DNA from: Geothrix sp. PMB-07 | GTDB taxonomy: Bacteria > Acidobacteriota > Holophagae > Holophagales > Holophagaceae | DNA: 64,000 nucleotides | Assembly: GCF_030758935.1 (NCBI RefSeq) | Contig: NZ_CP132333.1 | Location: 496,001 to 560,000, forward strand | Direction: 5' to 3' | In this document: positions 1 to 64,000 of the stretch, piece after piece | Layout of the letters: each line of letters starts with the position of its first letter | Position numbering within the stretch: the first letter of the stretch is position 1 | Notes under the pieces: generated by a model | What the model saw: only the letters and a program-made list of their open reading frames with translations | The model's database searches: none | What the model was told of the DNA's origin: nothing | Translations under genes and position numbers: made by a program

Positions 1-198
1 TGCATGGCCACCCCGCTGGCGCGTCAGCTGGTGTCGGTCGCCAGGTCGTTCAGCGGCTACTACACGAACTGTCCCATTCTTGCCCCAGAGAACACGCCCG
101 CCGTGCGCGACGCCCGCCTCGCCCTGTGCGTGGCGACGGCCCGCGCGCTGCGCCAGGGCCTGTTCCTCATGGGCATCCAGGCCCCGGAGGAGATGTGA
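1..198 (+). CDS. argS: Arginyl-tRNA synthetase, C-terminal fragment
   Basis: Only the last 65 codons are inside the window; the gene begins upstream. The encoded tail (VSVARSFSGYYTNCPIL, then a helix ending MGIQAPEEM) matches the DALR anticodon-binding domain that ends class I arginyl-tRNA synthetases, which charge tRNA-Arg in the cytoplasm. The match is by recognition of the family's C-terminal pattern, not by alignment. The stop codon lies in the string ATGTGA, so it overlaps the likely GTG start of the next gene, and a GGAGGAG ribosome-binding sequence sits inside the argS tail just before it. The ATG at 4 is an internal methionine and not a start. Confidence 0.8.
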   Translation, partial: CMATPLARQLVSVARSFSGYYTNCPILAPENTPAVRDARLALCVATARALRQGLFLMGIQAPEEM

Positions 199-629
199 AT
201 CCGGAACCCGGAAAAGATCACCACCAAGACACGAAGACACCAAGAAAGAACCTCTCACCTCAAGAAGAGAGGATTGCCTCCTTGATTGTGGATGCCGCCA
301 TTAAGGTTCATCCCGCCTTGGGTCCCGGGCTATTAGAAAGCGTGTACGAAACGTGTCTTTCGCATGAGCTTCGTCATCGTGGGCTGCAAGTGGAAGCGCA
401 AGTCCCAGTGCCGATCCGTTATGAAGGATTGACCCTGGATGGCGGATTCCGCCTCGACCTCCTTGTGGAAGGGCTCGCGGTCATTGAGCTCAAGGCTTTG
501 GAGAAACTCCTGCCGGTCCATGACGCCCAACTTCTTACCTGCTTGAAGCTGTCCGGCCGAAGGCTCGGCTTTCTCCTCAATTTCAATGTCCCCGTTATGA
601 AGAACGGAATTTCAAGATTCGTTCTCTAA
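195..629 (+). CDS. GxxExxY family protein (PD-(D/E)xK nuclease-like) inside an inverted-repeat element
   Basis: This is a short protein of the GxxExxY family, a PD-(D/E)xK-like family without an established function that I know of. From the GTG at 195 it has 144 residues: the family motif GLLESVY (G45, E48, Y51), then an aspartate in RLDLLVE (D88) and E-L-K (E98, K100), which together look like a complete nuclease core. The C-terminal GFLLNFNVPV and ISRFVL are typical of the family. GTG195 is chosen because it overlaps the argS stop and follows GGAGGAG; an ATG at 126 also opens the frame but lies deep inside argS. Residues 8 to 18 (DHHQDTKTPRK) are simply the left repeat arm translated. The gene is the only cargo between the two arms at 216 and 672, and it separates argS from pyrG. 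Confidence 0.75.
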   Translation: MNPEPGKDHHQDTKTPRKNLSPQEERIASLIVDAAIKVHPALGPGLLESVYETCLSHELRHRGLQVEAQVPVPIRYEGLTLDGGFRLDLLVEGLAVIELKALEKLLPVHDAQLLTCLKLSGRRLGFLLNFNVPVMKNGISRFVL

Positions 630-672
630 GCCTTTTTGCAGTTCTTGGTGCCTTGGTGTCTTGGTGGTGATC
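216..672. mobile_element. Putative inverted-repeat element carrying the GxxExxY gene
   Basis: Two 31-base arms at 216-246 and 642-672 are inverted copies with 29 of 31 positions equal. Both begin GATCACCACCAAGACAC when read inward. The arm contains the 8-base unit CACCAAGA in tandem. The 457-base span holds only the GxxExxY gene. It starts 17 bases after the argS stop and ends just before the pyrG ribosome-binding site. I see no target-site duplication beyond the shared GATC end. Shorter copies of the same arms, without a gene, occur elsewhere in the window. Mobility is inferred, not shown. Confidence 0.6.
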
Positions 673-689
673 AGTTCAAGGAGTAGGCG

Positions 690-2285
690 ATGACTAAGTA
701 TGTGTTCGTCACCGGCGGTGTGCTTTCGAGCCTGGGCAAGGGCATTGCCGCGGCGAGCCTGGGCGCCCTGCTGGAGGCCCGCGGGCTGAAGGTGACGCTC
801 ATGAAGATGGATCCCTACCTGAACGTGGATCCGGGCACCATGTCGCCCTTCCAGCACGGCGAGGTGTTCGTCACCGATGACGGTGCCGAGACCGATCTGG
901 ACCTGGGCCACTACGAGCGCTTCACCTCGGTGCCCACCACCCAGAACCACACCATCACCACGGGCCGCATCTACAACACCGTGATCCAGAAGGAGCGCCG
1001 CGGCGACTACCTGGGCAAGACCGTGCAGGTGATCCCCCACATCACGGACGAGATCAAGGGCGTGATGAAGAAGGTGGCCAAGGACATGGACGTGGTGATC
1101 GTGGAGATCGGCGGCACCGTGGGCGACATCGAGAGCCAGCCCTTCCTCGAGGCCATCCGGCAGTTCAAGCTGGAAGCGGGCCTCGGCAACGCCATCAACA
1201 TGCACCTCACCTACGTGCCCTTCATCAAGGCCGCGGGCGAGCTGAAATCCAAGCCCACCCAGCACAGCGTCAAGGAACTGCGCGCCCTGGGCATCCAGCC
1301 CGACGTCCTGCTCTGCCGCGCCGAGCAGGACATCCCCCGCGACTTGAAGGACAAGATCGCCTTGTTCTGCTCCGTGACCCAGGACGCGGTCTTCAGCGCC
1401 CGCGATGCCCACTCCATCTACGAGGTGCCCCTCAACCTGCACCAGGAGGGCCTCGATGCCAAGGTGGCCGTGCTGCTGGGGCTGGGCGAAAAGCAGCCGG
1501 ATCTCAGCGCCTGGCAGAACCTGTTGCACCGCATCCGCAACCCCAAGGGCAGCGTGCGCATCGGCGTGGTGGGCAAGTACGTGGAGTTCAAGGAGAGCTA
1601 CAAGAGCCTCATCGAGGCCCTGCACCACGCAGGCTACGGACTGGAAACCCACGTGGACCTCAAGTGGATCGAGGCAGAAGAACTGGAGAACCAGGATCCT
1701 GCCGCCTTCCTGCAGGATTGCCACGGCGTGCTGGTGCCCGGCGGCTTCGGCGTGCGCGGCACCCGCGGCATGATCAAGTCCATCCAGTACGCCCGCGAGC
1801 ACAAGATCCCCTTCTTCGGCATCTGCCTCGGCATGCAGATGGCCTCCGTGGAGTTCGCCCGCAACGTGGTGGGTCTGGAAGGCGCCGATTCCACCGAGTT
1901 CGACGACGCCCCCAAGCATCGCGTGATCTTCAAGCTGCGCGAACTGGTCGATGTGGAAGAACTGGGCGGGACCATGCGACTGGGCGCCTATCCCTGCCGC
2001 CTCGCGCCGGCCAGCCAGGCGGCCAAGGCCTACGCCAGCACCGACATCAGCGAACGCCACCGCCACCGCTACGAGTTCAACCACGAATACAAGAAGGCGC
2101 TGGAGGAGAAGGGTCTCGTGTTCACGGGCATGAGCCCCGATGGCGTCTTCGTGGAGATCGTGGAGCTGAAGGACCACCCCTACTACCTGGCCTGTCAGTT
2201 CCACCCCGAGTTCAAGAGCCGCCCCCTGAACCCGCACCCCTTGTTCACGGCCTTCGTGAAGGCGAGCGCCATCAATCGGGGCTGA
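690..2285 (+). CDS. pyrG: CTP synthase
   Basis: Makes CTP from UTP, ATP and glutamine in the cytoplasm, the last step of pyrimidine nucleotide synthesis. The 531-residue length is normal for the family. The N-terminal synthetase domain opens with [16 protein letters not shown], the nucleotide-binding loop, followed by [20 protein letters not shown]. The C-terminal glutamine amidotransferase domain has the nucleophile cysteine in GICLGMQMA and the catalytic histidine in [10 protein letters not shown]. The ATG at 690 is preceded by AAGGAG, which lies a few bases beyond the right arm of the GxxExxY element, so the element has inserted immediately upstream without removing the translation signal. 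A strong hairpin follows the stop. Confidence 0.97.
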
Positions 2286-2304
2286 TGTCAGGCGGATGAA
2301 CAAG

Positions 2305-2332
2305 GAACGGGGCGGGAATTCCCGCCCTGTTC
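2305..2332 (+). terminator. Rho-independent-type terminator after pyrG
   Basis: A near-perfect dyad of about 14 base pairs around GGGCGGGAATTCCCGCCC, 20 bases after the pyrG stop and followed by a short T-rich run. The two arms meet with almost no loop, so it may work as a palindrome in either direction. Confidence 0.55.
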
Positions 2333-2532
2333 TATTGTGGGGCCCAGCCGCGGCCGAAAAGCACCCATGGCACCCTCAGAGCACCACCGAGACCTCCAGG
2401 CGGGGTTGTGACCCTTGACCGCCCCTAGGTTCTGGTCTTGAAAGACGATGTAAGTATCATTTATGTGGACTCGGACCCGCATCCAGGCAGGTTGGTGTTC
2501 CAGTTCATTGCCAGAAAGAACGGGGAGGGATC

Positions 2533-3810
2533 ATGCAACTTTCGGGCTTGCGGTACGGCTCCAAGCTTCTGCAGCTGGTTGAATTTCCCGTGGCGGAGTT
2601 CATTGATGGATCGGCCACGAACCAGGAGATCCAGCAGTTCCTCGAGAAGCACAAGAAGCTGGTGGTGAAGCCGGCCTTCTACGGCGGTGTGGGAAAAAAG
2701 GGCAAGGCGGGGCTGGTGCGGGTGGTGAGCACGCTGCAGGAGGCCCTGCAGGCCAAGCGCGATCTGTTCTTCGCCCAGCATGTCTACGGCAACAAGACGG
2801 TCACGGCCAATGGGGTGACCATGGAGGCCTTCGTCCCCTCCGATCTGGAAGTCTATTTCAGCATCTCCAGTTCCAGCGTGCACCGCGGCCCTGTGTTCAC
2901 CATCACGCCGTGGGGCGGTGTGGACATCGAAGAGCTTCCGGCCGAGAAGAAGGCCGTGGTGGAGATCGATCCCTTCATCGGTATCAATGCCTTCGAGATC
3001 ACCAACGCGCTGACGGATACAGGCTGTCCCGAGGCCTTCATCTCGGCCCTGGTGCAGCACCTGCCCAAGCTTTGGGACCTCTATGATGGCTACGGCCTCA
3101 CCACCATCGAGCTCAATCCCATCCGGGTGCAGCGCCGGAACAACCAGATCCTGCCGGTGGCCTGCGACGTGAAGGCGAGCTTCGATCAGGACAACCCGGC
3201 CTGGAAGCGCATCGGTTTGCCCGATGTCCTCTTCCAGACGGAAACCACCCCCTTCGAGGCGGACATCAACGAGCTGCGCACCTACCAGGGCCAGAGCGAC
3301 GTGCTGGAGATGAATCCCAACGGCAGCATCATTCCCTTCATGTTCGGCGGCGGCGCCAACAGCGCGGGCACGGAAACGCTGGGCGAGGCGGCCATCTTCT
3401 CCTCGGATTTCGGCGGCAATCCTCCCTACGAAAAGATCTACGAGATCAGCCGCATCGCCTTCGATCACTGGTACAAGCAGGCCAGCATGCTGCTGCTCAT
3501 CGGCGGCAAGGCCAACAACACGGACATCTACGTGACCTTCAAGGGCGTCTTCGATGCCCTGCGCGACCACGTTTCAAAAGCGGGCTGGAAGCCGCTCTAC
3601 GTGGTGATCGGACGGGGCGGGCCCAACGTGGTGAAGGGCATGTTCTACGCCAAGGACATCCTCGACCGCCTGCGGCTGCCCTACAAGGTGTTCGGCCACG
3701 ACACGTCCATGATCCTCACGCTGGAATATGCGAAGAAGGTGGACGAGTGGTGGCGGGCCGAAGGGGCCGAAGCCTACCGCAAGCAGGTTGAAACGCAGGT
3801 CCGGGCCTAG
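2533..3810 (+). CDS. ATP-citrate lyase, small (ATP-grasp, citrate-binding) subunit
   Basis: This is the subunit that activates citrate with ATP; together with the large subunit it would cleave citrate with CoA to acetyl-CoA and oxaloacetate, the signature reaction of the reductive TCA cycle. At 425 residues it fits the usual length of the small subunit. The N-terminal half has the ATP-grasp fold features VVKPAFYGGVGKKGKAGLV and, later, TIELNPIRV, the usual metal/ATP-binding end of the domain. The C-terminal half (from about residue 255, MNPNGSIIPFMFGGGANSAG) is the citrate-binding CoA-ligase-like domain. GGGAGG precedes the ATG. The large subunit begins 9 bases after the stop, so the two are one transcription unit. 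Confidence 0.85.
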   Translation: MQLSGLRYGSKLLQLVEFPVAEFIDGSATNQEIQQFLEKHKKLVVKPAFYGGVGKKGKAGLVRVVSTLQEALQAKRDLFFAQHVYGNKTVTANGVTMEAFVPSDLEVYFSISSSSVHRGPVFTITPWGGVDIEELPAEKKAVVEIDPFIGINAFEITNALTDTGCPEAFISALVQHLPKLWDLYDGYGLTTIELNPIRVQRRNNQILPVACDVKASFDQDNPAWKRIGLPDVLFQTETTPFEADINELRTYQGQSDVLEMNPNGSIIPFMFGGGANSAGTETLGEAAIFSSDFGGNPPYEKIYEISRIAFDHWYKQASMLLLIGGKANNTDIYVTFKGVFDALRDHVSKAGWKPLYVVIGRGGPNVVKGMFYAKDILDRLRLPYKVFGHDTSMILTLEYAKKVDEWWRAEGAEAYRKQVETQVRA

Positions 3811-3819
3811 GAGATAGCG

Positions 3820-6546
3820 ATGCGACGACTGAAGACACGTCCCTTCCCCTACTACGTCGGCCTCCACTCCCTCGAAGAATTGGTGACCCGCGAACACCGC
3901 GTCTGCGTCATGAACATCCTGGGTAGCGAAAGCCGCAAGGTGACGCCGGTGTCGCACGAGTACAGCGGCGGCAACGTGGTGGCTGGTGTTCAGTATGGGC
4001 GCCGGGGCAGCCTCGAGACGAAGATCGGCGCGATCCCCGTCTACCGGAGCATCCGCGAAGTCATGGAGCATGGCATCGCCTTCGACATGGGCGTGGTCTA
4101 CATTCCGCCCCAGGGTGTGTGCAAGGCTGTTTCAGAACTGGTGACCCACAACGAGGCCCTCAAACGCATCGTCATCGTCACGGAGAAGGTGCCCGCGCGG
4201 GATTCCCGCAACATCCGCGCCCTCTGCCAGGAAGCCGGCGTCGACGTCATCGGCGCCAACTGCCTGGGCATGGCCAATGCCTGGGATCGGGTGCGCATCG
4301 GCGGCAGCCTGGGTGGTGATCACCCCGAAGAAACGCTGGTGAAGGGCTCCATCGCCATCCACTCCAACTCTGGCAACTTCACCACCACCATGGCGGAGTA
4401 TCTCCGCACGGCGGGCTTCGGCATCAGCACGGCGGTATCGAGCGGCAAGGATGTCTACATCCACTTCGCCCTGCCGGAATTCCTCTATGCGGCGCAGAAC
4501 GATCCGCGCACCAAAGCGGTGGTGGTCTACGTTGAGCCCGGTGGCTACTACGAAAAGATGGCCCTGGATTGGATCAAGGACCGCACCTTCGGCTTCACCA
4601 AGCCGATCATCGCCTGCGTCACCGGGCGCTGGAAGAAGAACATCACCCGGGCTTGCGGCCATGCCGGCGCGCTGTCCGGCAGCGGCGACGATGCAGAGAG
4701 CAAGGAACGCTGGTTTGACGAGTACTTCGGGGTGGATGTCTTTGACCCCAAGACCAGCGAGGTGAGCAAGCGCGGTGTGCGCGTTTCCAGCATCCAGTAC
4801 ATCCCCGATGCAGTGCGCGCCGTCTACGAGAAGATCGGCGAAAAGCCCGACTTCGCCACCACGGGCGATCTGTCCCTCAAGCTCTGGCTGGGCGACACCA
4901 TGGTGAAGCTGCCTCCGGCCCTGGATCTGCCTCTGACCAAGCCGCCCGCACCCTACGACCGCCAGGTGGTGGAGGTGATCAAGCAGGTGGGTGCCCACTA
5001 CCTGCGCCAGAACATGGCCGACAAATCCGGCGCCTCCCGCATGAGCCCGGAGACCCAGGTCTCCGAATTGCATGGAAAATCGGTGCTGGACCTGTCGCGC
5101 CGCACGCTGGAAGAGAACCTGTTCTTCTCCCTTGCGAAGGTGATGCCGGATAAGGTGGACATCCCCACGCTGAACCTGATCCTCAACCTGTTCCTGAAAA
5201 TTGATGAACGCCGCATGGCGGCCATCGACGTGGCGCGGGACAACGGGTGCACGCCCAATGCCTACCTGGCCTCTCAGATCGCCTTGGTGGGCGACAAGGG
5301 CCTGCTGGCGAAATCGCGGGAACACGCCCGCTTCATCATCGACCTCATCCGCGAGTTTGGCCTGGATGAGCACACGGAGGCGCTGCCGCCCGAACTGGAC
5401 GCCTATGTGGAGAAGCACCTCCTGAGCGCCGAACCCTCGCGCAAGACGGATGTCTCCAACCTGCTCTTCAAGGAAGTCAAAAAGTCGAAGAAGTCCTGTG
5501 TGGCCCTCCGGGTCTGCCAGCACATCATCGACATGGCGGAGAAGAAGAAGCTGGAGATCCGCGACACCTACGAGTTTCTGCTGGCCACCATCGCCGTGTG
5601 CGTGCTGTGGAATCCCATGCTGGAGAAGCGCATCAGCCGCCAGTTGGTGGAGGATTCGGTCACCTACTTCTACCTGCTGGCGCGCATCGTGGCCTATTCG
5701 GTGGTGGACCGGGAGCACAACCCCCACTGGAAGAAGCTGGTGGACAAGAAGCTGTCGAACCTGAACCTCAGCTTCACGGAGAACGCCTTCAAGGTGCTGT
5801 TCGGCCGGGTGCCCGGGGCCTCGGAGTTGCTCGAATTCCAGACGCTCCTCGGGCTCACCATTACCAACGGCCCGGGCACCCTGTCAGCCAAGGGCGCCAA
5901 GGAGAGTGTCAGCGCCCGCAACGACATCTCCATGTCCTTCGTGGGTTTCCTCTCGAACACGGGCCGTGCGCATGGTGGCAACGGCTATGAGTCCATCAAC
6001 TTCCTGATGGAGCAGTTCAAGGATGCGGGGCTGAAGGATCCAGGCGATCCCAACCACGGCCTCGATCTGAAGGCCATGGCCAACAAGGCCGCCAAGGCCT
6101 ACGGGGCCTACAAGAAGAAGGCGCAGGAAACCGAGGATGGGGCGGTGAAGCCCATCCCCTGCATCAACCACCCGGTGTTCCGCGGCAACAAGATCAACGT
6201 GGATCCCAGGGAGCAGTTCGTGTCGGGCATGCTGACGGAGAAGGGTATTTATAACGCCTTCTGGGAGTTCTACCACCATCTGGTGAAAGAGCTGTACGCC
6301 GAAGGCGTGACCAAGAATGTCTTCTGCGTGAATGTGGACGCGGTGCTCGCCGTGATCGCGCTCAAGCTGGTGTGGAAGGATCTTCAGGCCGGACGTCTCA
6401 GCCTTCGCCAGGTCCAGGAAGTGGCCTTCACGCTCTTCCTCTTCGGCCGCAGCGTGGGGGTCTCTGCTGAGATCGCCGATCACCGCGACCGCGGGCTGGA
6501 CATGGATTGCCGCACGCCGGAAAACGAGTTGACCTTCATCCTGTAG
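3820..6546 (+). CDS. ATP-citrate lyase, large subunit (CoA-ligase plus citryl-CoA lyase), unusually long
   Basis: Carries the CoA-binding and phosphohistidine domain (about residues 1 to 330) and a C-terminal citrate-synthase-like citryl-CoA lyase domain. The phosphorylated histidine is H281 in ACGHAGALSGSGDD. In the lyase part the citrate-synthase triad can be placed as H718 (AHGGNG), H784 (INHPVFRG) and D840 (NVDAVLA), with spacings close to those of true citrate synthases. The protein has 908 residues, roughly 300 more than the 600 to 610 typical of the large subunit. The extra, mostly helical stretch lies between the two domains, about residues 340 to 640. It starts 9 bases after the small subunit behind TAGGAG. 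A bidirectional terminator separates it from the convergent citrate synthase. Confidence 0.82.
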   Translation: MRRLKTRPFPYYVGLHSLEELVTREHRVCVMNILGSESRKVTPVSHEYSGGNVVAGVQYGRRGSLETKIGAIPVYRSIREVMEHGIAFDMGVVYIPPQGVCKAVSELVTHNEALKRIVIVTEKVPARDSRNIRALCQEAGVDVIGANCLGMANAWDRVRIGGSLGGDHPEETLVKGSIAIHSNSGNFTTTMAEYLRTAGFGISTAVSSGKDVYIHFALPEFLYAAQNDPRTKAVVVYVEPGGYYEKMALDWIKDRTFGFTKPIIACVTGRWKKNITRACGHAGALSGSGDDAESKERWFDEYFGVDVFDPKTSEVSKRGVRVSSIQYIPDAVRAVYEKIGEKPDFATTGDLSLKLWLGDTMVKLPPALDLPLTKPPAPYDRQVVEVIKQVGAHYLRQNMADKSGASRMSPETQVSELHGKSVLDLSRRTLEENLFFSLAKVMPDKVDIPTLNLILNLFLKIDERRMAAIDVARDNGCTPNAYLASQIALVGDKGLLAKSREHARFIIDLIREFGLDEHTEALPPELDAYVEKHLLSAEPSRKTDVSNLLFKEVKKSKKSCVALRVCQHIIDMAEKKKLEIRDTYEFLLATIAVCVLWNPMLEKRISRQLVEDSVTYFYLLARIVAYSVVDREHNPHWKKLVDKKLSNLNLSFTENAFKVLFGRVPGASELLEFQTLLGLTITNGPGTLSAKGAKESVSARNDISMSFVGFLSNTGRAHGGNGYESINFLMEQFKDAGLKDPGDPNHGLDLKAMANKAAKAYGAYKKKAQETEDGAVKPIPCINHPVFRGNKINVDPREQFVSGMLTEKGIYNAFWEFYHHLVKELYAEGVTKNVFCVNVDAVLAVIALKLVWKDLQAGRLSLRQVQEVAFTLFLFGRSVGVSAEIADHRDRGLDMDCRTPENELTFIL

Positions 6547-6559
6547 TTGTCGTTTCGCC

Positions 6560-6594
6560 AAAAAGGGGCGGGCCATTGGGCCCGCCCCTTTTTT
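6560..6594. terminator. Bidirectional terminator between ATP-citrate lyase and citrate synthase
   Basis: A perfect 15-base-pair hairpin, AAAAAGGGGCGGGCC with loop ATTG, has A5 at one foot and T6 at the other. It therefore gives a U-run to transcripts from either strand. It sits between the two convergent stops. Confidence 0.9.
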
Positions 6595-6607
6595 GGATGT
6601 GTGGGAG

Positions 6608-7918
6608 CTACTTCCGTCCGCCCTTGGCGGCCCACTCTTCGAGCATGTCGGTGGTGACCGACTTGGGGCGCTCCAGGGGGTAGTTCAGGGCGCGGTCCCA
6701 GGTGATGTTGGCGAGCACGCCCAGGGCACGACCGACGCCGAAGAGCACGGTGTAGAAATCGTATTCGCGCAGGCCGTAGTACCACTGGATGACACCGCTC
6801 TGGGCATCGACGTTGGGCCAGGGGTTCTTGGTCTTGCCCTGCTCGGTGAGCACGCCGGGCGCCACCTTGTAGATCATGTTGACCAGCTTGAAGAGCGGAT
6901 CGTTGGGCAGGTTCTTCAGGCAGAACTCCATCTGCGCGGTGTAGCGGGGATCGGTCTTGCGCAGGATGGCGTGGCCGTAACCGGCGATGACTTGGCCGGA
7001 GTTGAGGGTGTCCCAGAGGGCCTTGCGGATGTTCTCTTCGGTGGGCTCGGCGCCATCCAGCTGTTTCTGGAATTTCAGCAGCCAGTCCAGCACTTCCTGG
7101 TTTGCGAGGCCGTGCAGGGGGCCCGCCAGGCCATTGAGACCGGCGCTGAAGCTGTAGTAGGCATCGGACAGGGCGGAGGCCACCAGGTGTGTGGTGTGGG
7201 CGCTGACGTTGCCGCTCTCGTGGTCGCTGTGCAGGATGAAGTACATGCGGGCCACATCGTCATAGGGTTTGGCGATGCCCATCATGTGGGCGAAGTTGGC
7301 GCCCATGTCCAGGCCGGGCTTGGCGGGGATGATGTCGCCGTTCTTGTACTTCCAGCGGTAGATGAATGCGGCGATCTGGGGCAGGCGCGCCACGAGATCG
7401 GAGGCGTCTTCGAACATGGTGTCCCAGTGCTGGTCTTTCTTCATGCCGTGGTAGGCGGCGGCGAACTTGCTGTCCTTCTGCATGGAGAGCACGGCGGCGG
7501 AGAGCATCACCATGGGGTGGCTGTCCTTGGGCAGGGCGCGGATGACGTCGAAGACGTAGGCCGGCACCTTGGCCCGTTCCTGGAAATCGGCCACCAGCTC
7601 TTCGGTGTCCTTGGCCGTGGGGACTTCCCCCGTGAGCAGGAAATACCAGAAGGATTCCACCGTGGGGTATTCACCGCCGGGGGCCTTGGGCAGGGCCGCA
7701 AAGGTTTCGGGAATGTTCTTGCCGCGGAATCGGATGCCCTCCTGGTAGTCGAGGTAGGAGATGTCCGTGACCAGGGCGTGGATGTCGCGGGCGCCGCCCA
7801 GGGCCTGGCTGATGGTGACCTGGTCGATCACCACATCGCCGAATTCCTTGTTAAGACGCTGGGTGCGCGGGCGGTGCTCTAGGATCTTCTCCAGAAGGCG
7901 GGCTTTGAGATGGGTCAT
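6608..7918 (-). CDS. gltA: Citrate synthase, eukaryote-like type
   Basis: Condenses acetyl-CoA and oxaloacetate to citrate. The 436-residue protein lacks the N-terminal extension of the hexameric enterobacterial enzyme and reads like the dimeric mitochondrial type, which is also known from Geobacter. Catalytic residues are recognisable: H in GLAGPLHGLANQ, H in AGYGHAILRKTDPR and D in REYDFYTVLFG. The ATG at 7918 follows AGGAGC. The gene faces the ATP-citrate lyase pair, so the cell encodes both directions of citrate chemistry side by side. Which direction operates cannot be read from the sequence. Confidence 0.92.
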   Translation of the reverse strand: MTHLKARLLEKILEHRPRTQRLNKEFGDVVIDQVTISQALGGARDIHALVTDISYLDYQEGIRFRGKNIPETFAALPKAPGGEYPTVESFWYFLLTGEVPTAKDTEELVADFQERAKVPAYVFDVIRALPKDSHPMVMLSAAVLSMQKDSKFAAAYHGMKKDQHWDTMFEDASDLVARLPQIAAFIYRWKYKNGDIIPAKPGLDMGANFAHMMGIAKPYDDVARMYFILHSDHESGNVSAHTTHLVASALSDAYYSFSAGLNGLAGPLHGLANQEVLDWLLKFQKQLDGAEPTEENIRKALWDTLNSGQVIAGYGHAILRKTDPRYTAQMEFCLKNLPNDPLFKLVNMIYKVAPGVLTEQGKTKNPWPNVDAQSGVIQWYYGLREYDFYTVLFGVGRALGVLANITWDRALNYPLERPKSVTTDMLEEWAAKGGRK

Positions 7919-8091
7919 GGGAGCGGCTCCTGTGAAGAAAAGTTAGGGGAGAACGAGATCGGATGGTTGAGGACAATTATGCTTGCCTCTTCCATCGAAG
8001 GCATTGCAGTCCTTCATGAATATTCAAGAAACCGCGCTGGCTGGGCTGGGAGCGTCAGGGCAGAGTGTTACCTGTATGAAAAGGATCTTCC

Positions 8092-9099
8092 GTGACCTCC
8101 ATCAATCTACCCCTCCGGGTCCATAGAGTTCTAGCAGGACCTGTGGGGGCGCTGATCTTGGGGATTTCAACGGTTCGCCTCGCTGCCCAGGAAACGCCCA
8201 GGCCCAACCGTGTGGCCTGGTTCGAAGGGTTTCCCGAGCCACTGCCGGAAGGCGTGAATGAGATCGCCCTGGAAGCCACCAGCCAGATGCTGCGGCCGGA
8301 CTTGGAGCACAGCTCGGATTTGCGCACCTTCGCCCGCCTGGACGGGGAGGAATGGCAGCTCACCGGAGACTGGGCCACGCGGCTGGGCTCCACCCGAATG
8401 AATGTGCGGGCCCGCTTGGCCTCGCGCTCGGGGGGGATCGCCGATCAGGCCATGTGGAATTGGCATCAGATGTTCAGCCTTCCGCAGGGCGGGCGCGAGG
8501 ATGCCCCCAAGAACCGCCTTGCCTACCACCTGGAACGGGATGGCAAAGTGGTGGGCGACCTCTCCCGGCCGGGGCTGCGGCTCATGGATCTGGACGTGGC
8601 CTGGATCCGGCCCTTCGGCACGGCGGATTCCGGTGGCCGCGTGGGTGTCTCCGTCCAGCTGCCCACGGGCAAGCAGGCGGATTTCTCCGGGGACGGCGGC
8701 ACGGACGGGCTGTTCGGCGGGGCCCTCTGGCAGCGCTACGGCCACTGGAAGGTGTTCGGCCAGCTAGAACGGGTGGTGCTGGGCCTGCCCAAGGACAGTC
8801 CCCTGCGCACGGTCATGGACAAGACCTCCTTCAGCCGCGCCTGGGCCAGCCTGGCCTGGCAGGGCGAGGGGCCGGGTCTGCTCTCGGGCTTGGGTATCGA
8901 AGTGGCCCTGGGCTATGCGGGCAGCCCCTACCGGGTGGGCCTGTCCCGGCTGGATCGGGCCGGCTGGCAGCAGCACTGGACCTTCCACCACACCCGTCTC
9001 CCCCGCTGGCGCTTTGGCTTCAGCGAAGAGGCCGGCACCTTCGTGGCCCCGGATGTATCGGCCTTCGTGGCCTATCGCTTAGCGGCCGTTGCGAAATAG
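8092..9099 (+). CDS. DUF3187-like putative outer-membrane protein
   Basis: 335 residues from a GTG at 8092, behind AAGGAT. An N-terminal signal peptide is likely (hydrophobic residues about 13 to 32, then AAQE). The rest has alternating strands typical of a beta-barrel, with repeated aromatic and glycine pairs (WIRPFG, GRVGVSVQLPTG, GLFGGALWQRYGHW) and a final aromatic-rich strand near the C-terminus. I recognise this as resembling the DUF3187 family, whose function is not established. It stands alone: 173 bases separate it from the divergent citrate synthase, and lysS follows. The signal peptide and barrel are better supported than the family name. Confidence 0.55.
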   Translation: MTSINLPLRVHRVLAGPVGALILGISTVRLAAQETPRPNRVAWFEGFPEPLPEGVNEIALEATSQMLRPDLEHSSDLRTFARLDGEEWQLTGDWATRLGSTRMNVRARLASRSGGIADQAMWNWHQMFSLPQGGREDAPKNRLAYHLERDGKVVGDLSRPGLRLMDLDVAWIRPFGTADSGGRVGVSVQLPTGKQADFSGDGGTDGLFGGALWQRYGHWKVFGQLERVVLGLPKDSPLRTVMDKTSFSRAWASLAWQGEGPGLLSGLGIEVALGYAGSPYRVGLSRLDRAGWQQHWTFHHTRLPRWRFGFSEEAGTFVAPDVSAFVAYRLAAVAK

Positions 9100-9234
9100 C
9101 CAGCGTCCTTCTGGTTCTTTCGTGACGGCCCCTTAGGCCGCCCGCTCTTTGGAGGCGAAAGGACTGTAATACGCCAGCGGCTTCGGAGAACGCTGAGGGT
9201 TTCGGTAAACTAGATGGTTCGTGCCGGAGTTCCC

Positions 9235-10749
9235 ATGCAGCCCAACCAGTACCGCGACGTGCGCCTCGAGAAGCTCCAGAAGCTGAAGGACCTGGGCGTG
9301 GAACCCTGGCCCCGGAAGGCGAAGCGGTCCCATGGCATCGCGGAATTGGCGGCGACCTATGCGGATGCGGAGACTTGGACCAACGAGAAGCTGGAGGGCC
9401 TTGGGCTCACGGTATCGGTCATGGGTCGCATTCTCACCATCCGCGAGATGGGCAAGAGCGTGTTCGCCCACCTCACCGAGAACGGCGAGAAGGTGCAGGG
9501 CTTCTTCCGCATGAACGACCTTTCGGAAGCTCACTGGGAGCTCATCAAGCTCCTGGACATGGGCGATTTCATCAGCATCACGGGCCCCCTCATGCGCACC
9601 AAGACGGGTGAGCTGAGCGTGCGCGTGAAGGAGATCCAGTTCCTGAGCAAGGCGCTGCTGCCGCTCCCCGAGAAGTGGCATGGCCTGCAGGACAAGGAGC
9701 AGCGGTATCGCCAGCGGTACCTGGATCTCGTCTCCAACGGCGACGTGCTGAAGACCTTCCAGACCCGTTCGCGCATCGTAAGCGCCGTGCGGCGCTTCAT
9801 GGAAGGACAGGGCTACCTGGAGGTGGAAACGCCCATGATGCAGCCCATCCCAGGTGGCGCCACGGCCCGGCCCTTCATCACGCACCACAATGCCCTGGAC
9901 ATGGACCTCTACCTTCGGATCGCGCCGGAACTGTATCTGAAGCGTCTCATCGTGGGCGGCTTCGAGAAGGTGTTCGAGATCAATCGCAGCTTCCGCAACG
10001 AAGGCATCAGCGTCCGGCATAATCCCGAATTCACCATGATGGAAATGTACGAGGCGGGCAGCGACCTGCGCGACATGATGGCCCTCACGGAGAAGCTGTT
10101 CGAGACCGTCACCCGTGATGTCATGGGTTCCCAGCAGCTGCCCTGGGGCGAGGCGATGATCTCCTACGCCGCACCCTTCCGGCGCCTCACCATGAAAGAT
10201 GCCATCGCGGAGTACGGCGGCATCGAGCGGCGTCTCCTGGAGGATGGGGATTGCGTGCGCAGCCTGGCCAAGGCCGTGCACATCGAGGACGTGGACAAGA
10301 AGACCGTGGGCACCCTGCTGGGCGACCTCTTCGAGCACCACGCCGAGAAGCAGCTCATCCAGCCCACCTTCATCACCGACTACCCCATCGAGCTGTCGCC
10401 CCTGACCAAGACACTGGAAGGCGACGACCGCTTCGTGGACCGCTTCGAGCTGTTCATCGGCGGCATGGAACTGGCCAACGCCTACTCAGAGTTGAACGAT
10501 CCCGTCGACCAGATGGGCCGCTTCCAGGCCCAGATGGATGAACGGGAGGCAGGCAACGACGAAGCCATGCTGCTGGATCAGGACTTTGTCACCAGCCTGG
10601 AGCATGGCCTGCCCCCCACCGGTGGTGAAGGCATCGGCATCGATCGCCTGGTCATGCTGCTCACCAACAGCGCCAGCATCCGCGACGTCATCCTGTTCCC
10701 GCTCATGCGGCCCATGAAACCCAGCGAAACGCCTGACGCGGAAGATTGA
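9235..10749 (+). CDS. lysS: Lysyl-tRNA synthetase, class II
   Basis: Charges tRNA-Lys in the cytoplasm. 504 residues, the usual length. The N-terminal OB-fold anticodon-binding domain covers about residues 1 to 150 (VMGRILTIREMGKSVFAHL). The catalytic domain has class II motif 2 (FRNEGISVRHNPEFTMMEMY) and motif 3 (GEGIGIDRLVMLLTN). An in-frame ATG lies 21 bases upstream at 9214, but 9235 is preferred because CCGGAG sits 5 bases before it and the protein then begins MQPNQYRDVRLEKL as expected. The stop is followed after 3 bases by a short palindrome that probably ends transcription. Confidence 0.95.
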   Translation: MQPNQYRDVRLEKLQKLKDLGVEPWPRKAKRSHGIAELAATYADAETWTNEKLEGLGLTVSVMGRILTIREMGKSVFAHLTENGEKVQGFFRMNDLSEAHWELIKLLDMGDFISITGPLMRTKTGELSVRVKEIQFLSKALLPLPEKWHGLQDKEQRYRQRYLDLVSNGDVLKTFQTRSRIVSAVRRFMEGQGYLEVETPMMQPIPGGATARPFITHHNALDMDLYLRIAPELYLKRLIVGGFEKVFEINRSFRNEGISVRHNPEFTMMEMYEAGSDLRDMMALTEKLFETVTRDVMGSQQLPWGEAMISYAAPFRRLTMKDAIAEYGGIERRLLEDGDCVRSLAKAVHIEDVDKKTVGTLLGDLFEHHAEKQLIQPTFITDYPIELSPLTKTLEGDDRFVDRFELFIGGMELANAYSELNDPVDQMGRFQAQMDEREAGNDEAMLLDQDFVTSLEHGLPPTGGEGIGIDRLVMLLTNSASIRDVILFPLMRPMKPSETPDAED

Positions 10750-10752
10750 ACT

Positions 10753-10780
10753 GCTCACCACCAAAGTCTTGGTGGTGAGC
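10753..10780. repeat. Minimal palindromic repeat, doubles as lysS terminator
   Basis: A perfect 12-base-pair hairpin, GCTCACCACCAA, loop AGTC, then the complement, followed by CTTTT. The stem is the outer end of the CACCACCAAGAC arms seen at 216 and 19931, so this reads as the smallest member of that family as well as a plausible terminator. Confidence 0.65.
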
Positions 10781-10867
10781 CTTTTATCCCTGGTGCTCGT
10801 TCGTGCCGATGTGACGGAATCTCGCTTGACCCGCTGGCATACTTGAACACCGAATTTGGAGGCACCC

Positions 10868-11995
10868 ATGCCTGTCCCGATGCTTGAGCTCGCCCCGCAG
10901 AACGCCGCCGTCAAGACGAAGGTGCTGGAGGGCCTCACGGGCCTCATCGATCGCTCGGCCTTCATCCTCGGTGAGAATGTCAAGGGCCTGGAGGCGGAGA
11001 TCTCCGCCTACGCGGGCGCAGCCCATGCGGTGGCCATGTCCAGCGGCACCGATGCCCAGCTCGTGGCCCTCATGGCCCTGGGTGTGGGACACGGCGACGA
11101 GGTGATTGTTCCCAGCTTCACCTTCTTCGCCACGGCGGGTGTGGTGTCGCGCTTGGGTGCCAAGCCGGTCTTCATCGATCTGGAACCAGCGACTTTCAAC
11201 GCCACGGGCGCCCTGGTGGAGGCGGCCATCACGCCCCGCACGAAGGCCATCATGCCCGTGCACCTCTTCGGGCAGCTGGCGGACATGCCGAGCATTCTGG
11301 CCGTGGCCCAGAAGCACGGCATCCCGGTGGTGGAGGACGCCTGTCAGAGCCTGGGCGCCAAGGGCTGGGGCAAGTCCGCCGGGCAGTTCGGTGATCTGAC
11401 GGCCTACAGTTTCTATCCCACCAAGAACCTGGGCGCTTTCGGTGATGCAGGCATGACCGCCATCCGCGATGACGCGGCGCTGGCGAGCCGGGTGCGCCGC
11501 ATGCGCGTGCACGGCATGGAACCCGTCTATGTGCACCATGAGGTGGGCATGAACGGGCGCATGGACGAATTCCAGGCCCTGGTGCTCCGCGCCAAGCTGC
11601 CCATGCTCGATGGTTGGCATGAGGGCCGCCGCGCCCACGCCAAGTGGTACCTCGAGCGCATGAAGGGCCTGACCGCCGATGAGGTGCTGCTGCCCCTGGA
11701 GGTGGTGCCCGATGGCCGCCACATCTACAACCAGTTCACCATCCGCGTGAAGGGCGGCAAGCGTGATGCGCTGCAGGCCCACCTCAAGGAGCGCGGCATC
11801 GGCAGTGCCATCTACTACCCCATCTGCCTGCACGAGCAGCCCTGCTTCAAGGATCTGGGTTACAAGGCCGGCCAGCTGCCGGAATCCGAGCGAGCCGCCA
11901 AGGAAGTGCTGAGTCTGCCTGTCTACCCCGAGATGACGGAGGCCATGCGGGAGGAAGTGGCCGCGGCGATCTTGGGCTTCTTCGGCAAGAAGTAG
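10868..11995 (+). CDS. DegT/DnrJ/EryC1/StrS family aminotransferase
   Basis: A PLP-dependent aminotransferase of the sugar-aminotransferase family, 375 residues. The PLP lysine is in SFYPTKNLGAFGDAG. Other family marks are AMSSGTDAQLVALMALG near the N-terminus, EVIVPSFTFFATAG and VVEDACQSLGA. Such enzymes usually transfer an amino group to a keto sugar for a surface polysaccharide or a modified nucleotide sugar. No other sugar gene is next to it, so the substrate is open. ATG 10868 follows TTGGAGG. A clear terminator lies 13 bases after the stop. Confidence 0.88.
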   Translation: MPVPMLELAPQNAAVKTKVLEGLTGLIDRSAFILGENVKGLEAEISAYAGAAHAVAMSSGTDAQLVALMALGVGHGDEVIVPSFTFFATAGVVSRLGAKPVFIDLEPATFNATGALVEAAITPRTKAIMPVHLFGQLADMPSILAVAQKHGIPVVEDACQSLGAKGWGKSAGQFGDLTAYSFYPTKNLGAFGDAGMTAIRDDAALASRVRRMRVHGMEPVYVHHEVGMNGRMDEFQALVLRAKLPMLDGWHEGRRAHAKWYLERMKGLTADEVLLPLEVVPDGRHIYNQFTIRVKGGKRDALQAHLKERGIGSAIYYPICLHEQPCFKDLGYKAGQLPESERAAKEVLSLPVYPEMTEAMREEVAAAILGFFGKK

Positions 11996-12008
11996 CGTCC
12001 TTCTGTCC

Positions 12009-12036
12009 AAGGCCCGGCCTCTCAAGGCCGGGCCTT
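12009..12036 (+). terminator. Terminator after the DegT-family gene
   Basis: Perfect 12-base-pair stem AAGGCCCGGCCT with loop CTCA. The downstream tail (CGCTTGC) is not a strong T-run, so strength is uncertain. Confidence 0.6.
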
Positions 12037-12100
12037 CGCTTGCAATCAGAAGCCGCCCTTTCCGGTCCGTGGTGAAATGGGGGATCTCCAGGAACCCGCC

Positions 12101-12460
12101 ATGACCAAGCCCACCCAGCAGGCCGCCACCATCCGCATCCGCATCGCCTATGGAGAGAACATCGCCATCGGGCAAGGCAAGGCGGATCTGCTTGAAGCCA
12201 TCAGCCGCGTGGGTTCCATTTCCGCAGCCGCCCGCGAACTGGACATGAGCTACCGCAAGGCGTGGATGCTCGTGGACGAGATGAATCAGAGTTTCAAGTC
12301 ACCGGTGGTGGTGGCAGTCAAGGGCGGGCTACAGGGCGGCGGCGCCCAGGTGACGCCTTTGGGCCAGGAGGCCCTGGCCCGGTTCCGGGTCATCCAGGCC
12401 AAGGCCTCTGAAGCCATCGCTGAGGATGTGAAGGCGTTCCGGAAACGCCTCTTCTCCTGA
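12101..12460 (+). CDS. ModE-like winged-helix regulator, DNA-binding domain only
   Basis: 119 residues matching the N-terminal winged helix-turn-helix of ModE (LLEAISRVGSISAAARELDMSYRKAWMLVDEMN), the molybdate-responsive repressor. The C-terminal Mop-type oxyanion-binding domains of full-length ModE are absent. Short proteins of this kind occur beside molybdate or tungstate transporters and AOR-type enzymes. The gene precedes tupA by 78 bases and points the same way, so it probably controls the tungstate operon. ATG 12101 is preferred over the in-frame ATG at 12077. How it would sense the metal without the Mop domains is unknown. Confidence 0.8.
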   Translation: MTKPTQQAATIRIRIAYGENIAIGQGKADLLEAISRVGSISAAARELDMSYRKAWMLVDEMNQSFKSPVVVAVKGGLQGGGAQVTPLGQEALARFRVIQAKASEAIAEDVKAFRKRLFS

Positions 12461-12484
12461 TGTGACATTCCGCAAAACAAATCA

Positions 12485-12510
12485 CACCGTTTAACACTCA
12501 CCGTTGTGTT
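12485..12510. promoter_or_regulatory. Candidate operator upstream of tupA
   Basis: In the 78-base gap between the ModE-like gene and tupA, CACCGTT occurs twice in direct orientation (12485-12491 and 12499-12505), 14 bases apart. AACAC at 12493 is mirrored by GTGTT at 12506. It does not match the E. coli ModE box. A regulator site here is inference from the context. Confidence 0.3.
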
Positions 12511-12538
12511 CCTGCAAAACTATCGACCGGAGGTCAAC

Positions 12539-13408
12539 ATGCAGCGATCCACGCTCAAACGCTGGAGCATTTCCCTGGCCTCCGCCATGGCGTCGCTCCT
12601 TCTGGCTGCCGCACCGCCGACCCAGGCGAAGGTCGCCCAGCCCACAGTGATCCTGGCCACCACCACCAGCACTCAGGATTCGGGCCTGCTGGATGAACTC
12701 ATCCCACTCTTCGAGAAGCAGACGGGCTACCAGATCAAGACCATCGCGGTGGGCTCTGGCCAGGCCATCGCCATGGGCAAGCGCGGTGAGGCCGATGTGC
12801 TGCTGGTCCATTCCCCCGACGCCGAAAAGGGCCTGGTGGCCGATGGTGCGGGCATCAACCGCCGCATCGTCATGCACAACGATTTCGTGCTGCTCGGCAC
12901 TCCCGCCGATCCCGCAGGCGTGGCCAAACACACCGCCCAGGAGAGCTTTCAGCGCATCGCTGCCGCGAAGGCGCTCTTCATCTCCCGTGGCGACAACTCC
13001 GGCACCCACGCCATGGAGCTGAAGCTCTGGAAGGCCGCAGGCGTCGCCGTGGAGGGCCAGGCCTGGTACCAGCAGACGGGCCAGGGCATGGGGCAGACCC
13101 TGGCCGTGGCCGCGGAAAAGAAGGCTTACACATTGTCAGATCGGGGCACTTTTCTCGCCCTGCGAAAAAACCTTGGGCTAGCCATTCTGCATGAAGGCGA
13201 TCCCTCCCTCAGGAATGTCTACCATGTCATCGAGCTAAACCCGACGCGCTTCCCCAAGGTGAACAGCGCCGGAGGCCGCGCCTTTGCTGACTTCCTGGTG
13301 TCAAAAGCTGTCCAGGCACGGATCAAAGAATTCGGAATCAAGCTTTATGGATCGCCGTTATTCTTTCCCGATGCCGACGTTCCGGAAGTGGACGCCGGAA
13401 GGAGATAG
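12539..13408 (+). CDS. tupA: Tungstate ABC transporter, substrate-binding protein
   Basis: Periplasmic tungstate-binding component, 289 residues. A signal peptide (KRWSISLASAMASLLLAAA) is followed by ILATTTSTQDSGLLDELIPLF, the TTTSTQDSGLL signature that separates TupA from molybdate-binding ModA. Further family marks are FISRGDNSGTHAMELKLW and YTLSDRGTFLA. ATG 12539 lies 5 bases after CCGGAGG, better than the upstream start at 12506. The gene ends five bases before the P5C dehydrogenase start, whose ribosome-binding site (GGAAGGAG) lies inside the tupA 3' end. The permease and ATPase follow only after that inserted gene. Confidence 0.92.
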   Translation: MQRSTLKRWSISLASAMASLLLAAAPPTQAKVAQPTVILATTTSTQDSGLLDELIPLFEKQTGYQIKTIAVGSGQAIAMGKRGEADVLLVHSPDAEKGLVADGAGINRRIVMHNDFVLLGTPADPAGVAKHTAQESFQRIAAAKALFISRGDNSGTHAMELKLWKAAGVAVEGQAWYQQTGQGMGQTLAVAAEKKAYTLSDRGTFLALRKNLGLAILHEGDPSLRNVYHVIELNPTRFPKVNSAGGRAFADFLVSKAVQARIKEFGIKLYGSPLFFPDADVPEVDAGRR

Positions 13409-13413
13409 AACCC

Positions 13414-15045
13414 ATGTCAAACGCGATCTTCAGCCTGCCCGAGTCCCATAACGAGGCGATCCTGTCCTACGCGCCGGGATCGAAAGAGCGGGCGCTCCTC
13501 AAGGCTGAGCTGGAGCGGCAGTTCAATCAGGAAATCGAGATCCCGCTCATCATCGGCGGCAAGGAAGTGCGGACGGGCAAGATCCAGAAGGCCGTCTGCC
13601 CCCACGACCACCAGCACGTGCTGGCCCGCTACCACGAGGCGGGCGAGGCGGAGATCCGCCTGGCCATCGACGCCGCCCTGGCCGCGAAAAAGGACTGGGA
13701 GGCCACGCCCTGGCAGGATCGCGCCGCCATCTTCCACAAGATGGCCAGCCTGATTTCCGGCAAGTACCGCTACATCCTGAACGCTGCCACCATGCTCAAC
13801 CAGTCGAAGAGTGCCTACCAGGCCGAGATCGACGCCACCTGCGAGACCGCCGACTTCCTCCGCTTCAATGCGAAGTTCATGGAGGACATCTATAAGCAGC
13901 AGCCCATCTCTGATCCCCATGTGTGGAACCGCGTGGACTATCGGCCGCTGGAAGGCTTCGTGCTCGCCGTGACGCCTTTCAACTTCACGGCCATCGGCGC
14001 CAACCTGGCCACGGCGCCCGCCATCATGGGCAACACGGTGGTGTGGAAGCCCGCGTCCACCTCGGTGCTCTCCAACTACTACCTCATGCAGCTCTTCAAG
14101 GAGGCGGGCCTGCCGGATGGCGTGATCAACTTCATCCCCGGCCGAGGCTCCGTGATCGGCAAGATCGTGCTGGATGATCCGAACTTCGCGGGCCTGCACT
14201 TCACGGGTTCCACCGGCGTGTTCAACAGCATGTGGAAGACCATCGGCGATAATCTCTCCCGCTACAAGAGCTATCCCCGCCTCGTGGGCGAGACCGGTGG
14301 CAAGGACTACATCTTCATGCACGCCTCCGCCGACTTGGAGGAGACCACCGCGGCCATCGTCCGCGCGGGTTTTGAATACCAGGGCCAGAAGTGCTCGGCC
14401 TGTTCCCGCGTCTACATTCCGGCCTCCCGCTGGGCCGAGGTGAAGGAGCGCATCCTGGCCCTCCTGGCCGAGATCAAGATGGGTGACGTGCGCGACTTCC
14501 GCAATTTCTTCAACGCCGTCATCGACGAGGCCGCGTTTGATCAGACCATGAAGTACATCGAGCTGGCCAGGAACGCCAAGGACGCCGAGATCATTGCCGG
14601 CGGCAAGGGCGACAAGAGCAAGGGCTACTTCATCGAACCCACGGTGGTCGTCACCACGGACCCCAAGTTCGTGACCATGGAGGAGGAGATCTTCGCGCCC
14701 GTCGTCACCATCTACGTCTACGACGACGCCAAACTGGAAGAGACGCTGCAGCTGCTGGACCAAACCTCGCCCTACGCCCTCACTGGCGCCATCTTCGCCC
14801 GGGACCGCTACACCATCAACCAGCTGACGAAGGCCTTGGCGAACACCGCCGGGAACTTCTACATCAATGACAAGTGCACCGGCGCGGTGGTGGGCCATCA
14901 GCCCTTCGGCGGCGCCCGCGCTTCCGGAACCAACGACAAGGCGGGCAGCCTGCTGAACTTGATCCGCTGGACGTCGCCGCGCACCATCAAGGAAAGCTTC
15001 ACGCCGCCGCGGGACATCAAGTTCCCCTTCCTTGAAGCTGAGTAG
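13414..15045 (+). CDS. pruA: L-glutamate gamma-semialdehyde (1-pyrroline-5-carboxylate) dehydrogenase
   Basis: Oxidises glutamate semialdehyde, the open form of P5C, to glutamate with NAD; second step of proline (and arginine/ornithine) breakdown. The 543-residue protein resembles the stand-alone mitochondrial-type ALDH4A1 enzyme and not the PutA fusion. It has AVTPFNFTAIGANL, the cofactor site GLHFTGSTGVFNSMW and the catalytic cysteine in GFEYQGQKCSACSRVY. It is translationally coupled to tupA (five-base gap). This is an odd place for it, between the binding protein and permease of a tungstate transporter. Product assignment is firm; any functional link to tungsten is inference. Confidence 0.9.
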   Translation: MSNAIFSLPESHNEAILSYAPGSKERALLKAELERQFNQEIEIPLIIGGKEVRTGKIQKAVCPHDHQHVLARYHEAGEAEIRLAIDAALAAKKDWEATPWQDRAAIFHKMASLISGKYRYILNAATMLNQSKSAYQAEIDATCETADFLRFNAKFMEDIYKQQPISDPHVWNRVDYRPLEGFVLAVTPFNFTAIGANLATAPAIMGNTVVWKPASTSVLSNYYLMQLFKEAGLPDGVINFIPGRGSVIGKIVLDDPNFAGLHFTGSTGVFNSMWKTIGDNLSRYKSYPRLVGETGGKDYIFMHASADLEETTAAIVRAGFEYQGQKCSACSRVYIPASRWAEVKERILALLAEIKMGDVRDFRNFFNAVIDEAAFDQTMKYIELARNAKDAEIIAGGKGDKSKGYFIEPTVVVTTDPKFVTMEEEIFAPVVTIYVYDDAKLEETLQLLDQTSPYALTGAIFARDRYTINQLTKALANTAGNFYINDKCTGAVVGHQPFGGARASGTNDKAGSLLNLIRWTSPRTIKESFTPPRDIKFPFLEAE

Positions 15046-15055
15046 CCTTAGCAAA

Positions 15056-15187
15056 CCCACCACGGAGACACGGAGTGCACAGAGACATACACGGAGGAGG
15101 GCACAGGGGGAATCCTCCGCGGAGCAAGATGGCTCCGTGCTTTTCTCTAAGTGTGATCTCTGGGACTTCCGTGTCTCCGTGGTGAAT
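15056..15187. repeat. Long palindromic repeat, CACGGAGA type, between pruA and tupB
   Basis: The left arm begins CCCACCACGGAGACACGG ten bases after the pruA stop. The right arm ends with its complement 21 bases before tupB. The outer 17 bases (CACCACGGAGACACGGA) are identical in both arms, and imperfect complementarity continues inward for about 50 bases with further CACGGAG and CAGAGA units. The whole 132-base stretch could fold as one hairpin. No reading frame of interest is inside. Confidence 0.75.
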
Positions 15188-15207
15188 TCTTTTTGAATGG
15201 CCGCTAA

Positions 15208-15906
15208 ATGGATCTGATCTGGGAGGGCTTGAGGAAGGCGATTGATCTGCTGCTCACGCTGGATCCTGAGGTCCTCCGGATCACCCTGCTCTCGCTGAAG
15301 GTATCGGGCATCGCGACCGCTTTGAGCGTCATCCTCGGGTTGGGTTTGGCCCTGGGGGTGGCGCTCAATGAGTTTCCCGGCAAACGCCTGGTCATCGCCC
15401 TGGTGAACACAGGCATGGGGCTGCCGCCCGTGGTGGTGGGCTTGTTTGTCACTGTCATGCTTTGGCGCAACGGGCCCTTCGGCTTCCTTGGCATCCTCTA
15501 CACGCCCGCCGCCATCATCCTGGCCCAGGCCGTGATTGCCACGCCGATCATCGCGGGGCTGGGCCTGGCGGCGCTGCAGCACCTGCCACCGGGACTGCGC
15601 CTGCAGATCCTCTCCCTGGGCGCCAGCCGTCCGCAGATGATCTGGCTGCTGTTGCGGGAGGCGCGGCTCCCCCTGCTGGCAGCGGTCATGGCGGGCTTCG
15701 GCGGGGTCATCTCCGAAGTGGGCGCCTCCATCATGGTGGGCGGCAACCTCAAAGGCAGCACCCGAGTGCTGACCACGGCCACGGTGATGGAAACCAGCCG
15801 CGGCAACTTCGACGTGGCCTTCGCCCTCAGCTTCATCCTGCTGCTCCTGGCCCTTGGCGTGAACGCGCTGCTCACCCATCTGCAGCAGCGGAGCCGCCCA
15901 CGATGA
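15208..15906 (+). CDS. tupB: Tungstate ABC transporter, permease
   Basis: Inner-membrane permease of the tungstate importer, 232 residues with about five to six hydrophobic helices. The cytoplasmic loop that contacts the ATPase is seen as LGASRPQMIWLLLREARLPLL, and SEVGASIMVGGNLKGSTRVLTT is typical of TupB. The ATG lies downstream of the palindromic repeat with only a weak ribosome-binding site (GGCCGCTAA before it). The ATPase gene overlaps its end by four bases (ATGA), so tupB and tupC are coupled. Confidence 0.9.
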   Translation: MDLIWEGLRKAIDLLLTLDPEVLRITLLSLKVSGIATALSVILGLGLALGVALNEFPGKRLVIALVNTGMGLPPVVVGLFVTVMLWRNGPFGFLGILYTPAAIILAQAVIATPIIAGLGLAALQHLPPGLRLQILSLGASRPQMIWLLLREARLPLLAAVMAGFGGVISEVGASIMVGGNLKGSTRVLTTATVMETSRGNFDVAFALSFILLLLALGVNALLTHLQQRSRPR

Positions 15907-17021
15907 GCCGCCCTTCGGTCCTTCAAGCACGCGGGATTCGGGTTCGCCGGGGGGGCGCCCAGGTGCTGGAGGTGCCGAGCCTCGATCTCCGCGCCGGTGA
16001 AGTGCTCGCCCTCATGGGGCCCAATGGCGCCGGCAAGAGCACCCTGATGCTCACCTTGGCAGGTCTGCTTCAACCGGCTGAAGGCACGCTGCACTTCCAT
16101 GGCACCGACCTCAGTGCTCGCGCCGAGCGCGAGGTTTTCCGGCGCCGCATCACCATGGTGTTCCAGGATCCGCTGCTCTTCGACGCCACCGTGGCCGAGA
16201 ACATCGCCACGGGTCTGAGACTGCGCGGCCTACCCAAATCTGAGCGGCTGCCCCGTGTGCAGGAGTGGGCCGGGCGGCTGGGGCTCGGGAATCTGCTGGA
16301 TCGATCCGCCAAGCACCTGTCCGGCGGTGAAGCCCAGCGCACAGCCTTGGCCCGGGCCTTTGTTCTGCAACCGGAAATCCTTTTCCTGGATGAGCCGTTC
16401 TCGTCCCTGGATGCCCCGACGCGGGAGGAACTCATCGGAGATCTGGGTCGGCTGTTGGCGGAAACCGAAACCACCGCTGTGATTGCCACCCACGACCAGG
16501 GCAAGGCGGCCCGACTGGCGCATCGCCTGGCAGTGATGAGGGAGGGCCGCATCGTGCAGCTGGGTGGCCTGCGGGAGGTGATGAACCACCCGGAGGATCC
16601 CTTTGTGGCCTCCTTCATGGGCATGGAGACTCTGCTCAAGGGGCAGGTGGTGACCTGCCAGGACGGCCTGGTCTCGCTTCGCCTCCGCAAGGTTCTGGGG
16701 GACCGGGAAGTTCAGGCCATCGGTGAGGCCCAGCCCGGCCAAACCGTTCTCATCGGGGTGCGCCCTGAGCACGTGGCCCTGTCTTTACAGACCGATATCA
16801 GCAGCAGCGTGCGCAATGCCTTCCCCGGAGCTGTGACCAAGGTCATACCCCGGGGCCCTTTCTACAAGATCGAACTGGATTGCGGATTCTTTCTGACGGC
16901 CTTCGTGACCGCCCAATCCCTGTCAGAACTGGAGCTTCAGCCGGGGCGGGCGGTGGTGGCCTCCTTCAAGGCCACGGCCGTCCATCTCATCCGCAAGGAG
17001 GGCCTCGAACCGGAAGTGTGA
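15903..17021 (+). CDS. tupC: Tungstate ABC transporter, ATP-binding protein
   Basis: ATPase subunit, 372 residues. The Walker A motif is GPNGAGKST, the signature is LSGGEAQRTALARA, Walker B is ILFLDEPFSSLDAP, and the H-loop is IATHDQGKAARL. After about residue 240 a TOBE-type oxyanion-binding domain follows (LIGVRPEHVAL), usual for transporters regulated by their substrate. The start overlaps the tupB stop. Its stop is 105 bases before the ferredoxin gene, and that gap shows no strong terminator, so the operon may continue. Confidence 0.9.
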   Translation: MSRPSVLQARGIRVRRGGAQVLEVPSLDLRAGEVLALMGPNGAGKSTLMLTLAGLLQPAEGTLHFHGTDLSARAEREVFRRRITMVFQDPLLFDATVAENIATGLRLRGLPKSERLPRVQEWAGRLGLGNLLDRSAKHLSGGEAQRTALARAFVLQPEILFLDEPFSSLDAPTREELIGDLGRLLAETETTAVIATHDQGKAARLAHRLAVMREGRIVQLGGLREVMNHPEDPFVASFMGMETLLKGQVVTCQDGLVSLRLRKVLGDREVQAIGEAQPGQTVLIGVRPEHVALSLQTDISSSVRNAFPGAVTKVIPRGPFYKIELDCGFFLTAFVTAQSLSELELQPGRAVVASFKATAVHLIRKEGLEPEV

Positions 17022-17126
17022 CCGCTGTCCATTGCGTGGATAACGCCTCGGGAATAGCCTCACCTGTGGGTCGGCTTTGCCTGCCCTGTGTGGTGTTGAC
17101 CAAACCCGTCCGGAGGCGCCTTCGCC

Positions 17127-17549
17127 ATGAAACAGCTGGTGATCGATTTCCAGAAGTGCGACGCAGGGCGCAACTGCAATCACGAATGTGAGCTGGAGTG
17201 CGCGGTCCGGGTGTTCAAGGTCGATGACCCCAAACAGGCCGCCCTCCAGATCAAGGCCTACGAGGATGGCGGCGGCCATGCGGTGCTCTGCGACCAGTGT
17301 GGCGACTGTGTGGTGGTCTGCCCCACGGAGGCACTGAAGCGCAACAAGCTCGGCGTCGTCATGATCGACAAGAAGGTCTGCGTGGGCTGCTACATGTGCA
17401 TCGGCTTCTGCGAGAAGGAGGCCTTCATGCGGAATTCCGATTGGATCACACCCCACAAGTGCACTTCCTGCGGCATCTGCGTGAAGGTGTGCCCCCACGG
17501 TGCGCTTTCCATCCAGGAAGTCCCCGAGCCGCCTGTCCGCATCATCTGA
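17127..17549 (+). CDS. Four-cluster ferredoxin, electron partner of the aldehyde oxidoreductase
   Basis: 140 residues with sixteen cysteines in four groups: C11/C17/C21/C25, C55/C58/C61/C65, C85/C88/C91/C95 and C112/C115/C118/C122. The last three are classic CxxCxxCxxxC/P sets, so four [4Fe-4S] clusters are expected; the first group is spaced irregularly (CDAGRNCNHECELEC). Polyferredoxin subunits of this size accompany multi-subunit AORs such as AorA of Aromatoleum. It lies directly upstream of the AOR gene, separated from it by a palindromic repeat. No FAD subunit gene is present in the window, so electrons presumably leave through free ferredoxin or a distant partner. Confidence 0.85.
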   Translation: MKQLVIDFQKCDAGRNCNHECELECAVRVFKVDDPKQAALQIKAYEDGGGHAVLCDQCGDCVVVCPTEALKRNKLGVVMIDKKVCVGCYMCIGFCEKEAFMRNSDWITPHKCTSCGICVKVCPHGALSIQEVPEPPVRII

Positions 17550-17558
17550 GCGCTAAAA

Positions 17559-17666
17559 ATCCACCACGGAGACACGGAGGGCACCGGGAAAAGCGCACGG
17601 AGAAAAACGGTCAAGAGCATTTGACTCCGTGAAATCCTCCGTGTTCTCTGTGTCTCCGTGGTGAAT
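17559..17666. repeat. Palindromic repeat, CACGGAGA type, between ferredoxin and AOR genes
   Basis: Starts 9 bases after the ferredoxin stop with ATCCACCACGGAGACACGG and ends 23 bases before the AOR start with the complement. The arms match for 15 bases without error and then imperfectly across most of the 108 bases (CACGGAG appears again on both sides). It is the same type as the copy at 15056. Confidence 0.75.
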
Positions 17667-17689
17667 CCCTTCCAAGAAGAGGAACCGTC

Positions 17690-19915
17690 ATGAGCCAGCT
17701 CGTTTTCGATCCCAGCAAAGTGATGGACATCGACTACACCAAGCGCACCGAGTACCTCGACGGGCTCGAGGCCATCAAGGCGGCGCACAGGGTGCTGAAG
17801 GAGATCACCTACACACCCAGCCTGCCGGACAAGGGCTACACCAACCGCAGCCTCTATGTGAACGTGGACACGCTGGAGATCACGGAGAAGCCTGTCACCC
17901 AGCAGATGAAGGATGTTTTCATCGGCGGGCGCGGCTTCGGCCTCTGGCACCTCTGGAATGCGGTGAAGCCCACCACCCGGTGGAACGATCCCGAGAACGA
18001 GATCATCATCAGCCCCGGTCCCGTGTCGGGCATGACGCAATACGCGGGCACGGGCAAGTCCCTGGTGGTGAGCCTCTCGCCCCAGACGGACATTCCCATC
18101 GATTCCAACGTGGGCGGCTTCTATGGCCCCCTGCTGAAGTTCTCGGGCTTCGACGCCCTCGAACTGCAGGGTAAGTCCGACAAGGACGTCATCCTGTTCA
18201 TCGATGGCCAGAAGGGCATCATCCGCATCGAAGAGGCGCCCACGGATCCCGTGGACAGCCATGTGCTGGCGGAAATCCTGACGCACATGTACGCCGAGAA
18301 CGAAGCGGACCTGCCGAACATCTCGGTGGTATCCACCGGCGCGGCCGCCGAGCACAGCCTCATCGGCATGCTGAACTTCTCGTTCTACGACCGCCGCCGC
18401 AAGTGCGTGCGCTTCAAGCAGGCCGGCCGGGGCGGCATCGGCACCGTGTTCCGGGACAAGCGCATCCGAGCCCTTGTCATCCGCGGGCCCAAGGTGGCTG
18501 GCGACATGAACCACCCCGCGGATCCCGAGACCATCGCCAAGACGGGCGTGAAGTACCACAAGGAAATCCGCGAGAACGACGGCTCCCAGTGCATGATGCG
18601 CCGCAATGGCACTGCGCACATCGTCGAGATCATGGATGCCTACGACCTGCTGCCGGTCCACAACTTCCAGTTCGGCTCACACCCCGATACCCACAAGATC
18701 GATTCGGAGTACTGGCAGCACCGCTGCACCCAGCACACGGTGGACGGCTGCTGGTACGGCTGCTCCATGGCCTGCGCCAAGGGCGCCGATGGCCTCGTGC
18801 TGAAGACCGGCCCCTACAAGGGCGACATGGTGACGGTGGATGGTCCCGAGTACGAAAACGCCGCGGGTCTGGGCTCCAACTGCGGCATCTTCGACCCCGA
18901 CTACCTGCTGGAACTGAACTTCTACTGCGACACCTACGGCATCTGCACCATCACCTACGGCACCCTCTGCGCCTTCGTCATGGAGTGCTACCAGCGCGGC
19001 ATCCTGAACAAGGAGCGAACGGGCGGACTGGAGATGGTCTGGGGCAACGCCGAGGCCAGCCTCGAGATGATGCACCAGATGGCCCGGGGCGAAGGCTTCG
19101 GCAAGGTCGCCGGACAAGGCGTGAAGAAGATGAAGGAACTGTTCATCAGGAACGCCTGGGGCGATCCGCAGCTCATCACCGACATCGGGATGGAGAACAA
19201 GGGCCTCGAATACTCCCAGTACCTGTCCAAGGAATCCCTGGCCCAGCAAGGCGGCTACGCGCTCACCAACAAGGGCCCGCAGCACGATGAGGCCTGGGTG
19301 ATCTTCATGGACATGGTGAACAAGCAGCTGCCCACGTTTGAGGACAAGGCGGAGGCGCTCTACTATTTCCCCCTGTTCCGCACCTGGTTCGGCCTCAACG
19401 GTTTCTGCAAGCTGCCCTGGAACGACGTGGCGCCCAAGAACAACAGTTCCCAGCCCGAGGCGCACAAGATTCCCGAGCACGTGCAGAACTATGTGGATCT
19501 CTTCAGCGCCACCACGGGCATCCAGATCGACAAGGAAGAGCTCATCCACCAGTCGGCCAAGGTCTACAACTTCCAGCGCGTGTTCAACATCCGCATGGGC
19601 AAGGGCCTGCGCCTGCACGACGCGGCGCCCTACCGTTCCATGGGCCCCGTCACGAAGGAGGAATACGAATCCCGCGCCGAGCGCTACGACAAGCAGATCG
19701 TGGAAGAGATGGGTCTCGACCCCGTGGGCAAATCCACCGAGAAGAAGATGGCTCTGCACCGTGAATGGCGCACGGGACGCTTCTCCAAGCTCATGGACAG
19801 CGTCTACACGCGCCGTGGCTGGACTCTGGATGGCGTGCCCACCTTGGCACGGCTCAAGGAACTGGGTCTCGACGTCTTCCCCGAAGTGGTCGAGGTCGTG
19901 AAACAGCATTTGTAG
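17690..19915 (+). CDS. aor: Tungsten aldehyde:ferredoxin oxidoreductase family protein, long form
   Basis: Oxidises aldehydes to carboxylates with ferredoxin, or the reverse, using a tungsten bis-pyranopterin cofactor. The N-terminal domain contains FIGGRGFGLWHLW and SPGPVSGMTQYAGTGK, typical of the AOR pterin-binding fold. The iron-sulfur cysteines are C354, C358, C362 (GCWYGCSMAC) and probably C573 (LNGFCKLPW). The first spacing is Cx3Cx3C where classic AOR has Cx2Cx3C. With 741 residues it is about 130 longer than the archaeal enzyme of about 605. The start follows AAGAGGAA. Upstream are a tungstate transporter and a ferredoxin, downstream a sulfur carrier; this context strongly favours tungsten. 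The physiological substrate is not evident; BamB-like relatives are an alternative. Confidence 0.85.
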   Translation: MSQLVFDPSKVMDIDYTKRTEYLDGLEAIKAAHRVLKEITYTPSLPDKGYTNRSLYVNVDTLEITEKPVTQQMKDVFIGGRGFGLWHLWNAVKPTTRWNDPENEIIISPGPVSGMTQYAGTGKSLVVSLSPQTDIPIDSNVGGFYGPLLKFSGFDALELQGKSDKDVILFIDGQKGIIRIEEAPTDPVDSHVLAEILTHMYAENEADLPNISVVSTGAAAEHSLIGMLNFSFYDRRRKCVRFKQAGRGGIGTVFRDKRIRALVIRGPKVAGDMNHPADPETIAKTGVKYHKEIRENDGSQCMMRRNGTAHIVEIMDAYDLLPVHNFQFGSHPDTHKIDSEYWQHRCTQHTVDGCWYGCSMACAKGADGLVLKTGPYKGDMVTVDGPEYENAAGLGSNCGIFDPDYLLELNFYCDTYGICTITYGTLCAFVMECYQRGILNKERTGGLEMVWGNAEASLEMMHQMARGEGFGKVAGQGVKKMKELFIRNAWGDPQLITDIGMENKGLEYSQYLSKESLAQQGGYALTNKGPQHDEAWVIFMDMVNKQLPTFEDKAEALYYFPLFRTWFGLNGFCKLPWNDVAPKNNSSQPEAHKIPEHVQNYVDLFSATTGIQIDKEELIHQSAKVYNFQRVFNIRMGKGLRLHDAAPYRSMGPVTKEEYESRAERYDKQIVEEMGLDPVGKSTEKKMALHREWRTGRFSKLMDSVYTRRGWTLDGVPTLARLKELGLDVFPEVVEVVKQHL

Positions 19916-19927
19916 GTTTTTAGAAAA

Positions 19928-20010
19928 GATTCACCACCAAGACACGAAGACACCAAGAACTGAAAACAACTTTCATCTTTCTTGGTGTCTTCGTGTCTTG
20001 GTGGTGAGCC
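19928..20010. repeat. Palindromic repeat, CACCAAGA type, between aor and the sulfur-carrier gene
   Basis: The arms at 19931-19959 and 19979-20007 are perfect inverted copies over 29 bases, separated by 19 bases. The sequence starts TCACCACCAAGACACG and contains tandem GACAC(G/C)AA units. It begins within 16 bases of the aor stop. It is nearly identical to the arms of the GxxExxY element at 216-672. Confidence 0.85.
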
Positions 20011-20053
20011 GTTCTCTTAAGATTCCGATACGATGCAGGATCGAGGCCCAGCG

Positions 20054-20251
20054 ATGATCACGGTGAATGAGGAACCCCTTGCTTGGCACGAGGGCATGAC
20101 CGTACGCGATGTCCTTACAGCCAGGAACTACCGCTTTCCCATGCTGGTCATCCATGTGGACGACGCCTTGATTCAGAAAGCGGACTACGACTCCACCACC
20201 ATCCCGGACGGCGCGGTGGTCAAGGTCATCCACCTCATCAGCGGGGGCTGA
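20054..20251 (+). CDS. MoaD/ThiS-like sulfur carrier protein
   Basis: 65 residues of the beta-grasp ubiquitin-like fold, ending in ISGG, the diglycine tail that is thiocarboxylated. WHEGMTVRDVLTARNY and DGAVVKVIHLISGG are family patterns. ThiS donates sulfur to thiamin and MoaD to molybdopterin; beside an AOR gene a MoaD-like role in making the tungsten cofactor is the better guess. ATG 20054 is chosen over the in-frame ATG at 20033 because the domain then starts normally (MITVNEEPL). Its last 14 bases overlap the 3' end of the convergent kinase gene. Confidence 0.75.
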   Translation: MITVNEEPLAWHEGMTVRDVLTARNYRFPMLVIHVDDALIQKADYDSTTIPDGAVVKVIHLISGG

Positions 20252-22028
20252 GCGCTCCATCGGGCAGGCGCGGGACCAGGATGCGGAACCGGGTGCCCTG
20301 GCCAGGCGCGCTTTCCACCTCCAGGCGGCCACCGCCTTCTTCCACCATGGCCTTGAGTGAAGAGAGGCCCAGCCCCGTACCCTTCCCCGGAGCCTTGGTG
20401 GTGAAGAAGGGATCGAAGATTCGGGCCAGCACCTCGGCCGTCATTCCCACGCCGGAATCCATCACCTCAATCATGGCTTCGTCCAGGTCCGATCCCGCAT
20501 GATCCACTCGGATGCGGAGGATGCCGCCGCCCGGCATGGCATCACCGGCGTTCGCCACCAGGTTCACCAGCATCTGTTCCAGGCGGATGCGCGACGTCAG
20601 CACCGTCAGCGGGCCCTGCGTGGGCATTTGCATGAGGAAGGCCACGGACTTGGGCAGCAGCAGACGCAGGGTGGCCTCCATCTCCTGCACGGCCGGGCCC
20701 AGGTCCATGGGCAGCAATTCCTCCTTCTCCCTTCGGGCGAATTCCATGAGCCGACGGGTGAGCAGGGAAGCCCGTTCCGCCGCCATGGCAATGCGCTCCA
20801 GTTCGTCCTTGCGGGGCGCGAGGCCGTCTTCCAGGTTCATCACCGCCAGATCCGCAGAGCCCTTCACGGCGCCCAGCAGGTTGTTCAGGTCATGGGCCAG
20901 GCCCGCGCCCATCAGGGCCAGGGTGTTCATGCGCTCGGTGCGCAGCATGGCTTCCTGGGCCTGCTCCAGGGCGAGGGTCCGCTGCTGCACCCGCTCGGCG
21001 AGGGTTTGGCGGGCGGCCTGGAGATCCTGGATGGCCTGGAACTGGCGCAGCAGAAGCAACATCACCATGGCCAGGAAGATGGCATAGGCCTCCCGGTTCA
21101 CCTGCTGGGGCGCCCAGGCGAGCAGGGCGGCGAGCACCGCCACGGCGATGCTGACGGGCAGGTAGGAGAGCAGCCCGGCGAGGCGTCCACCCACCTCCGC
21201 CTCGGGCAGGCTGTCCTCCACGGATTTTGTCGACCACGCGGCGAGGCCCTGGAAGAGGGGAATGGCGCCCGCGATGATGATCCAGCTCTGCCTGGCGACG
21301 ACTGGGGGCAGGCCCATCAAGGTCCAACAGGAGATGGCCCCGAGCCAGGCCAGGGCCGAGGCGCCGAGCCATCCCAGGGGCCCGCGAATGCAATCGGGAT
21401 GGTAGGAGGTCATGAACACCAGCCCGCCGCCGAGGAGCGCCACGTTCAGGTAGGCCGAGAAGACGCGCAGGCCCATGCCCCGGCCCGCCATCTGAAGGGA
21501 GGCATGGATCCCCATGACCCAGAGCAGGAAGAGCAGGGCCGCCGCGAAGACCAGGCTGTCCAGCACCCGGCGCCGGAACAGGCCGCCCCGCTTCTGCCCC
21601 ACGGGAAAGCTGAGGATGCCCGCCAGCACGAGCATGCCCGTGGTCAGGGACAGGTAGCTGGTGGCGCCCACCACCCAGGCGGGGAGCAGCCCTCGGTAGT
21701 GCAGGGCGGTCAACAGCAGGTTGGGCACCTCCAGCAGGGCCGAGGCAGCCACCAATCCCCAAGCTACGCGCGTGCGCCCCACCGACTTGGCGGCCCGATA
21801 GGCGAGGCTCAATCCAGCCAGGGCTTCCAGGGCGAGGTAGGACAGGGGCCAGGTCAGCAGGCGCTGCTCGGCACGCAGAAACACGTGAACGACCGCTGCC
21901 ACCAACCAGACACCCACCAGGATGCCTCTGGGAAGCCAAAGGGATTCCGAGGCCGGGGGCTGCCCCTGGTTCACAGCGGATTCTGGCTTCAGAGTGGAAA
22001 GCGTTGGCCCATTCAAGGAGGGCCTCAT
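20238..22028 (-). CDS. Membrane sensor histidine kinase
   Basis: 596 residues. The first 300 or so form about eight hydrophobic segments, a multi-pass sensor region without a recognised ligand domain. A coiled-coil follows (LQAARQTLAERVQQRTLALEQ), then the H-box (GAGLAHDLNNLLGAVKG), N-box (LVNLVANAGDAM) and G-boxes (DSGVGM, GKGTGLGLSSL). There is no receiver domain, so a separate response regulator is needed; none is next to it. The start at 22028 is uncertain because no clear ribosome-binding site precedes it. The frame remains open upstream but there runs under the aldehyde dehydrogenase gene. Confidence 0.8.
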   Translation of the reverse strand: MRPSLNGPTLSTLKPESAVNQGQPPASESLWLPRGILVGVWLVAAVVHVFLRAEQRLLTWPLSYLALEALAGLSLAYRAAKSVGRTRVAWGLVAASALLEVPNLLLTALHYRGLLPAWVVGATSYLSLTTGMLVLAGILSFPVGQKRGGLFRRRVLDSLVFAAALLFLLWVMGIHASLQMAGRGMGLRVFSAYLNVALLGGGLVFMTSYHPDCIRGPLGWLGASALAWLGAISCWTLMGLPPVVARQSWIIIAGAIPLFQGLAAWSTKSVEDSLPEAEVGGRLAGLLSYLPVSIAVAVLAALLAWAPQQVNREAYAIFLAMVMLLLLRQFQAIQDLQAARQTLAERVQQRTLALEQAQEAMLRTERMNTLALMGAGLAHDLNNLLGAVKGSADLAVMNLEDGLAPRKDELERIAMAAERASLLTRRLMEFARREKEELLPMDLGPAVQEMEATLRLLLPKSVAFLMQMPTQGPLTVLTSRIRLEQMLVNLVANAGDAMPGGGILRIRVDHAGSDLDEAMIEVMDSGVGMTAEVLARIFDPFFTTKAPGKGTGLGLSSLKAMVEEGGGRLEVESAPGQGTRFRILVPRLPDGALSPR

Positions 22029-22124
22029 AGGTGGTTTATCCACGAGCTTAGCGGAAGCGCCAAATGACTTCGCAACGGAATTGATCCTGGCAACGACGAA
22101 ATCCTGAACAAGGTCATGAATGAG

Positions 22125-22150
22125 AAAGAGGGGGACGCATCCCCCTCTTT
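22125..22150 (-). terminator. Terminator after the aldehyde dehydrogenase gene
   Basis: Perfect 10-base-pair stem AAAGAGGGGG, loop ACGCAT, and complement. Read on the minus strand the stem ends in TTT. It lies 24 bases beyond the aldehyde dehydrogenase stop. Confidence 0.75.
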
Positions 22151-22174
22151 TCTTCGGCGGCCAGTGGCTCGCCC

Positions 22175-23689
22175 TCAAATCTCGAGGGTGATGCCCTGGG
22201 CCAGCTCCACCTGGCCGCTGAAGTTGATGGCGCTGGTCTGGCGGCGCATGTAGGCCTTCCAGGCATCGCTGCCGCTCTCCCGGCCGCCGCCCGTCTCCTT
22301 CTCGCCGCCAAAGGCCCCGCCGATTTCGGCGCCGCTGGTGCCGGTGTTCACGTTGGCCAGCCCGCAATCGCTGCCTGCCGCCGAGAGGAACAGCTCGCTC
22401 TCGCGCTGATCGTTGGTGATGATGGCGCTGGAGAGGCCCTGGCTCACGCCGTTCTGAAGGGCGATGGCTTCTTCGATGGTGCGGTAGGGCATGAGGTAGA
22501 GCACCGGTGCGAAGGTTTCCTCCTTCACGATGTCGAGGTTGCCGGGAACTTCCACCAGGCAGGGCGTGATGTAGCAGCCGCCCGGGTTGGCCAGTTTCTC
22601 GCCGCCATGGAGGACCTTGCCGCCCTGCGCCTTCACGGTGGCGATGGCCGCCAGCATGGTTGCCACGGCCTCCTGATCCACCAGCGGCCCCATGAGGTGC
22701 TTGTTCTCCCGGGGATCGCCGATGGGGGTCTTGCGATAGAGCTCCAACAGACGCTCACGGAAGGCGGGCAGCACGGATTCCTGCACGATGACACGGCGGG
22801 TGGAGGTGCAGCGCTGGCCCGAAGTGCCGATGGCACCGAAATAGATGGAGCGCAGGGCAATGTCCAGATCGGCCTTGTCGCTGACGATCACCGCGCCATT
22901 GCCGCCCAGTTCGAGGATGTGGCGGCCGAAACGCTGCTGCACCAGGCTGCCCACGTGGCGGCCACCGGGCACTGAGCCCGTGTAGGACACCAGGGCCACG
23001 CGGGGGTCGGTGTTGATGAGGTCGCCGATGTCACTGCCCTTGCCGATGGCCAGGCTGCAGATGGCGGGGTCGAAGCCGAAGTCGCGCAGCACCTTCTCGG
23101 CGATCTTCGTGCAGGCGATGGCCGTCAGCGGTGTTTTCGACGAGGGCTTCCACAGCACCGTGTCGCCGCAAACGAGGGCCAGGGCCGTGTTCCAGCTCCA
23201 CACGGCCACGGGGAAATTGAAGGCCGTGATGACGCCCACCACGCCGAGGGGATGCCACTGTTCCTGCAGGCGGTGCTGCTTGCGTTCGCTGGGCATGGTC
23301 AGGCCGTAAAGCTGGCGCGAGAGGCCCACGGCGAAATCGCAGATGTCGATCATCTCCTGCACCTCGCCCAGGCCTTCGCGCAACGTCTTGCCCATCTCCA
23401 ACGTGACCAGTTCGGCGAGGGCGGCCTTGTGCTTGCGCAGCTCATCGCCCAGGGCCTTCACCACCTCGCCGCGCTTGGGGGCGGGCACCAGGCGCCACGT
23501 CTGGAAGGCCGCGTGGGTTTTGGCCAGGATGGCCTCGAACTCCTGGGGCGTGACATTGGTGACGGTGGCCAAGGTCTCGCCCTGAATGGGAGAGATGATC
23601 CGCTGCGCTTTCCCGCTGCCCGTCCATGTGCCGGAGAACCCTCCAGGGTTCACTTCGGAAAGGCCCAGAGCGCTCAAAATCTTCTGCAT
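22175..23689 (-). CDS. ALDH7-family aldehyde dehydrogenase (aminoadipate semialdehyde type)
   Basis: NAD-dependent aldehyde dehydrogenase, 504 residues, of the ALDH7 (antiquitin) group, which oxidises alpha-aminoadipate semialdehyde/piperideine-6-carboxylate in lysine breakdown. Seen: AFNFPVAVWSWNTALALVCGD, the glutamate in LELGGNGAVI, the catalytic cysteine in GTSGQRCTSTRR, and the C-terminal GGAFGGEKETGGGRESGSDA that is characteristic of ALDH7. The start ATG at 23689 follows AGGAGGAT. A LysR gene is divergent across an 86-base gap and probably controls it. The exact substrate is inferred from family membership; other amino-aldehydes are possible. Confidence 0.85.
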   Translation of the reverse strand: MQKILSALGLSEVNPGGFSGTWTGSGKAQRIISPIQGETLATVTNVTPQEFEAILAKTHAAFQTWRLVPAPKRGEVVKALGDELRKHKAALAELVTLEMGKTLREGLGEVQEMIDICDFAVGLSRQLYGLTMPSERKQHRLQEQWHPLGVVGVITAFNFPVAVWSWNTALALVCGDTVLWKPSSKTPLTAIACTKIAEKVLRDFGFDPAICSLAIGKGSDIGDLINTDPRVALVSYTGSVPGGRHVGSLVQQRFGRHILELGGNGAVIVSDKADLDIALRSIYFGAIGTSGQRCTSTRRVIVQESVLPAFRERLLELYRKTPIGDPRENKHLMGPLVDQEAVATMLAAIATVKAQGGKVLHGGEKLANPGGCYITPCLVEVPGNLDIVKEETFAPVLYLMPYRTIEEAIALQNGVSQGLSSAIITNDQRESELFLSAAGSDCGLANVNTGTSGAEIGGAFGGEKETGGGRESGSDAWKAYMRRQTSAINFSGQVELAQGITLEI

Positions 23690-23708
23690 GTCATCCTCCT
23701 GTTTTCAT

Positions 23709-23777
23709 TAGTACTGGTTTTTGTTTTAATAACGAAATTCATTCGGTTCACATCATTCATGAGTACTATTCATGAAT
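23709..23777. promoter_or_regulatory. Divergent control region between the ALDH7 and LysR genes
   Basis: The AT-rich gap contains AGTACT twice (23710-23715 and 23762-23767), the palindrome ATTCATGAAT at 23768-23777 and a partial copy ATTCATGA at 23755. The second palindrome overlaps the LysR start codon. Repeated dyads in a divergent gap fit LysR autoregulation and activation of the dehydrogenase; no binding has been shown. Confidence 0.4.
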
Positions 23778-24681
23778 GGATGCCCTGCTCGATCTGCCCC
23801 AGCTCCGCACCTTCTATACACTGGCGCAGTCCGGCAGCTTCACGGACTGCGCCCGCAAGCTGAACCGGACCCAATCCGCCGTGAGCCATGCCATGGCCAA
23901 GCTGGAGGAACTGGCGGGCGTGCCTTTGCTGTCCAGGAAGGGGCGGGAGCTGGGGCTGACGGAGGAGGGGCGTCGGCTCTACGCCGCTTGCGAGCAGGCC
24001 TTCGCCACCCTGGACGCCGCGGCCGAGGATCTCCGCCGACATCAAAGCCTCGGCCGAGGGCGGTTGCGCGTGGGCACCACGGTGGAGTTCGGCACCAGCA
24101 TCCTCATGAAGCACATGCAGCCCTTTTTGACAGAGCACCCGGGCCTGGAGGTCGACTTCACGCTCAGCCACGACCTGCTCGCTCCCCTGCTGCGCGACGA
24201 CCTCGATCTCGTCATCGATTGCCAGGAACATCCGCTGCCCGCGCTGAAAAAGGTGCCTCTGTTCCGGGAAACCTACGTGGTGGCCTGCTCCAGGGCCTTC
24301 AAGAGAGCCCACCGGCTGAAGGTGCCCGCCGATCTCTCCGGCTGCCCGGTGTTGTCGCTCGACAAGGCCGGTGCCTGGTGGAACCGCTTCCTCATGGCCG
24401 TGCCCGACCGCGAGCAGCCGCAGTTGGACCGGGTGATCGCGGTGAACCACATCCGGGCCATGATCCACGCCGCCGCCGTGGGCATGGGAGCCGCGCTGGT
24501 GCCGCGCTACAGCGTGCTGGAAGAGTTGGAGCGGGGCGATCTCGTGGCCCTGTTCCCAGACATCCGTCCCACGGAGGACCGCTTCTCGATCTATCAAAAG
24601 AAGGTCAAGGCCACCCACGAAAAGCAGCGGCTGCTCACCCAGTACCTTCAGTCCCTGAGCCCGGCGGAATTCGGTTCCTGA
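23776..24681 (+). CDS. LysR-family transcriptional regulator
   Basis: 301 residues. The N-terminal winged helix-turn-helix is clear (LRTFYTLAQSGSFTDCARKLNRTQSAVSHAMAKLEEL is the recognition region, given here only by its ends: LRTFYTLAQSG to SAVSHAMAKLEEL). The C-terminal two-lobed effector domain spans about residues 90 to 295 (RLRVGTTVEFG; GAALVPRYSVLEEL). It is divergent from the ALDH7 gene and is its likely regulator. The start overlaps a palindrome, as expected of an autoregulated LysR gene. The effector is unknown; an aldehyde or a lysine-pathway intermediate is a guess. Confidence 0.88.
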   Translation: MDALLDLPQLRTFYTLAQSGSFTDCARKLNRTQSAVSHAMAKLEELAGVPLLSRKGRELGLTEEGRRLYAACEQAFATLDAAAEDLRRHQSLGRGRLRVGTTVEFGTSILMKHMQPFLTEHPGLEVDFTLSHDLLAPLLRDDLDLVIDCQEHPLPALKKVPLFRETYVVACSRAFKRAHRLKVPADLSGCPVLSLDKAGAWWNRFLMAVPDREQPQLDRVIAVNHIRAMIHAAAVGMGAALVPRYSVLEELERGDLVALFPDIRPTEDRFSIYQKKVKATHEKQRLLTQYLQSLSPAEFGS

Positions 24682-24710
24682 GCGGTATCAGGCTGGATTG
24701 TGACAATAAT

Positions 24711-24735
24711 CATATTGAGACTTAATCTCAATATG
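24711..24735. promoter_or_regulatory. Perfect AT-rich dyad, candidate operator of the heme/iron genes
   Basis: CATATTGAGA and its exact complement are separated by CTTAA. It lies 76 bases upstream of the small gene at 24811 and the HemS-like gene. It is not followed by a T-run and is AT-rich in a GC-rich background, so an operator is more likely than a terminator. An iron-responsive repressor such as Fur is suggested only by the genes downstream. Confidence 0.45.
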
Positions 24736-24810
24736 TCAAACTGCCTCTGAACCCGAGCCCAGCTCGTGCCGCCTTCCTTCCGTCGGCGGTATCCGTGAAG
24801 AGGAGATCCG

Positions 24811-24972
24811 ATGATCCGCATTCGTGGTCCCGTGGGAACGCTCCGTGTCCTGATGCTGCCCGGCGAAACGGAACCCACCTGGCGGGAAGACGGAACCCCA
24901 GACACGGTGGCTGGTCCCGAGTTTTCCAGGAAGGAGCCTGGTCCCGCAGGGGAGGCGCGCCATGACCAATGA
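24811..24972 (+). CDS. Small protein overlapping the HemS-like gene
   Basis: 53 codons starting at an ATG with GAAGAGGAG five to eight bases upstream. It ends inside the next gene with an 11-base overlap, a layout typical of translational coupling. The product (MIRIRGPVGTLRVLMLPGE at its N-terminus) is not recognised; HemP-type heme proteins have a similar size and place but the sequence does not match them by eye. It may equally be a leader that couples translation. Confidence 0.4.
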   Translation: MIRIRGPVGTLRVLMLPGETEPTWREDGTPDTVAGPEFSRKEPGPAGEARHDQ

Positions 24973-25975
24973 AGGGCTTTGGATCGCCTCGTTCCATGGC
25001 CGCCCGCAAGCCTCGGCGCAGCAGGGCGCGTCCGACCTTGAGCGCCTCCGGCGGCGGAAGGATGTGCGTCTCCTGCCGCTGCAGCGGCAGGCTCGGGCGA
25101 TTCTGGAGGCGCTGCCGGGCCTGGGCTCCGCCGACTACACCACGGGCAACGGTTCGGCCTCTTGCACACTGCGCGAACAGGTCAGGGACGTCCGCCCCTG
25201 CCCCGAGGGCACCGCGATCTTTGGGGACCAGGGGGGCTTGCGATGGTTGGACGACTCCTGGCGCCATTCCGTGGCCGTTCTGAACCGGGGTCAGGACTTC
25301 ACGGATACGCCGCCCTGCCTTTTGCTCTACGGGGAAACGGGTCAGCTGGCACACCAGATCACCCTCTGGGATCCCAGCACCTGGGAGGGCTTCATCGATC
25401 TCATCTGCCGCCACCGGGGCTGTTGGAACTGCCTTGAAACCAGACAGGAGCTCCCGGAAGGGCCAGGGAGTGAGGCGTGCCCGGCCTGGCTGTTACGGGA
25501 GGCTTGGAACGAGGCTCGCTCGGAACGGGACCTGGACCTCCGCCTGGAGCCCCTTGGCCTGAAACGGGTGATGGCCCTCCGAGCCATGGAGGGGCTGCAC
25601 ACCATCATGATCGACCTCGACTGTCTGGCGTCGCTCCTCGATGACATCGCCGAGGCGGGGCTGCCCCTCCATGTGCGGCTGGGCAACCAGCACTGCACCC
25701 AGGCGCTGGAAGCCGACATCAGCGCTTTCGACAAGGGGCCCCGAGCATGGGAGATCCAGATGGCCCAGACGGTTCTCACCCTGAACCCCGGGAGCATCGC
25801 CAGCATCTGGCTCGTGGCGCAACCGGCGGCCAAGTCCGAGCGGTTGCGCTTCGAGTGCTACGACCAGAAGGATGACCAGGTGTTGACCCTCTCGGGACCG
25901 GAGGATCCCTGTCCCCTGGTTCAGCAGGGCTGGCAACACCTCATCGGGCGCTTCGAGGCGCAACGATTCCACTAA
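24962..25975 (+). CDS. HemS/ChuS-like heme-handling protein
   Basis: 337 residues, close to the usual 340 to 350 of HemS/HmuS/ChuS cytoplasmic heme proteins, which consist of two tandem similar halves. The N-terminal half has ILEALPGLGSADYTTG and WRHSVAVLNRGQ; the C-terminal half has LPLHVRLGNQHCTQALEA, IASIWLVAQPAAKSE and LRFECYDQKDDQVLTL, which follow the HemS pattern. The match is weak and by recognition only. I could not confirm the heme-ligand histidine. GGGGAGG precedes the ATG. A ferritin gene follows, and a dyad lies upstream; together these suggest an iron-storage and heme-use locus. No receptor or ABC transporter gene is nearby. Confidence 0.55.
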   Translation: MTNEGLWIASFHGRPQASAQQGASDLERLRRRKDVRLLPLQRQARAILEALPGLGSADYTTGNGSASCTLREQVRDVRPCPEGTAIFGDQGGLRWLDDSWRHSVAVLNRGQDFTDTPPCLLLYGETGQLAHQITLWDPSTWEGFIDLICRHRGCWNCLETRQELPEGPGSEACPAWLLREAWNEARSERDLDLRLEPLGLKRVMALRAMEGLHTIMIDLDCLASLLDDIAEAGLPLHVRLGNQHCTQALEADISAFDKGPRAWEIQMAQTVLTLNPGSIASIWLVAQPAAKSERLRFECYDQKDDQVLTLSGPEDPCPLVQQGWQHLIGRFEAQRFH

Positions 25976-26023
25976 CAGCGCGACCCGCGCAGAGTTACAC
26001 TCCCATCCCATCAAGGAGGCACC

Positions 26024-26518
26024 ATGATCAGCCAGACCATGCAGCATGCGCTGAACGCGCAGATCAACCTGGAGCAGTATTCAGCTCAGCTCTACCTGGC
26101 CATGAGCGCCCACTGCATCGGAAAAAGCTTCAAGGGCTTCGGCCAGTGGCTCAAGGTGCAGGCTTCCGAGGAGACGGCGCACGCGGCGAGGCTCATCGAT
26201 TTCGTGCTCGACCGCGGCGGCAAGCTGGAGCTTCAGGCCTTGGAGGCGCCTCCCACCGAATTCGGCGGAGTCATCCAGGTCTTCGAGGCCATCCTTGCCC
26301 ATGAGAAGGGCATCACGGGACGGATCAATGCGCTGTTTGAATTGGCACGGGCCGAAAAGGATTACGCCAGCGAGATCGCGCTCCAGTGGTACGTGACAGA
26401 GCAGGTGGAAGAGGAGGCCCGCGTCGGCGAGATCGTGGACCATCTCCACGCCGTGGGCGATCAGGGGGGCGCCATCTGGTACCTGGATTCCAAGATGGGG
26501 AAACGCTCAGTTCAGTAG
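26024..26518 (+). CDS. Ferritin
   Basis: Iron-storage protein of 164 residues, the usual length of bacterial non-heme ferritin; 24 subunits form a cytoplasmic shell. The di-iron ferroxidase residues are seen in NLEQYSAQLY (E17), SEETAHAARL (E50, H53) and QVEEEARVGEIVDHL. AAGGAGG precedes the ATG. It follows the HemS-like gene by 48 bases, probably in the same transcript. Confidence 0.9.
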   Translation: MISQTMQHALNAQINLEQYSAQLYLAMSAHCIGKSFKGFGQWLKVQASEETAHAARLIDFVLDRGGKLELQALEAPPTEFGGVIQVFEAILAHEKGITGRINALFELARAEKDYASEIALQWYVTEQVEEEARVGEIVDHLHAVGDQGGAIWYLDSKMGKRSVQ

Positions 26519-26624
26519 CGGAGGACGCCGGGCGCAAAACCCACCGCCTCGCGCCGAGGCTGCCATCGCGAGGTGCCGGGGGCTGAACCCGGCAAGGCCG
26601 CTTTGGCACTGCTAGGGTGGGATC

Positions 26625-27572
26625 ATGACCGCAACCGCCTCGGAGGCCACCCGCCACGAGTACGCTGCCCGCATGAACCGGGTGGTGGATCACATCCAGT
26701 CCCACTTGGCTGAGCCCCTGAACCTTGAGCGGCTGGCCGCCATTGCCTGCTTCAGCCCCTTCCACTTCCACCGGCTCTTCTCGGCCTGGATGGGAGAGAC
26801 CTTGCAGGCGCATGTTCAGCGGCTGCGCCTGGAGCGCGCCGCCAAGCTGCTGAGCTTCGACCGCCGCAAAACCATCACTGAGGTGGCCCTTGATTGCGGC
26901 TTCTCCAGCTCCAGCGCTTTCGCCCGCGCCTTCAAGCAGGCTTACGGCCTTTCGGGCAGCGAATGGCGAAAGCGCAAGATCTGTCAAACGAACCGCAAGT
27001 CGTGGGAAGCAGAGCAGGAGGCCATTCTCCGATCCTCTGCGGAGCCGGGCCCGATGGCCCGCCCATCGGAGCTCCCCATGGCACGCTTCCCCATCCACGT
27101 TCAGGTGCGTCATCTTGAACCTGCCACCCTGGCCTACATCCGGCACATCGGCTCGTACAAAGGCAACGCCGCGCTATTCCGCCGACTGTTCGACCAGCTT
27201 TTCGCCTGGGCCGGACCGCGCGGCCTCATGGGCCCAGAGGCTCGCTACCTCAGCCTCTTCCAGGACAATCCCAACCTCACACCGGCCGCGAAGCAGCGCC
27301 TGGAAGTGGCGCTCACGGTACCCCCGGGAACGGCCCCGGACGGGCCCATCGGCATCAAGCCCTTGGAAGGTGGTCTCTATGCCATTGCGAGGGTCCGTGT
27401 GCTCCCTCACGAGTACGCTGATCCCTGGGAAACCCTCGTCGGAGCGTGGCTTCCTGCCAGCGGTTACCAACCCGATGGGCGACCGGCTCTGGAAATCTAT
27501 CTGAACAACCCTGACACCGATCCTGAAGGACGCTTCGAGCTGGAGATCTGCTTTCCGGTGAGGCCTCTGTAG
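26625..27572 (+). CDS. AraC-family regulator with GyrI-like effector domain
   Basis: 315 residues. Residues about 15 to 115 hold two helix-turn-helix motifs of the AraC type (LERLAAIACFSPFHFHRLF and ITEVALDCGFSSSSAFARAF). Residues about 150 to 315 form a GyrI/SOUL-like small-molecule-binding domain (LAYIRHIGSYKG; FELEICFPVRPL). This fusion is common among regulators of drug efflux and detoxification, as in Rob-type proteins. It stands alone between ferritin and a terminator, and its target is not apparent. Confidence 0.88.
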   Translation: MTATASEATRHEYAARMNRVVDHIQSHLAEPLNLERLAAIACFSPFHFHRLFSAWMGETLQAHVQRLRLERAAKLLSFDRRKTITEVALDCGFSSSSAFARAFKQAYGLSGSEWRKRKICQTNRKSWEAEQEAILRSSAEPGPMARPSELPMARFPIHVQVRHLEPATLAYIRHIGSYKGNAALFRRLFDQLFAWAGPRGLMGPEARYLSLFQDNPNLTPAAKQRLEVALTVPPGTAPDGPIGIKPLEGGLYAIARVRVLPHEYADPWETLVGAWLPASGYQPDGRPALEIYLNNPDTDPEGRFELEICFPVRPL

Positions 27573-27590
27573 CTTTTCTTCCTGAACGAC

Positions 27591-27614
27591 GAAGGCCGCC
27601 TTTCGGCGGCCTTC
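27591..27614 (+). terminator. Terminator after the AraC-family gene
   Basis: Perfect 10-base-pair stem GAAGGCCGCC, loop TTTC, complement, followed by TGCTTGC. It lies between the regulator and the convergent HU gene and may serve both. Confidence 0.7.
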
Positions 27615-27693
27615 TGCTTGCGTGGCATAACCTCCGCGCCGGGTCCCGACTCCGAACGCGCCACAGGCGCGTCTTCCGTCACCCGGCGGTCGG

Positions 27694-27993
27694 TTACATC
27701 TGGTCCTTGAGGCCCTTGGCCGTCTTGAAGACGACTTTGCGGCCGGCGGGGATCTGGATGCTTTCGCCGGTCTTGGGGTTGCGGCCCATCTTCTCCTTGG
27801 TGGCGCGCACTTCGAAGGTGCCGAGACCGAAGAGGTTCACCCGGTTGCCAGCGAGCAGGGTCTCGACGATGTGATCACGGACGCCGTCCAGGATGGCCTT
27901 GGCGCGGGCCTTGGAAAGGTCCTGGGCCTCGGCGAGGTTGGCGGCGAGTTCAGCGATGCCGAGGGTGTCGGGCTTGGAAGAGGTCTTGGCCAT
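27694..27993 (-). CDS. HU-family DNA-binding protein
   Basis: Histone-like dimeric protein of 99 residues that bends and compacts DNA. The family pattern is clear: GIAELAANLAEAQDLSKARAK at the N-terminus, VNLFGLGTFEVRATKEKMGR and NPKTGESIQIPAGRKVVFK, the DNA-binding arm with proline. The start follows AAGGAGTCC. It lies 104 bases downstream of rplI on the same strand, with two GC-rich hairpins between. Confidence 0.93.
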   Translation of the reverse strand: MAKTSSKPDTLGIAELAANLAEAQDLSKARAKAILDGVRDHIVETLLAGNRVNLFGLGTFEVRATKEKMGRNPKTGESIQIPAGRKVVFKTAKGLKDQM

Positions 27994-28019
27994 GGATGGA
28001 CTCCTTGGAATGGAATGGA

Positions 28020-28071
28020 CGGGATTCCCGGCTGCGCGCGAATCCCGTGGACCGGCGCCCCGCGGCGCCGG
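28020..28071 (-). other. Two GC-rich hairpins between rplI and the HU gene
   Basis: CGGGATTC at 28020 pairs with GAATCCCG ending at 28047, and CCGGCGCC at 28052 pairs with GGCGCCGG ending at 28071. Neither is followed by a T-run on the minus strand. They could attenuate or stabilise an rplI-HU transcript. Confidence 0.35.
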
Positions 28072-28097
28072 CCGGATGGGAACAGTGCAGGTGGCTT

Positions 28098-28550
28098 TTA
28101 TTCAGCGGCCGCGGCGGCGCTGACTTCGAGGTTGACCTTGGCGTGAACGCCGCTGTAGAGGCGCACATCCACGACATAGGTGCCCGCATCCTTGATGTGG
28201 GGCACGGTGATGTCGCGGCGATCCAGTGTGAAGCCCTTGCCCTTGAAGAGCTCGGCCACATCGGCGTTGGTGACGGAACCGAAGAGGTGGCCGTTCTCGC
28301 CGGCCTTCTTGGCCACGGCGAGGCTGATGGCTTCCAGCTTCTCGGCCAGGCTCTTGGCATCGGCCAGTTCCTTGGCGCGCAGCTTCTCGGCGCGGACCTT
28401 TTCCAGCTCGATCTGGCGCTTGTTGCCGGCGGTGACGGGCAGGGCCATCTTGCGGGGCAGCAGGAAGTTGCGGGCGTAGCCGTCCTTGACGTTCACGACA
28501 TCGCCGCGGACGCCGAGGTGGGTGACGTTCTCGATCAGAAGGATTTCCAT
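28098..28550 (-). CDS. rplI: Ribosomal protein L9
   Basis: Large-subunit protein of 150 residues with the standard two-domain build: an N-terminal rRNA-binding domain (MEILLIENVTHLGVRGDVVNVKDGYARNFLLP, quoted by its ends MEILLIENV and GYARNFLLP), a long central helix (about residues 41 to 75) and a C-terminal domain ending VHAKVNLEV. The last residues are an alanine-rich tail. Start at 28550, behind GGGAG. Usually rplI follows rpsF and rpsR; here it is followed by the HU gene and no other ribosomal gene is within the window, though rpsF/rpsR may lie elsewhere. The open frame upstream of 28550 has no support. Confidence 0.93.
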   Translation of the reverse strand: MEILLIENVTHLGVRGDVVNVKDGYARNFLLPRKMALPVTAGNKRQIELEKVRAEKLRAKELADAKSLAEKLEAISLAVAKKAGENGHLFGSVTNADVAELFKGKGFTLDRRDITVPHIKDAGTYVVDVRLYSGVHAKVNLEVSAAAAAE

Positions 28551-28759
28551 GGGTTCTCCCAAAGGGATGTGAGGTTGGGTCCGGCCAGCGCTGAGGTGCT
28601 CGCGTTGTCCCCGCGTGGGTGAGACGGCGTCCTGCGCCGTCAGGGCCGGGTCCTGGGAACCCGCCCTGTCCCCCGGTGGGTTCAGGCCGATCAGAAAATC
28701 CAGTCTATCCTGGGAGCATCCGATACCCAAGCATGGATTTCCCCGCGTGTGGAGTCTGA
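28551..28759. other. Intergenic gap between rplI and the PilZ gene
   Basis: About 209 bases that must hold the divergent promoters. One clear hairpin, GACGGCG at 28623 with CGCCGTC ending at 28641, lies in the rplI leader. I see no protein-coding frame with a ribosome-binding site. Confidence 0.4.
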
Positions 28760-29140
28760 ATGAGCACCTTTGCCGATCGACGCGATACTCGCCGGATCAT
28801 CGTCGGCCCTGAATTCGGCATCTCCTTCACCTTGAAGGGACATGCCTATCAGGAGGTCCGCATCACCAACCTGAGCACCGGAGGCTGCTTCGCCCTGGTG
28901 GGAGTGCGGGACGCGCGTCTGTTCGAGCGGGGCGCGGTCCTGGAGAGCCTGGTGCTGCTCCACCCAGAGCTCCCCAAGCAGCCCATCATTGCCGCCGTCT
29001 CCTACGTCCTGGGCGGTCGCCTCACGGCGGACCCCCTGGAAATGGTGGGCATCGGCATTCAGTTCCTGGGCATGGATGACGACGCCCAGGCCTCCCTGGA
29101 CACCTGGGTCACGGCTTCTGTGGCTTCGCAGCAGAATTAG
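28760..29140 (+). CDS. PilZ-domain protein (probable c-di-GMP binder)
   Basis: 126 residues making a single PilZ domain. The two binding motifs are present: arginines in ADRRDTRR near the N-terminus and NLSTGG (the D/NxSxxG motif), with VGIGIQFLGMDDD near the C-terminus. PilZ proteins bind cyclic di-GMP and act on motility, polysaccharide or other outputs. GGAG precedes the ATG. It is alone between rplI and modA, so its target is not shown. Confidence 0.82.
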   Translation: MSTFADRRDTRRIIVGPEFGISFTLKGHAYQEVRITNLSTGGCFALVGVRDARLFERGAVLESLVLLHPELPKQPIIAAVSYVLGGRLTADPLEMVGIGIQFLGMDDDAQASLDTWVTASVASQQN

Positions 29141-29222
29141 CCAGCATCCAACCTGAAGCGCGAGTTTCCAAGTCGTGGGATGTGTGGGATAACAACCTCT
29201 CATTCCAGGCCATGGAGGTTCC

Positions 29223-30005
29223 ATGAAACTCCGCAGCATGCTGACCGCAGCCCTGGGCCTGTGGCTGAGTTTGGGCGGGCCGCTCCGAGCCCAGGGCGCG
29301 CCCACGCCCCTGGCCATCGCCGCGGCCGGGGATCTGCGGGGCGTGCTGGAGGACTTCAAGGGCCGCTTCGAGGCGGGCCGCCCCGGCGCCCAGCTGCAGC
29401 TCACCTTTGGCGCCTCCGGCAGCCTCACGGCGCAGATCCAGCAGGGCGCCCCCTTTGATGTTTTCCTTGCCGCTGACACGGGGTTTCCCGAGCAGTTGCA
29501 GAAGGCCGGGCTGGTGACGTCGGAGGGACTCTTTCCCTATGCCACCGGCGCCCTGACCCTTTGGGTACGAAAGGACCTGGGGCTCGATCCTTCAAAGGAA
29601 GGCCTCAAGCTGCTCCTCGATGGCCGGGTGAAGAAAATCGCCACGGCCAATCCCCAGGTGGCGCCCTACGGTCGCGCGGGGGAGGCGGCCCTCCGCCAGG
29701 CGGACCTCTATGACGCCGTGAAACCCCGGCTGGTCTTCGCTGACAACATCGCCCAGGCGGCTCAGTTTCTTCAGGCTGGCGCAGCGGAGGCCGGGCTCAT
29801 CTCCTTCTCCCAGGCCAACCATGCAGCCCTGCGCCAGACAGGCCAGGCCTGGAAGGTGCCCAGTGGAGCCTATCCTCCCCTGCGCCAGGCAGGCGTGATC
29901 CTGAAGCGCACCGGCAATCCAGAACTGGCCCGGGCCTTCATGGCCTTCCTCGTGGGCGCCGAGGGCCAGGCCCTGCTGGCCAAGCATGGCTTCGGAGCGC
30001 CCTGA
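29223..30005 (+). CDS. modA: Molybdate ABC transporter, substrate-binding protein
   Basis: Periplasmic molybdate-binding protein, 260 residues. A signal peptide (LTAALGLWLSLGGPLRAQG) leads to LAIAAAGDLRGVLEDF and LTFGASGSLTAQIQQGAPFDVFLAA, the ModA pattern that differs from the TTTS motif of TupA. The ATG follows GGAGGTTCC. The stop overlaps the modB start by one base (TGATG), so modA and modB are coupled. Confidence 0.92.
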   Translation: MKLRSMLTAALGLWLSLGGPLRAQGAPTPLAIAAAGDLRGVLEDFKGRFEAGRPGAQLQLTFGASGSLTAQIQQGAPFDVFLAADTGFPEQLQKAGLVTSEGLFPYATGALTLWVRKDLGLDPSKEGLKLLLDGRVKKIATANPQVAPYGRAGEAALRQADLYDAVKPRLVFADNIAQAAQFLQAGAAEAGLISFSQANHAALRQTGQAWKVPSGAYPPLRQAGVILKRTGNPELARAFMAFLVGAEGQALLAKHGFGAP

Positions 30006-30670
30006 TGGATTGGGAGGCCATCCGCCTCAGCCTGCGGCTGGCGGCCCTTTCCGTGGGGCTGCTGGTGCCGCTGGGCATCGCCCTGGCCTGGCCCCTGGCT
30101 TTCGGGCGCTTCCGCGGCAAGGTGCTGCTGGAGGCTTTGACCTCGCTGCCTCTGATCCTGCCGCCCACGGTGCTGGGCTTCTACCTCATCGTGGCCCTGG
30201 GCCCCCGCAGCCCCATCGGCCAGGTCTGGGAGGCCCTCACGGGAGCCCGGCTGGTGTTCACCTTCCAGGGGCTGCTGCTGGCCCAGGTGGTCACGAACCT
30301 GCCCTTCTTCCTGCAGCCCCTGGTGGCCTCCCTCGGCAGTGTGGACCGGCGCTTGCTGGAAGCGGCCAGCACCCTCGGCTCGCGGCCCCTGGGCGTCTAC
30401 CTGCGGGTGGCCCTGCCCCTGGCCTGGCGGGGCCTGCTTTCGGCCATGATCCTCAGCTTCGCGCATGCCATCGGCGAGTTCGGCGTGGTGCTGATGGTGG
30501 GTGGCAGTCTGCCGGGCAGGACACGTACGGCTTCCATCGCGCTCTTCGATCAGGTGCAGTCCTTCGACATGGCCGGTGCCAACCGCACGGCGCTGTTGCT
30601 GCTCGCCTTCGCGCTGCTGGTGCTCATGGGCATCGCGTGGCTGCGCTCCCGGGAGCGGGCGTGGAGCTGA
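30005..30670 (+). CDS. modB: Molybdate ABC transporter, permease
   Basis: Inner-membrane permease, 221 residues with about five hydrophobic helices. PLILPPTVLGFYL, the ATPase-contact loop EAASTLGSRPLGVYLRVALP and HAIGEFGVVLMVGGSLPG are classic ModB features. It overlaps modA by one base and modC by ten bases. Confidence 0.93.
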   Translation: MDWEAIRLSLRLAALSVGLLVPLGIALAWPLAFGRFRGKVLLEALTSLPLILPPTVLGFYLIVALGPRSPIGQVWEALTGARLVFTFQGLLLAQVVTNLPFFLQPLVASLGSVDRRLLEAASTLGSRPLGVYLRVALPLAWRGLLSAMILSFAHAIGEFGVVLMVGGSLPGRTRTASIALFDQVQSFDMAGANRTALLLLAFALLVLMGIAWLRSRERAWS

Positions 30671-31746
30671 AGGCGGCGTTCTCGAAGACCTTTCCGGGTG
30701 GCCCCACGATCCAGGCCGCTTTTCAGGTGCCGCTGGAGGCCTTCGGCCTCACGGTGATCTTTGGCCCTTCCGGTTGCGGCAAGACCACGGTGCTGCGCTG
30801 CCTGGCGGGCCTGGAGGCACCGGATGCGGGCCTCATCCAGGCAGGCGGGGAGGCATGGTTCCAGCATGGCCGCGCCGTGCTTCCCGCCTCGGGCCGAAGC
30901 ATCGGCTTCGTTTCCCAGGATTCCGCGCTGTTCCCCCACCTCAGCGTGGCGGGCAACATCGCCTACGGCATCCGGGGCTGCTCCCGCGCCGAGGGCCGGG
31001 CACGCGTGGCCGAGCTGATCGCCTTCATGGGGCTGGAGGGCTTGGCGGAACGTCGCCCCGCCGAGCTTTCCGGCGGGCAGAAGCAGCGGGTGGCCCTGGC
31101 CCGGGCCCTGGCGCCCCGGCCCCGCCTGGTGCTGTTGGACGAGCCCTTCGTGTCCCTGGATCGCGCCGCTGCGGAGCAGCTGCGGCACACCCTCCGGAAG
31201 CTGCTCCAGGAGCTGCGTGTGCCCTGCCTCCTGGTGACTCACGATCCCCTGGAGGCCCTGGCTCTGGGGGATCGCATGCTGCGCATGGCCGAGGGCCGCA
31301 TCGTGGAGGAGGGTGAGCCTGCCCGACTGCTCTCGCGCCACGATGGCGCCGCTGGTGATCCCTTGGACGGGCAAATGGGAGTGGTGGTGCGCACCCGGGT
31401 GCTGGGCCGCGTGGAAGGCCTGCTGCGGCTGGGAGCTGGCAGCGCGGAGCTGCTGGCGCCGGATCCCGGCGGGGACTTCGACGAGGCCTTCGCCTGCATT
31501 CGCGGAGAGGGCGTGGCGCTGGAGCATGGGCCCCACGGCCCTCAGACTCCGCGCAACCGCCTGGTGGCGGAGATCGTGGGCCTCGAGCCCCTGGGCGGCC
31601 TCACCCGCATCCACCTCGATGCGGGCTTTTCCTTCGAGGCCCTCATCACCACCTGGGCCTGCCAGGACCTGAAGCTGGCCCAGGGACAGACCATCCACGC
31701 CCTCATCAAGGCCAGTGCCATCGGGGTCATCCCCATCCGGGGCTGA
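30661..31746 (+). CDS. modC: Molybdate ABC transporter, ATP-binding protein
   Basis: ATPase subunit of 361 residues. Walker A is FGPSGCGKTT, the signature is ELSGGQKQRVALARAL, Walker B is LVLLDEPFVSLD and the H-loop follows in LVTHDPLEAL. The C-terminal part (about residues 240 to 361) carries the TOBE/Mop-type domain expected in ModC. The GTG at 30661 is selected because it sits inside the end of modB with CGGGAGCGG just upstream, giving a normal N-terminus; the open frame continues upstream but only as an overlap of modB. Confidence 0.9.
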   Translation: MELKAAFSKTFPGGPTIQAAFQVPLEAFGLTVIFGPSGCGKTTVLRCLAGLEAPDAGLIQAGGEAWFQHGRAVLPASGRSIGFVSQDSALFPHLSVAGNIAYGIRGCSRAEGRARVAELIAFMGLEGLAERRPAELSGGQKQRVALARALAPRPRLVLLDEPFVSLDRAAAEQLRHTLRKLLQELRVPCLLVTHDPLEALALGDRMLRMAEGRIVEEGEPARLLSRHDGAAGDPLDGQMGVVVRTRVLGRVEGLLRLGAGSAELLAPDPGGDFDEAFACIRGEGVALEHGPHGPQTPRNRLVAEIVGLEPLGGLTRIHLDAGFSFEALITTWACQDLKLAQGQTIHALIKASAIGVIPIRG

Positions 31747-31797
31747 GCGGCCGGCCCGGCCTCGGTGCATCTACACTGATGCAGAGGCTGGCTTCCC

Positions 31798-32232
31798 ATG
31801 GCGACGGCGCAGACAACACGGCATTCCCTGCGGAGCCTGCTCCTGCCGGACCAGCCGCGCTCGTTTGCCTGGGCCCGGCCCGCGCAGCTGGCGCTGCGCA
31901 GCCTCCATATCGCGGTCATGGCCCTGGTGGTGGGTGGCCTGCCCTTCGGCGCGGATTTCCACCGCCTGCGGATCGCCATTCTGATGACGGTGGCCAGCGG
32001 CGTGCTGCTCATGGCCATCGACCTGGCCAAGGATGCGGCCTTTCTGCTCCAGGGCAGCGGGGTGGCGCTGCTGGTGAAGCTGGCGCTGCTGGGCCTGGGC
32101 CTGCTGCAGCCCGAAGCGCGCCTGCCTTGGTATCTGGCCGCCACCCTGGTGGCTTCCATCGGCTCGCACATGCCCGGGGCATGGCGGCATTACTCCTTCC
32201 TCACAGGGAAGTCTGCGAAGGAATCGCACTGA
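31798..32232 (+). CDS. Small integral membrane protein between modC and moeA
   Basis: 144 residues, predicted to be a membrane protein with about four hydrophobic helices (QLALRSLHIAVMALVVGGLPFGA; ILMTVASGVLLMAIDLAKD; VALLVKLALLGLGLL; YLAATLVASIGSHM). A charged 25-residue N-terminus precedes them. I do not recognise the family. Its stop overlaps the moeA start by one base, and modC ends 51 bases upstream, so it belongs to the molybdenum operon. The single H in the first helix and H-M in the last could bind a metal or heme, but that is speculation. Confidence 0.7.
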   Translation: MATAQTTRHSLRSLLLPDQPRSFAWARPAQLALRSLHIAVMALVVGGLPFGADFHRLRIAILMTVASGVLLMAIDLAKDAAFLLQGSGVALLVKLALLGLGLLQPEARLPWYLAATLVASIGSHMPGAWRHYSFLTGKSAKESH

Positions 32233-33470
32233 TGCCCACGCCCGCCGAAGCCCTGCACCTCATCCTCGCGGCCATGCCGCCGTTGCCACCCGTGTCGGCG
32301 CCACTGGCGGACAGCCTGGGGCTGGCTCTCGCGGCCGATGTCTACTCTGCAGCCACGGTGCCCCCCTTCACCAACTCCGCCATGGATGGCTACGCCGTGC
32401 AGGCGGCGGATCTCGACGCGGCCTCGGCGGAGCGTCCCGTGCGCCTGCGTGTGCTGGGCGACTTGGCCGCGGGTGGTGTGTCGTACCATGTGCTGCATCC
32501 CGGTTCAGCCCTTCGGATCATGACCGGCGCGGCGCTTCCCGAGGGTGCCGATGCGGTGGTGCCGGTGGAGGACACCACCCGGGGCGAGGACGCGGATGGC
32601 GATTGGGTGGAGCTGGGTCGGCCCATCCGCCGGGGCATCCACATCCGCCTCGCGGGAGAGGATCTGCAGCAGGGCCAACTGCTGGTGAAGGCCGGACAGG
32701 GCCTGCGGCCCGGCGATCTGGGCGTGCTGGCCGCAGCGGGCATTCCTGCGGTGTCTGTTTATCCACGCGCGCGGGTGGCCGTGCTCACCACGGGTGATGA
32801 ATTGGTGGATGTGTCCGAAGAACCGGGGCCGGGCCGCATCCGGGATGCGAACATCCATGCGGTTTGCGCGCAGGTCCGCGCTTGCGGCGCCATTCCCGTT
32901 CCCTACGCCCGCGTGCCGGATGACCGCGAGGCGTTGATGCACACGCTGAAGCTGGCGCTCGAGGCAGATGTGGTGCTCACCACCGGCGGCATCTCCGTGG
33001 GCGACTACGACCACATGAAAGCCATGCTTGAAGAGCTGGGCGCCCGGCGGGCCTTCTGGAAGGTGGCGCAGAAGCCGGGTGGCCCCCTGGGTTTCTGGCG
33101 GCTCGGCACCAAGCCCATCTTCGGCATTCCGGGCAATCCCGTGGCGGCCATGCTCATGGTGGAAGAGTACGTGCGGCCGGCGCTGCGGAAGCGGATGGGT
33201 TTCGCCAAGCTGCATCGCCCCGTGGTGGAAGCGCGTTTAGAGGACGGCTGGAGCGGCCGGGTCGGCGATGGCCGAACCACTTTCCTGAGAGTGGTGGCCG
33301 TGAAGGAAGGCGGCGGATATTGCGCGCGGCTCACGGGGCCTCAGGGCTCCGCCATCCTGTCCTCCATGCTCAGCGCCAATGCCCTGGCGGTGATTCCCGC
33401 GGGCGTCGATCAGGTGGCACCGGGCGGGCCCGTGCTGCTTCGCCTCACGGAAGAGGCCGAGGATCACTGA
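32232..33470 (+). CDS. moeA: Molybdopterin molybdotransferase
   Basis: Inserts molybdate (or tungstate) into adenylated molybdopterin in the cytoplasm. 412 residues, the usual length. Seen: PPFTNSAMDGYAV near the N-terminus, RIMTGAALPEGADAVVPVE, and the MPT-binding domain with VLTTGDEL, TTGGISVGDYDHM and FGIPGNPVAAM. Start ATG 32232 overlaps the stop of the membrane-protein gene. As the last gene of the mod operon it links metal uptake to cofactor completion. Whether it also serves the tungsten enzyme 12 kb away cannot be told from sequence. Confidence 0.93.
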   Translation: MPTPAEALHLILAAMPPLPPVSAPLADSLGLALAADVYSAATVPPFTNSAMDGYAVQAADLDAASAERPVRLRVLGDLAAGGVSYHVLHPGSALRIMTGAALPEGADAVVPVEDTTRGEDADGDWVELGRPIRRGIHIRLAGEDLQQGQLLVKAGQGLRPGDLGVLAAAGIPAVSVYPRARVAVLTTGDELVDVSEEPGPGRIRDANIHAVCAQVRACGAIPVPYARVPDDREALMHTLKLALEADVVLTTGGISVGDYDHMKAMLEELGARRAFWKVAQKPGGPLGFWRLGTKPIFGIPGNPVAAMLMVEEYVRPALRKRMGFAKLHRPVVEARLEDGWSGRVGDGRTTFLRVVAVKEGGGYCARLTGPQGSAILSSMLSANALAVIPAGVDQVAPGGPVLLRLTEEAEDH

Positions 33471-33498
33471 TAGAGACTTGAATTCAAAGAATAAGGAA

Positions 33499-33570
33499 CA
33501 CCACCAAGACGCCAAGACACCAAGAAAAAACAAAGCCACCATTCATGAAGCTCTTGGTGTCTTGGTGGTG
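33499..33570. repeat. Palindromic repeat, CACCAAGA type, after moeA
   Basis: The left arm CACCACCAAGACGCCAAGAC continues to 33526; the right arm at 33551-33570 is complementary to CACCACCAAGACACCAAGAG. The left arm has one extra 8-base unit (GCCAAGAC) compared with the right. It begins 28 bases after the moeA stop. Confidence 0.75.
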
Positions 33571-33642
33571 AAAGTCCTTTTCTATTGCACTGAACGTAAC
33601 TTGGTATGGCACCAGACCGGATCCGATCCAACCCGTTCACCA

Positions 33643-33691
33643 CACAAAACACGGAGCCCCCGAGTCATCCCGGCGGGCTCCGTGTTTTGTG
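33643..33691. terminator. Bidirectional terminator between moeA and malic enzyme
   Basis: A perfect 17-base-pair stem, CACAAAACACGGAGCCC, with a 15-base loop and complement. By symmetry each strand has TTTT at the exit side of the GC-rich core. The two genes converge on it. Confidence 0.85.
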
Positions 33692-33705
33692 CGGTCATTC
33701 TAGTG

Positions 33706-35460
33706 TTAATCGACGGTGGTGGTGTGGAAGGCGGTTGCCCACTCTTGGGGCGCCGGTTCTTCGGGGAGGTAGGTCGGCGTCCACATGGCCTGGGCCACGG
33801 CGGAGGGGATGTCCTTCGCGTCGATGTGGCGTCGGGCGACGCCGCAGGCGATGGCATCCTTCACCACGGCTTCGGCCACGGCGGCGGTCACTTCGCGAAT
33901 CCGTTCCGCAGAGGGGAAGAGGCTGCCGGATTCCAGTTCGTCGGTGTGAATGGTGTTCGCGAGGCTGCGGGCCGCCGCGGAGAACATGCTGGTGGTGACT
34001 TCCTTGGCTTCGCACACCAGGGCGCCCAGCCCCACGCCGGGGAAGATGTAGACATTGTTGCCCTGGCCGATGACGTGCATCCGTCCGTTCATGGGCACGG
34101 GCTCGAAGGGGCTGCCCGTGGCGATGAGGGCCCGGCCCTCGGTCCAGCGCAGCACGTCCGCGGGCTTCGCTTCGCTCATGCTGGTGGGGTTGGACATGGG
34201 GAACACCAGGGGGCGTTCCACATGCTTGCCCATTTCGCGGATGGCTTCTTCCGTGAACGCGCCGGGCTCTCCGGACGTTCCAATGAGCATGGTGGGGTGC
34301 AGGGCGCGGATCACGGCCAGCAGGTCGCGGGGCTGGCCCTTCCCGAGACCCGCCTTCTCCGCCATGGCTGCGGGCCAGGCGAAGTCGCGTTTGTGCACGT
34401 CATTGATGGGCTCGTCATCCACCAGGAGGCCTTTGCTGTCGAGGTTCACGGTGGCCTGGGTCAGCGCATCGCCGCTCAGACCCTCCTGGCGCAGGGTTTC
34501 GCGGATCAGCCGCGCGATGCCCACGCCCGCGGCGCCCGCGCCGAGAATCACCACCCGCTGCTGCTGCAGGGGGATGCCGGTGACCCGGGCACCGGCGATC
34601 ATGCCCGCCACGCCCACGGCGGCCGTGCCCTGGATGTCGTCGTTGAAGCTGGTGATCTGCTTCTGGTAGCGATCCAGCAGGCGGAAGGCGTTGTTCTTCT
34701 TGAAGTCCTCCCACTGGAGCAGGGCCTTGGGGAAGCGCTTCTTCACGGCCTGGACGAACTCTTCCACGAGGGAATCGTACTCAGGGCCACGCAGCCGCGG
34801 AGCCCGCCAGCCGAGGTAGAGTTCATCGGCCAGGAGGGTCTGGTTGTCGGTGCCCACATCCAGGCTGATGGGAAGGGTCTGCCAGGGGGGAATGCCCGCC
34901 GCCGCGGTGTAGAGCGCCAGCTTGCCGATGGGGATGCCCATGCCGCCCGCACCCTGGTCGCCCAGGCCGAGGATGCGCTCGTTGTCTGTGACCACAATGA
35001 GGCGCACATCGTCATAGGGCGCGTTGCCCAGCACATCGTAGATCCGGCCCCGGTGTTCTGGCGTGATCCAGATGCCCCGGCCGCGGCGGAAGATATGGCT
35101 GAATTCCTGGCAGGCCTGACCCACGGTGGGGGTGTAGACGATGGGCAGGAATTCCTGGATGTGATCGAGGAGCACCCGGTAGAACAGATACTCGTTGCGA
35201 TCCTGCAGCGAGGCGAGGCCGATGAATTTCTCCAGGGGATCCTGCTTGCGGCTGATGTTGTTGTAGACGCGCAGGGATTGCTGCTCCAGGGTGCTCACCG
35301 TGTGGGGAAGCAGGCCATCCAAGCCGAAAGCCTGCCGCTCCTCTGCTGTGAAGGCCGTGCCCTTGGAATACATGGGGTGGCTTAATAGGCGCATGCCCCG
35401 GTACGGAACGGCCGCATGGGGCCTCCCGTTCTTGTCGACTGTCAGGCCGTAGCGTTCCAT
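33706..35460 (-). CDS. NAD-type malic enzyme
   Basis: Oxidative decarboxylation of malate to pyruvate. 584 residues, the long form typical of the SfcA/MaeA group. Signatures: FLPIVYTPTVGQACQ in the first third, the tyrosine/lysine region GLGDQGAGGMGIPIGKLALY, the metal-binding ITSFNDDIQGTAAVG and the nucleotide-binding VVILGAGAAGVGIARL. The start is ATG 35460, behind GGAGAG. It lies alone. The cofactor preference (NAD versus NADP) is inferred from the subgroup only. Confidence 0.92.
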   Translation of the reverse strand: MERYGLTVDKNGRPHAAVPYRGMRLLSHPMYSKGTAFTAEERQAFGLDGLLPHTVSTLEQQSLRVYNNISRKQDPLEKFIGLASLQDRNEYLFYRVLLDHIQEFLPIVYTPTVGQACQEFSHIFRRGRGIWITPEHRGRIYDVLGNAPYDDVRLIVVTDNERILGLGDQGAGGMGIPIGKLALYTAAAGIPPWQTLPISLDVGTDNQTLLADELYLGWRAPRLRGPEYDSLVEEFVQAVKKRFPKALLQWEDFKKNNAFRLLDRYQKQITSFNDDIQGTAAVGVAGMIAGARVTGIPLQQQRVVILGAGAAGVGIARLIRETLRQEGLSGDALTQATVNLDSKGLLVDDEPINDVHKRDFAWPAAMAEKAGLGKGQPRDLLAVIRALHPTMLIGTSGEPGAFTEEAIREMGKHVERPLVFPMSNPTSMSEAKPADVLRWTEGRALIATGSPFEPVPMNGRMHVIGQGNNVYIFPGVGLGALVCEAKEVTTSMFSAAARSLANTIHTDELESGSLFPSAERIREVTAAVAEAVVKDAIACGVARRHIDAKDIPSAVAQAMWTPTYLPEEPAPQEWATAFHTTTVD

Positions 35461-35672
35461 ATCGCACTCTCCGTTGCAGGGGGCAGGGGCCCCAGGTTCG
35501 TACACAGGACATCCCCTCCGCCCGTTCGGGCAGGGGCGGGGACTGGCCTCGAAAAGAACATGCCGAACTCCTCGGAGTTGGTTGGGCACTGACGCACGCC
35601 CAGACCTCAGCCCAGCGGCATACCGCACCAATATGGGTTGGTACGTTAATGATGTCCAGGTTGTTAATGCAT
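35461..35672. other. Leader and promoter gap upstream of malic enzyme
   Basis: 212 bases between two minus-strand genes. A bulged hairpin (CCCCT...GCCCG / CGGGC...AGGGG, 35513-35536) lies in the malic enzyme leader. The part from 35620 to 35680 is less GC-rich and is the probable promoter, but no clear -35/-10 pair is visible. Confidence 0.3.
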
Positions 35673-36899
35673 TCAGCGCAGACCAGCGCTTCCTTTTCCC
35701 GCCAGTGAGCCCGGATCTCTCTGGAACAAGTCAGCGGGCCAGCGTCGGCCGGTGCTTGGATCCTTCAGGGTGCGTTTGAGCACGACATCGAAGAGCAGTG
35801 GGTTCCGCTTCCAGATTTCATTGAGGGCCTGGCGCTCGTTCGGCGTGAGCATCCCCAGCTTCACCAGCTGCCGCGTCCAGATGACGAGATCCACGCCGGG
35901 CAGCGGATAGTCGCTGCCGTTGAGCAGACGGCCATCAAACTCAGGATGGGCCAGCAGATGTTGAAGAGGGGCAGGCAGCCGGTTGATCTGGGTGATGGCG
36001 GAGAGGTCGCCGAAGAGGTGGCCCTGGTACCGCGGTTCGTTCATGAGGCGCAGGAACAGCTCGAAGTTCGGGGCTGCTGTCCCGGGATGGTCCAGATCCT
36101 CGTTGCGCCCGAGGCTGGCGCAGTGGGCCACGATCACCGTGACCCCCAGATCCAGCGGGCGGCGCAGGCGCAGGGGATTACCCAGGGCCTGGGCCCCCTT
36201 TACGGCCACGGCCTTTTCCTCGCCCGCATGGGTGAGCAGCACCACGCCCAGTTCCTTCATGCGGCGGTAGAAAGGATCGAAGGCGGGATTGGCCGGATCG
36301 ATGGCCTGGGCGTTGGGCAGCCACTTCATCAGGCGAGCGCCCCGGGCGGCGCAGGCCTCCAGTTCCTGGATGGCATCTTTTCGGGCCGGGTGGATGGAGA
36401 TGACCGGCGTGATCAGATCGGGGTGCCGAGCAGCGAGGTCGAGCACGTAGGCGTTGGGTACGTGGAATTCGGTGCGGATGGGATCGGGCGTGCCATCCGG
36501 CTTGTAGGCGCGGTCCATGGCCAGCAGGTGGATTCGCACGGGACGCGGGAAGGCCCGGGCCCGGGCCAGCAGAACCTCGACATAGTCCCGGTCGAAATGA
36601 TCGAGGCCCTTCACGCCGGTGGCCTTCAGGTAGAGGCCCGTCTCCAGGCGCTTGAGCGGGTGCCGGGCGCTGAGCTTCTCAGGGTTCACGAACGTGCCGT
36701 CGCCATCCTGACCGAGACCCAGCGCATGCACATGCACATCGATCAGGGGGCGGGCTGGATCCAGATCCGAGAAAGCGCGGTCGATGAGGGCCTGGGCGGC
36801 GGGGGAGAAGGGCGCTGAAGGCGGTAGGCCCGCGATTACGGCAGTACTGAGGCAGAGGCCCAGCGCGAGGAGAAGCCATCGGGTTGAAGTCGGGAACAT
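35673..36899 (-). CDS. Secreted amidohydrolase-family protein
   Basis: 408 residues with a signal peptide (WLLLALGLCLSTAVIAGL). The TIM-barrel metal-dependent hydrolase pattern begins with LIDVHVHAL (HxH), with LLTHAGEEK and VIVAHCASLG supplying later histidines and LLNGSDYPLPG the final aspartate. These fit the amidohydrolase-2-like group. The substrate is unknown. The start codon has no strong ribosome-binding site. It is followed on the same strand by malic enzyme after 212 bases, so co-transcription is uncertain. Confidence 0.75.
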   Translation of the reverse strand: MFPTSTRWLLLALGLCLSTAVIAGLPPSAPFSPAAQALIDRAFSDLDPARPLIDVHVHALGLGQDGDGTFVNPEKLSARHPLKRLETGLYLKATGVKGLDHFDRDYVEVLLARARAFPRPVRIHLLAMDRAYKPDGTPDPIRTEFHVPNAYVLDLAARHPDLITPVISIHPARKDAIQELEACAARGARLMKWLPNAQAIDPANPAFDPFYRRMKELGVVLLTHAGEEKAVAVKGAQALGNPLRLRRPLDLGVTVIVAHCASLGRNEDLDHPGTAAPNFELFLRLMNEPRYQGHLFGDLSAITQINRLPAPLQHLLAHPEFDGRLLNGSDYPLPGVDLVIWTRQLVKLGMLTPNERQALNEIWKRNPLLFDVVLKRTLKDPSTGRRWPADLFQRDPGSLAGKGSAGLR

Positions 36900-36943
36900 C
36901 GAACCGTTTTAGCAGGAACGGCTCGGCGGCGCTGGCATCAGGC

Positions 36944-38449
36944 TCAGGGTGTCACCACCACCTGCACCGTGCGGCTGACGCTGCCGTAGGGCCCCTGGGC
37001 GGTCAAGGTGTACGTGGTGGTGGTGGCGGGCTTCACCGTGGCACTGCCACCCGTGGCCCAGCCCACTTCCGGCGAGATGAACCAGCGGGTGGCGTTGGCG
37101 CTGGTCCAGGTGAGTTGGACGGTGCTTCCGGCCTTGATGCTGGTGGGGGCGGCGCCGAAGCCATTGAGGGTGGGCGCTGGGCCCGTGGGATCGCTGGTGT
37201 ACACGGTGCCCATCTGCACCACTTCGAGATCAGAGCCCTTGATGCCCGAGAGCCGCGACAGCTGGTCGTTGTCCCAGCGGTCATCGGGCGCGCCCGAGAT
37301 GTACCAGGCGCTGCCGTTGTCGGCCAGGATCATGCCATAGCGCTTGAGGGCCGCCAGCACCAGCCGGGCCTGGGTCGGATAGCCACTGATGTCGACGCCA
37401 GCCTTCAGGCGAACCCGCAGGCCCATGGGCGGCGCATTGGGGTTGGTGTTGCTGGAGGCCCAGTGGGTGGCGGGCAGCACGTAGGCTTTCCGCGAGGTGG
37501 GCACCGTGAAGCGCAGGGCATGGGTGATGGCGCCGGCAGCCACTTCGTCGTAGCGGGCCAGGCCCGGGAAGATGGGCAGGCCTGCCGCATCGGCGCTGGT
37601 CCAGCCGTAGGGGCGCAGGGTGTTGCTCTTCAGATCCCACACCGCCGTGCCATCCGCCTGCCAAGTGCCATTGGCTTGCGGGAAGGCCCGGTACAGTTCG
37701 TAGAGCAGGCAGGTGTCTCGGTCCATGACCAGCACGTGCCGATCACCGTTGGAACTGCTGCCGCCTTCGACGGGCGCGGTGGCGGGAATGGGCATGGGGC
37801 CTGGGTCGCCCTCGGTGGGATAACCGTTGGGTCCGAACGCCACCGCCACCTTCGGCTGGGCCGCCGAGGAAACCACGATATACGGGATGCCGATGGGGCT
37901 GCCGTTGTACAGACCCGCCCCGAAATCCGGATGCAGGCCCGTACCGGCCCCGATGAAGGCGATGATGGCGGCGCTGTTGGGATCCACAGGGGCCGCGGAG
38001 ATGTCCTGGTTCCAGGCGTTGTCAGCGGGGAAGGGGGTGAAGCCCTGCAGGCCGGCCCCCACACCCAGGGCTGCACCGTTGCAGGCTCCCGCGGGCGGTT
38101 GAACGGATACCGTGATGGCGGCCTGGGCGGAGAGGGTCGGATCCGCCACGCTCGTGGCTTTCACGTGGAAGCTGCCTGCGCCAGCCGGTGCCGTGTAGAG
38201 GCCTGCGGCGCTCACGGTGCCGCCGCCGGTTTCCACCACGCTCCAGGTCACGGCGGGATTGGCGGTGCCGGTGACGGTGGCGGTGAAGGTTTGGGTGCCG
38301 CTGGTCCAGAGGTTGGCGCTCGGGGGTGAAAGGCTGACACCGGGGCTTGGTGCGGGAGGCGCACCGGCAGGGGTGGCGGAACCCTTGCCGCCTCCGCAGG
38401 CCAGGAGGGTCCCCAGGATCGCGGCGAGCATCCAGATGGGGTTGCGCAT
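36944..38449 (-). CDS. Lipoprotein with Ig-like domains and a conserved central domain
   Basis: 501 residues. A lipoprotein signal (MRNPIWMLAAILGTLLACGG, lipobox LLAC) is followed by a BIG2-like domain (about 35 to 120, VSLSPPSANLWTSGTQTFTA). A central domain of about 280 residues begins FPADNAWNQDISAAP and contains HPDFGAG, GDRHVLVMDRDTCLLYELY, LRPYGWTSADAAGLPIFPGL and MILADNGSAWYISG. I recall this domain from secreted proteins of diverse bacteria but know no function. An Ig-like domain with STVQLTWTSANAT ends it. ATG 38449 is chosen because TTGGAG lies six bases upstream. It is alone and divergent from the POT transporter. Confidence 0.8.
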   Translation of the reverse strand: MRNPIWMLAAILGTLLACGGGKGSATPAGAPPAPSPGVSLSPPSANLWTSGTQTFTATVTGTANPAVTWSVVETGGGTVSAAGLYTAPAGAGSFHVKATSVADPTLSAQAAITVSVQPPAGACNGAALGVGAGLQGFTPFPADNAWNQDISAAPVDPNSAAIIAFIGAGTGLHPDFGAGLYNGSPIGIPYIVVSSAAQPKVAVAFGPNGYPTEGDPGPMPIPATAPVEGGSSSNGDRHVLVMDRDTCLLYELYRAFPQANGTWQADGTAVWDLKSNTLRPYGWTSADAAGLPIFPGLARYDEVAAGAITHALRFTVPTSRKAYVLPATHWASSNTNPNAPPMGLRVRLKAGVDISGYPTQARLVLAALKRYGMILADNGSAWYISGAPDDRWDNDQLSRLSGIKGSDLEVVQMGTVYTSDPTGPAPTLNGFGAAPTSIKAGSTVQLTWTSANATRWFISPEVGWATGGSATVKPATTTTYTLTAQGPYGSVSRTVQVVVTP

Positions 38450-38553
38450 GGTGATCTCCAAGGGCCAAAGGAACCTTCGAGTGTTGTCTGAGTGTCGCGG
38501 AAGTCAATTAGACCGGAAGGGCTATGGCACACTAAACAGACCATGAGGTAATC

Positions 38554-39918
38554 ATGACTTCAGAGCCCACGTTTCGAGAGAAGTACAGCTTTCCAGCCTC
38601 CTTCTGGAACGCGAACCTCACCGAGCTCTTCGAGCGGGCCGCCTACTACTCCATGGCCAGCTTCATCGTCATCTACTTGGGGCGGCTGGGGCTGGGCGAC
38701 TACTGGCCCAGCACCCTCAACAGCGTGCTGTGGTTCCTGGTCTACTTCCTGCCCATCCTCAGCGGCACCATCGCCGATCAGATCGGCTTCCGCCGCAGTC
38801 TCCTCATGGCCTGTGTGCTGTTGGTGGGCGGTTACTTCCTCATGGGGTATCCGGTCTGGTTCGGTGGCCAGACGCTGGCACCGCAGGCAGGCCGGGATGT
38901 CACGGCGGGCATGGGCGTCATGCTGCCCGTGGCGGCAGCCATTCTGCTCATTGGCATCGGTGCCTCCTTCGTGAAGCCCTGCATCGCGGGCACGGTACAG
39001 CGCACCCACCTGGGCAAGGCCACCCTGGCCTTCGGCATCTTCTATACCGTGATCAACGTGGGCAGCGTGTTCGGACGCCTCACGGCCTTCTTCGTGCGCA
39101 CCAAGCTCGGCAAGCTCGACACCATCTTCATCGTCTCCATGATCGCCTCTGTGCTGGCGTTCCTGGTGGTGACGCTCCTGTACCGCGATCCCGAGGCGGC
39201 GGTGGATCTCAGCAAGCCCAAGCGCAGCCTCGGCGAGATCTTCATCGGGATGTTCAAGGTGCTCGGCAACGGCCGCTTCGCCATGTTCCTGCTGGTGAGC
39301 AGCGGTTTCTACTTCATCTACAACCAGGTCTACAACGTGCTGCCGCTTTACGTCTCGAAGACGGTCGAGCTGGGCCCGCGCATGGATCTCTACACCCTGG
39401 CCAATCCCCTCACCATCGTGTTGTTCCAGCTGGTCATCACCAAGGTCTTCGGCAAGCTCCCCCCCATCAAATCCATCATCGTGGGCACGGTCATCATCGG
39501 CCTGGCCATGCTGATCAACGTGGCGCCCCTGTTCATGGCGGGCGGCGTGACCATGCGGGTGTGGCTGCCCTTGGGCAGCCTCTTCGTGGTGATGACCGTG
39601 GCGCTCATTGCGTTCGGCGAACTCTTCGCCGCCAGCCGCCTCTACGAATACATCGGATCCCTGGCGCCCAAGGGCCAGGAGGGCCTGTTCCTGGGCTATG
39701 CCAACCTGCCCATGGCCATCGGCAGCCTGGTGGGGGGCCCTGCGGGGGCCTGGCTCTTCAACAAGGTCATGTGCGCGGGAGCGGTGAAGCAGTCCAGCGG
39801 CCTCCTGCAACTCGACCCCAAAGCCGCGGCCAGCGGTTGGATCATCCTCACCCTCTTCGGCCTGGGCAGCGCCCTCAGCCTGTGGGTCTACAACCGCTGG
39901 CTGCAGAAGCAGGGCTAG
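38554..39918 (+). CDS. POT/PTR-family (MFS) peptide transporter
   Basis: 454 residues with about 12 membrane helices. The N-terminal LTELFERAAYYSMA matches the ExxER motif of proton-dependent oligopeptide transporters, and LSGTIADQIGFRRSLL is the MFS loop 2-3 motif. The canonical motif is E-R-F-Y-Y-G; here A-A-Y-Y-S replaces part of it, so it may be a distant member with a different substrate. It is a single gene, with a weak GAGG ribosome-binding site. Confidence 0.75.
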   Translation: MTSEPTFREKYSFPASFWNANLTELFERAAYYSMASFIVIYLGRLGLGDYWPSTLNSVLWFLVYFLPILSGTIADQIGFRRSLLMACVLLVGGYFLMGYPVWFGGQTLAPQAGRDVTAGMGVMLPVAAAILLIGIGASFVKPCIAGTVQRTHLGKATLAFGIFYTVINVGSVFGRLTAFFVRTKLGKLDTIFIVSMIASVLAFLVVTLLYRDPEAAVDLSKPKRSLGEIFIGMFKVLGNGRFAMFLLVSSGFYFIYNQVYNVLPLYVSKTVELGPRMDLYTLANPLTIVLFQLVITKVFGKLPPIKSIIVGTVIIGLAMLINVAPLFMAGGVTMRVWLPLGSLFVVMTVALIAFGELFAASRLYEYIGSLAPKGQEGLFLGYANLPMAIGSLVGGPAGAWLFNKVMCAGAVKQSSGLLQLDPKAAASGWIILTLFGLGSALSLWVYNRWLQKQG

Positions 39919-39981
39919 GGTTACGTCCCAACCATCTTCGGCGATGATGTTCAGAAGGGGGCCCTTCTGAACCTGCTGACC

Positions 39982-41601
39982 ATGCTTCGTCTTCAATGGG
40001 TGGCCGGATGGGCCTCGCCTTGGAAGCGGCGCGAGGATCCGCGGCTGCTCCTCCGGCGTTCCTGGGGGAAGGAGGTGGTCAGGGAGCGGTTTACGTTCCA
40101 ACTGGCTCGGTACCACGAACGGAAGGTGGGACTGTGCCCCACGGTGGACGAGGGCACCTGGCATGACCTGGCTATGGACCAGGTGTTTGCAAAGGTGGAT
40201 CGGACCCTCGGCTTCCCCGGGCGCCAGGTGCTCTACCACCAGTTGCGAACCTATGAAGAGGATGATGCCGTCTTGGCTGAGCGCGACCGGCAGCGGCGCG
40301 TTCTCCGTACGGATGCGAGCCTTCGGGAGGACGTTCAACTCAGCCTGGCCGGGCTGGACGGGGATGATGCTGCCTGGCTGACGCCATTGCTGATGGACGA
40401 CCTTCCTCCCAAGCCAAGATGGGCTTGGGTCCTGCACGTTTGCGGGCTGGCACCCTTGGCCTGTTTGCTCGGTATGGCGGCATGGCCGATCCTGCTTATC
40501 CCCGGGGTGCTGCTGGCCTGTCTGAACCTCCTCATCAACGAAACCTATGGGCGGAAGCTCTCGCCGCATTTCGCAGGGTTGTCGCAGATCTACAAGCTGC
40601 AAAAGGTGGCCGGTCGGGTGGCGAATCTTTCCGGCGCGGACCGGCTGCCACAGGTCGCGACCTTGCGCCAAAGCGTCTGGGTGCGGACCCAGCTCCAGAG
40701 ACGCCTGTTCTGGTTGGCGGTGGATCGGGAACGGCTCAACGAGTTGATCCTCTCCCTGATCTCCTACATCAATTTGTTCTTCCTGGTGGATATCCAAACC
40801 TACTTTGCTTCCTTGAACCTGCTTCGCCGTCATCAGGCGGAATGGGTGGCGATGCTGGAAGCCGTTGGAACCCTGGATGCAGCCCTTTCCGTGGCTTCCT
40901 TTGCCGATGGGCTGTCGCAGAGCTGCACGCCCACGCGGGCCAAGGGGCGTCGCCTGGAGGCCCAGGGGCTCTATCATCCGCTGCTTCCCGCGCCAGTCGG
41001 GAATCCCATTCACTGCGAAGGGCGGTCCGTCCTCATCACGGGTTCCAACATGGCAGGGAAGACTACCTTTATCCGCACGGTGGGTATCAACGTCATTCTG
41101 GCTCGGACACTGAATCTCTGTTTGGCAGAACGAGCCACGATTCCTGCGGCTCAAGTTCGCTCCTCCATCCGCCGGGAGGATCGGCTGGCTCAGGGCGACA
41201 GCTACTACCTGGCCGAGCTGGAGAGGGTTCGGGAGATGCTTCAGGATGCAGAAGGCGGAAACCTCTGGCTGTTTCTCATTGATGAAATTTTCCGAGGCAC
41301 CAATACGCTAGAGCGGGTTTCCGCCGCCACTGCGGTGCTTCACCATCTGGGCCGGGCCCACCTCACCATGGTGACCACCCACGACTTGGAGCTGCAGGAT
41401 CTGCTGTCCGACACCTTCGACATGTTTCATTTCAGCGAGCAGATCGTGGACGGGAAATACGGGTTCAACTACCGCATCCAGGCGGGCCCCACCACCGGGC
41501 GCAATGCCATCCGCTTGCTGGAACTCCGAGGTTATCCGGAAACCATCACACGCGAAGCCCGACAACTGGCTGACCGGGTGGTAGCTCGAAACTTGGCATG
41601 A
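39982..41601 (+). CDS. Membrane-anchored MutS-like ATPase
   Basis: 539 residues. The C-terminal 200 residues form a MutS-type ABC ATPase: Walker A GSNMAGKTTFIRTVG, the MutS-specific STRR-like segment REDRLAQGDSYYLAELERV, Walker B LFLIDEIFRGTNTLERVSA and THDLELQDLL. The N-terminal mismatch-recognition domain is absent. Instead a strongly hydrophobic stretch (about residues 145 to 185, WVLHVCGLAPLACLLGMAAW then a second helix) predicts two membrane helices. A mismatch-repair role is therefore unlikely; a membrane function is inferred. The start has no clear ribosome-binding site. No partner gene is adjacent. Confidence 0.8.
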   Translation: MLRLQWVAGWASPWKRREDPRLLLRRSWGKEVVRERFTFQLARYHERKVGLCPTVDEGTWHDLAMDQVFAKVDRTLGFPGRQVLYHQLRTYEEDDAVLAERDRQRRVLRTDASLREDVQLSLAGLDGDDAAWLTPLLMDDLPPKPRWAWVLHVCGLAPLACLLGMAAWPILLIPGVLLACLNLLINETYGRKLSPHFAGLSQIYKLQKVAGRVANLSGADRLPQVATLRQSVWVRTQLQRRLFWLAVDRERLNELILSLISYINLFFLVDIQTYFASLNLLRRHQAEWVAMLEAVGTLDAALSVASFADGLSQSCTPTRAKGRRLEAQGLYHPLLPAPVGNPIHCEGRSVLITGSNMAGKTTFIRTVGINVILARTLNLCLAERATIPAAQVRSSIRREDRLAQGDSYYLAELERVREMLQDAEGGNLWLFLIDEIFRGTNTLERVSAATAVLHHLGRAHLTMVTTHDLELQDLLSDTFDMFHFSEQIVDGKYGFNYRIQAGPTTGRNAIRLLELRGYPETITREARQLADRVVARNLA

Positions 41602-41625
41602 ATTTGTGGTGATACAAGGATATGA

Positions 41626-41701
41626 GCCACAGATGAACACGGATGAACTCAGATAAAGACCGGGGGTCTTTCATCCGTGTTGATCTGTGTTCATCTGTGG
41701 C
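41626..41701. repeat. Palindromic repeat, CACAGATGAA type, after the MutS-like gene
   Basis: GCCACAGATGAACAC at 41626-41640 is repeated exactly inverted at 41687-41701; the arms continue imperfectly inward with CGGATGAA units. It lies 24 bases after one stop and 15 bases before the stop of the convergent hppD gene. Confidence 0.75.
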
Positions 41702-41716
41702 AAAAGCAAGTGATTT

Positions 41717-42748
41717 TCAGATCACGCCACGCCGCTGCTGGTCGCGTTCGATGGAGCGGAACAGGGCAGTGAAGTTGCCTTCTCCGAAGCCCAGGTCGTT
41801 CTCGCGCTGGATGATCTCGATGAAGATGGGGCCGATGATGTTCTTGGTGAAGATCTGCAGCAGGTAGCCGTGCTCGTTGCCGTCCACCAGCACCTTGTGG
41901 GCTTCGATGCGCTTGGGGTCTTCGCGCACGCCGGGCACGCGCTGAAAGACTTCCTGGTAGTAGTCGGGATCGATGTCCAGGGTCTCGATGGGGGATCCGG
42001 CCATGGCATCCAGGGAGGCCAGGATGTCGCGGGTGGCGAAGGCCAGGTGCTGCACGCCGGGGCCGTCGTATTCGCGCAGGTATTCCGCGATCTGATCCTT
42101 GTCGGACTTGGGCTGGTTGATGGGGATGCAGAAGCTGCCATCGGGGCTGCGCAGGGCGTACGAGGTGAGGCCCGTTTTCATGCCCTTGATGTCGAAGTAG
42201 CGCACTTCGAAAAAGCCGAAGACGTTCTTGTAGAAGTCGGCCCACTGTTCCATGGTGCCCGGATGCACGTTGTTGGTGAGGTGGTCCACGGTGAGGAAGC
42301 CCTTGTCGGGCTGGAGGAGCGGATCCGCGTGGGGCACGAAGTCCGCCTCGAGGATGCTGCCCTTGGCGCCGAAGCGGTCGATGAAGTAGATGAGGCTGTC
42401 GCCGATGCCGTGGATGGCGGGGTAGGGGAGATCCTGGCGGGTGGCGGCCTTGGCGCCTCGGCGCAGGGCCTCGGTGTGGGCGAAGGCGGCGTCATCCACG
42501 CGCCAGCCCATGCTGGAGATGGCGGGGCCATGGGCCTTGGCGAAATCGCGGGAGAAGCCCGTGTGGCCATCGTTCAGCAGGAAGGTGATGTCGTGCTGCT
42601 GGTAGGCGGCGATGGGCAGGGTGGCGTGCTGGCGCGTGCGGGAAAAGCCGAAGGCCAGGAAGAGCTTCTCCAGGTCCGCGGTGCTGGGCCCGCAGAATTC
42701 GGTGAAGTCGATGCCGCGCAGGCCGAGGGGATTGGGATGGGTGGTCAT
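41717..42748 (-). CDS. hppD: 4-hydroxyphenylpyruvate dioxygenase
   Basis: Converts 4-hydroxyphenylpyruvate to homogentisate in tyrosine breakdown. 343 residues, the usual bacterial length. The iron ligands can be placed in LTVDHLTNNVH (H), GVQHLAFATRD (H) and IFIEIIQREND (E). The N-terminal half is the degenerate vicinal-oxygen-chelate domain starting GIDFTEFCGP. AAGGAGG precedes ATG 42748. It follows hmgA by 13 bases, so the two catabolic steps are one operon. Confidence 0.95.
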   Translation of the reverse strand: MTTHPNPLGLRGIDFTEFCGPSTADLEKLFLAFGFSRTRQHATLPIAAYQQHDITFLLNDGHTGFSRDFAKAHGPAISSMGWRVDDAAFAHTEALRRGAKAATRQDLPYPAIHGIGDSLIYFIDRFGAKGSILEADFVPHADPLLQPDKGFLTVDHLTNNVHPGTMEQWADFYKNVFGFFEVRYFDIKGMKTGLTSYALRSPDGSFCIPINQPKSDKDQIAEYLREYDGPGVQHLAFATRDILASLDAMAGSPIETLDIDPDYYQEVFQRVPGVREDPKRIEAHKVLVDGNEHGYLLQIFTKNIIGPIFIEIIQRENDLGFGEGNFTALFRSIERDQQRRGVI

Positions 42749-42761
42749 CTTGGACTCCTCC

Positions 42762-43847
42762 TTACATCCAGCTCTTCCAGTAGTCCGCCATGGCGACGCT
42801 GCGGCCGGCCTCGGTGAGCTGGAGGGGGTTGCGGGTGTCGATCATCACGGCCTTCTCATTGGTGAAGGTCTTGGACTTGGCGGCTTCGATGGCCTTGGGG
42901 TGGGGGCCGTGGTGGATGCCCTGGGCGTGGAAGGTGACCATGCCGGGTTCGATGCCCGCGCGGCTGAAGAACTCGCCGTCGTGGTAGAAGAGCACTTCGT
43001 CGAAGTCGATGTTGCTGTGGAAGAAAGGCACCTTCATGGCGCCGGGATCGCCGTTCTCCAGGCTGCGGGGCAGGAAGGAGCAGATGACGGCATCGCGCAT
43101 GATCCAGGTGGAGTGCGCGGAGGGCGGCAGGTGGTAGCGCTCGCTCATGACGGGGCGGATGTCACGGATGTTCAGCTGCCACACGGTGAGATCGCCCTTC
43201 CAGCCCACGGTGTTGATGGGGTTGAAGGGGTAGGTGACCGTGGTGATGCGGTTCAGCCGCTTGATCTCCAGCGTGAAGGGGCCGCCCTCGCGGGGGGAGG
43301 GCGAGGGCGTCTTGATCACATCCGTGTCGAAGAGCGCGTGGCGGCCCAGCATGCCCCGGTCGGGGATGCTCACCTCGCTGAAGGCCTCGACGATCAGCAG
43401 CGACGTGCTTGAGCTTGGGGAGTAGCGGTAGACGGTGCCGCGGGGGATGACGAGGTAGTCGCCCACCTCGTAGGTGAGGGGGCCGAAGTCTGTTTCCAGC
43501 TGGCCCGCGCCCTTGTGGACGAAGTGGACCTCGTCGCCGTCGGCGTTGCGCACGTAGCTGGGCATGGGTTCGGTGAGGGTGGTGAGGGCGATGACGATGT
43601 CCTGGTTCTCCAGGAAGGCCACCCGGCCCTGCCAGTAGCTGCCCTGGCCCAGGCCCGCCAGCTCCAGCACCTTGAGCGCCTCGGGTCGCAGGTCGCCCTC
43701 GATGTGCGTCCAGCCGACCGGTGGCTGGCTGCGGTAGAGGTGGCTGGTGCGGCCGAAGAAGCCGTTGCGGGCGTATTCCTCTTCATACAGGCCGACCGGC
43801 ACATCGACATGCGCCTGCGTGGTGGTGGGCCCCTTGCGGAACGTCAT
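42762..43847 (-). CDS. hmgA: Homogentisate 1,2-dioxygenase
   Basis: Opens the homogentisate ring to maleylacetoacetate. 361 residues, a short bacterial form. Iron-binding residues are seen in VPFFHSNIDFDEVLFY (H and E) and GIHHGPHPKA (H). The start ATG 43847 is supported by AGGGAG 7 bases upstream; the open frame extends further upstream without a signal. It is first in the hmgA-hppD operon and divergent from a LysR gene across a gap holding TGATCATGATCA. A second related gene lies at 45011. Of the two, this one is tied to hppD and is the more likely true HmgA. Confidence 0.88.
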   Translation of the reverse strand: MTFRKGPTTTQAHVDVPVGLYEEEYARNGFFGRTSHLYRSQPPVGWTHIEGDLRPEALKVLELAGLGQGSYWQGRVAFLENQDIVIALTTLTEPMPSYVRNADGDEVHFVHKGAGQLETDFGPLTYEVGDYLVIPRGTVYRYSPSSSTSLLIVEAFSEVSIPDRGMLGRHALFDTDVIKTPSPSPREGGPFTLEIKRLNRITTVTYPFNPINTVGWKGDLTVWQLNIRDIRPVMSERYHLPPSAHSTWIMRDAVICSFLPRSLENGDPGAMKVPFFHSNIDFDEVLFYHDGEFFSRAGIEPGMVTFHAQGIHHGPHPKAIEAAKSKTFTNEKAVMIDTRNPLQLTEAGRSVAMADYWKSWM

Positions 43848-43923
43848 GAAGCAACTCCCTGGCATGTGGTGGGTGGATCCAGGGTGAGCGGGAAGAATGG
43901 TCAAAAATAGAACAAGATTTGGG

Positions 43924-43935
43924 TGATCATGATCA
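43924..43935. promoter_or_regulatory. Palindrome in the hmgA-lysR divergent gap
   Basis: TGATCATGATCA is a perfect 12-base palindrome, just before the LysR start and about 77 bases upstream of hmgA. It is a candidate operator for the LysR protein; the surrounding gap (43848-43944) is AT-richer than the genes. Confidence 0.4.
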
Positions 43936-43944
43936 AAAAAGGAG

Positions 43945-44835
43945 ATGATCTTGAGCCTCGACCTGGACGCCCTGCGGGCCCTCGAAGCAGTGGTGAAGGA
44001 GGGCGGCTTCGCCAAGGCGGCCCTGGCCCTGAACAAGGCGCAGAGCGCCGTGAGCTACCAGGTTCGCAAGCTGGAGCAGAGCCTGGGCGTGGCCCTGCTG
44101 GATCGCAGCGCCTACCGGGCCACGCTCACCCCGGCGGGCGAGACCATCCTGGCCGAGGGGCGGCGAATTCTCGCCCGCACCCAGCATCTGGAGGATCTGG
44201 CCCACCAGTTCGCCACTGGCTGGGAACCGCGGATGTCCCTGGTCATTGACGGCATCCTGCCGCTGGAACCCATCATGACGGCCCTCAAGCGCATCGCCGA
44301 CGACCAGGTGCCCACGCGCATCCAAGTGAAGGTGGAGTTCCTCCGGGGCGTGCAGTACCGCTTCGACAAGGAGGAGGCGGACCTCATGCTGGTGAAGGAC
44401 TACGTGCCCAACCCCAGGCTATGCGCCACGGCGCTGCCGGAAGTGGAGTGCGTGCTCTGCGCGGCTCCCGGCCATCCGCTGGCGAAGGGAAAGGTGCACC
44501 TCACGGATCTGCAGCGCCATGTGGAGCTCTCGGTGCAGGATTCTTCCGACCATGGCGATGACCGCCACATGTTCGGCGGGGAGCGGGTGTTCTACCTCTC
44601 GGGCTTCGTGTTGAAGAAGCAGGCGCTGCGCATGGGCCTGGGCTTCGGCTGGATGCCCCTCTACCTGATCGAGCGCGAGCTGGCGTTCAGGAAGCTGGTG
44701 GAGCTGAACTACGCGGGCGGTTCCCGGTACCGCTTTACGCCCCATCTGGTGACCCGCCGCGACCGGCCCCTGGGCCGCACCGGAAAGCTGCTGGCGGATC
44801 ATCTGAGCCAGGCCATCACGGAGACGGTGGGGTGA
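43945..44835 (+). CDS. LysR-family transcriptional regulator of the homogentisate operon
   Basis: 296 residues. The helix-turn-helix covers about residues 5 to 65 (LEAVVKEGGFAKAALALNKA, then SAVSYQVRKLEQSLG). The effector domain follows from about residue 95. Divergent from hmgA-hppD, so control of tyrosine catabolism is the natural guess. The ATG at 43945 touches the AAAAGGAG sequence with no spacing; the in-frame TTG at 43951, 6 bases after it, is better placed for translation and may be the real start, giving a product two residues shorter. Confidence 0.85.
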   Translation: MILSLDLDALRALEAVVKEGGFAKAALALNKAQSAVSYQVRKLEQSLGVALLDRSAYRATLTPAGETILAEGRRILARTQHLEDLAHQFATGWEPRMSLVIDGILPLEPIMTALKRIADDQVPTRIQVKVEFLRGVQYRFDKEEADLMLVKDYVPNPRLCATALPEVECVLCAAPGHPLAKGKVHLTDLQRHVELSVQDSSDHGDDRHMFGGERVFYLSGFVLKKQALRMGLGFGWMPLYLIERELAFRKLVELNYAGGSRYRFTPHLVTRRDRPLGRTGKLLADHLSQAITETVG

Positions 44836-44857
44836 CCTGGACAAGAACGAATCTTGA

Positions 44858-44922
44858 GCCACAGATGAACACGGATGAAGGAGCGCGGGCTTTATCTGCG
44901 TTCATCCGTGTCCATCTGTGGC
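44858..44922. repeat. Palindromic repeat, CACAGATGAA type, after the LysR gene
   Basis: GCCACAGATGAACACGGATG begins at 44858, 22 bases after the LysR stop, and its inverted copy ends at 44922 with 21 of 23 positions equal. It is the same type as 41626-41701; the two copies bracket hppD, hmgA and the LysR gene. Confidence 0.78.
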
Positions 44923-45010
44923 AAATCCTGGTTTCTTCCCTGGCCTCGGCTCGTTTCTCCTTGCGGCATTGAAACTTTTTTTGGTGATAATGAATGCCCC
45001 TGAGGTTGTC

Positions 45011-46153
45011 ATGTTCAAAAAGGAAACGCCCCTCTTTCCCCTGCGCAAGGGCCTGCACACACGCCAGGCCCATGTCGATCTGCCCGTCGGCACCTTTGAG
45101 GAGGAGCATGCGCGCCAGGGATTTTTCGGGCGCACCACGCATCTCTACCGTCTCCACCCGGTCACGGACTGGACTCGCATCGAAGGGCCACTGCGGCCCC
45201 ACAGCTACGATCTGAACAACTTGAAGCCTTCCGCCGACGAGGCGATCCGGGCTTCGATGTTCGGCTCCACCGAAGCCGCCTACGCGCCCATCTGCATCCT
45301 GCACAACAGCGATGTGGCATTGCACTGGGTGGCGCCTTCGGCCATGGATTTCTTCTACCGCAACGCCGATGGTGACGATGTCTACTACATCCACGCGGGC
45401 GGAGGAAAGCTGGAGACCACCTTCGGCGCGCTCACCTATGCCACCGGCGACTACCTGGTGATCCCCCGCGGCACCACGTACCGGTTCCTTCCCGACGATG
45501 CGGCCCAGCGCTACCTGCTCATCGAAAGCTTCAGCGAAGTCACCATCCCGGATCGCAACCAGCTCGGCCCCAACGCCATTTTCGATCCGGCCATGATCGA
45601 CACCCCGGAGCTGGAGGCCTACGACGCCACGCCCAGAGAATGGGGCGTTCACATCAAGCGCGAGAATCAGATCACCAAAGTCTATTACCCGTTCAATCCG
45701 CTCGATGTCGTCGGCTGGAAGGGCGACCTCACGGTGTGGCGCATCAATGTGAAGGATATCCGGCCGGTCATCAGCGCCCGCTACCACCTGCCGCCCAGTG
45801 CCCACTCCACGTTCATCGGAACCAACTTCGTCATCTGCAGCTTCCTACCCCGGCCCTTCGAGGAGGAGGAAGGTGCCGTGCGGGTGCCCTTCTTCCACAG
45901 CAACATCGATTTCGACGAGGTGCTGTTCTACTCGGCGGGGCATTTCTTCAGCCGCGATGGCATCGGCGCGGGCATGGTGACCTGGCATCCCCAGGGCATT
46001 CACCATGGACCCCACCCCAAGGCCATCCCCCTCAGCCGCACCAAGGAGCGCACCGATGAGGTGGCGGTCATGGTGGACACCTACCGACCCCTCAAGGCCA
46101 CACCCGCCGCCGGGTTGGTGGAGAACCTGAACTACTGGGCATCCTGGAAGTAA
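45011..46153 (+). CDS. Second homogentisate dioxygenase-like protein
   Basis: A close relative of the hmgA product (380 residues): the same QAHVDLPVG and FFGRTTHLYR near the N-terminus, RYHLPPSAHST, VPFFHSNIDFDEVLFY and GIHHGPHPKA, so the iron ligands are kept. It carries an insertion relative to the first copy around residues 65 to 80 (LNNLKPSADEAIRASM). It may be a second homogentisate dioxygenase or act on another aromatic acid. Three starts are possible: 45011, 44990, or a GTG at 44918 inside the repeat; 45011 gives the N-terminus most like its paralogue. A DoxX-like gene follows after 21 bases. Confidence 0.75.
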   Translation: MFKKETPLFPLRKGLHTRQAHVDLPVGTFEEEHARQGFFGRTTHLYRLHPVTDWTRIEGPLRPHSYDLNNLKPSADEAIRASMFGSTEAAYAPICILHNSDVALHWVAPSAMDFFYRNADGDDVYYIHAGGGKLETTFGALTYATGDYLVIPRGTTYRFLPDDAAQRYLLIESFSEVTIPDRNQLGPNAIFDPAMIDTPELEAYDATPREWGVHIKRENQITKVYYPFNPLDVVGWKGDLTVWRINVKDIRPVISARYHLPPSAHSTFIGTNFVICSFLPRPFEEEEGAVRVPFFHSNIDFDEVLFYSAGHFFSRDGIGAGMVTWHPQGIHHGPHPKAIPLSRTKERTDEVAVMVDTYRPLKATPAAGLVENLNYWASWK

Positions 46154-46174
46154 TCCTTAAAAGGAGGTCATGCC

Positions 46175-46549
46175 ATGAAATGGGTCGTCATCATCGTCCG
46201 CAGCCTGATGGGACTGTTGTTCCTCTTCGCCTCCATCACCTTCCTGTTCAAGCTCTTCACGCCGCCTCCACTCACGGGCGCCATGAAGACCTTCAACGAT
46301 GGCTTGGTGGCGTCGGTCTACCTCATGCCCACCGTGAAGGTCATCGAGCTGCTCTGTGGCCTGGCCTTCTTATCGGGCCGCTTCGTGCCCTTGGCCACGG
46401 TGCTGATCGCGCCCATCATCCTGAACATCCTGGGCGTGCACCTGTTCCTCGGCCACGAAGGACTGCCCGTGGCCATCTTCCTGGTGCTGGCCAACGGCCT
46501 TCTCGCCTGGCACCACCGGGAGAGCTACAGGCCCTTGTTCCGAGCCTAG
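46175..46549 (+). CDS. DoxX-like membrane protein
   Basis: 124 residues with four hydrophobic helices (IVRSLMGLLFLFASITFLF at the N-terminus; VIELLCGLAFLSG; LIAPIILNILGVHLFLG), the DoxX fold. AAAAGGAGG precedes the ATG. It is 21 bases behind the second dioxygenase gene and probably co-transcribed. DoxX-type proteins are linked to quinone reduction or redox homeostasis; here quinol-like homogentisate is a possible but unproven connection. Confidence 0.8.
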   Translation: MKWVVIIVRSLMGLLFLFASITFLFKLFTPPPLTGAMKTFNDGLVASVYLMPTVKVIELLCGLAFLSGRFVPLATVLIAPIILNILGVHLFLGHEGLPVAIFLVLANGLLAWHHRESYRPLFRA

Positions 46550-46603
46550 GGGATATCGCGACCTTTCGCTGGACGCCGAGGGATGAGCACACACCGTCCG
46601 GGC

Positions 46604-46714
46604 TCAGCCGACGTGGAGGTAGCGGCGCAGGAACGCTTTCAGGTCCATGTAGAGAAACCGGAAGGGGCCCCGGTGTTTGCGGCGGTCAAGGCGATCAATG
46701 GCGATCCGGCTCAT
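46604..46714 (-). CDS. Small basic protein
   Basis: A 36-residue product (MSRIAIDRLDRRKHRGPFRF at its start) rich in arginine and lysine, with a hydrophobic-aromatic C-terminal part (LYMDLKAFLRRYLHVG). ATG 46714 has an excellent AGGAGGTG four bases upstream, the main reason to believe it. It reads against the flanking genes and lies downstream of an AT-rich stretch. No family is recognised. Confidence 0.45.
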   Translation of the reverse strand: MSRIAIDRLDRRKHRGPFRFLYMDLKAFLRRYLHVG

Positions 46715-46781
46715 GGCACCTCCTGCGGGGCTGGGGGAAGGTCCGGGATGGAATGACATGATGATGCTCCTGATTCCGTAT

Positions 46782-46840
46782 TTGACAAGTGGTGAATGGT
46801 AAAATAACGGCATAAAATGTTTTGATATAGGCTGATTTCT
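46782..46840. promoter_or_regulatory. AT-rich promoter region upstream of mscS
   Basis: TTGACA at 46782 is followed by an AT-rich tract (TAAAATAACGGCATAAAATG). The spacing to a good -10 is not standard (12 or 25 bases to TAAAAT), so only the general location is supported. It may serve the mscS gene and, on the other strand, the small basic protein. Confidence 0.3.
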
Positions 46841-46922
46841 AGCCCTGGAGCGGGATCGGATTCAGCCCGGTGGCTGCCCGGGCCGAGGTGGCGTTTTGCT
46901 AGGGTGGAGGTTGGAGACAAGC

Positions 46923-47828
46923 ATGGAACGACTCGCAGGCATGGCAGGCATGGCGCAGACTCCCGAGTGGGTGAAAGAGTTCCTGGCCCGCATGGAAGGC
47001 ACGGGCTGGTCCCGCCTGGTGCACCTGCTGCTGGTCGCGGCGGCCTGCATCGCCATCCTGGGCGCCGTGAAGCTGGTGACGCGGGCCGTGCGGCGGGCAG
47101 TGGACGATGGCAACGAAGAGGTGACCTCCGATGCCGAGCGCCGTGCCGAAACCCTGGGCGCGGTGCTCACCAACGCGGCCCGCGTGGTGGTGGTGGCCTT
47201 CTTCCTGCTGATGACGCTGCAGGAATTCGGCGTGAACATCGGGCCCCTGGTGGCAGGCGCGGGCATCGCGGGCGTGGCCGTGGGCTTCGGAGCGCAGAGC
47301 CTGGTGAAGGATGTCATCAGCGGGTTCTTTCTGCTCATGGAAAACCAGTTCGGCGTGGGCGACATCATCAACATCGACGACAAGCACACGGGCACCGTGG
47401 AGCGCATGACCCTCCGCATCACCCAGCTGCGGGATTCGGAAGGGCGGGCCCACTACGTGCCCAACGGCTCCATCATTCGCGTGGTGGTGCTGTCGAAGGA
47501 TTTCGCCCGGGCCCTGGTGGATGTGGAAGTGGGCTACGACACCGATCCTGACCGGGCCTTTGAGGTGCTCCGTCAGACTGGGAAGAGCCTGCATGACGAC
47601 AAGCCGGAACTGGCTGTCGAGCCGCTGGAAGTGAAGGGCATCGAAACGCTCGGGGCCAACGGCTTCGTCATCCGCACGCTGACGAAGACGGCCCCCGGGG
47701 CTCAGTGGGAGGTGGCCCGGGAACTGCGGCGGCGCATCCTGCTGGCCTTCCGGGAAGCCGGCATTGAAATCCCCTACGCCCAGCGGGTGGTGCACCATCG
47801 CGGCGAGGGCGTCGGCGGCGAGGATTGA
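46923..47828 (+). CDS. Small-conductance mechanosensitive channel (MscS family)
   Basis: 301 residues. Two or three membrane helices, then the pore helix VAGAGIAGVAVGFGAQSLVKD, followed by the beta domain DIINIDDKHTGTVERM and RAHYVPNGSIIRVV, all standard for MscS. Opens under membrane tension to release solutes on osmotic downshift. ATG 46923 is preferred (GTTGGAG six bases upstream) over the frame-opening codon at 46896. Single gene. Confidence 0.9.
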   Translation: MERLAGMAGMAQTPEWVKEFLARMEGTGWSRLVHLLLVAAACIAILGAVKLVTRAVRRAVDDGNEEVTSDAERRAETLGAVLTNAARVVVVAFFLLMTLQEFGVNIGPLVAGAGIAGVAVGFGAQSLVKDVISGFFLLMENQFGVGDIINIDDKHTGTVERMTLRITQLRDSEGRAHYVPNGSIIRVVVLSKDFARALVDVEVGYDTDPDRAFEVLRQTGKSLHDDKPELAVEPLEVKGIETLGANGFVIRTLTKTAPGAQWEVARELRRRILLAFREAGIEIPYAQRVVHHRGEGVGGED

Positions 47829-47844
47829 GGGGTCTGGCCGCGTT

Positions 47845-50205
47845 CTAGGTGCTCAGTGCCTGCTGCACAGCGGCTCGGAGGGCTTCCAGCGTGTAAGGCT
47901 TCTGGAGGAATCCCGCCAGCCCTTTGCCGGCGAGGGACTGGATGGATTCAATCTCGTTGTAGCCGCTGCTGAGGACCACCCTCGCATCGGGCCGGAGGCG
48001 GCGCATGGCCTGGTAGGCGTCACGGCCGTCCATGCGGGGCATGGTGAGGTCCATGAGCACCAGATCGATGGACGCGGGATCCGCCCTGAAGGCATCCACG
48101 GCCTCCTGGCCATCCCGCGCCAGAATGACGCGAAGGCCCAGGGCTTCGAGGGCGGGCCCAATGGCATCGAGGATGGTGGCCTCGTCATCGACGAGCAGCA
48201 CCCTGCCCTGCAGGGCCATGGGGGTGGAGCTGGCCGGGAGGCCCGAAGCGAGGGCCTGCCCCGCCACCGCTGGGAAGTAGGTCTTGAAACAGGAACCCTT
48301 GCCCTCTTCGCTGTAGATTCTCAGGCCCGCCTTGTGGGCCCGCAGGATGCCCAGCATGGCGGCCAGCCCCAGACCGCGACCGGTGGGCTTGGTGGTGAAG
48401 AAGGGGTCAAAGATGCGGGCCATGGTTTCCGGGCTCATGCCATGGCCGGTGTCGCTGACTTCGAGCGTCACATAGAGGCCTGGCGCCAGGGCCTCGGTGG
48501 GGAAGGTGGAGGAGATGAAATCGGAATCCAGCTCCGTGGCGCCGGTGCTGATGCTGATAAAGCCCTCCTGGTCGCCCAGGGCATCCGAGGCGTTGGTCAC
48601 CAGGTTCATGACCACCTGCTGCAGCTGCGCGCCATCGGCCTCCACGGCGGGCAGGCCCTCGGCCAAGTTCAGGCGGAGGAAGGCCTTCTTCGAGATGGAC
48701 ACCTGGAGTAAGTGCACCATCTCGGACACGGCTTCGTTGATGTTGTGGAGCTTGACCACGAAGCGGCCCTTGCCTGAATAGGCGAGCATCTGCTTGGTGA
48801 GGTCCGAGGCCTTCAGCACCGTCCGTTCAGCGTTTTCCAGGTAGGGCACCACGGGCGATTCCGGGCTCAGCTTGAAGCGGGCCAGGTTCAGGTTGCCCAG
48901 CACCGCCGTGAGGAGGTTGTTGAAATCGTGAGCGATGCCCCCCGCCAGAACACCCAGGCTTTCCAGTTTCTGAGCCTGCTGGAACTGCGCCTCAAGGGCG
49001 CGGCGCTGGGCCTCTGCCCGCTTGGCCTCGGTGCGGTCCCGCCAGGTGGTGTGGAGGATCTGTTTGCCCTTCCAGGGGATGGCCGTGAGCATCACTTCCA
49101 CGGGGAATTCGGTGCCATCCAGTTTCTTGTGGATCCACTCGAATTGGTGGCTGCCGTGCTCGAAGGCCAGGGCGATCATCTCATCGGCTTTCTCTTTGGA
49201 GGGGCGCCCGTCGGGTTGGAAGGGCGGGGACAGCTCGGAGGGATGGGTGCCTAGCACGGAGGCCGTGTCGGGTGCGCCGAGGATGGCCACGGTGGCCTGG
49301 TTGCAGTCCACAAAGCGGCTGTCGTCGATGAGCAAATTGGCATCACCGGAGCGGTCGAAGAGCAGGCGGAACAGGCGCTCTTGCTCCAGGTTTTCCGCCG
49401 CGACCCGCTTCCGTTCAGTGATGTCCGTGCTGATGCCTGCGATGCGGTGGAACCGCCCTTTTGAATTGCGGAGGGGCACCAGCAGGGTGAGGTAGGTCCG
49501 CAGGCCGCTGCCGATATCGGCGATTTCCTCGTATTCGATGGGTGCGCCGGCCTCCAGGCAGCGCCGGTAGTTGGCGCTCAGGTGTTCGACAAGCTCTTCG
49601 GATAGCCAGTCCTTCAGGGGTTTCCCCACGAAGGCGGCGCGTGGAAGACCGAGAGAAGCCTCCTGGGCCGGATTGGCATCCTCGATGAAAAAGGGGCCCT
49701 CCTCCGGCACACCAATCCAGAAGATGGCATCGGGCGAATTCAGGAAGAGGCCCAGGTAGCGCTCCTCTGCGTCGCGCCGGGCGGCTTCTTCGGCTTTGCG
49801 GGTGTCGATGTCCCGCACGGCCACCAGCAGCCGCTCGATGCCCCCCACCAGGGAACGGCGCATGTTCACTTCCACCCAGAAGCAGCGGCCGGAGCGGTGC
49901 CGGGCCCGCCACTCAAAGACTTGGGGCGACCCCTTGGCCGCCTGCTCCATCCAGGCGTGGGCTTTCGCCTGGGCGTAGGGCGGGAGGTTCTCGCTGAGGG
50001 CGGCCACATCCAGGCCCAGCAGTTCGGCCCGGGAATACCCGTACATGTCGAGGGCGCGCAGGTTCACATCCAGGATGGCGCCGGTGTCCAGATCGTGGAC
50101 AAAGAGGGCGTCGCCCACTGCATCGAACAGATCACGGGTGGCCTGTCGGTGCTGCCTCAGCAGATCCTCTGTCGGGCGATCATGGGATTCATGGGGAAGG
50201 GGCAT
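47845..50205 (-). CDS. PAS-domain hybrid histidine kinase with receiver domain
   Basis: 786 residues, cytoplasmic (no membrane helix or signal seen). Three PAS domains cover about 25 to 400 (ALFVHDLDTGAILDVN; DAIFWIGVPEEG; NLLIDDSRFVDCN). The kinase core has the H-box GGIAHDFNNLLTAVLGN, N-box [14 protein letters not shown], and G-boxes DTGHGM and GRGLGLAA. The receiver domain is at the C-terminus with the phospho-aspartate in IDLVLMDLTMPRMDG. The C-terminal two thirds closely resembles the kinase at 58223. It is the last gene of the minus-strand run starting at 54477. The signal is unknown. Confidence 0.88.
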   Translation of the reverse strand: MPLPHESHDRPTEDLLRQHRQATRDLFDAVGDALFVHDLDTGAILDVNLRALDMYGYSRAELLGLDVAALSENLPPYAQAKAHAWMEQAAKGSPQVFEWRARHRSGRCFWVEVNMRRSLVGGIERLLVAVRDIDTRKAEEAARRDAEERYLGLFLNSPDAIFWIGVPEEGPFFIEDANPAQEASLGLPRAAFVGKPLKDWLSEELVEHLSANYRRCLEAGAPIEYEEIADIGSGLRTYLTLLVPLRNSKGRFHRIAGISTDITERKRVAAENLEQERLFRLLFDRSGDANLLIDDSRFVDCNQATVAILGAPDTASVLGTHPSELSPPFQPDGRPSKEKADEMIALAFEHGSHQFEWIHKKLDGTEFPVEVMLTAIPWKGKQILHTTWRDRTEAKRAEAQRRALEAQFQQAQKLESLGVLAGGIAHDFNNLLTAVLGNLNLARFKLSPESPVVPYLENAERTVLKASDLTKQMLAYSGKGRFVVKLHNINEAVSEMVHLLQVSISKKAFLRLNLAEGLPAVEADGAQLQQVVMNLVTNASDALGDQEGFISISTGATELDSDFISSTFPTEALAPGLYVTLEVSDTGHGMSPETMARIFDPFFTTKPTGRGLGLAAMLGILRAHKAGLRIYSEEGKGSCFKTYFPAVAGQALASGLPASSTPMALQGRVLLVDDEATILDAIGPALEALGLRVILARDGQEAVDAFRADPASIDLVLMDLTMPRMDGRDAYQAMRRLRPDARVVLSSGYNEIESIQSLAGKGLAGFLQKPYTLEALRAAVQQALST

Positions 50206-50261
50206 GGGGCCTCGGCTCGCTCCAGCTTATCGGCCGAGTCTGCTGCGACGGTAGTCGTGCC

Positions 50262-51119
50262 TCAGGTCCGGAGCCGCAGGCCCACCAAGCGCCAGGCTTC
50301 GGCCACATCGCCCAGGGCCAGGGCGTTGCGGATGGCATGGTCCAGCCCTGCGGGCGCGATGGGATCGCCCGGCTTGCGGGCCATGGCTGCCAGATCGGGC
50401 AGTGCCGCGCTGTTGGCCAGGAGGCCCAGATCATTGCCCGTGAGGATGTGGCTCTGCTTCAGGGCCTCAGGCAGGGCGTCGTAACCCAGAGGTTTTCCTG
50501 CGGGCTTGGGCACCTGAAAGACGGCACCGCCACTGGCCCGGGTGTAGAAGGCGCCGCCGTTGCGGCCCACCAGATCCAGGGCATCGGGATGCAGGATGCC
50601 GTCCACGAAGCAATCCTCGCGCACATGGAAGGCGAGTACCTCGCCGATGAGCATGAGGCCAGATCCAGGGCCGCTGCCCAGTTCCACCACCTGCTGGAGG
50701 CGGCATTCCATCTGGAAAGGGCTTTCGCCCACCAGGGCGGGCTTCACGTGCAGCGCGGGAATGGGTGTGAGCCCGCACTTGGGAAACTCATCGACGCCAT
50801 CGGGCCACTCGGCGCTGGCCACGTTCATCTGGTGCAGCATGGCGTGGCTCACGGCGGCGATGACGAATTCCTGGGTGGCCACGGCGTTCAGGTAGGTGTG
50901 CTTCACGGTGCCGTCGCGGCCGCGGCGGTTGGGCGCGAAAGCCACGGTGGGCGGGTTCGAGCCGAAGGCGTTGAAGAAGCTGAAGGGGGAGAGGTTCTTC
51001 AGGCCGTCGGTGCTGACCGTACTGGCCAGGGCGATGGGGCGCGGCGCCACGCCGCCGCAGAGCAGGGCGTTGGTCTCGATGGGGTTCAGATCCGCAGGGA
51101 GGATGGTGCGGTGGCTCAT
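50262..51119 (-). CDS. Flavin reductase-like domain protein
   Basis: 285 residues, with the flavin-reductase-like FMN-binding pattern: GVAPRPIALASTVSTDGLKNL, the FMN/substrate strand FSFFNAFGSNPPTVAF and DTVKHTYLN-type segment (GTVKHTYLNAVATQEFV). Such proteins reduce flavins or act as small FMN oxidoreductases. The start overlaps the stop of the alpha/beta hydrolase by four bases (ATGA), so they are coupled. Its place behind hydrolases and an FAH-family gene suggests a role in breakdown of an organic compound. Confidence 0.75.
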   Translation of the reverse strand: MSHRTILPADLNPIETNALLCGGVAPRPIALASTVSTDGLKNLSPFSFFNAFGSNPPTVAFAPNRRGRDGTVKHTYLNAVATQEFVIAAVSHAMLHQMNVASAEWPDGVDEFPKCGLTPIPALHVKPALVGESPFQMECRLQQVVELGSGPGSGLMLIGEVLAFHVREDCFVDGILHPDALDLVGRNGGAFYTRASGGAVFQVPKPAGKPLGYDALPEALKQSHILTGNDLGLLANSAALPDLAAMARKPGDPIAPAGLDHAIRNALALGDVAEAWRLVGLRLRT

Positions 51120-52153
51120 GGCTGGTTGAACCTCACGGTGGAGCGCCCCGCATCCGTCTCTTTCAGAAAGCGGATGAGGCCCAGGTTGTAGGTGGCCTGG
51201 TCATCCCACATGGCCATGTGGCTGCCCTTGGGGCAGAGCAGGAAGCTGCCATGTTTCACCTGACTTGCCACCCACTTCATGTGTGCGGGGTCCATGGTGT
51301 CGTGGGTGGCGCCGATGACCAGGGTCGGCATGGCAAGCTTGGGCAGGTCGGCCTTGCGGCTCCACTGCTCCAGGCGGCCCGAGACGCCGAACTCGCTGGG
51401 GCCCTGCATGAGCACGTAGATGTCCTTGTTGGCTCGGGCGGAGGCGCGGCTGATGGCGTCGGGCAATTCCGGCAGGCGGCATAAGTGCTTCGCATAGAAA
51501 TTCGGAATGAGCAGCTCCATGTAGCGCAGATTCTCGTACTGACCCTTGGCCTCCAGTTCCTTGACTTCCTTCACCACGGCGGGATCCATGCCCTTGGCGA
51601 GCACGTCGTCGGCATAGCGGTTGTAGTCGGGGATGCTCATCATCATGTTCGAGATGATCAGCCCCTTCAGGTTCGCACCGTATTTCAGCGCGTATTCCAC
51701 GGCCAAGATGCCGCCCCAGGAGTGGCCCAGCAGGTAGAAGTTGTCCTTGTTCAGGCCAAGGGCCAGGCGCACCTGCTCGACCTCTTCGACGAAACGCTCA
51801 GTGGTCCACAGATCCTTGTCCTTGGGCTGATCCGAAAAGGCGCTGCCCAGCTGGTCGTAGTAGATGAACTCGATGCCCTCGGCGGGCAGGTAGCCTTCCA
51901 GTGCCTCGAAGTACTCGTGGGTGAAGCCGGGCCCGCCATGGAGCAGCAGCAGCTTGATGCGGGGGTTGCTGCCGAAACGTTTCGTCCAGACCTTGAACGC
52001 CCCCTTGGGCGTCTGGATGGGGATGAGCTTGACGCCGCCCTCGCGCACCTTGGCGCTGTCGGCGAAGTAGGCCCGCAGGGTGGGCGGAGCCTGCTGGGCG
52101 CTGAGGGGCAGGAACAGGAGTGAAGCACAAAGCAGGTTCAGGATGCGACGCAT
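51116..52153 (-). CDS. Secreted alpha/beta hydrolase (proline iminopeptidase-like)
   Basis: 345 residues, with a signal peptide (NLLCASLLFLPLSAQQ). The fold is an alpha/beta hydrolase: LLLHGGPGFTHEYFE (oxyanion HGGPG), the nucleophile serine in LLGHSWGGILAVEYA, aspartate in ATHDTMDP and histidine in KGSHMAMW. This set fits the proline iminopeptidase-type S33 group, which removes N-terminal proline, but several other hydrolases share it. It is coupled to the flavin-reductase gene downstream. Confidence 0.8.
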   Translation of the reverse strand: MRRILNLLCASLLFLPLSAQQAPPTLRAYFADSAKVREGGVKLIPIQTPKGAFKVWTKRFGSNPRIKLLLLHGGPGFTHEYFEALEGYLPAEGIEFIYYDQLGSAFSDQPKDKDLWTTERFVEEVEQVRLALGLNKDNFYLLGHSWGGILAVEYALKYGANLKGLIISNMMMSIPDYNRYADDVLAKGMDPAVVKEVKELEAKGQYENLRYMELLIPNFYAKHLCRLPELPDAISRASARANKDIYVLMQGPSEFGVSGRLEQWSRKADLPKLAMPTLVIGATHDTMDPAHMKWVASQVKHGSFLLCPKGSHMAMWDDQATYNLGLIRFLKETDAGRSTVRFNQP

Positions 52154-52198
52154 GGGACCTCTGCCGGGAAACCTACGAGAAGGGGGACTGGAGGCTGC

Positions 52199-53479
52199 TC
52201 AGGGCTCCTGCCGGATGACCACGCCGCCCTTGAGGACGGTCTTGAGGTGCTGCAGTGCCGAGATGTCTTTGAGGGGGTCCCCGGTCAGCGCGATGAGATC
52301 CGCATGGGCTCCGGGTTCCAGGTTGCCCAGATCCTTCATGCCCAGCAGGTCTGCTGCCACCACGGTGCCGGCCTGGATGGCCTGGAGGGGCGTCATGCCC
52401 CGGTCCACCATGAGGGCCAGTTCTTTGGCGGGATTCTCGGTCCAGGGGAAGGCGCCTGCATCGCCGCCCAGGGCGATTCTCACCCCTTTGGCCAGGCCCT
52501 TGCGGAAAGCCACGGCCAGGATCTTCGGGAACTCATGCCCCAGGGGGCCACGCCCATCCGCCACCCAGAGGCCCGCATAGATGGTGGGGCACCAGAAGGT
52601 GCCCTGCTTCACAGCGCGGTCGAGCAGGTCGTCCGTGAAGCCATCGGCGTGCTCCAGGGTGTCAAACCCTGCGGTGAGCGCCGCGTCGATGCCATCCCAA
52701 CCCTTCACGTGGGCAGAAGTGCGCTTGCCCAGGCGGTGGGCCTCCTCCACGAAGGCCTTCAGTTCCTCAGGGCGGTAGTTGGTCTGGGTCCGTAAGCGGC
52801 CATCGCTGCCGAGGTACGCGGCGCGATCCACATAGACCTTCACCCAGTCGGCGCCGCGGCGCACTTCATCCCGCACGGCCACCCGGATGGCCTCCACCCC
52901 GTCCACCACGCGCACGCCCGAGGGCAGATCCAGCTCCCAGGCGTATTCCTGCAGCGGGTACGTGCCCGTGGCCGAAAAGGCCTTGCCGGCCACGAAGAGC
53001 CGCGGCCCTGGCACCACACCATCCTCGATGGCCTTTTTCAGATCCACATCGGCGTAGCCCGCCCCTTCGGTGCCGAGGTCGCGCAGGGTGGTGAAGCCCC
53101 ACATCAGCGCGGAACGGGCAGCGGCGGCGGCCCGCAGGGTGCGGGTGGGGATGCTCTCTTTGAGGATCTGGTCGGCATAGTCCTGTTTGAAGCGGTTCCC
53201 CTGCAGCAGCACGTGGGTGTGGGCCTCGATGAGCCCGGGCAGCACCAACTGGTCGGACAGATCGAGGATGCGAGCCTCCTTGGGAGCCATCGCTGAGACC
53301 TGGCTCCAGGCGCCCGTGGCGGCGATGCGGCCTCCCTTCACCAGCAGGCCCTGGTCCGTCTGGACCTTCCCGGTGCGCACGTCCAGCAGCCGGCCCGCAT
53401 GGATGAGTGAAGGTTCCTGGGCCGCGAGGCCCCTTGCTAGGAACAGGGCGGCCAGGAGGGCGATACCAAGACGGCGCAT
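52199..53479 (-). CDS. Secreted amidohydrolase (imidazolonepropionase/prolidase-like)
   Basis: 426 residues with a signal peptide (LGIALLAALFLARGLAAQE). The metal-dependent hydrolase motifs are VLPGLIEAHTHVLLQGN (HxH), the likely metal-bridging lysine region ADWVKVYVDRA, TSAHVKGWDGI and LEHADGFT, and IALGGDAGAFPWT. This pattern is common in imidazolonepropionase-like and Xaa-Pro dipeptidase-like amidohydrolases. Start 53479 has TAGGAG upstream. It lies between the FAH-family gene (8-base gap) and the alpha/beta hydrolase; both secreted hydrolases could act on the same peptide. Confidence 0.82.
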   Translation of the reverse strand: MRRLGIALLAALFLARGLAAQEPSLIHAGRLLDVRTGKVQTDQGLLVKGGRIAATGAWSQVSAMAPKEARILDLSDQLVLPGLIEAHTHVLLQGNRFKQDYADQILKESIPTRTLRAAAAARSALMWGFTTLRDLGTEGAGYADVDLKKAIEDGVVPGPRLFVAGKAFSATGTYPLQEYAWELDLPSGVRVVDGVEAIRVAVRDEVRRGADWVKVYVDRAAYLGSDGRLRTQTNYRPEELKAFVEEAHRLGKRTSAHVKGWDGIDAALTAGFDTLEHADGFTDDLLDRAVKQGTFWCPTIYAGLWVADGRGPLGHEFPKILAVAFRKGLAKGVRIALGGDAGAFPWTENPAKELALMVDRGMTPLQAIQAGTVVAADLLGMKDLGNLEPGAHADLIALTGDPLKDISALQHLKTVLKGGVVIRQEP

Positions 53480-53487
53480 GGGCGCTC

Positions 53488-54477
53488 CTAGTGGTGATCC
53501 ATTCCGCGGGGGCCTGCGGAGACGAGGGAATCCGCGACTTCGGGACCGGCCACGCGGACCACGCGGTTGACGAGGCGGCCCAGGCCCTCGATGGCCATGA
53601 CCACTTCGTCGCCCTCCTTCAGCCACAGGTTCTGGGTGACCTTCGAGCCGTTCAGCTCCAGCAGGCAGCCCGTTCCCACGGTGCCGCTGCCGATGACCTC
53701 GCCCGCGTGCATCTGGATGCCATAGCTGGTGCGCTGGAGGATCTGGGCGAAGGTCCAGTTCATGCTGGCCGCGTCGCCTTTGGACAGCAGCTGTCCGTTC
53801 ACTTCGCAGGTCATGGTCGCCTTCAGCACCTCGCCCTGGGGCGTCCTCTCCAGGGGCAGCTCGTCCTTGGTGACCAGCCAGGGGCCCAGGCTGGTGGCGA
53901 AGTCCTTGCCCTTGCAGGGGCCGAGGGAGAGCTTCATCTCCTCCATCTGCAGGTGGCGGGCGCTCCAATCGTTCATCACCAGGTAGCCGAAGATGGCGGC
54001 GTCCGCCTCTTCCAACGTGGCATTGCGCAGGGGGCGGCCGGTGACGATGGCCACTTCCAGCTCGTAGTCCAGCCGCGTGAGGTGGTGCTCCTGCACCTGA
54101 AGGTCGCCGGGGCCCGTCACCGCGAGGTGGTTCGTGAAGTAGGTGACGGGGAAGAGGTCGAACTCGGGGATCATGTCGAGCCCGCGGTTGCGCCGGGCGG
54201 TGGAGACATGCTGGCGGAAGGCGTAACCATCGCGCATGGAGACGGGGCGGGGGATGGGGGCCAGCAGCTGCACGGAGGCGGCTTCGATCACGGCTGCGGC
54301 CGGAGGCGCGGCGACCAGCGCCTTGGCCAGGGGCAGCAGCTCATCCTGGCGGCGGATGAGGGTGAGCATGTCCACGGCCAGGCGGGGCTCGGCGGCGGCG
54401 AAATCGAGGATGCGGCCATCGGCCAGGACAGCGCCGATCTTCTCCGATCCGGTTTGCAGGAAGGTCACCAACTTCAT
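53488..54477 (-). CDS. Fumarylacetoacetate hydrolase-family protein
   Basis: 329 residues of the short bacterial FAH type. The metal-binding and active site is in LDYELEVAIVTGRP, MNDWSARHLQ and the C-terminal GTVGTGCLLELNG. In organisms with hppD and hmgA a protein of this size often performs the last step, fumarylacetoacetate to fumarate and acetoacetate. Here it is 10 kb from those genes and in a different run, so the assignment is a reasonable guess. ATG 54477 has GGAG six bases upstream. Confidence 0.8.
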   Translation of the reverse strand: MKLVTFLQTGSEKIGAVLADGRILDFAAAEPRLAVDMLTLIRRQDELLPLAKALVAAPPAAAVIEAASVQLLAPIPRPVSMRDGYAFRQHVSTARRNRGLDMIPEFDLFPVTYFTNHLAVTGPGDLQVQEHHLTRLDYELEVAIVTGRPLRNATLEEADAAIFGYLVMNDWSARHLQMEEMKLSLGPCKGKDFATSLGPWLVTKDELPLERTPQGEVLKATMTCEVNGQLLSKGDAASMNWTFAQILQRTSYGIQMHAGEVIGSGTVGTGCLLELNGSKVTQNLWLKEGDEVVMAIEGLGRLVNRVVRVAGPEVADSLVSAGPRGMDHH

Positions 54478-54573
54478 GTCGTGCTCCACAGTAGGGGGCC
54501 AGTATAGGGCGGCTGGAACATCACTCCGGCGTCGTCATTCCTGCCACGAAGGGGTGCCGGGTACACTGCGTCC

Positions 54574-55470
54574 ATGCGCCTTCCATTCATCGCCAGCTTC
54601 CTCCTCTGCGGGATCGCCCTGTCACAGCCTGCCGTGACCTCCACCCCTGTTCCGCTGAAGCCGATCCAGGTGGGTCAGCTGAAGGTCTGGGCCCTGCGGG
54701 ACGGCCTCATCTCCCTGGAGGGCTCGCTGCTTTCCGGCATCACGCCCACCGAGGTGCGCCGGCTGCTGGGCGGAAAGGACGCCGCCGCCACGCCGGTGAA
54801 CACATTCCTGGTGAAGCTGCCCGGGAAAACCGTGCTTGTGGACACGGGCATCGGCAAGGATCCCGAGGAGGACTCGGGCCACCTGTCGGAAGGTCTGGCC
54901 GCCGCGGGGGTCACCCCCACGGACATCGACCTGATCGTCATCACGCACTACCACTTCGACCACATCGGCGGCCTGCTGAAAGCCGATGGCAGCCGGGCCT
55001 TTCCCAAGGCGCGGCTCTGCGTGCCGCGCAGCGAGCAGGCCTTCTGGTTCGAGGACGAGGCGAAGCTGCCGGAGCGCCTGCGGGGCCGCATCCCAAAGCT
55101 CAAGGCCATCTTCGCTGCCTATGAAGCCGCCGGGGCATTCCTGGTCTTCGAGGATGGCGCCGAGTTGACGCCGGGCCTGCGATCGGTGAGCGCCCATGGG
55201 CACACCGGCGGCCACACGGTGTACGCCTTCACGTCTGGCGGACGCGAACTCTGGTGCATCGGCGACCTCATCCACTTCGGCGCGGTGCAGATCGAGCACC
55301 CCGAGGTGGGCATCAGCTTCGACCTGGCGGGTGCGAAGGCGATCCAGGTCCGCCAGGATTTGTTTCGGAAGGCCGCCCAAGCCAAGGTGGTGCTGGCGGG
55401 GGCCCACCTGCCGGAGCTGGTACAGCTGGAGGCCAAGGGCACTGGTTTCGTGGCCACGCCCGTTCGCTGA
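54574..55470 (+). CDS. Secreted metallo-beta-lactamase-fold hydrolase
   Basis: 298 residues with a signal peptide (FIASFLLCGIALSQPA). The MBL signature is THYHFDHIGGLL, with LVDTGIGKD before it, HGHTGGHTVYAF and CIGDLIHFG after it; all zinc-binding positions appear present. The sequence resembles the lactonase/quorum-quenching-like branch but substrate cannot be told. Divergent from the FAH-family gene. Confidence 0.8.
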   Translation: MRLPFIASFLLCGIALSQPAVTSTPVPLKPIQVGQLKVWALRDGLISLEGSLLSGITPTEVRRLLGGKDAAATPVNTFLVKLPGKTVLVDTGIGKDPEEDSGHLSEGLAAAGVTPTDIDLIVITHYHFDHIGGLLKADGSRAFPKARLCVPRSEQAFWFEDEAKLPERLRGRIPKLKAIFAAYEAAGAFLVFEDGAELTPGLRSVSAHGHTGGHTVYAFTSGGRELWCIGDLIHFGAVQIEHPEVGISFDLAGAKAIQVRQDLFRKAAQAKVVLAGAHLPELVQLEAKGTGFVATPVR

Positions 55471-55479
55471 GCGGGCCGC

Positions 55480-56844
55480 TCAGCCGTTGAGGAGCGCGAG
55501 GAGTGTCTCCGCGGCCTCGGCGATGCGCGCTGGTGGGGTGCTCAGCGGCGGCAGCAGGTAGAGGCAGTCGCCGATGGGACGGGCCAGCAGACCTTGGTCG
55601 AGGGCGCGGCGATGCAGACGCCAACCGAAGCGCGCTTCGGGATCGTGTGCCCGGCCTGTCTTTGGATCCACCAGGCGACAGGCGCCGATGGTGCCCAGCA
55701 CGCGGGCCTGGCGGATGGCCGGGTGGCTGGCGAGGGTGGTGAAGGCCTCCGTCATGGCCGCGTTCAGCGCCTGGGCCTGGGCCAGCACCGGCTCTTCGTC
55801 GAAAAGGGCCAGGCTGGCGCAGGCCACGGCGCAGGCGGTGGGGTTGGCCGTGTAGCTGTGGCCGTGGAGGAAGGCGCGGCCCGAGGTGGGCTCACCCCAG
55901 AAGTGGCTGTAGATGGCCTCGGTGGCCCAGGTCATCGACAGCGGCAGCGTGCCGCCCGTGAGGCCCTTCGAGAGGCAGAGCAGGTCGGGCGCCACACCCG
56001 CCTGCTCGCAGGCCAGGAAGGTGCCGGTGCGGCCGAAGCCCGTGGCCACTTCATCGAGGATGAGGTACACGCCATGGGCATCGCACTGGGCGCGCAGTTC
56101 CTGCAGGCACTCCGGGGGCCACATGCGCATGCCGCCCGCGCACTGGATGAGGGGCTCGGCGATGAAGGCGGCCAGCCGCGCGCCGTGCTCGGTGAAGAAG
56201 GCGCGGATCTGCTGGCGGGAGGCCTCCAACCGCTCCGGCCAGCCGCTGAGGTCGGGCTGCAGCTCACGGCGCGGATCCTCGGGCACATCCAGGCGCTCGC
56301 AGGCCAGCAGCAGCGGGCTGAAGAGCCCGGTCATGAAGTTCTCCAGTTCACCCACGCCCACGGCGCCCAGGGTGTCGCCGTGGTAGCCGCCGCGCAGGGC
56401 GCCGAAGCGGGCGCGGCCGTTCTCGCCGCGCTGCAGCTGGGCCTGGAAGGCCATCTTGAGGGCCACTTCCACAGCGGTGCTGCCGTTGTCCGAGAAGAAG
56501 GCGCGGGTGAGGTTCGCGGGCAGCTTGGGGCGCAGCCGCGTCACCAGCTCAAGGGCGGGTTCGTGGGTGAAGCCCGCGAACATCACGTGATCGAGCTTCG
56601 CGGCCTGGCGCTCCAGTGCGCTCACCAGGCGCGGGTGGCCATGGCCGTGGAGACAGGTCCACCAGCTGGAGATGCCGTCCAGCACGCGCTCGCCATTGGC
56701 CAGCAGCAGGTCGCAGCCCTCGCCGCCGATGACGGGCACGGGCGGATCGGCCTCATGCACCTTCATCTGGGTGAAGGGGTGCCACAGGTGGGCCCGGTCC
56801 AGGGCGAGGCGATCGGTCCAGTCGGGGGGCAGGGGGCTCGGCAT
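55480..56844 (-). CDS. bioA: Adenosylmethionine-8-amino-7-oxononanoate aminotransferase
   Basis: Makes 7,8-diaminopelargonate (DAPA) from KAPA and SAM in biotin synthesis. 454 residues. Marks of BioA include HLWHPFTQMKVHE, DGISSWWTCLHGHGHPRL, LILDEVATGFGRTG and the PLP lysine in LCLSKGLTGGTLPLS; the tail LYLLPPL is typical. It starts 5 bases after the bioD stop on the same strand. The order TPR gene, bioD, bioA forms a short operon. Confidence 0.93.
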   Translation of the reverse strand: MPSPLPPDWTDRLALDRAHLWHPFTQMKVHEADPPVPVIGGEGCDLLLANGERVLDGISSWWTCLHGHGHPRLVSALERQAAKLDHVMFAGFTHEPALELVTRLRPKLPANLTRAFFSDNGSTAVEVALKMAFQAQLQRGENGRARFGALRGGYHGDTLGAVGVGELENFMTGLFSPLLLACERLDVPEDPRRELQPDLSGWPERLEASRQQIRAFFTEHGARLAAFIAEPLIQCAGGMRMWPPECLQELRAQCDAHGVYLILDEVATGFGRTGTFLACEQAGVAPDLLCLSKGLTGGTLPLSMTWATEAIYSHFWGEPTSGRAFLHGHSYTANPTACAVACASLALFDEEPVLAQAQALNAAMTEAFTTLASHPAIRQARVLGTIGACRLVDPKTGRAHDPEARFGWRLHRRALDQGLLARPIGDCLYLLPPLSTPPARIAEAAETLLALLNG

Positions 56845-56848
56845 GCCC

Positions 56849-57454
56849 TCAGTCTAGGACCACCACCGGCATGGGGAGGAAACCCCGCAGCACCGAGGCG
56901 TTCACCGCGGCGGCTTCCCGGCTGCAGCCGTCAGCGCCGGGATTCAGCAGCACGGCTTCGATGCGCCAGCCCCGCAGCATGAGGGCCTCGGCGGAGAGCA
57001 GCGTGTGGTTGAGGGTGCCCAGCCCGCCCAGAGCCACCAGCACGCAGGGGATCTTCAGCTCCGTGGCCCAGGCCAGGAAGTGCGTGCTTGGCGCCAGCGG
57101 CACCATGAGCCCGCCCACGCCTTCCAGCAGGATGCGGCCTTCAGCCGGTCGCTGGCACCAGTGCGCGGCGTCCGCCAGATCGAGCGTTTTTCCCTCCAGC
57201 TGGGCCGCTGCCAGCGGAGACAGCGGTGCCCGCAACAGGGTGTGGTTCTCTGCGGTAATGCCGGGACCGCTTACCGCGCTGGCATCGGCCTCGGGATGGT
57301 CGGCCCGGTCCACGCCAGTCTGGAAGGGCTTGCGGTACACGACGGGCCCCGACTGGGCCCAGGTCCGGGCGATCCGCGACGACACATGCGTCTTGCCCAC
57401 GCCGGTGCCGGTGCCAAGCACCCAGAGGGGGCTGGGAAGGGTGGTGAAGTCCAA
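56849..57454 (-). CDS. bioD: Dethiobiotin synthetase
   Basis: Closes the ureido ring of DAPA with CO2 and ATP. 201 residues. P-loop VLGTGTGVGKTHVSSRIA, then KPFQTGVD and LLEGVGGLMVPL are BioD patterns. The start appears to be TTG at 57454, just after the stop of the TPR gene; no ATG lies close by, and the ribosome-binding site is weak. Confidence 0.9.
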   Translation of the reverse strand: MDFTTLPSPLWVLGTGTGVGKTHVSSRIARTWAQSGPVVYRKPFQTGVDRADHPEADASAVSGPGITAENHTLLRAPLSPLAAAQLEGKTLDLADAAHWCQRPAEGRILLEGVGGLMVPLAPSTHFLAWATELKIPCVLVALGGLGTLNHTLLSAEALMLRGWRIEAVLLNPGADGCSREAAAVNASVLRGFLPMPVVVLD

Positions 57455-57462
57455 AGGCTGGG

Positions 57463-58080
57463 CTACTTCTTCAGCTGGCTCAGCATCTGCCGGGCCTGGG
57501 CGGCCTGGTCGCTGTTGGGCGCGGTGGTGAGGATCTTGTTCCAGGCCTTGGCGGCCTCGTCGGGCTTGTTCAGATCGTTGGCGTAGACCACGCCGATGTT
57601 GAACAGGCTCTGGACGTGGGTGGGGTCCAGCTTGTTGGCCTTCTGGAAATTGGCCAGAGCCTTGTCGTACTGGCCCATGGCCCGGTACATGACGCCCTGG
57701 TCGGTGAGCACGTTGGGATCCACCGGTTTCAGGGCCAGGGCCTTGGCATAGGCATCCACGGCCTTCTGGGGCTGGTGGGAATCGAAGTATTCGTTGCCCA
57801 GGGCCGCCCAGGCATCATGGTTTTTGGGGTCGGCCAGCACGGCGGCCTCGATGCGCGCGATGCGGGCCTGCACTTCGGCGGAGGGCGGTGCGAGGGGCAT
57901 GGCGCCTTGGGCGGGAGCCGCCGGCAGGGCACCGCCAAGGGAGGGGGCGGGCAGAACAGCTGTGGTGGGCGCGGCGACCACAGGGGCGCTTTCATCCTTG
58001 GAGGGGCTGAACACGAAGTAGCCTGCGATGAAACCGGCGACCAGACCTCCTGCCAGGGCGAGCATGATGTTGCGATTCAA
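57463..58080 (-). CDS. Membrane-anchored TPR protein
   Basis: 205 residues. An N-terminal hydrophobic helix (LALAGGLVAGFIAGYFVF) anchors it, a proline- and alanine-rich linker follows (about 30 to 75), and three or so TPR units cover about 85 to 200 (AWAALGNEYFDSHQPQKAVDAY; VMYRAMGQYDKALANFQKA). The TTG at 58080 is chosen because AGGAGG lies a few bases before it; the ATG five codons inside would cut into the anchor. Leads the bioD-bioA run, but no known link of TPR proteins to biotin. Confidence 0.75.
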   Translation of the reverse strand: MNRNIMLALAGGLVAGFIAGYFVFSPSKDESAPVVAAPTTAVLPAPSLGGALPAAPAQGAMPLAPPSAEVQARIARIEAAVLADPKNHDAWAALGNEYFDSHQPQKAVDAYAKALALKPVDPNVLTDQGVMYRAMGQYDKALANFQKANKLDPTHVQSLFNIGVVYANDLNKPDEAAKAWNKILTTAPNSDQAAQARQMLSQLKK

Positions 58081-58222
58081 GCGGCACCTCCTGAAGACCC
58101 TTCGGTCCATTGGAATTCTCCCACAGGTCAGGCTTTGAGGTTCCCGTGTCGATGAAATAGGCGGCGATGATTCCCTCGGGAGGAACCGCCTGCGAGCATG
58201 GAGTTCGCCCTTAATAAAGAAG

Positions 58223-60841
<2,619 letters not shown>

Positions 60842-61984
60842 TCAGCGGTTTGCCCGAAGCTGATGGAGAGCTGCGATGAGTCCATCCAGTTCCGCATCCG
60901 TCAGGTGTGCCCCCGTGGTGATGCGCAGGCGGGCGGAGCCTTCCGGCACGGTGGGCGGGCGCACCGCGCGCACATCGTAGCCGAGTTCCTGCAGCGCCTT
61001 CGCCAGGCGGACGGCCTCGATGTCTGCCCCCACGGGTACGGGAACGATGGCCGAGGTCTGATCCGGCTGGCCCAAAGCCTGCCGCAGGCGATGGGCGAGG
61101 CCCAGGGCCCGCTCCCGCCGCCAGGACTCGGCCCGTGCAATGCGGATGCCTTCCAAGGCGGCGCCTAGCACGGGGGGAGGCAGGGCGGTCGAGAAGATGA
61201 ACCCTCTGGCCGTGTTGAGAAGGTGCTCCCTCAGCAGCCGATCACCGCACACGAAGGCGCCGAAGGCGCCCAAGGCCTTGCCCAGGGTGCCCATGACCAG
61301 GGGGATGCGCCCGTGGACGCCCTGCTGCTGGGCCAGTCCGGTGCCATCGCAGCCCAGAATCCCCGTGGCGTGGGCCTCATCCACCAGCAGCAGGGCGCCG
61401 TGCCGCTCGCAGAGCGCGAGGAGAGACGGAAGGTCGGCGACATCGCCATCCATGCTGAACACCGCGTCTGTGGCCACCAAGGCCAGGGCCTCAAGGGGCG
61501 AGGCGGAGCGCCAGGCGACGAGTTGGGCCTCCAGATCAGCGAGGTTCAGATGCCGGTAGATCCCCACCTGGGCGCCTCCGGCCCGGGCCAAGCGGCAACC
61601 ATCCACCAGGGAGGCGTGGTTGAGGGCATCGGAAAACACCGCGTCGCCGCGGCCGACCAGAGCCGGGATCAGGGCGGCATTGGCCTGGTAGCCGGTGTTG
61701 AAAAGCAGGCAGGCCTCTTGGCCTTTCCACTGGGCCAGGGTCGCCTCCAGAGCCTCATGGAGTTCGCAGGTGCCGCGCAGCAGCCGCGCTGCACCTGCCC
61801 CGGCGCCATGCCGGTGGGCGGCCCGGGCCGCTGCCTCGGCCAGGCGGGGATCGCGCCGCAGGCCCAGGTAGTCGTTGGAACAAACATCCACCCCGGCAGC
61901 CGGATGGATGCTTCGATCCCGGCCCAAGGTTTGACGGTGTTGGGCCTGCAGGTGGAGACGGGCTTGCCAGGGGGGAGGGATCAC
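60842..61984 (-). CDS. bioF: 8-amino-7-oxononanoate synthase
   Basis: Condenses pimeloyl-ACP/CoA with alanine to KAPA, the first committed biotin step. 380 residues of the alpha-oxoamine synthase family: CSNDYLGLRRDPRL, GARLLRGTCELHEALE, DEAHATGILG and PLP lysine in MGTLGKALGAFGAF. GTG 61984 is chosen (GAGG 5 bases upstream), the frame stays open upstream without support. It supplies the substrate of BioA but lies 5 kb from it, behind a convergent kinase gene. Confidence 0.93.
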   Translation of the reverse strand: MIPPPWQARLHLQAQHRQTLGRDRSIHPAAGVDVCSNDYLGLRRDPRLAEAAARAAHRHGAGAGAARLLRGTCELHEALEATLAQWKGQEACLLFNTGYQANAALIPALVGRGDAVFSDALNHASLVDGCRLARAGGAQVGIYRHLNLADLEAQLVAWRSASPLEALALVATDAVFSMDGDVADLPSLLALCERHGALLLVDEAHATGILGCDGTGLAQQQGVHGRIPLVMGTLGKALGAFGAFVCGDRLLREHLLNTARGFIFSTALPPPVLGAALEGIRIARAESWRRERALGLAHRLRQALGQPDQTSAIVPVPVGADIEAVRLAKALQELGYDVRAVRPPTVPEGSARLRITTGAHLTDAELDGLIAALHQLRANR

Positions 61985-62074
61985 GGAACCTCGGGGAGGG
62001 TCACGGCAGGGATAAGGTGGGGGAATGTTAGGATCTGAGTGGGATCCGCGTTCGGATCTCCCTTGGAGCGTGGC

Positions 62075-62755
62075 ATGGATCTTCAGCAGTCGTGGCAGGG
62101 AGCTTCGGAAGGGACCCGGTCCCGCATTGATTTTGTCCGAAGCGTCTATCTGTGGCTCATGGGTGGGTTCGCTGTGGCGGCCCTGGGGGCGTTGAGTGCG
62201 CCCGTGGTCGGGAAGGCCCTGATTTCGGTGGCCGGAGGGTTTTGGCACTGGATCCTCTTCGGTGTCCAGTTCGGATCGCTGATGTTCGCGTCGGCAGTCA
62301 GCCGTCGGCGGCCCCTGAACCGCCTGGCCTATGGGTTGTTTACCTACATTTCGGGCACCATCGCGGGCATCGTGGCCCTCATCGTGGCTCAGGGTGCGGG
62401 ATTCACGCCGGTGTTCATGGCCTTTGGCCTTACGGGCGTGGTCTTCATGACCCTGACCATCACGGTCTTCGTCTCGAAGAAGGATTTCAGCTTCCTGCGC
62501 AACTTCGTCATCGTGGGCATCGCCGTGATGTTCTTCGGTGGGCTGGCGGCGGCCATCTTCCATCTCGAGACCTTCGGTCTGGTCATTTCCGGCGTGGCGG
62601 TGATCGCCTGCTCAGCCAAGCTGCTGTGGGATACGTCGGCCATGCTTCGCACCAACGATTTTGGCGATCCCGCCGGATTCGCGCTGTCCCTCTTCGTCAG
62701 CCTCTACAACATCTTCCTCTCCCTGATGAACCTGCTCGGCGGACGGCGCCGTTAG
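62075..62755 (+). CDS. Bax inhibitor-1/YccA-family membrane protein
   Basis: 226 residues with seven hydrophobic helices, typical of the BI-1 family (YLWLMGGFAVAALGALSA near the N-terminus; FMAFGLTGVVFMTLTIT; SLFVSLYNIFLSLMNLLGG, the family's C-terminal signature with LYNIFLSLMNL). Members are proton/calcium leak channels or protease modulators. ATG 62075 follows TTGGAG; a start at 62039 is possible but lacks this. Confidence 0.9.
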   Translation: MDLQQSWQGASEGTRSRIDFVRSVYLWLMGGFAVAALGALSAPVVGKALISVAGGFWHWILFGVQFGSLMFASAVSRRRPLNRLAYGLFTYISGTIAGIVALIVAQGAGFTPVFMAFGLTGVVFMTLTITVFVSKKDFSFLRNFVIVGIAVMFFGGLAAAIFHLETFGLVISGVAVIACSAKLLWDTSAMLRTNDFGDPAGFALSLFVSLYNIFLSLMNLLGGRRR

Positions 62756-62807
62756 GGGCCGTCCGGAACCGTCCTAAGCTTTTGAGGGCGGTTCCGGCTA
62801 CGGCCCC
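62755..62807 (+). terminator. Imperfect long hairpin after the BI-1/YccA gene
   Basis: GGGGCCGT then CCGGAACCG pair with CGGTTCCGG and ACGGCCCC, with a two-base bulge, loop about 15 bases. It begins at the stop codon itself. The tail is CTTATG, not a strong T-run, so termination is likely but not certain. Confidence 0.5.
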
Positions 62808-62881
62808 TTATGCCGCCGACATGCGATTCTGATAGATAACTAAAAAATGACGGCCTAGCGCCCACTGAACCAAGGAAAACC

Positions 62882-63940
62882 ATGCTTCGTGTCTCTCTGA
62901 TTTCCCTTCTCGCCCTCGGTGTCGTCGCCCAGGAACCGGCGAAAACGGCCACCAAGGCGCCCGCCAAGGCCGCCGCCAAAGTCAAGGCCAAGGCTGAGGC
63001 TGGCGCGAAGGCAGCGCCCGCCCCTTCTGCGGACAAGTCCCCCGTGCTGGCCCGCGTGGGTGGTGAAGTGATCACCGAAGAGGATTTCCAGGCCGCCTTC
63101 CGCCTGCTGGGGCAGCAGGAGCAGATGCAGCTCCTCATGTTCCAGGGCGGCAAGGAGGAGTTCGTCAAGCGCATGGCCGAAAGCAAGCTCCTGTCTGTGA
63201 AGGCCAAGCGCCTGGGCCTGGACAAGACACCCAGCTACATCCGGGGTCTGGACCGGGCCAAGGATGACCTGCTGGCCCGGGAATTCCTCACCAAGGAGGG
63301 TGAGGGCCTGCAGAAGAAGCTGGTGGTGGCCGAGGCCGACGTGAAGGCCTACTACGACAAGCACCCCGAGCGCTTCAAGCAGCCGGACCTGGTGTCGGTG
63401 CGGCACATCCTGGTGTCTGTGAAGCAGGGCGAAGGTCAGCCCGGCCTGACGGATGAAGAGGCCAAGGCCCGCATCGCCAAGGTGCAGGACGAGCTGAAGG
63501 GCGGCGCCAAGTTCGAGGAGCTGGCCAAGACCTACAGCGATGACCCGGGCAGCAAGGATAACGGCGGCCTCTACGCCGATGGGGATCCCTCGAAATGGGT
63601 GGCGGAATTTGGAGCTGCGGCCCGCAACCAGCCCATTGGCGAAGTGGGTGCCCCCGTGAAGACTCAGTTCGGCTACCACCTGATCAAGGTGGAAGGCCGC
63701 AAGCCCTCCCGCCAGGTGCCCTTCGAGGAAGCCAAGCAGGGCGCCGAAAAGATGGCCCAGCAGGAACGCCAGGCCACCGTGTGGAACGAGCTGATGGATG
63801 GGCTCCGCAAGGAGATACCCTTCGAGCTGGTGAAACCCGCGGCGCCCAAGGCCCAACCCGCCAAGGCGCCTGAGGCGAAACCCGCCACGGCGCCCGAGGC
63901 CGCCAAGGCGCCGGATGCAGGGAAGGGAGGTGCTCAGTGA
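62882..63940 (+). CDS. Parvulin-type peptidyl-prolyl isomerase (SurA/PpiC-like)
   Basis: 352 residues. A signal peptide (LRVSLISLLALGVVAQ) is followed by a lysine/alanine-rich linker (about 20 to 50). A SurA-like N-terminal helical region comes next (VLARVGGEVITEEDFQAAF). The parvulin domain spans about 165 to 275 (VRHILVSVKQGE, FEELAKTYSDDPGS, GLYADG, FGYHLIKVEG). A PAKAPEAKP-type low-complexity tail ends it. It is probably a periplasmic chaperone-isomerase for outer-membrane protein folding. Its stop overlaps the next gene's GTG. Confidence 0.87.
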   Translation: MLRVSLISLLALGVVAQEPAKTATKAPAKAAAKVKAKAEAGAKAAPAPSADKSPVLARVGGEVITEEDFQAAFRLLGQQEQMQLLMFQGGKEEFVKRMAESKLLSVKAKRLGLDKTPSYIRGLDRAKDDLLAREFLTKEGEGLQKKLVVAEADVKAYYDKHPERFKQPDLVSVRHILVSVKQGEGQPGLTDEEAKARIAKVQDELKGGAKFEELAKTYSDDPGSKDNGGLYADGDPSKWVAEFGAAARNQPIGEVGAPVKTQFGYHLIKVEGRKPSRQVPFEEAKQGAEKMAQQERQATVWNELMDGLRKEIPFELVKPAAPKAQPAKAPEAKPATAPEAAKAPDAGKGGAQ

Positions 63941-64000
63941 GGGCGCTGTTCCTGCTACCCCTGCTTCTTGCGGTGCCCATGGCCTGCAGGAAGCCCGCCG
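63937..64000 (+). CDS. Lipoprotein, N-terminal fragment
   Basis: A frame that starts at GTG 63937 (overlapping the parvulin stop as GTGA) and runs off the window. The first 21 residues read as a lipoprotein signal (ALFLLPLLLAVPMAC, with MAC before the cysteine). AAGGGAGG is 5 to 12 bases upstream. Function cannot be told; coupling to the parvulin suggests envelope biogenesis. Confidence 0.6.
   Translation, partial: MRALFLLPLLLAVPMACRKPA

Follow-up and report, generated by a model that had tools for sequence, protein, structure and literature searches.

An ATP-citrate lyase of Geothrix whose large subunit appears to carry the lyase domain twice

The ATP-citrate lyase (ACL; EC 2.3.3.8) of Geothrix sp. 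PMB-07 has a large subunit about 300 residues longer than the short-form subunits because its citryl-CoA lyase domain seems to be present twice in tandem, a seemingly dead copy preceding a live one. Sequence comparisons and structural models together suggest that the adjacent genes aclS and aclL quite probably encode a two-subunit long-form ("type II") ACL with tandem lyase copies, for which an alpha2beta2 assembly would be expected.

Gene layout and length of the large subunit

The window, a stretch of 64,000 nucleotides (positions 496,001 to 560,000 of contig NZ_CP132333.1), holds the following features of relevance:

690..2285, + strand: pyrG (CTP synthase; NCBIfam CTP synthase, 842.9 bits), the left border of the aclS-aclL pair
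2533..3810, + strand: aclS, ACL small subunit, 425 aa, with ATP-grasp and citrate-binding domains (Pfam)
3820..6546, + strand: aclL, ACL large subunit, 908 aa, starting 9 bp downstream of aclS
3820..4854, + strand: citryl-CoA synthetase alpha-like module (CoA-binding and ligase domains), residues 1-345, by its match to 6hxq
4660..4662, + strand: codon of H281, the presumed phosphohistidine, in a GHAGA motif aligned with GHAGA of 6hxq
4978..5739, + strand: copy 1 of the lyase domain, without catalytic residues, residues 387-640 (hhalign to copy 2)
5740..6543, + strand: copy 2, the putative catalytic citryl-CoA lyase domain, residues 641-908 (hhalign)
5971..5973, + strand: codon of H718 (HGG motif), aligned to HG of citrate synthase
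6169..6171, + strand: codon of H784, placed by profile alignment to citrate synthase
6337..6339, + strand: codon of D840, placed by profile alignment to citrate synthase
6608..7918, - strand: an ordinary citrate synthase gene, convergent with aclL across a 61 bp gap

The small subunit matches the Pfam Citrate_bind (65.4 bits) and ATP-grasp_2 (57.7 bits) models, both above cut-off, and is encoded by the only Citrate_bind gene of this genome. Of 46 relatives, 44 have aclS upstream of aclL; in the remaining two the contig is cut inside aclL. In the large subunit, residues 26-302 match the small subunit of citryl-CoA synthetase (6hxq; E 2.4e-36), whereas the match to the type I subunit 6hxj_B is limited to residues 71-290 (E 2.1e-15). 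The initial annotation had placed a phosphohistidine at H281 and a lyase triad at H718, H784 and D840; each of the four residues is identical in 41/41 aligned sequences, with the GHAGA around H281 shared with 6hxq and the triad backed by a profile alignment with citrate synthase. Next to an ATP-grasp small subunit with a citrate-binding domain, identified by Pfam, the pair encodes a synthetase alpha module with the presumed phosphohistidine in the large subunit and a citrate-synthase-homology lyase domain with His, His and Asp. The 41-sequence alignment comprises the window protein, 33 of the 46 loci and seven plasmid records (out of 19 with 80% coverage); it leaves out near relatives (L022, L025, L027, L031, L049, L053), cut or gapped loci (L032, L038, L056, L059, L065, L066) and one with X in its translation (L051).

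The open reading frame of aclL runs from an ATG at 3820 to a stop ending at 6546 without internal stops. At 908 aa its product exceeds the PDB short-form large subunits 6hxj_B (617 aa) and 6hxi_B (631 aa) by 291 and 277 residues, bearing out the earlier estimate of an excess of about 300. An assembly fault or frameshift as the source of this length is ruled out by the recurrence of the same length across several phyla: the long-form relatives amount to 46 loci in several phyla, in addition to Proteobacteria plasmids, and 41 of the 46 span essentially the whole length, the other five running off contig ends. A length of about 908 is normal for the large subunit of the long-form ACL family. One of the 41 full-span loci, L065, has an internal gap.

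The convergent neighbor scores 317.8 bits with Pfam Citrate_synt and 771 bits, above cut-off, with the NCBIfam citrate (Si)-synthase model. Between 2200 and 8000, a promoter scan returned no sigma-70 promoters, and the six terminator-like sites compare with 4.0 in shuffles, which is uninformative.

The apparent tandem lyase copies and their predicted fold

The citryl-CoA lyase domain at 641-908 of aclL appears to have a duplicate just before it, at residues 387-640. In a profile-profile comparison (hhalign), copy 1 aligned with copy 2 over 198 columns (427-628 against 649-883) with a probability of 96.7, an E-value of 4.5e-10 and a score of 72.9, as against at most 23.5 in 300 column shuffles and 18.9 in a reversed control. 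In this alignment none of the three lyase residues is found in copy 1, which has G494 in the place of H718, a gap in that of H784 and E585 in that of D840. Copy 2 matches a citryl-CoA lyase-like profile (probability 96.0, score 66.6) and the C-half of citrate synthase (93.7, 55.1), and copy 1 matches the citrate synthase N-half (72.0, 39.6); none of 100 shuffles reached any of these three scores. The probability for copy 1 with the lyase-like profile is only 25.6. That profile was built from 19 of 20 fetched loci (L135, with one internal stop, was dropped), and these are called lyase-like rather than proven lyases because all fall below the family's curated cut-off. In a PDB search with a 30-row profile of the C-terminal part, only citryl-CoA lyase (6hxp) fell below E 0.1, at E 0.00088.

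The reach of the internal repeat was gauged by pairing copy 1 with copy 2 in 16 combinations of subgroups (seven plasmid, five Desulfobacter-like, 29 other and all 41 sequences), which gave probabilities from 22.4 to 96.8. The long repeat, of 198-201 columns, was recovered in only three pairings, all with the pooled copy 1, the remaining 13 being confined to 38-99 columns of the C-terminal part; among themselves, the 29 chromosomal relatives gave only 22.4. Across the pairings, the partner of W597 (copy 1) in copy 2 is residue 852 in 14 of 16, and 851 or 849 in two. The N-terminal motifs of both copies barely match alone (3.6 and 17.7 in two tests). An earlier alignment of 30 sequences had yielded only a 41-column match (probability 67.9), whereas the 198 columns came from a second one that gained the seven plasmid sequences, dropped L035 and L055 and took its columns from the first row; under the column rule of the 30-sequence test, all 41 sequences again gave 198 columns.

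The C-terminal model of aclL (pLDDT 86.3, pTM 0.88) points in the same direction. All 50 Foldseek matches listed are citrate and methylcitrate synthases, and the VIA comparison with Bacillus subtilis citrate synthase (2c6x) gave Z 27.7 and an rmsd of 3.7 with 341 of 363 residues aligned, model residues 3-512, equivalent to aclL 389-898, lying on residues 2-353 of the chain. The 50 VIA entries listed do not include citryl-CoA lyase, an absence that shows nothing. The profile alignment of the lyase triad to citrate synthase (probability 95.4) sets HGG, NHPVF...DPRE and NVDA of aclL against LHG, GHA...DPR and NVDA. In this prediction the two copies jointly make up an entire citrate-synthase fold, and the suggestion in the initial annotation of a fuller citrate-synthase large domain was right in outline, with 387-908 predicted as the complete fold. 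Confidence is lower for the model of the whole chain (pLDDT 76.7, pTM 0.60), and the placement of the domains relative to one another is accordingly unreliable. Citrate synthase itself gave no internal repeat by the same test (1.4 and 0.3), and the likeness therefore rests on the fold and the half-to-half matches. With the Pfam citrate synthase model aclL, in which this part is fused to a synthetase module, scores 22.7 bits, below the cut-off of 27.

The extra residues had alternatively been proposed to form a new regulatory or assembly module. An unrelated module of this kind would be in keeping with copy 1 being the least conserved part of the protein (over 32 relatives, identity with the window protein averages 0.42, as against 0.70 for the synthetase module and 0.56 for copy 2), yet the profile homology that links copy 1 with copy 2 and with citrate synthase beats every shuffle and the predicted citrate synthase fold spans both halves. 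We consider such a module very improbable, and reject an unrelated insert at 387-640 on the homology together with the predicted fold. The extra stretch is helical, as had been noted, but its limits move from about 340-640 to about 387-640; residues 351-410 are weakly predicted in the whole-chain model.

By analogy with homologous enzymes, the small subunit would bind ATP and citrate, H281 of the large subunit would carry the phosphate that yields citryl phosphate, attack by CoA would give citryl-CoA, and copy 2, through H718, H784 and D840, would cleave it to acetyl-CoA and oxaloacetate; the reaction is reversible in principle. Copy 1, which accounts for the extra 300 residues, would contribute no catalytic triad. 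Citrate synthase is a dimer, and the bacterial short ACL is an alpha4beta4 complex with a core made from four single-domain chains. With its lyase copies in tandem, one aclL chain would amount to two lyase protomers, folding like one citrate synthase chain, and a citrate-synthase-like dimeric core would therefore imply alpha2beta2 with two lyase sites rather than alpha4beta4. In the passages available from PMC10115795, the core of human ACLY is given as a homotetramer, and an allosteric role is argued for its lyase module, whose catalytic role is debated.

Relatives, physiological role and origin

The citrate synthase gene adjoins aclL in all eight same-genus genomes that carry the ACL, and of the 17 that lack it, 13 have pyrG close to their citrate synthase gene. 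Three Desulfobacter genomes carry the long-form ACL, with no separate citrate synthase gene seen; in D. latus and D. vibrioformis there is none besides the ACL, and each has one Citrate_bind gene above cut-off. Among 10 neighbors of aclSL in five relatives, we found no genes of the reductive TCA cycle; the window's genome has five POR_N genes. The Thioflavicoccus plasmid, the only replicon searched there, gave no match. On rhizobial and Burkholderiales plasmids, our matches suggest that some genes annotated as "CoA-binding protein" are ACLs, and searches that use ACL genes as a sign of autotrophy can therefore mislead.

Two physiological roles may be weighed. In one, the enzyme might work chiefly as a producer of ATP, joining acetyl-CoA and oxaloacetate to citrate while acetate is oxidized; this has been proposed for Desulfobacter, a genus whose ACL activity was reportedly described in 1987. 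A title of that year on ATP synthesis by the ACL of D. postgatei is joined by the Desulfobacter relatives, with their long-form ACL and no other citrate synthase seen, and by a sulfate-reducer-like metagenome-assembled genome in which the pair lies between genes for ATP sulfurylase and a pyrophosphatase-like protein and one of the sulfite-reductase type. However, a citrate synthase gene is kept in 25/25 same-genus genomes (as partial pieces in G003 and G017), which would make an ATP-forming route redundant, and tripartite tricarboxylate transporter genes near two of six annotated plasmid relatives suit cleavage; for the Geothrix enzyme we regard this direction as rather doubtful. Growth on citrate, with the ACL replacing the citrate lyase CitDEF in citrate fermentation, strikes us as unlikely, even though G. 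fermentans DSM 14018 carries the long-form ACL (L053), the species can ferment and assimilate citrate according to the part of PMC10580321 consulted, and CitF is above cut-off in none of 16 same-genus genomes searched. Against it, the window's genome has no matches to the three citrate-uptake families searched (TctA, Na_sulph_symp and CitMHS), and a partial, sub-cut-off CitF match (23.7-24.6 bits) occurs in three of the 16 genomes (G000, G004 and G008). These three are all ACL carriers.

In the apparent doubling of its lyase domain the Geothrix ACL is similar to citrate synthase, on whose origin it may shed light. An abstract of 2019 reportedly proposed, from short-ACL structures, that citrate synthase descended from the citryl-CoA lyase core, and the passages available from PMC9871338 attribute the same proposal to those structures. 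We tentatively suggest, with somewhat less than even confidence, that type II ACLs retain both products of the lyase-domain duplication by which dimeric citrate synthase came from a tetrameric citryl-CoA lyase core, and so stand as a living intermediate on the way from ACL to citrate synthase, alpha2beta2 unlike the short ACLs of the PDB, and as the source of the Desulfobacter ACL activity. About as plausible is that the lyase module was never duplicated within an ACL: either a citrate-synthase-like protein that was already a tandem became joined to the alpha chain of a citryl-CoA synthetase, or one duplication was inherited by both type II ACL and citrate synthase. For this speak the predicted citrate synthase fold of the whole lyase module and the opening part of copy 1, a stretch of 96 residues, which fits the citrate synthase N-half (90.4, E 1.4e-6) better than the lyase-like profile (66.0) and has in common with the N-half about 14 residues missing from that profile. 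The whole copies tell otherwise: copy 1 scores 72.9 with copy 2 as against 39.6 with the citrate synthase N-half, and copy 2 scores 66.6 with the lyase profile as against 55.1 with the C-half. A doubled, fused lyase part in an ACL would make the step to citrate synthase testable, and the Desulfobacter activity of 1987 would be tied to a likely gene pair.

Relation to known citrate-cleaving systems

In all likelihood the Geothrix enzyme belongs to the "type II" ACLs, a name of 2011 that PMC3522073, PMC6783814, PMC5459899 and PMC6315080, in the passages available, trace to Hugler and Sievert, with tubeworm symbionts and Magnetococcus MC-1 (Mmc1_3638/3639 in PMC6783814) as examples. As far as those passages go, type II ACLs share with it a two-gene organization, a large subunit and low similarity to conventional ACLs, and by sequence the Geothrix ACL likewise combines such low similarity with retention of the domains. 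The initial annotation had entertained a distinct ACL type; distinct it is, though most likely not new, having been named already (PMC3522073, PMC6783814). As translated, the published primers for type II read VAKEEWF and NGFEAIA. In 32 of 34 sequences these heptapeptides fall, in this order, on one and the same pair of conserved sites (residues 293-299 and 721-727 of the window protein), where 6hxq has ATDKIRAF and 6hxp has GALEDAM. Each heptapeptide matches the window protein at 4/7 positions, a level reached by 567 and 666 of 2000 shuffles and thus weak alone. The passages on type II architecture go no further than a fused large subunit, and in the literature searched, a partial coverage beyond which it could be in print, neither its length nor a doubled lyase domain is described. 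Large subunits of the same length, which the initial annotation would have taken, if characterized, as evidence against its reading, are many, but none that was purified and characterized was found in the papers searched.

Type I ACLs (Chlorobium limicola 6hxj, Methanothrix 6hxi, human ACLY) share with the Geothrix enzyme the synthetase alpha module, in sequence and fold, and the citrate-synthase-homology lyase domain that follows it. However, their large subunits of 617 and 631 aa have room for one lyase domain, whereas the Geothrix subunit, instead of a single lyase domain in about 600-630 aa, has 908 aa and apparently two lyase copies. In Hydrogenobacter, the small subunit of citryl-CoA synthetase (6hxq) is the best sequence match to aclL 26-302 and citryl-CoA lyase (6hxp) matches the start of copy 2, but these are separate proteins with a single lyase domain of 268 aa. 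Citrate synthases (2c6x and others) resemble aclL 389-898 in fold and in the aligned triad; in contrast to aclL, they have no synthetase module, are about 360-440 aa long and have no detected internal repeat.

The gene pair and its family

The ATP-citrate lyase (ACL) genes lie side by side in the window:

2533-3810, + strand, aclS, ACL small subunit, 425 residues, ending 9 bp before aclL
3820-6546, + strand, aclL, ACL large subunit, open reading frame of 908 residues

The aclS product combines ATP-grasp and ATP-citrate-lyase citrate-binding domains and the aclL product CoA-binding and succinyl-CoA-ligase-like domains, all above the Pfam cut-offs; a citrate synthase match at aclL 619-887 stays below threshold (22.7 bits against a cut-off of 27). 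The best PDB sequence match of aclL residues 26-302 is 6hxq, a citryl-CoA synthetase small subunit (E 2.4e-36). Since aclS is the only citrate-binding-domain gene in the genome, aclS-aclL is, by that mark, its sole ACL. Two short-form large subunits from the PDB are shorter, at 617 and 631 residues against 908 here.

That length is normal across a wide family. A single search with a profile built from nine same-class sequences gave 46 loci (46-97% identity over the best segment), 41 covering essentially the whole protein and five running off contig ends. Their titles include Geothrix, Holophagaceae, Acidobacteria, Ignavibacteria, KSB1, Calditrichaeota, Planctomycetota, Phycisphaerales, Krumholzibacteriia, Lambdaproteobacteria, Draconibacterium and Desulfobacter, among others. 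Identity to the window aclL is 84-92% for records titled Geothrix or Holophagaceae, which share its gene order, and 97% for an Acidobacteria MAG. A small-subunit gene lies upstream of aclL in 44 of the 46 loci, the other two being contigs cut inside aclL. The presumed phosphohistidine H281, the lyase residues H718, H784 and D840, and the DPR at 795-797 are invariant across all 41 aligned sequences.

An internal repeat and its relation to citrate synthase

The C-terminal part of aclL was split into residues 387-640 (copy 1) and 641-908 (copy 2, with the catalytic lyase residues), and profiles of the two were compared. Built from 35 sequences, the alignment extends over 198 columns and pairs 427-628 with 649-883 at a score of 72.9 (probability 96.7, E 4.5e-10); column shuffling reached 23.5 at best in 300 versions, and reversing the profile gave 18.9. 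Across sixteen subgroup pairings, cross-group combinations included, the probability ranged between 22.4 and 96.8 and was lowest for the 29 other relatives against themselves. W597 fell opposite W852 in 14 of these; in two its partner was shifted to 851 or 849. The alignment reached 198-201 columns in only three, all of them with pooled copy 1, set against copy 2 of the pooled, plasmid or Desulfobacter-like sequences; the remaining 13 covered 38-99 columns in the C-terminal part of the copies. An earlier 30-sequence comparison covered only 41 columns, and in it the N-terminal motifs by themselves hardly matched. The sequences thus argue firmly for a repeat at 587-627 with 842-882, while its probable upstream extension draws on the pooled profiles and the citrate synthase matches. 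In the long alignment, G494 stands opposite H718, a gap opposite H784, E585 opposite D840 and TDVS opposite DPRE, so the known lyase mechanism would be closed to copy 1. Its conservation is lower too, with a mean identity in 32 relatives of 0.42 versus 0.56 for copy 2.

Modeled by itself (pLDDT 86.3, pTM 0.88), 387-908 retrieved citrate and methylcitrate synthases in Foldseek (all 50 matches listed; TM-scores by target 0.54-0.69). VIA-align placed model residues 3-512 on chain residues 2-353 of Bacillus subtilis citrate synthase (Z 27.7, 341/363 residues, 3.7 A), and the same region taken from the whole-chain model gave Z 24.9. Confidence is lower for the whole-chain model (pLDDT 76.7, pTM 0.60), whose top Foldseek match is the C. 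limicola ACL at an rmsd of 18.5. With this predicted fold, the extra ~300 residues would supply what the short ACL lacks, completing a whole citrate synthase chain.

In profile comparisons, copy 2 matched a lyase-like profile at 96.0 and the citrate synthase C-half at 93.7. Copy 1 matched the N-half at 72.0, with a weak match to the lyase profile (25.6), and all four lie above anything obtained in 100 shuffles. A 96-residue stretch of copy 1 scored 90.4 against the N-half, with about 14 common residues that are absent from the lyase profile, which hints at a single duplication common to long ACL and citrate synthase. However, the score between copy 1 and copy 2 exceeds those against either citrate synthase half, and citrate synthase itself showed no internal repeat in the same kind of test.

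Judging by homology, the most likely course is that the ATP phosphate would pass to H281 of the large subunit, the synthetase part would make citryl phosphate and then citryl-CoA, and copy 2 would cleave the latter, with copy 1 taking the place of the neighboring lyase protomer. In human ACLY, single lyase domains form a homotetramer at the center (PMC10115795); with two such domains per chain, long ACL would be expected to be alpha2beta2 and to have a dimeric core. The same paper argues for a possible allosteric role of the lyase module, which makes cleavage a debated step even in short ACL.

Gain or loss of the pair and its possible mobility

Within the genus, 8 of 25 genomes carry aclS-aclL, in all eight beside a convergent citrate synthase gene. 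The pyrG/citrate synthase site was covered in 13 of the 17 non-carriers (some genomes are incomplete; the site is unseen in the other four), and in these 13 the two genes are convergent without the pair, separated by 66-92 bp in nine and 715-1303 bp in four. Both genes of the pair have therefore come or gone together at a single site, in the window 2286-6607. The citrate synthase gene is kept in 25/25 genomes, as partial pieces in two.

A protein search of plasmid records returned 106, of which 19 had a single region spanning 80% or more of the query. Those listed (15 of 19) show 42.8-45.1% identity, come from Sinorhizobium, Paraburkholderia, Microvirga, Gemmobacter, Aminobacter, Caballeronia and Polymorphobacter, and are in several cases annotated "CoA-binding protein." In a FastTree tree of 41 sequences the plasmid sequences cluster with Desulfobacter-like ones (support 0.93-1.0). 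On the Aminobacter sp. MSH1 plasmid pUSP3 (L098:6681-10712), typed conjugative, the pair lies near a CBASS phospholipase gene; thus, the pair can be mobile. Separately, a MAG labeled Myxococcales holds a Geothrix-like pair (L054:4721-8724; aclL 86%) in a 14.7-kb locus in which neither pyrG nor the citrate synthase gene was found, which may reflect transfer or mis-binning.

Possible physiological use and probable correspondence to type II ACL

Among 28 carrier genomes, several of them MAGs, nine have no citrate synthase gene besides ACL itself, including all three Desulfobacter genomes searched (one a 1.5-Mb MAG). For Desulfobacter, there are reports of ACL activity and of ATP being formed by the enzyme. 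A citrate-binding gene is present in 28/28, with exactly one match in 26. In MAG OS_PC_MetaG.mb.69 (L063:1908-10584), the pair has an ATP sulfurylase gene and a DHH/DHHA2 (pyrophosphatase-like) gene on one side and a NIR_SIR (sulfite-reductase-type) gene on the other, an arrangement that would fit a link to sulfate respiration. Seven plasmid neighborhoods were inspected, six of them annotated; five of the six have an ATP-grasp or citrate-binding gene upstream, and two, from Gemmobacter (also with tcuAB) and Microvirga, have tripartite tricarboxylate transporter genes and a thioesterase. On Gemmobacter fulvus plasmid p2 (L100:6713-17487) the pair adjoins tcuA/tcuB, a tricarboxylate transporter permease, 4-oxalomesaconate tautomerase and an acyl-CoA thioesterase, likely a tricarboxylate-catabolism cluster; hence, some long ACLs may act on another tricarboxylate. 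G. fermentans is reported to ferment and assimilate citrate (PMC10580321), and in the genus CitF was absent above the cut-off from 16/16 genomes searched (three partial matches lay below it); TctA, Na_sulph_symp and CitMHS, however, had no match in the window's genome.

In the literature, "type II ACL" is described from tubeworm symbionts, magnetotactic cocci and Thioflavicoccus (PMC3522073, PMC6783814, PMC6315080), Planctomycetes genes are placed between type II ACL and the two-enzyme system (PMC5459899), and Nitrospina has an ACL of very low similarity (PMC3578206). Neither a length nor a doubled domain is given for type II ACL in the passages of these papers that the search covered. The type II primers published in PMC3522073 translate as VAKEEWF and NGFEAIA. 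Against the window protein these match 4/7 positions, by itself no better than chance; across the family, 32 of 34 sequences have both at the same two conserved positions, L046 (forward) and L064 (reverse) being the exceptions. Long ACL is therefore probably type II ACL.
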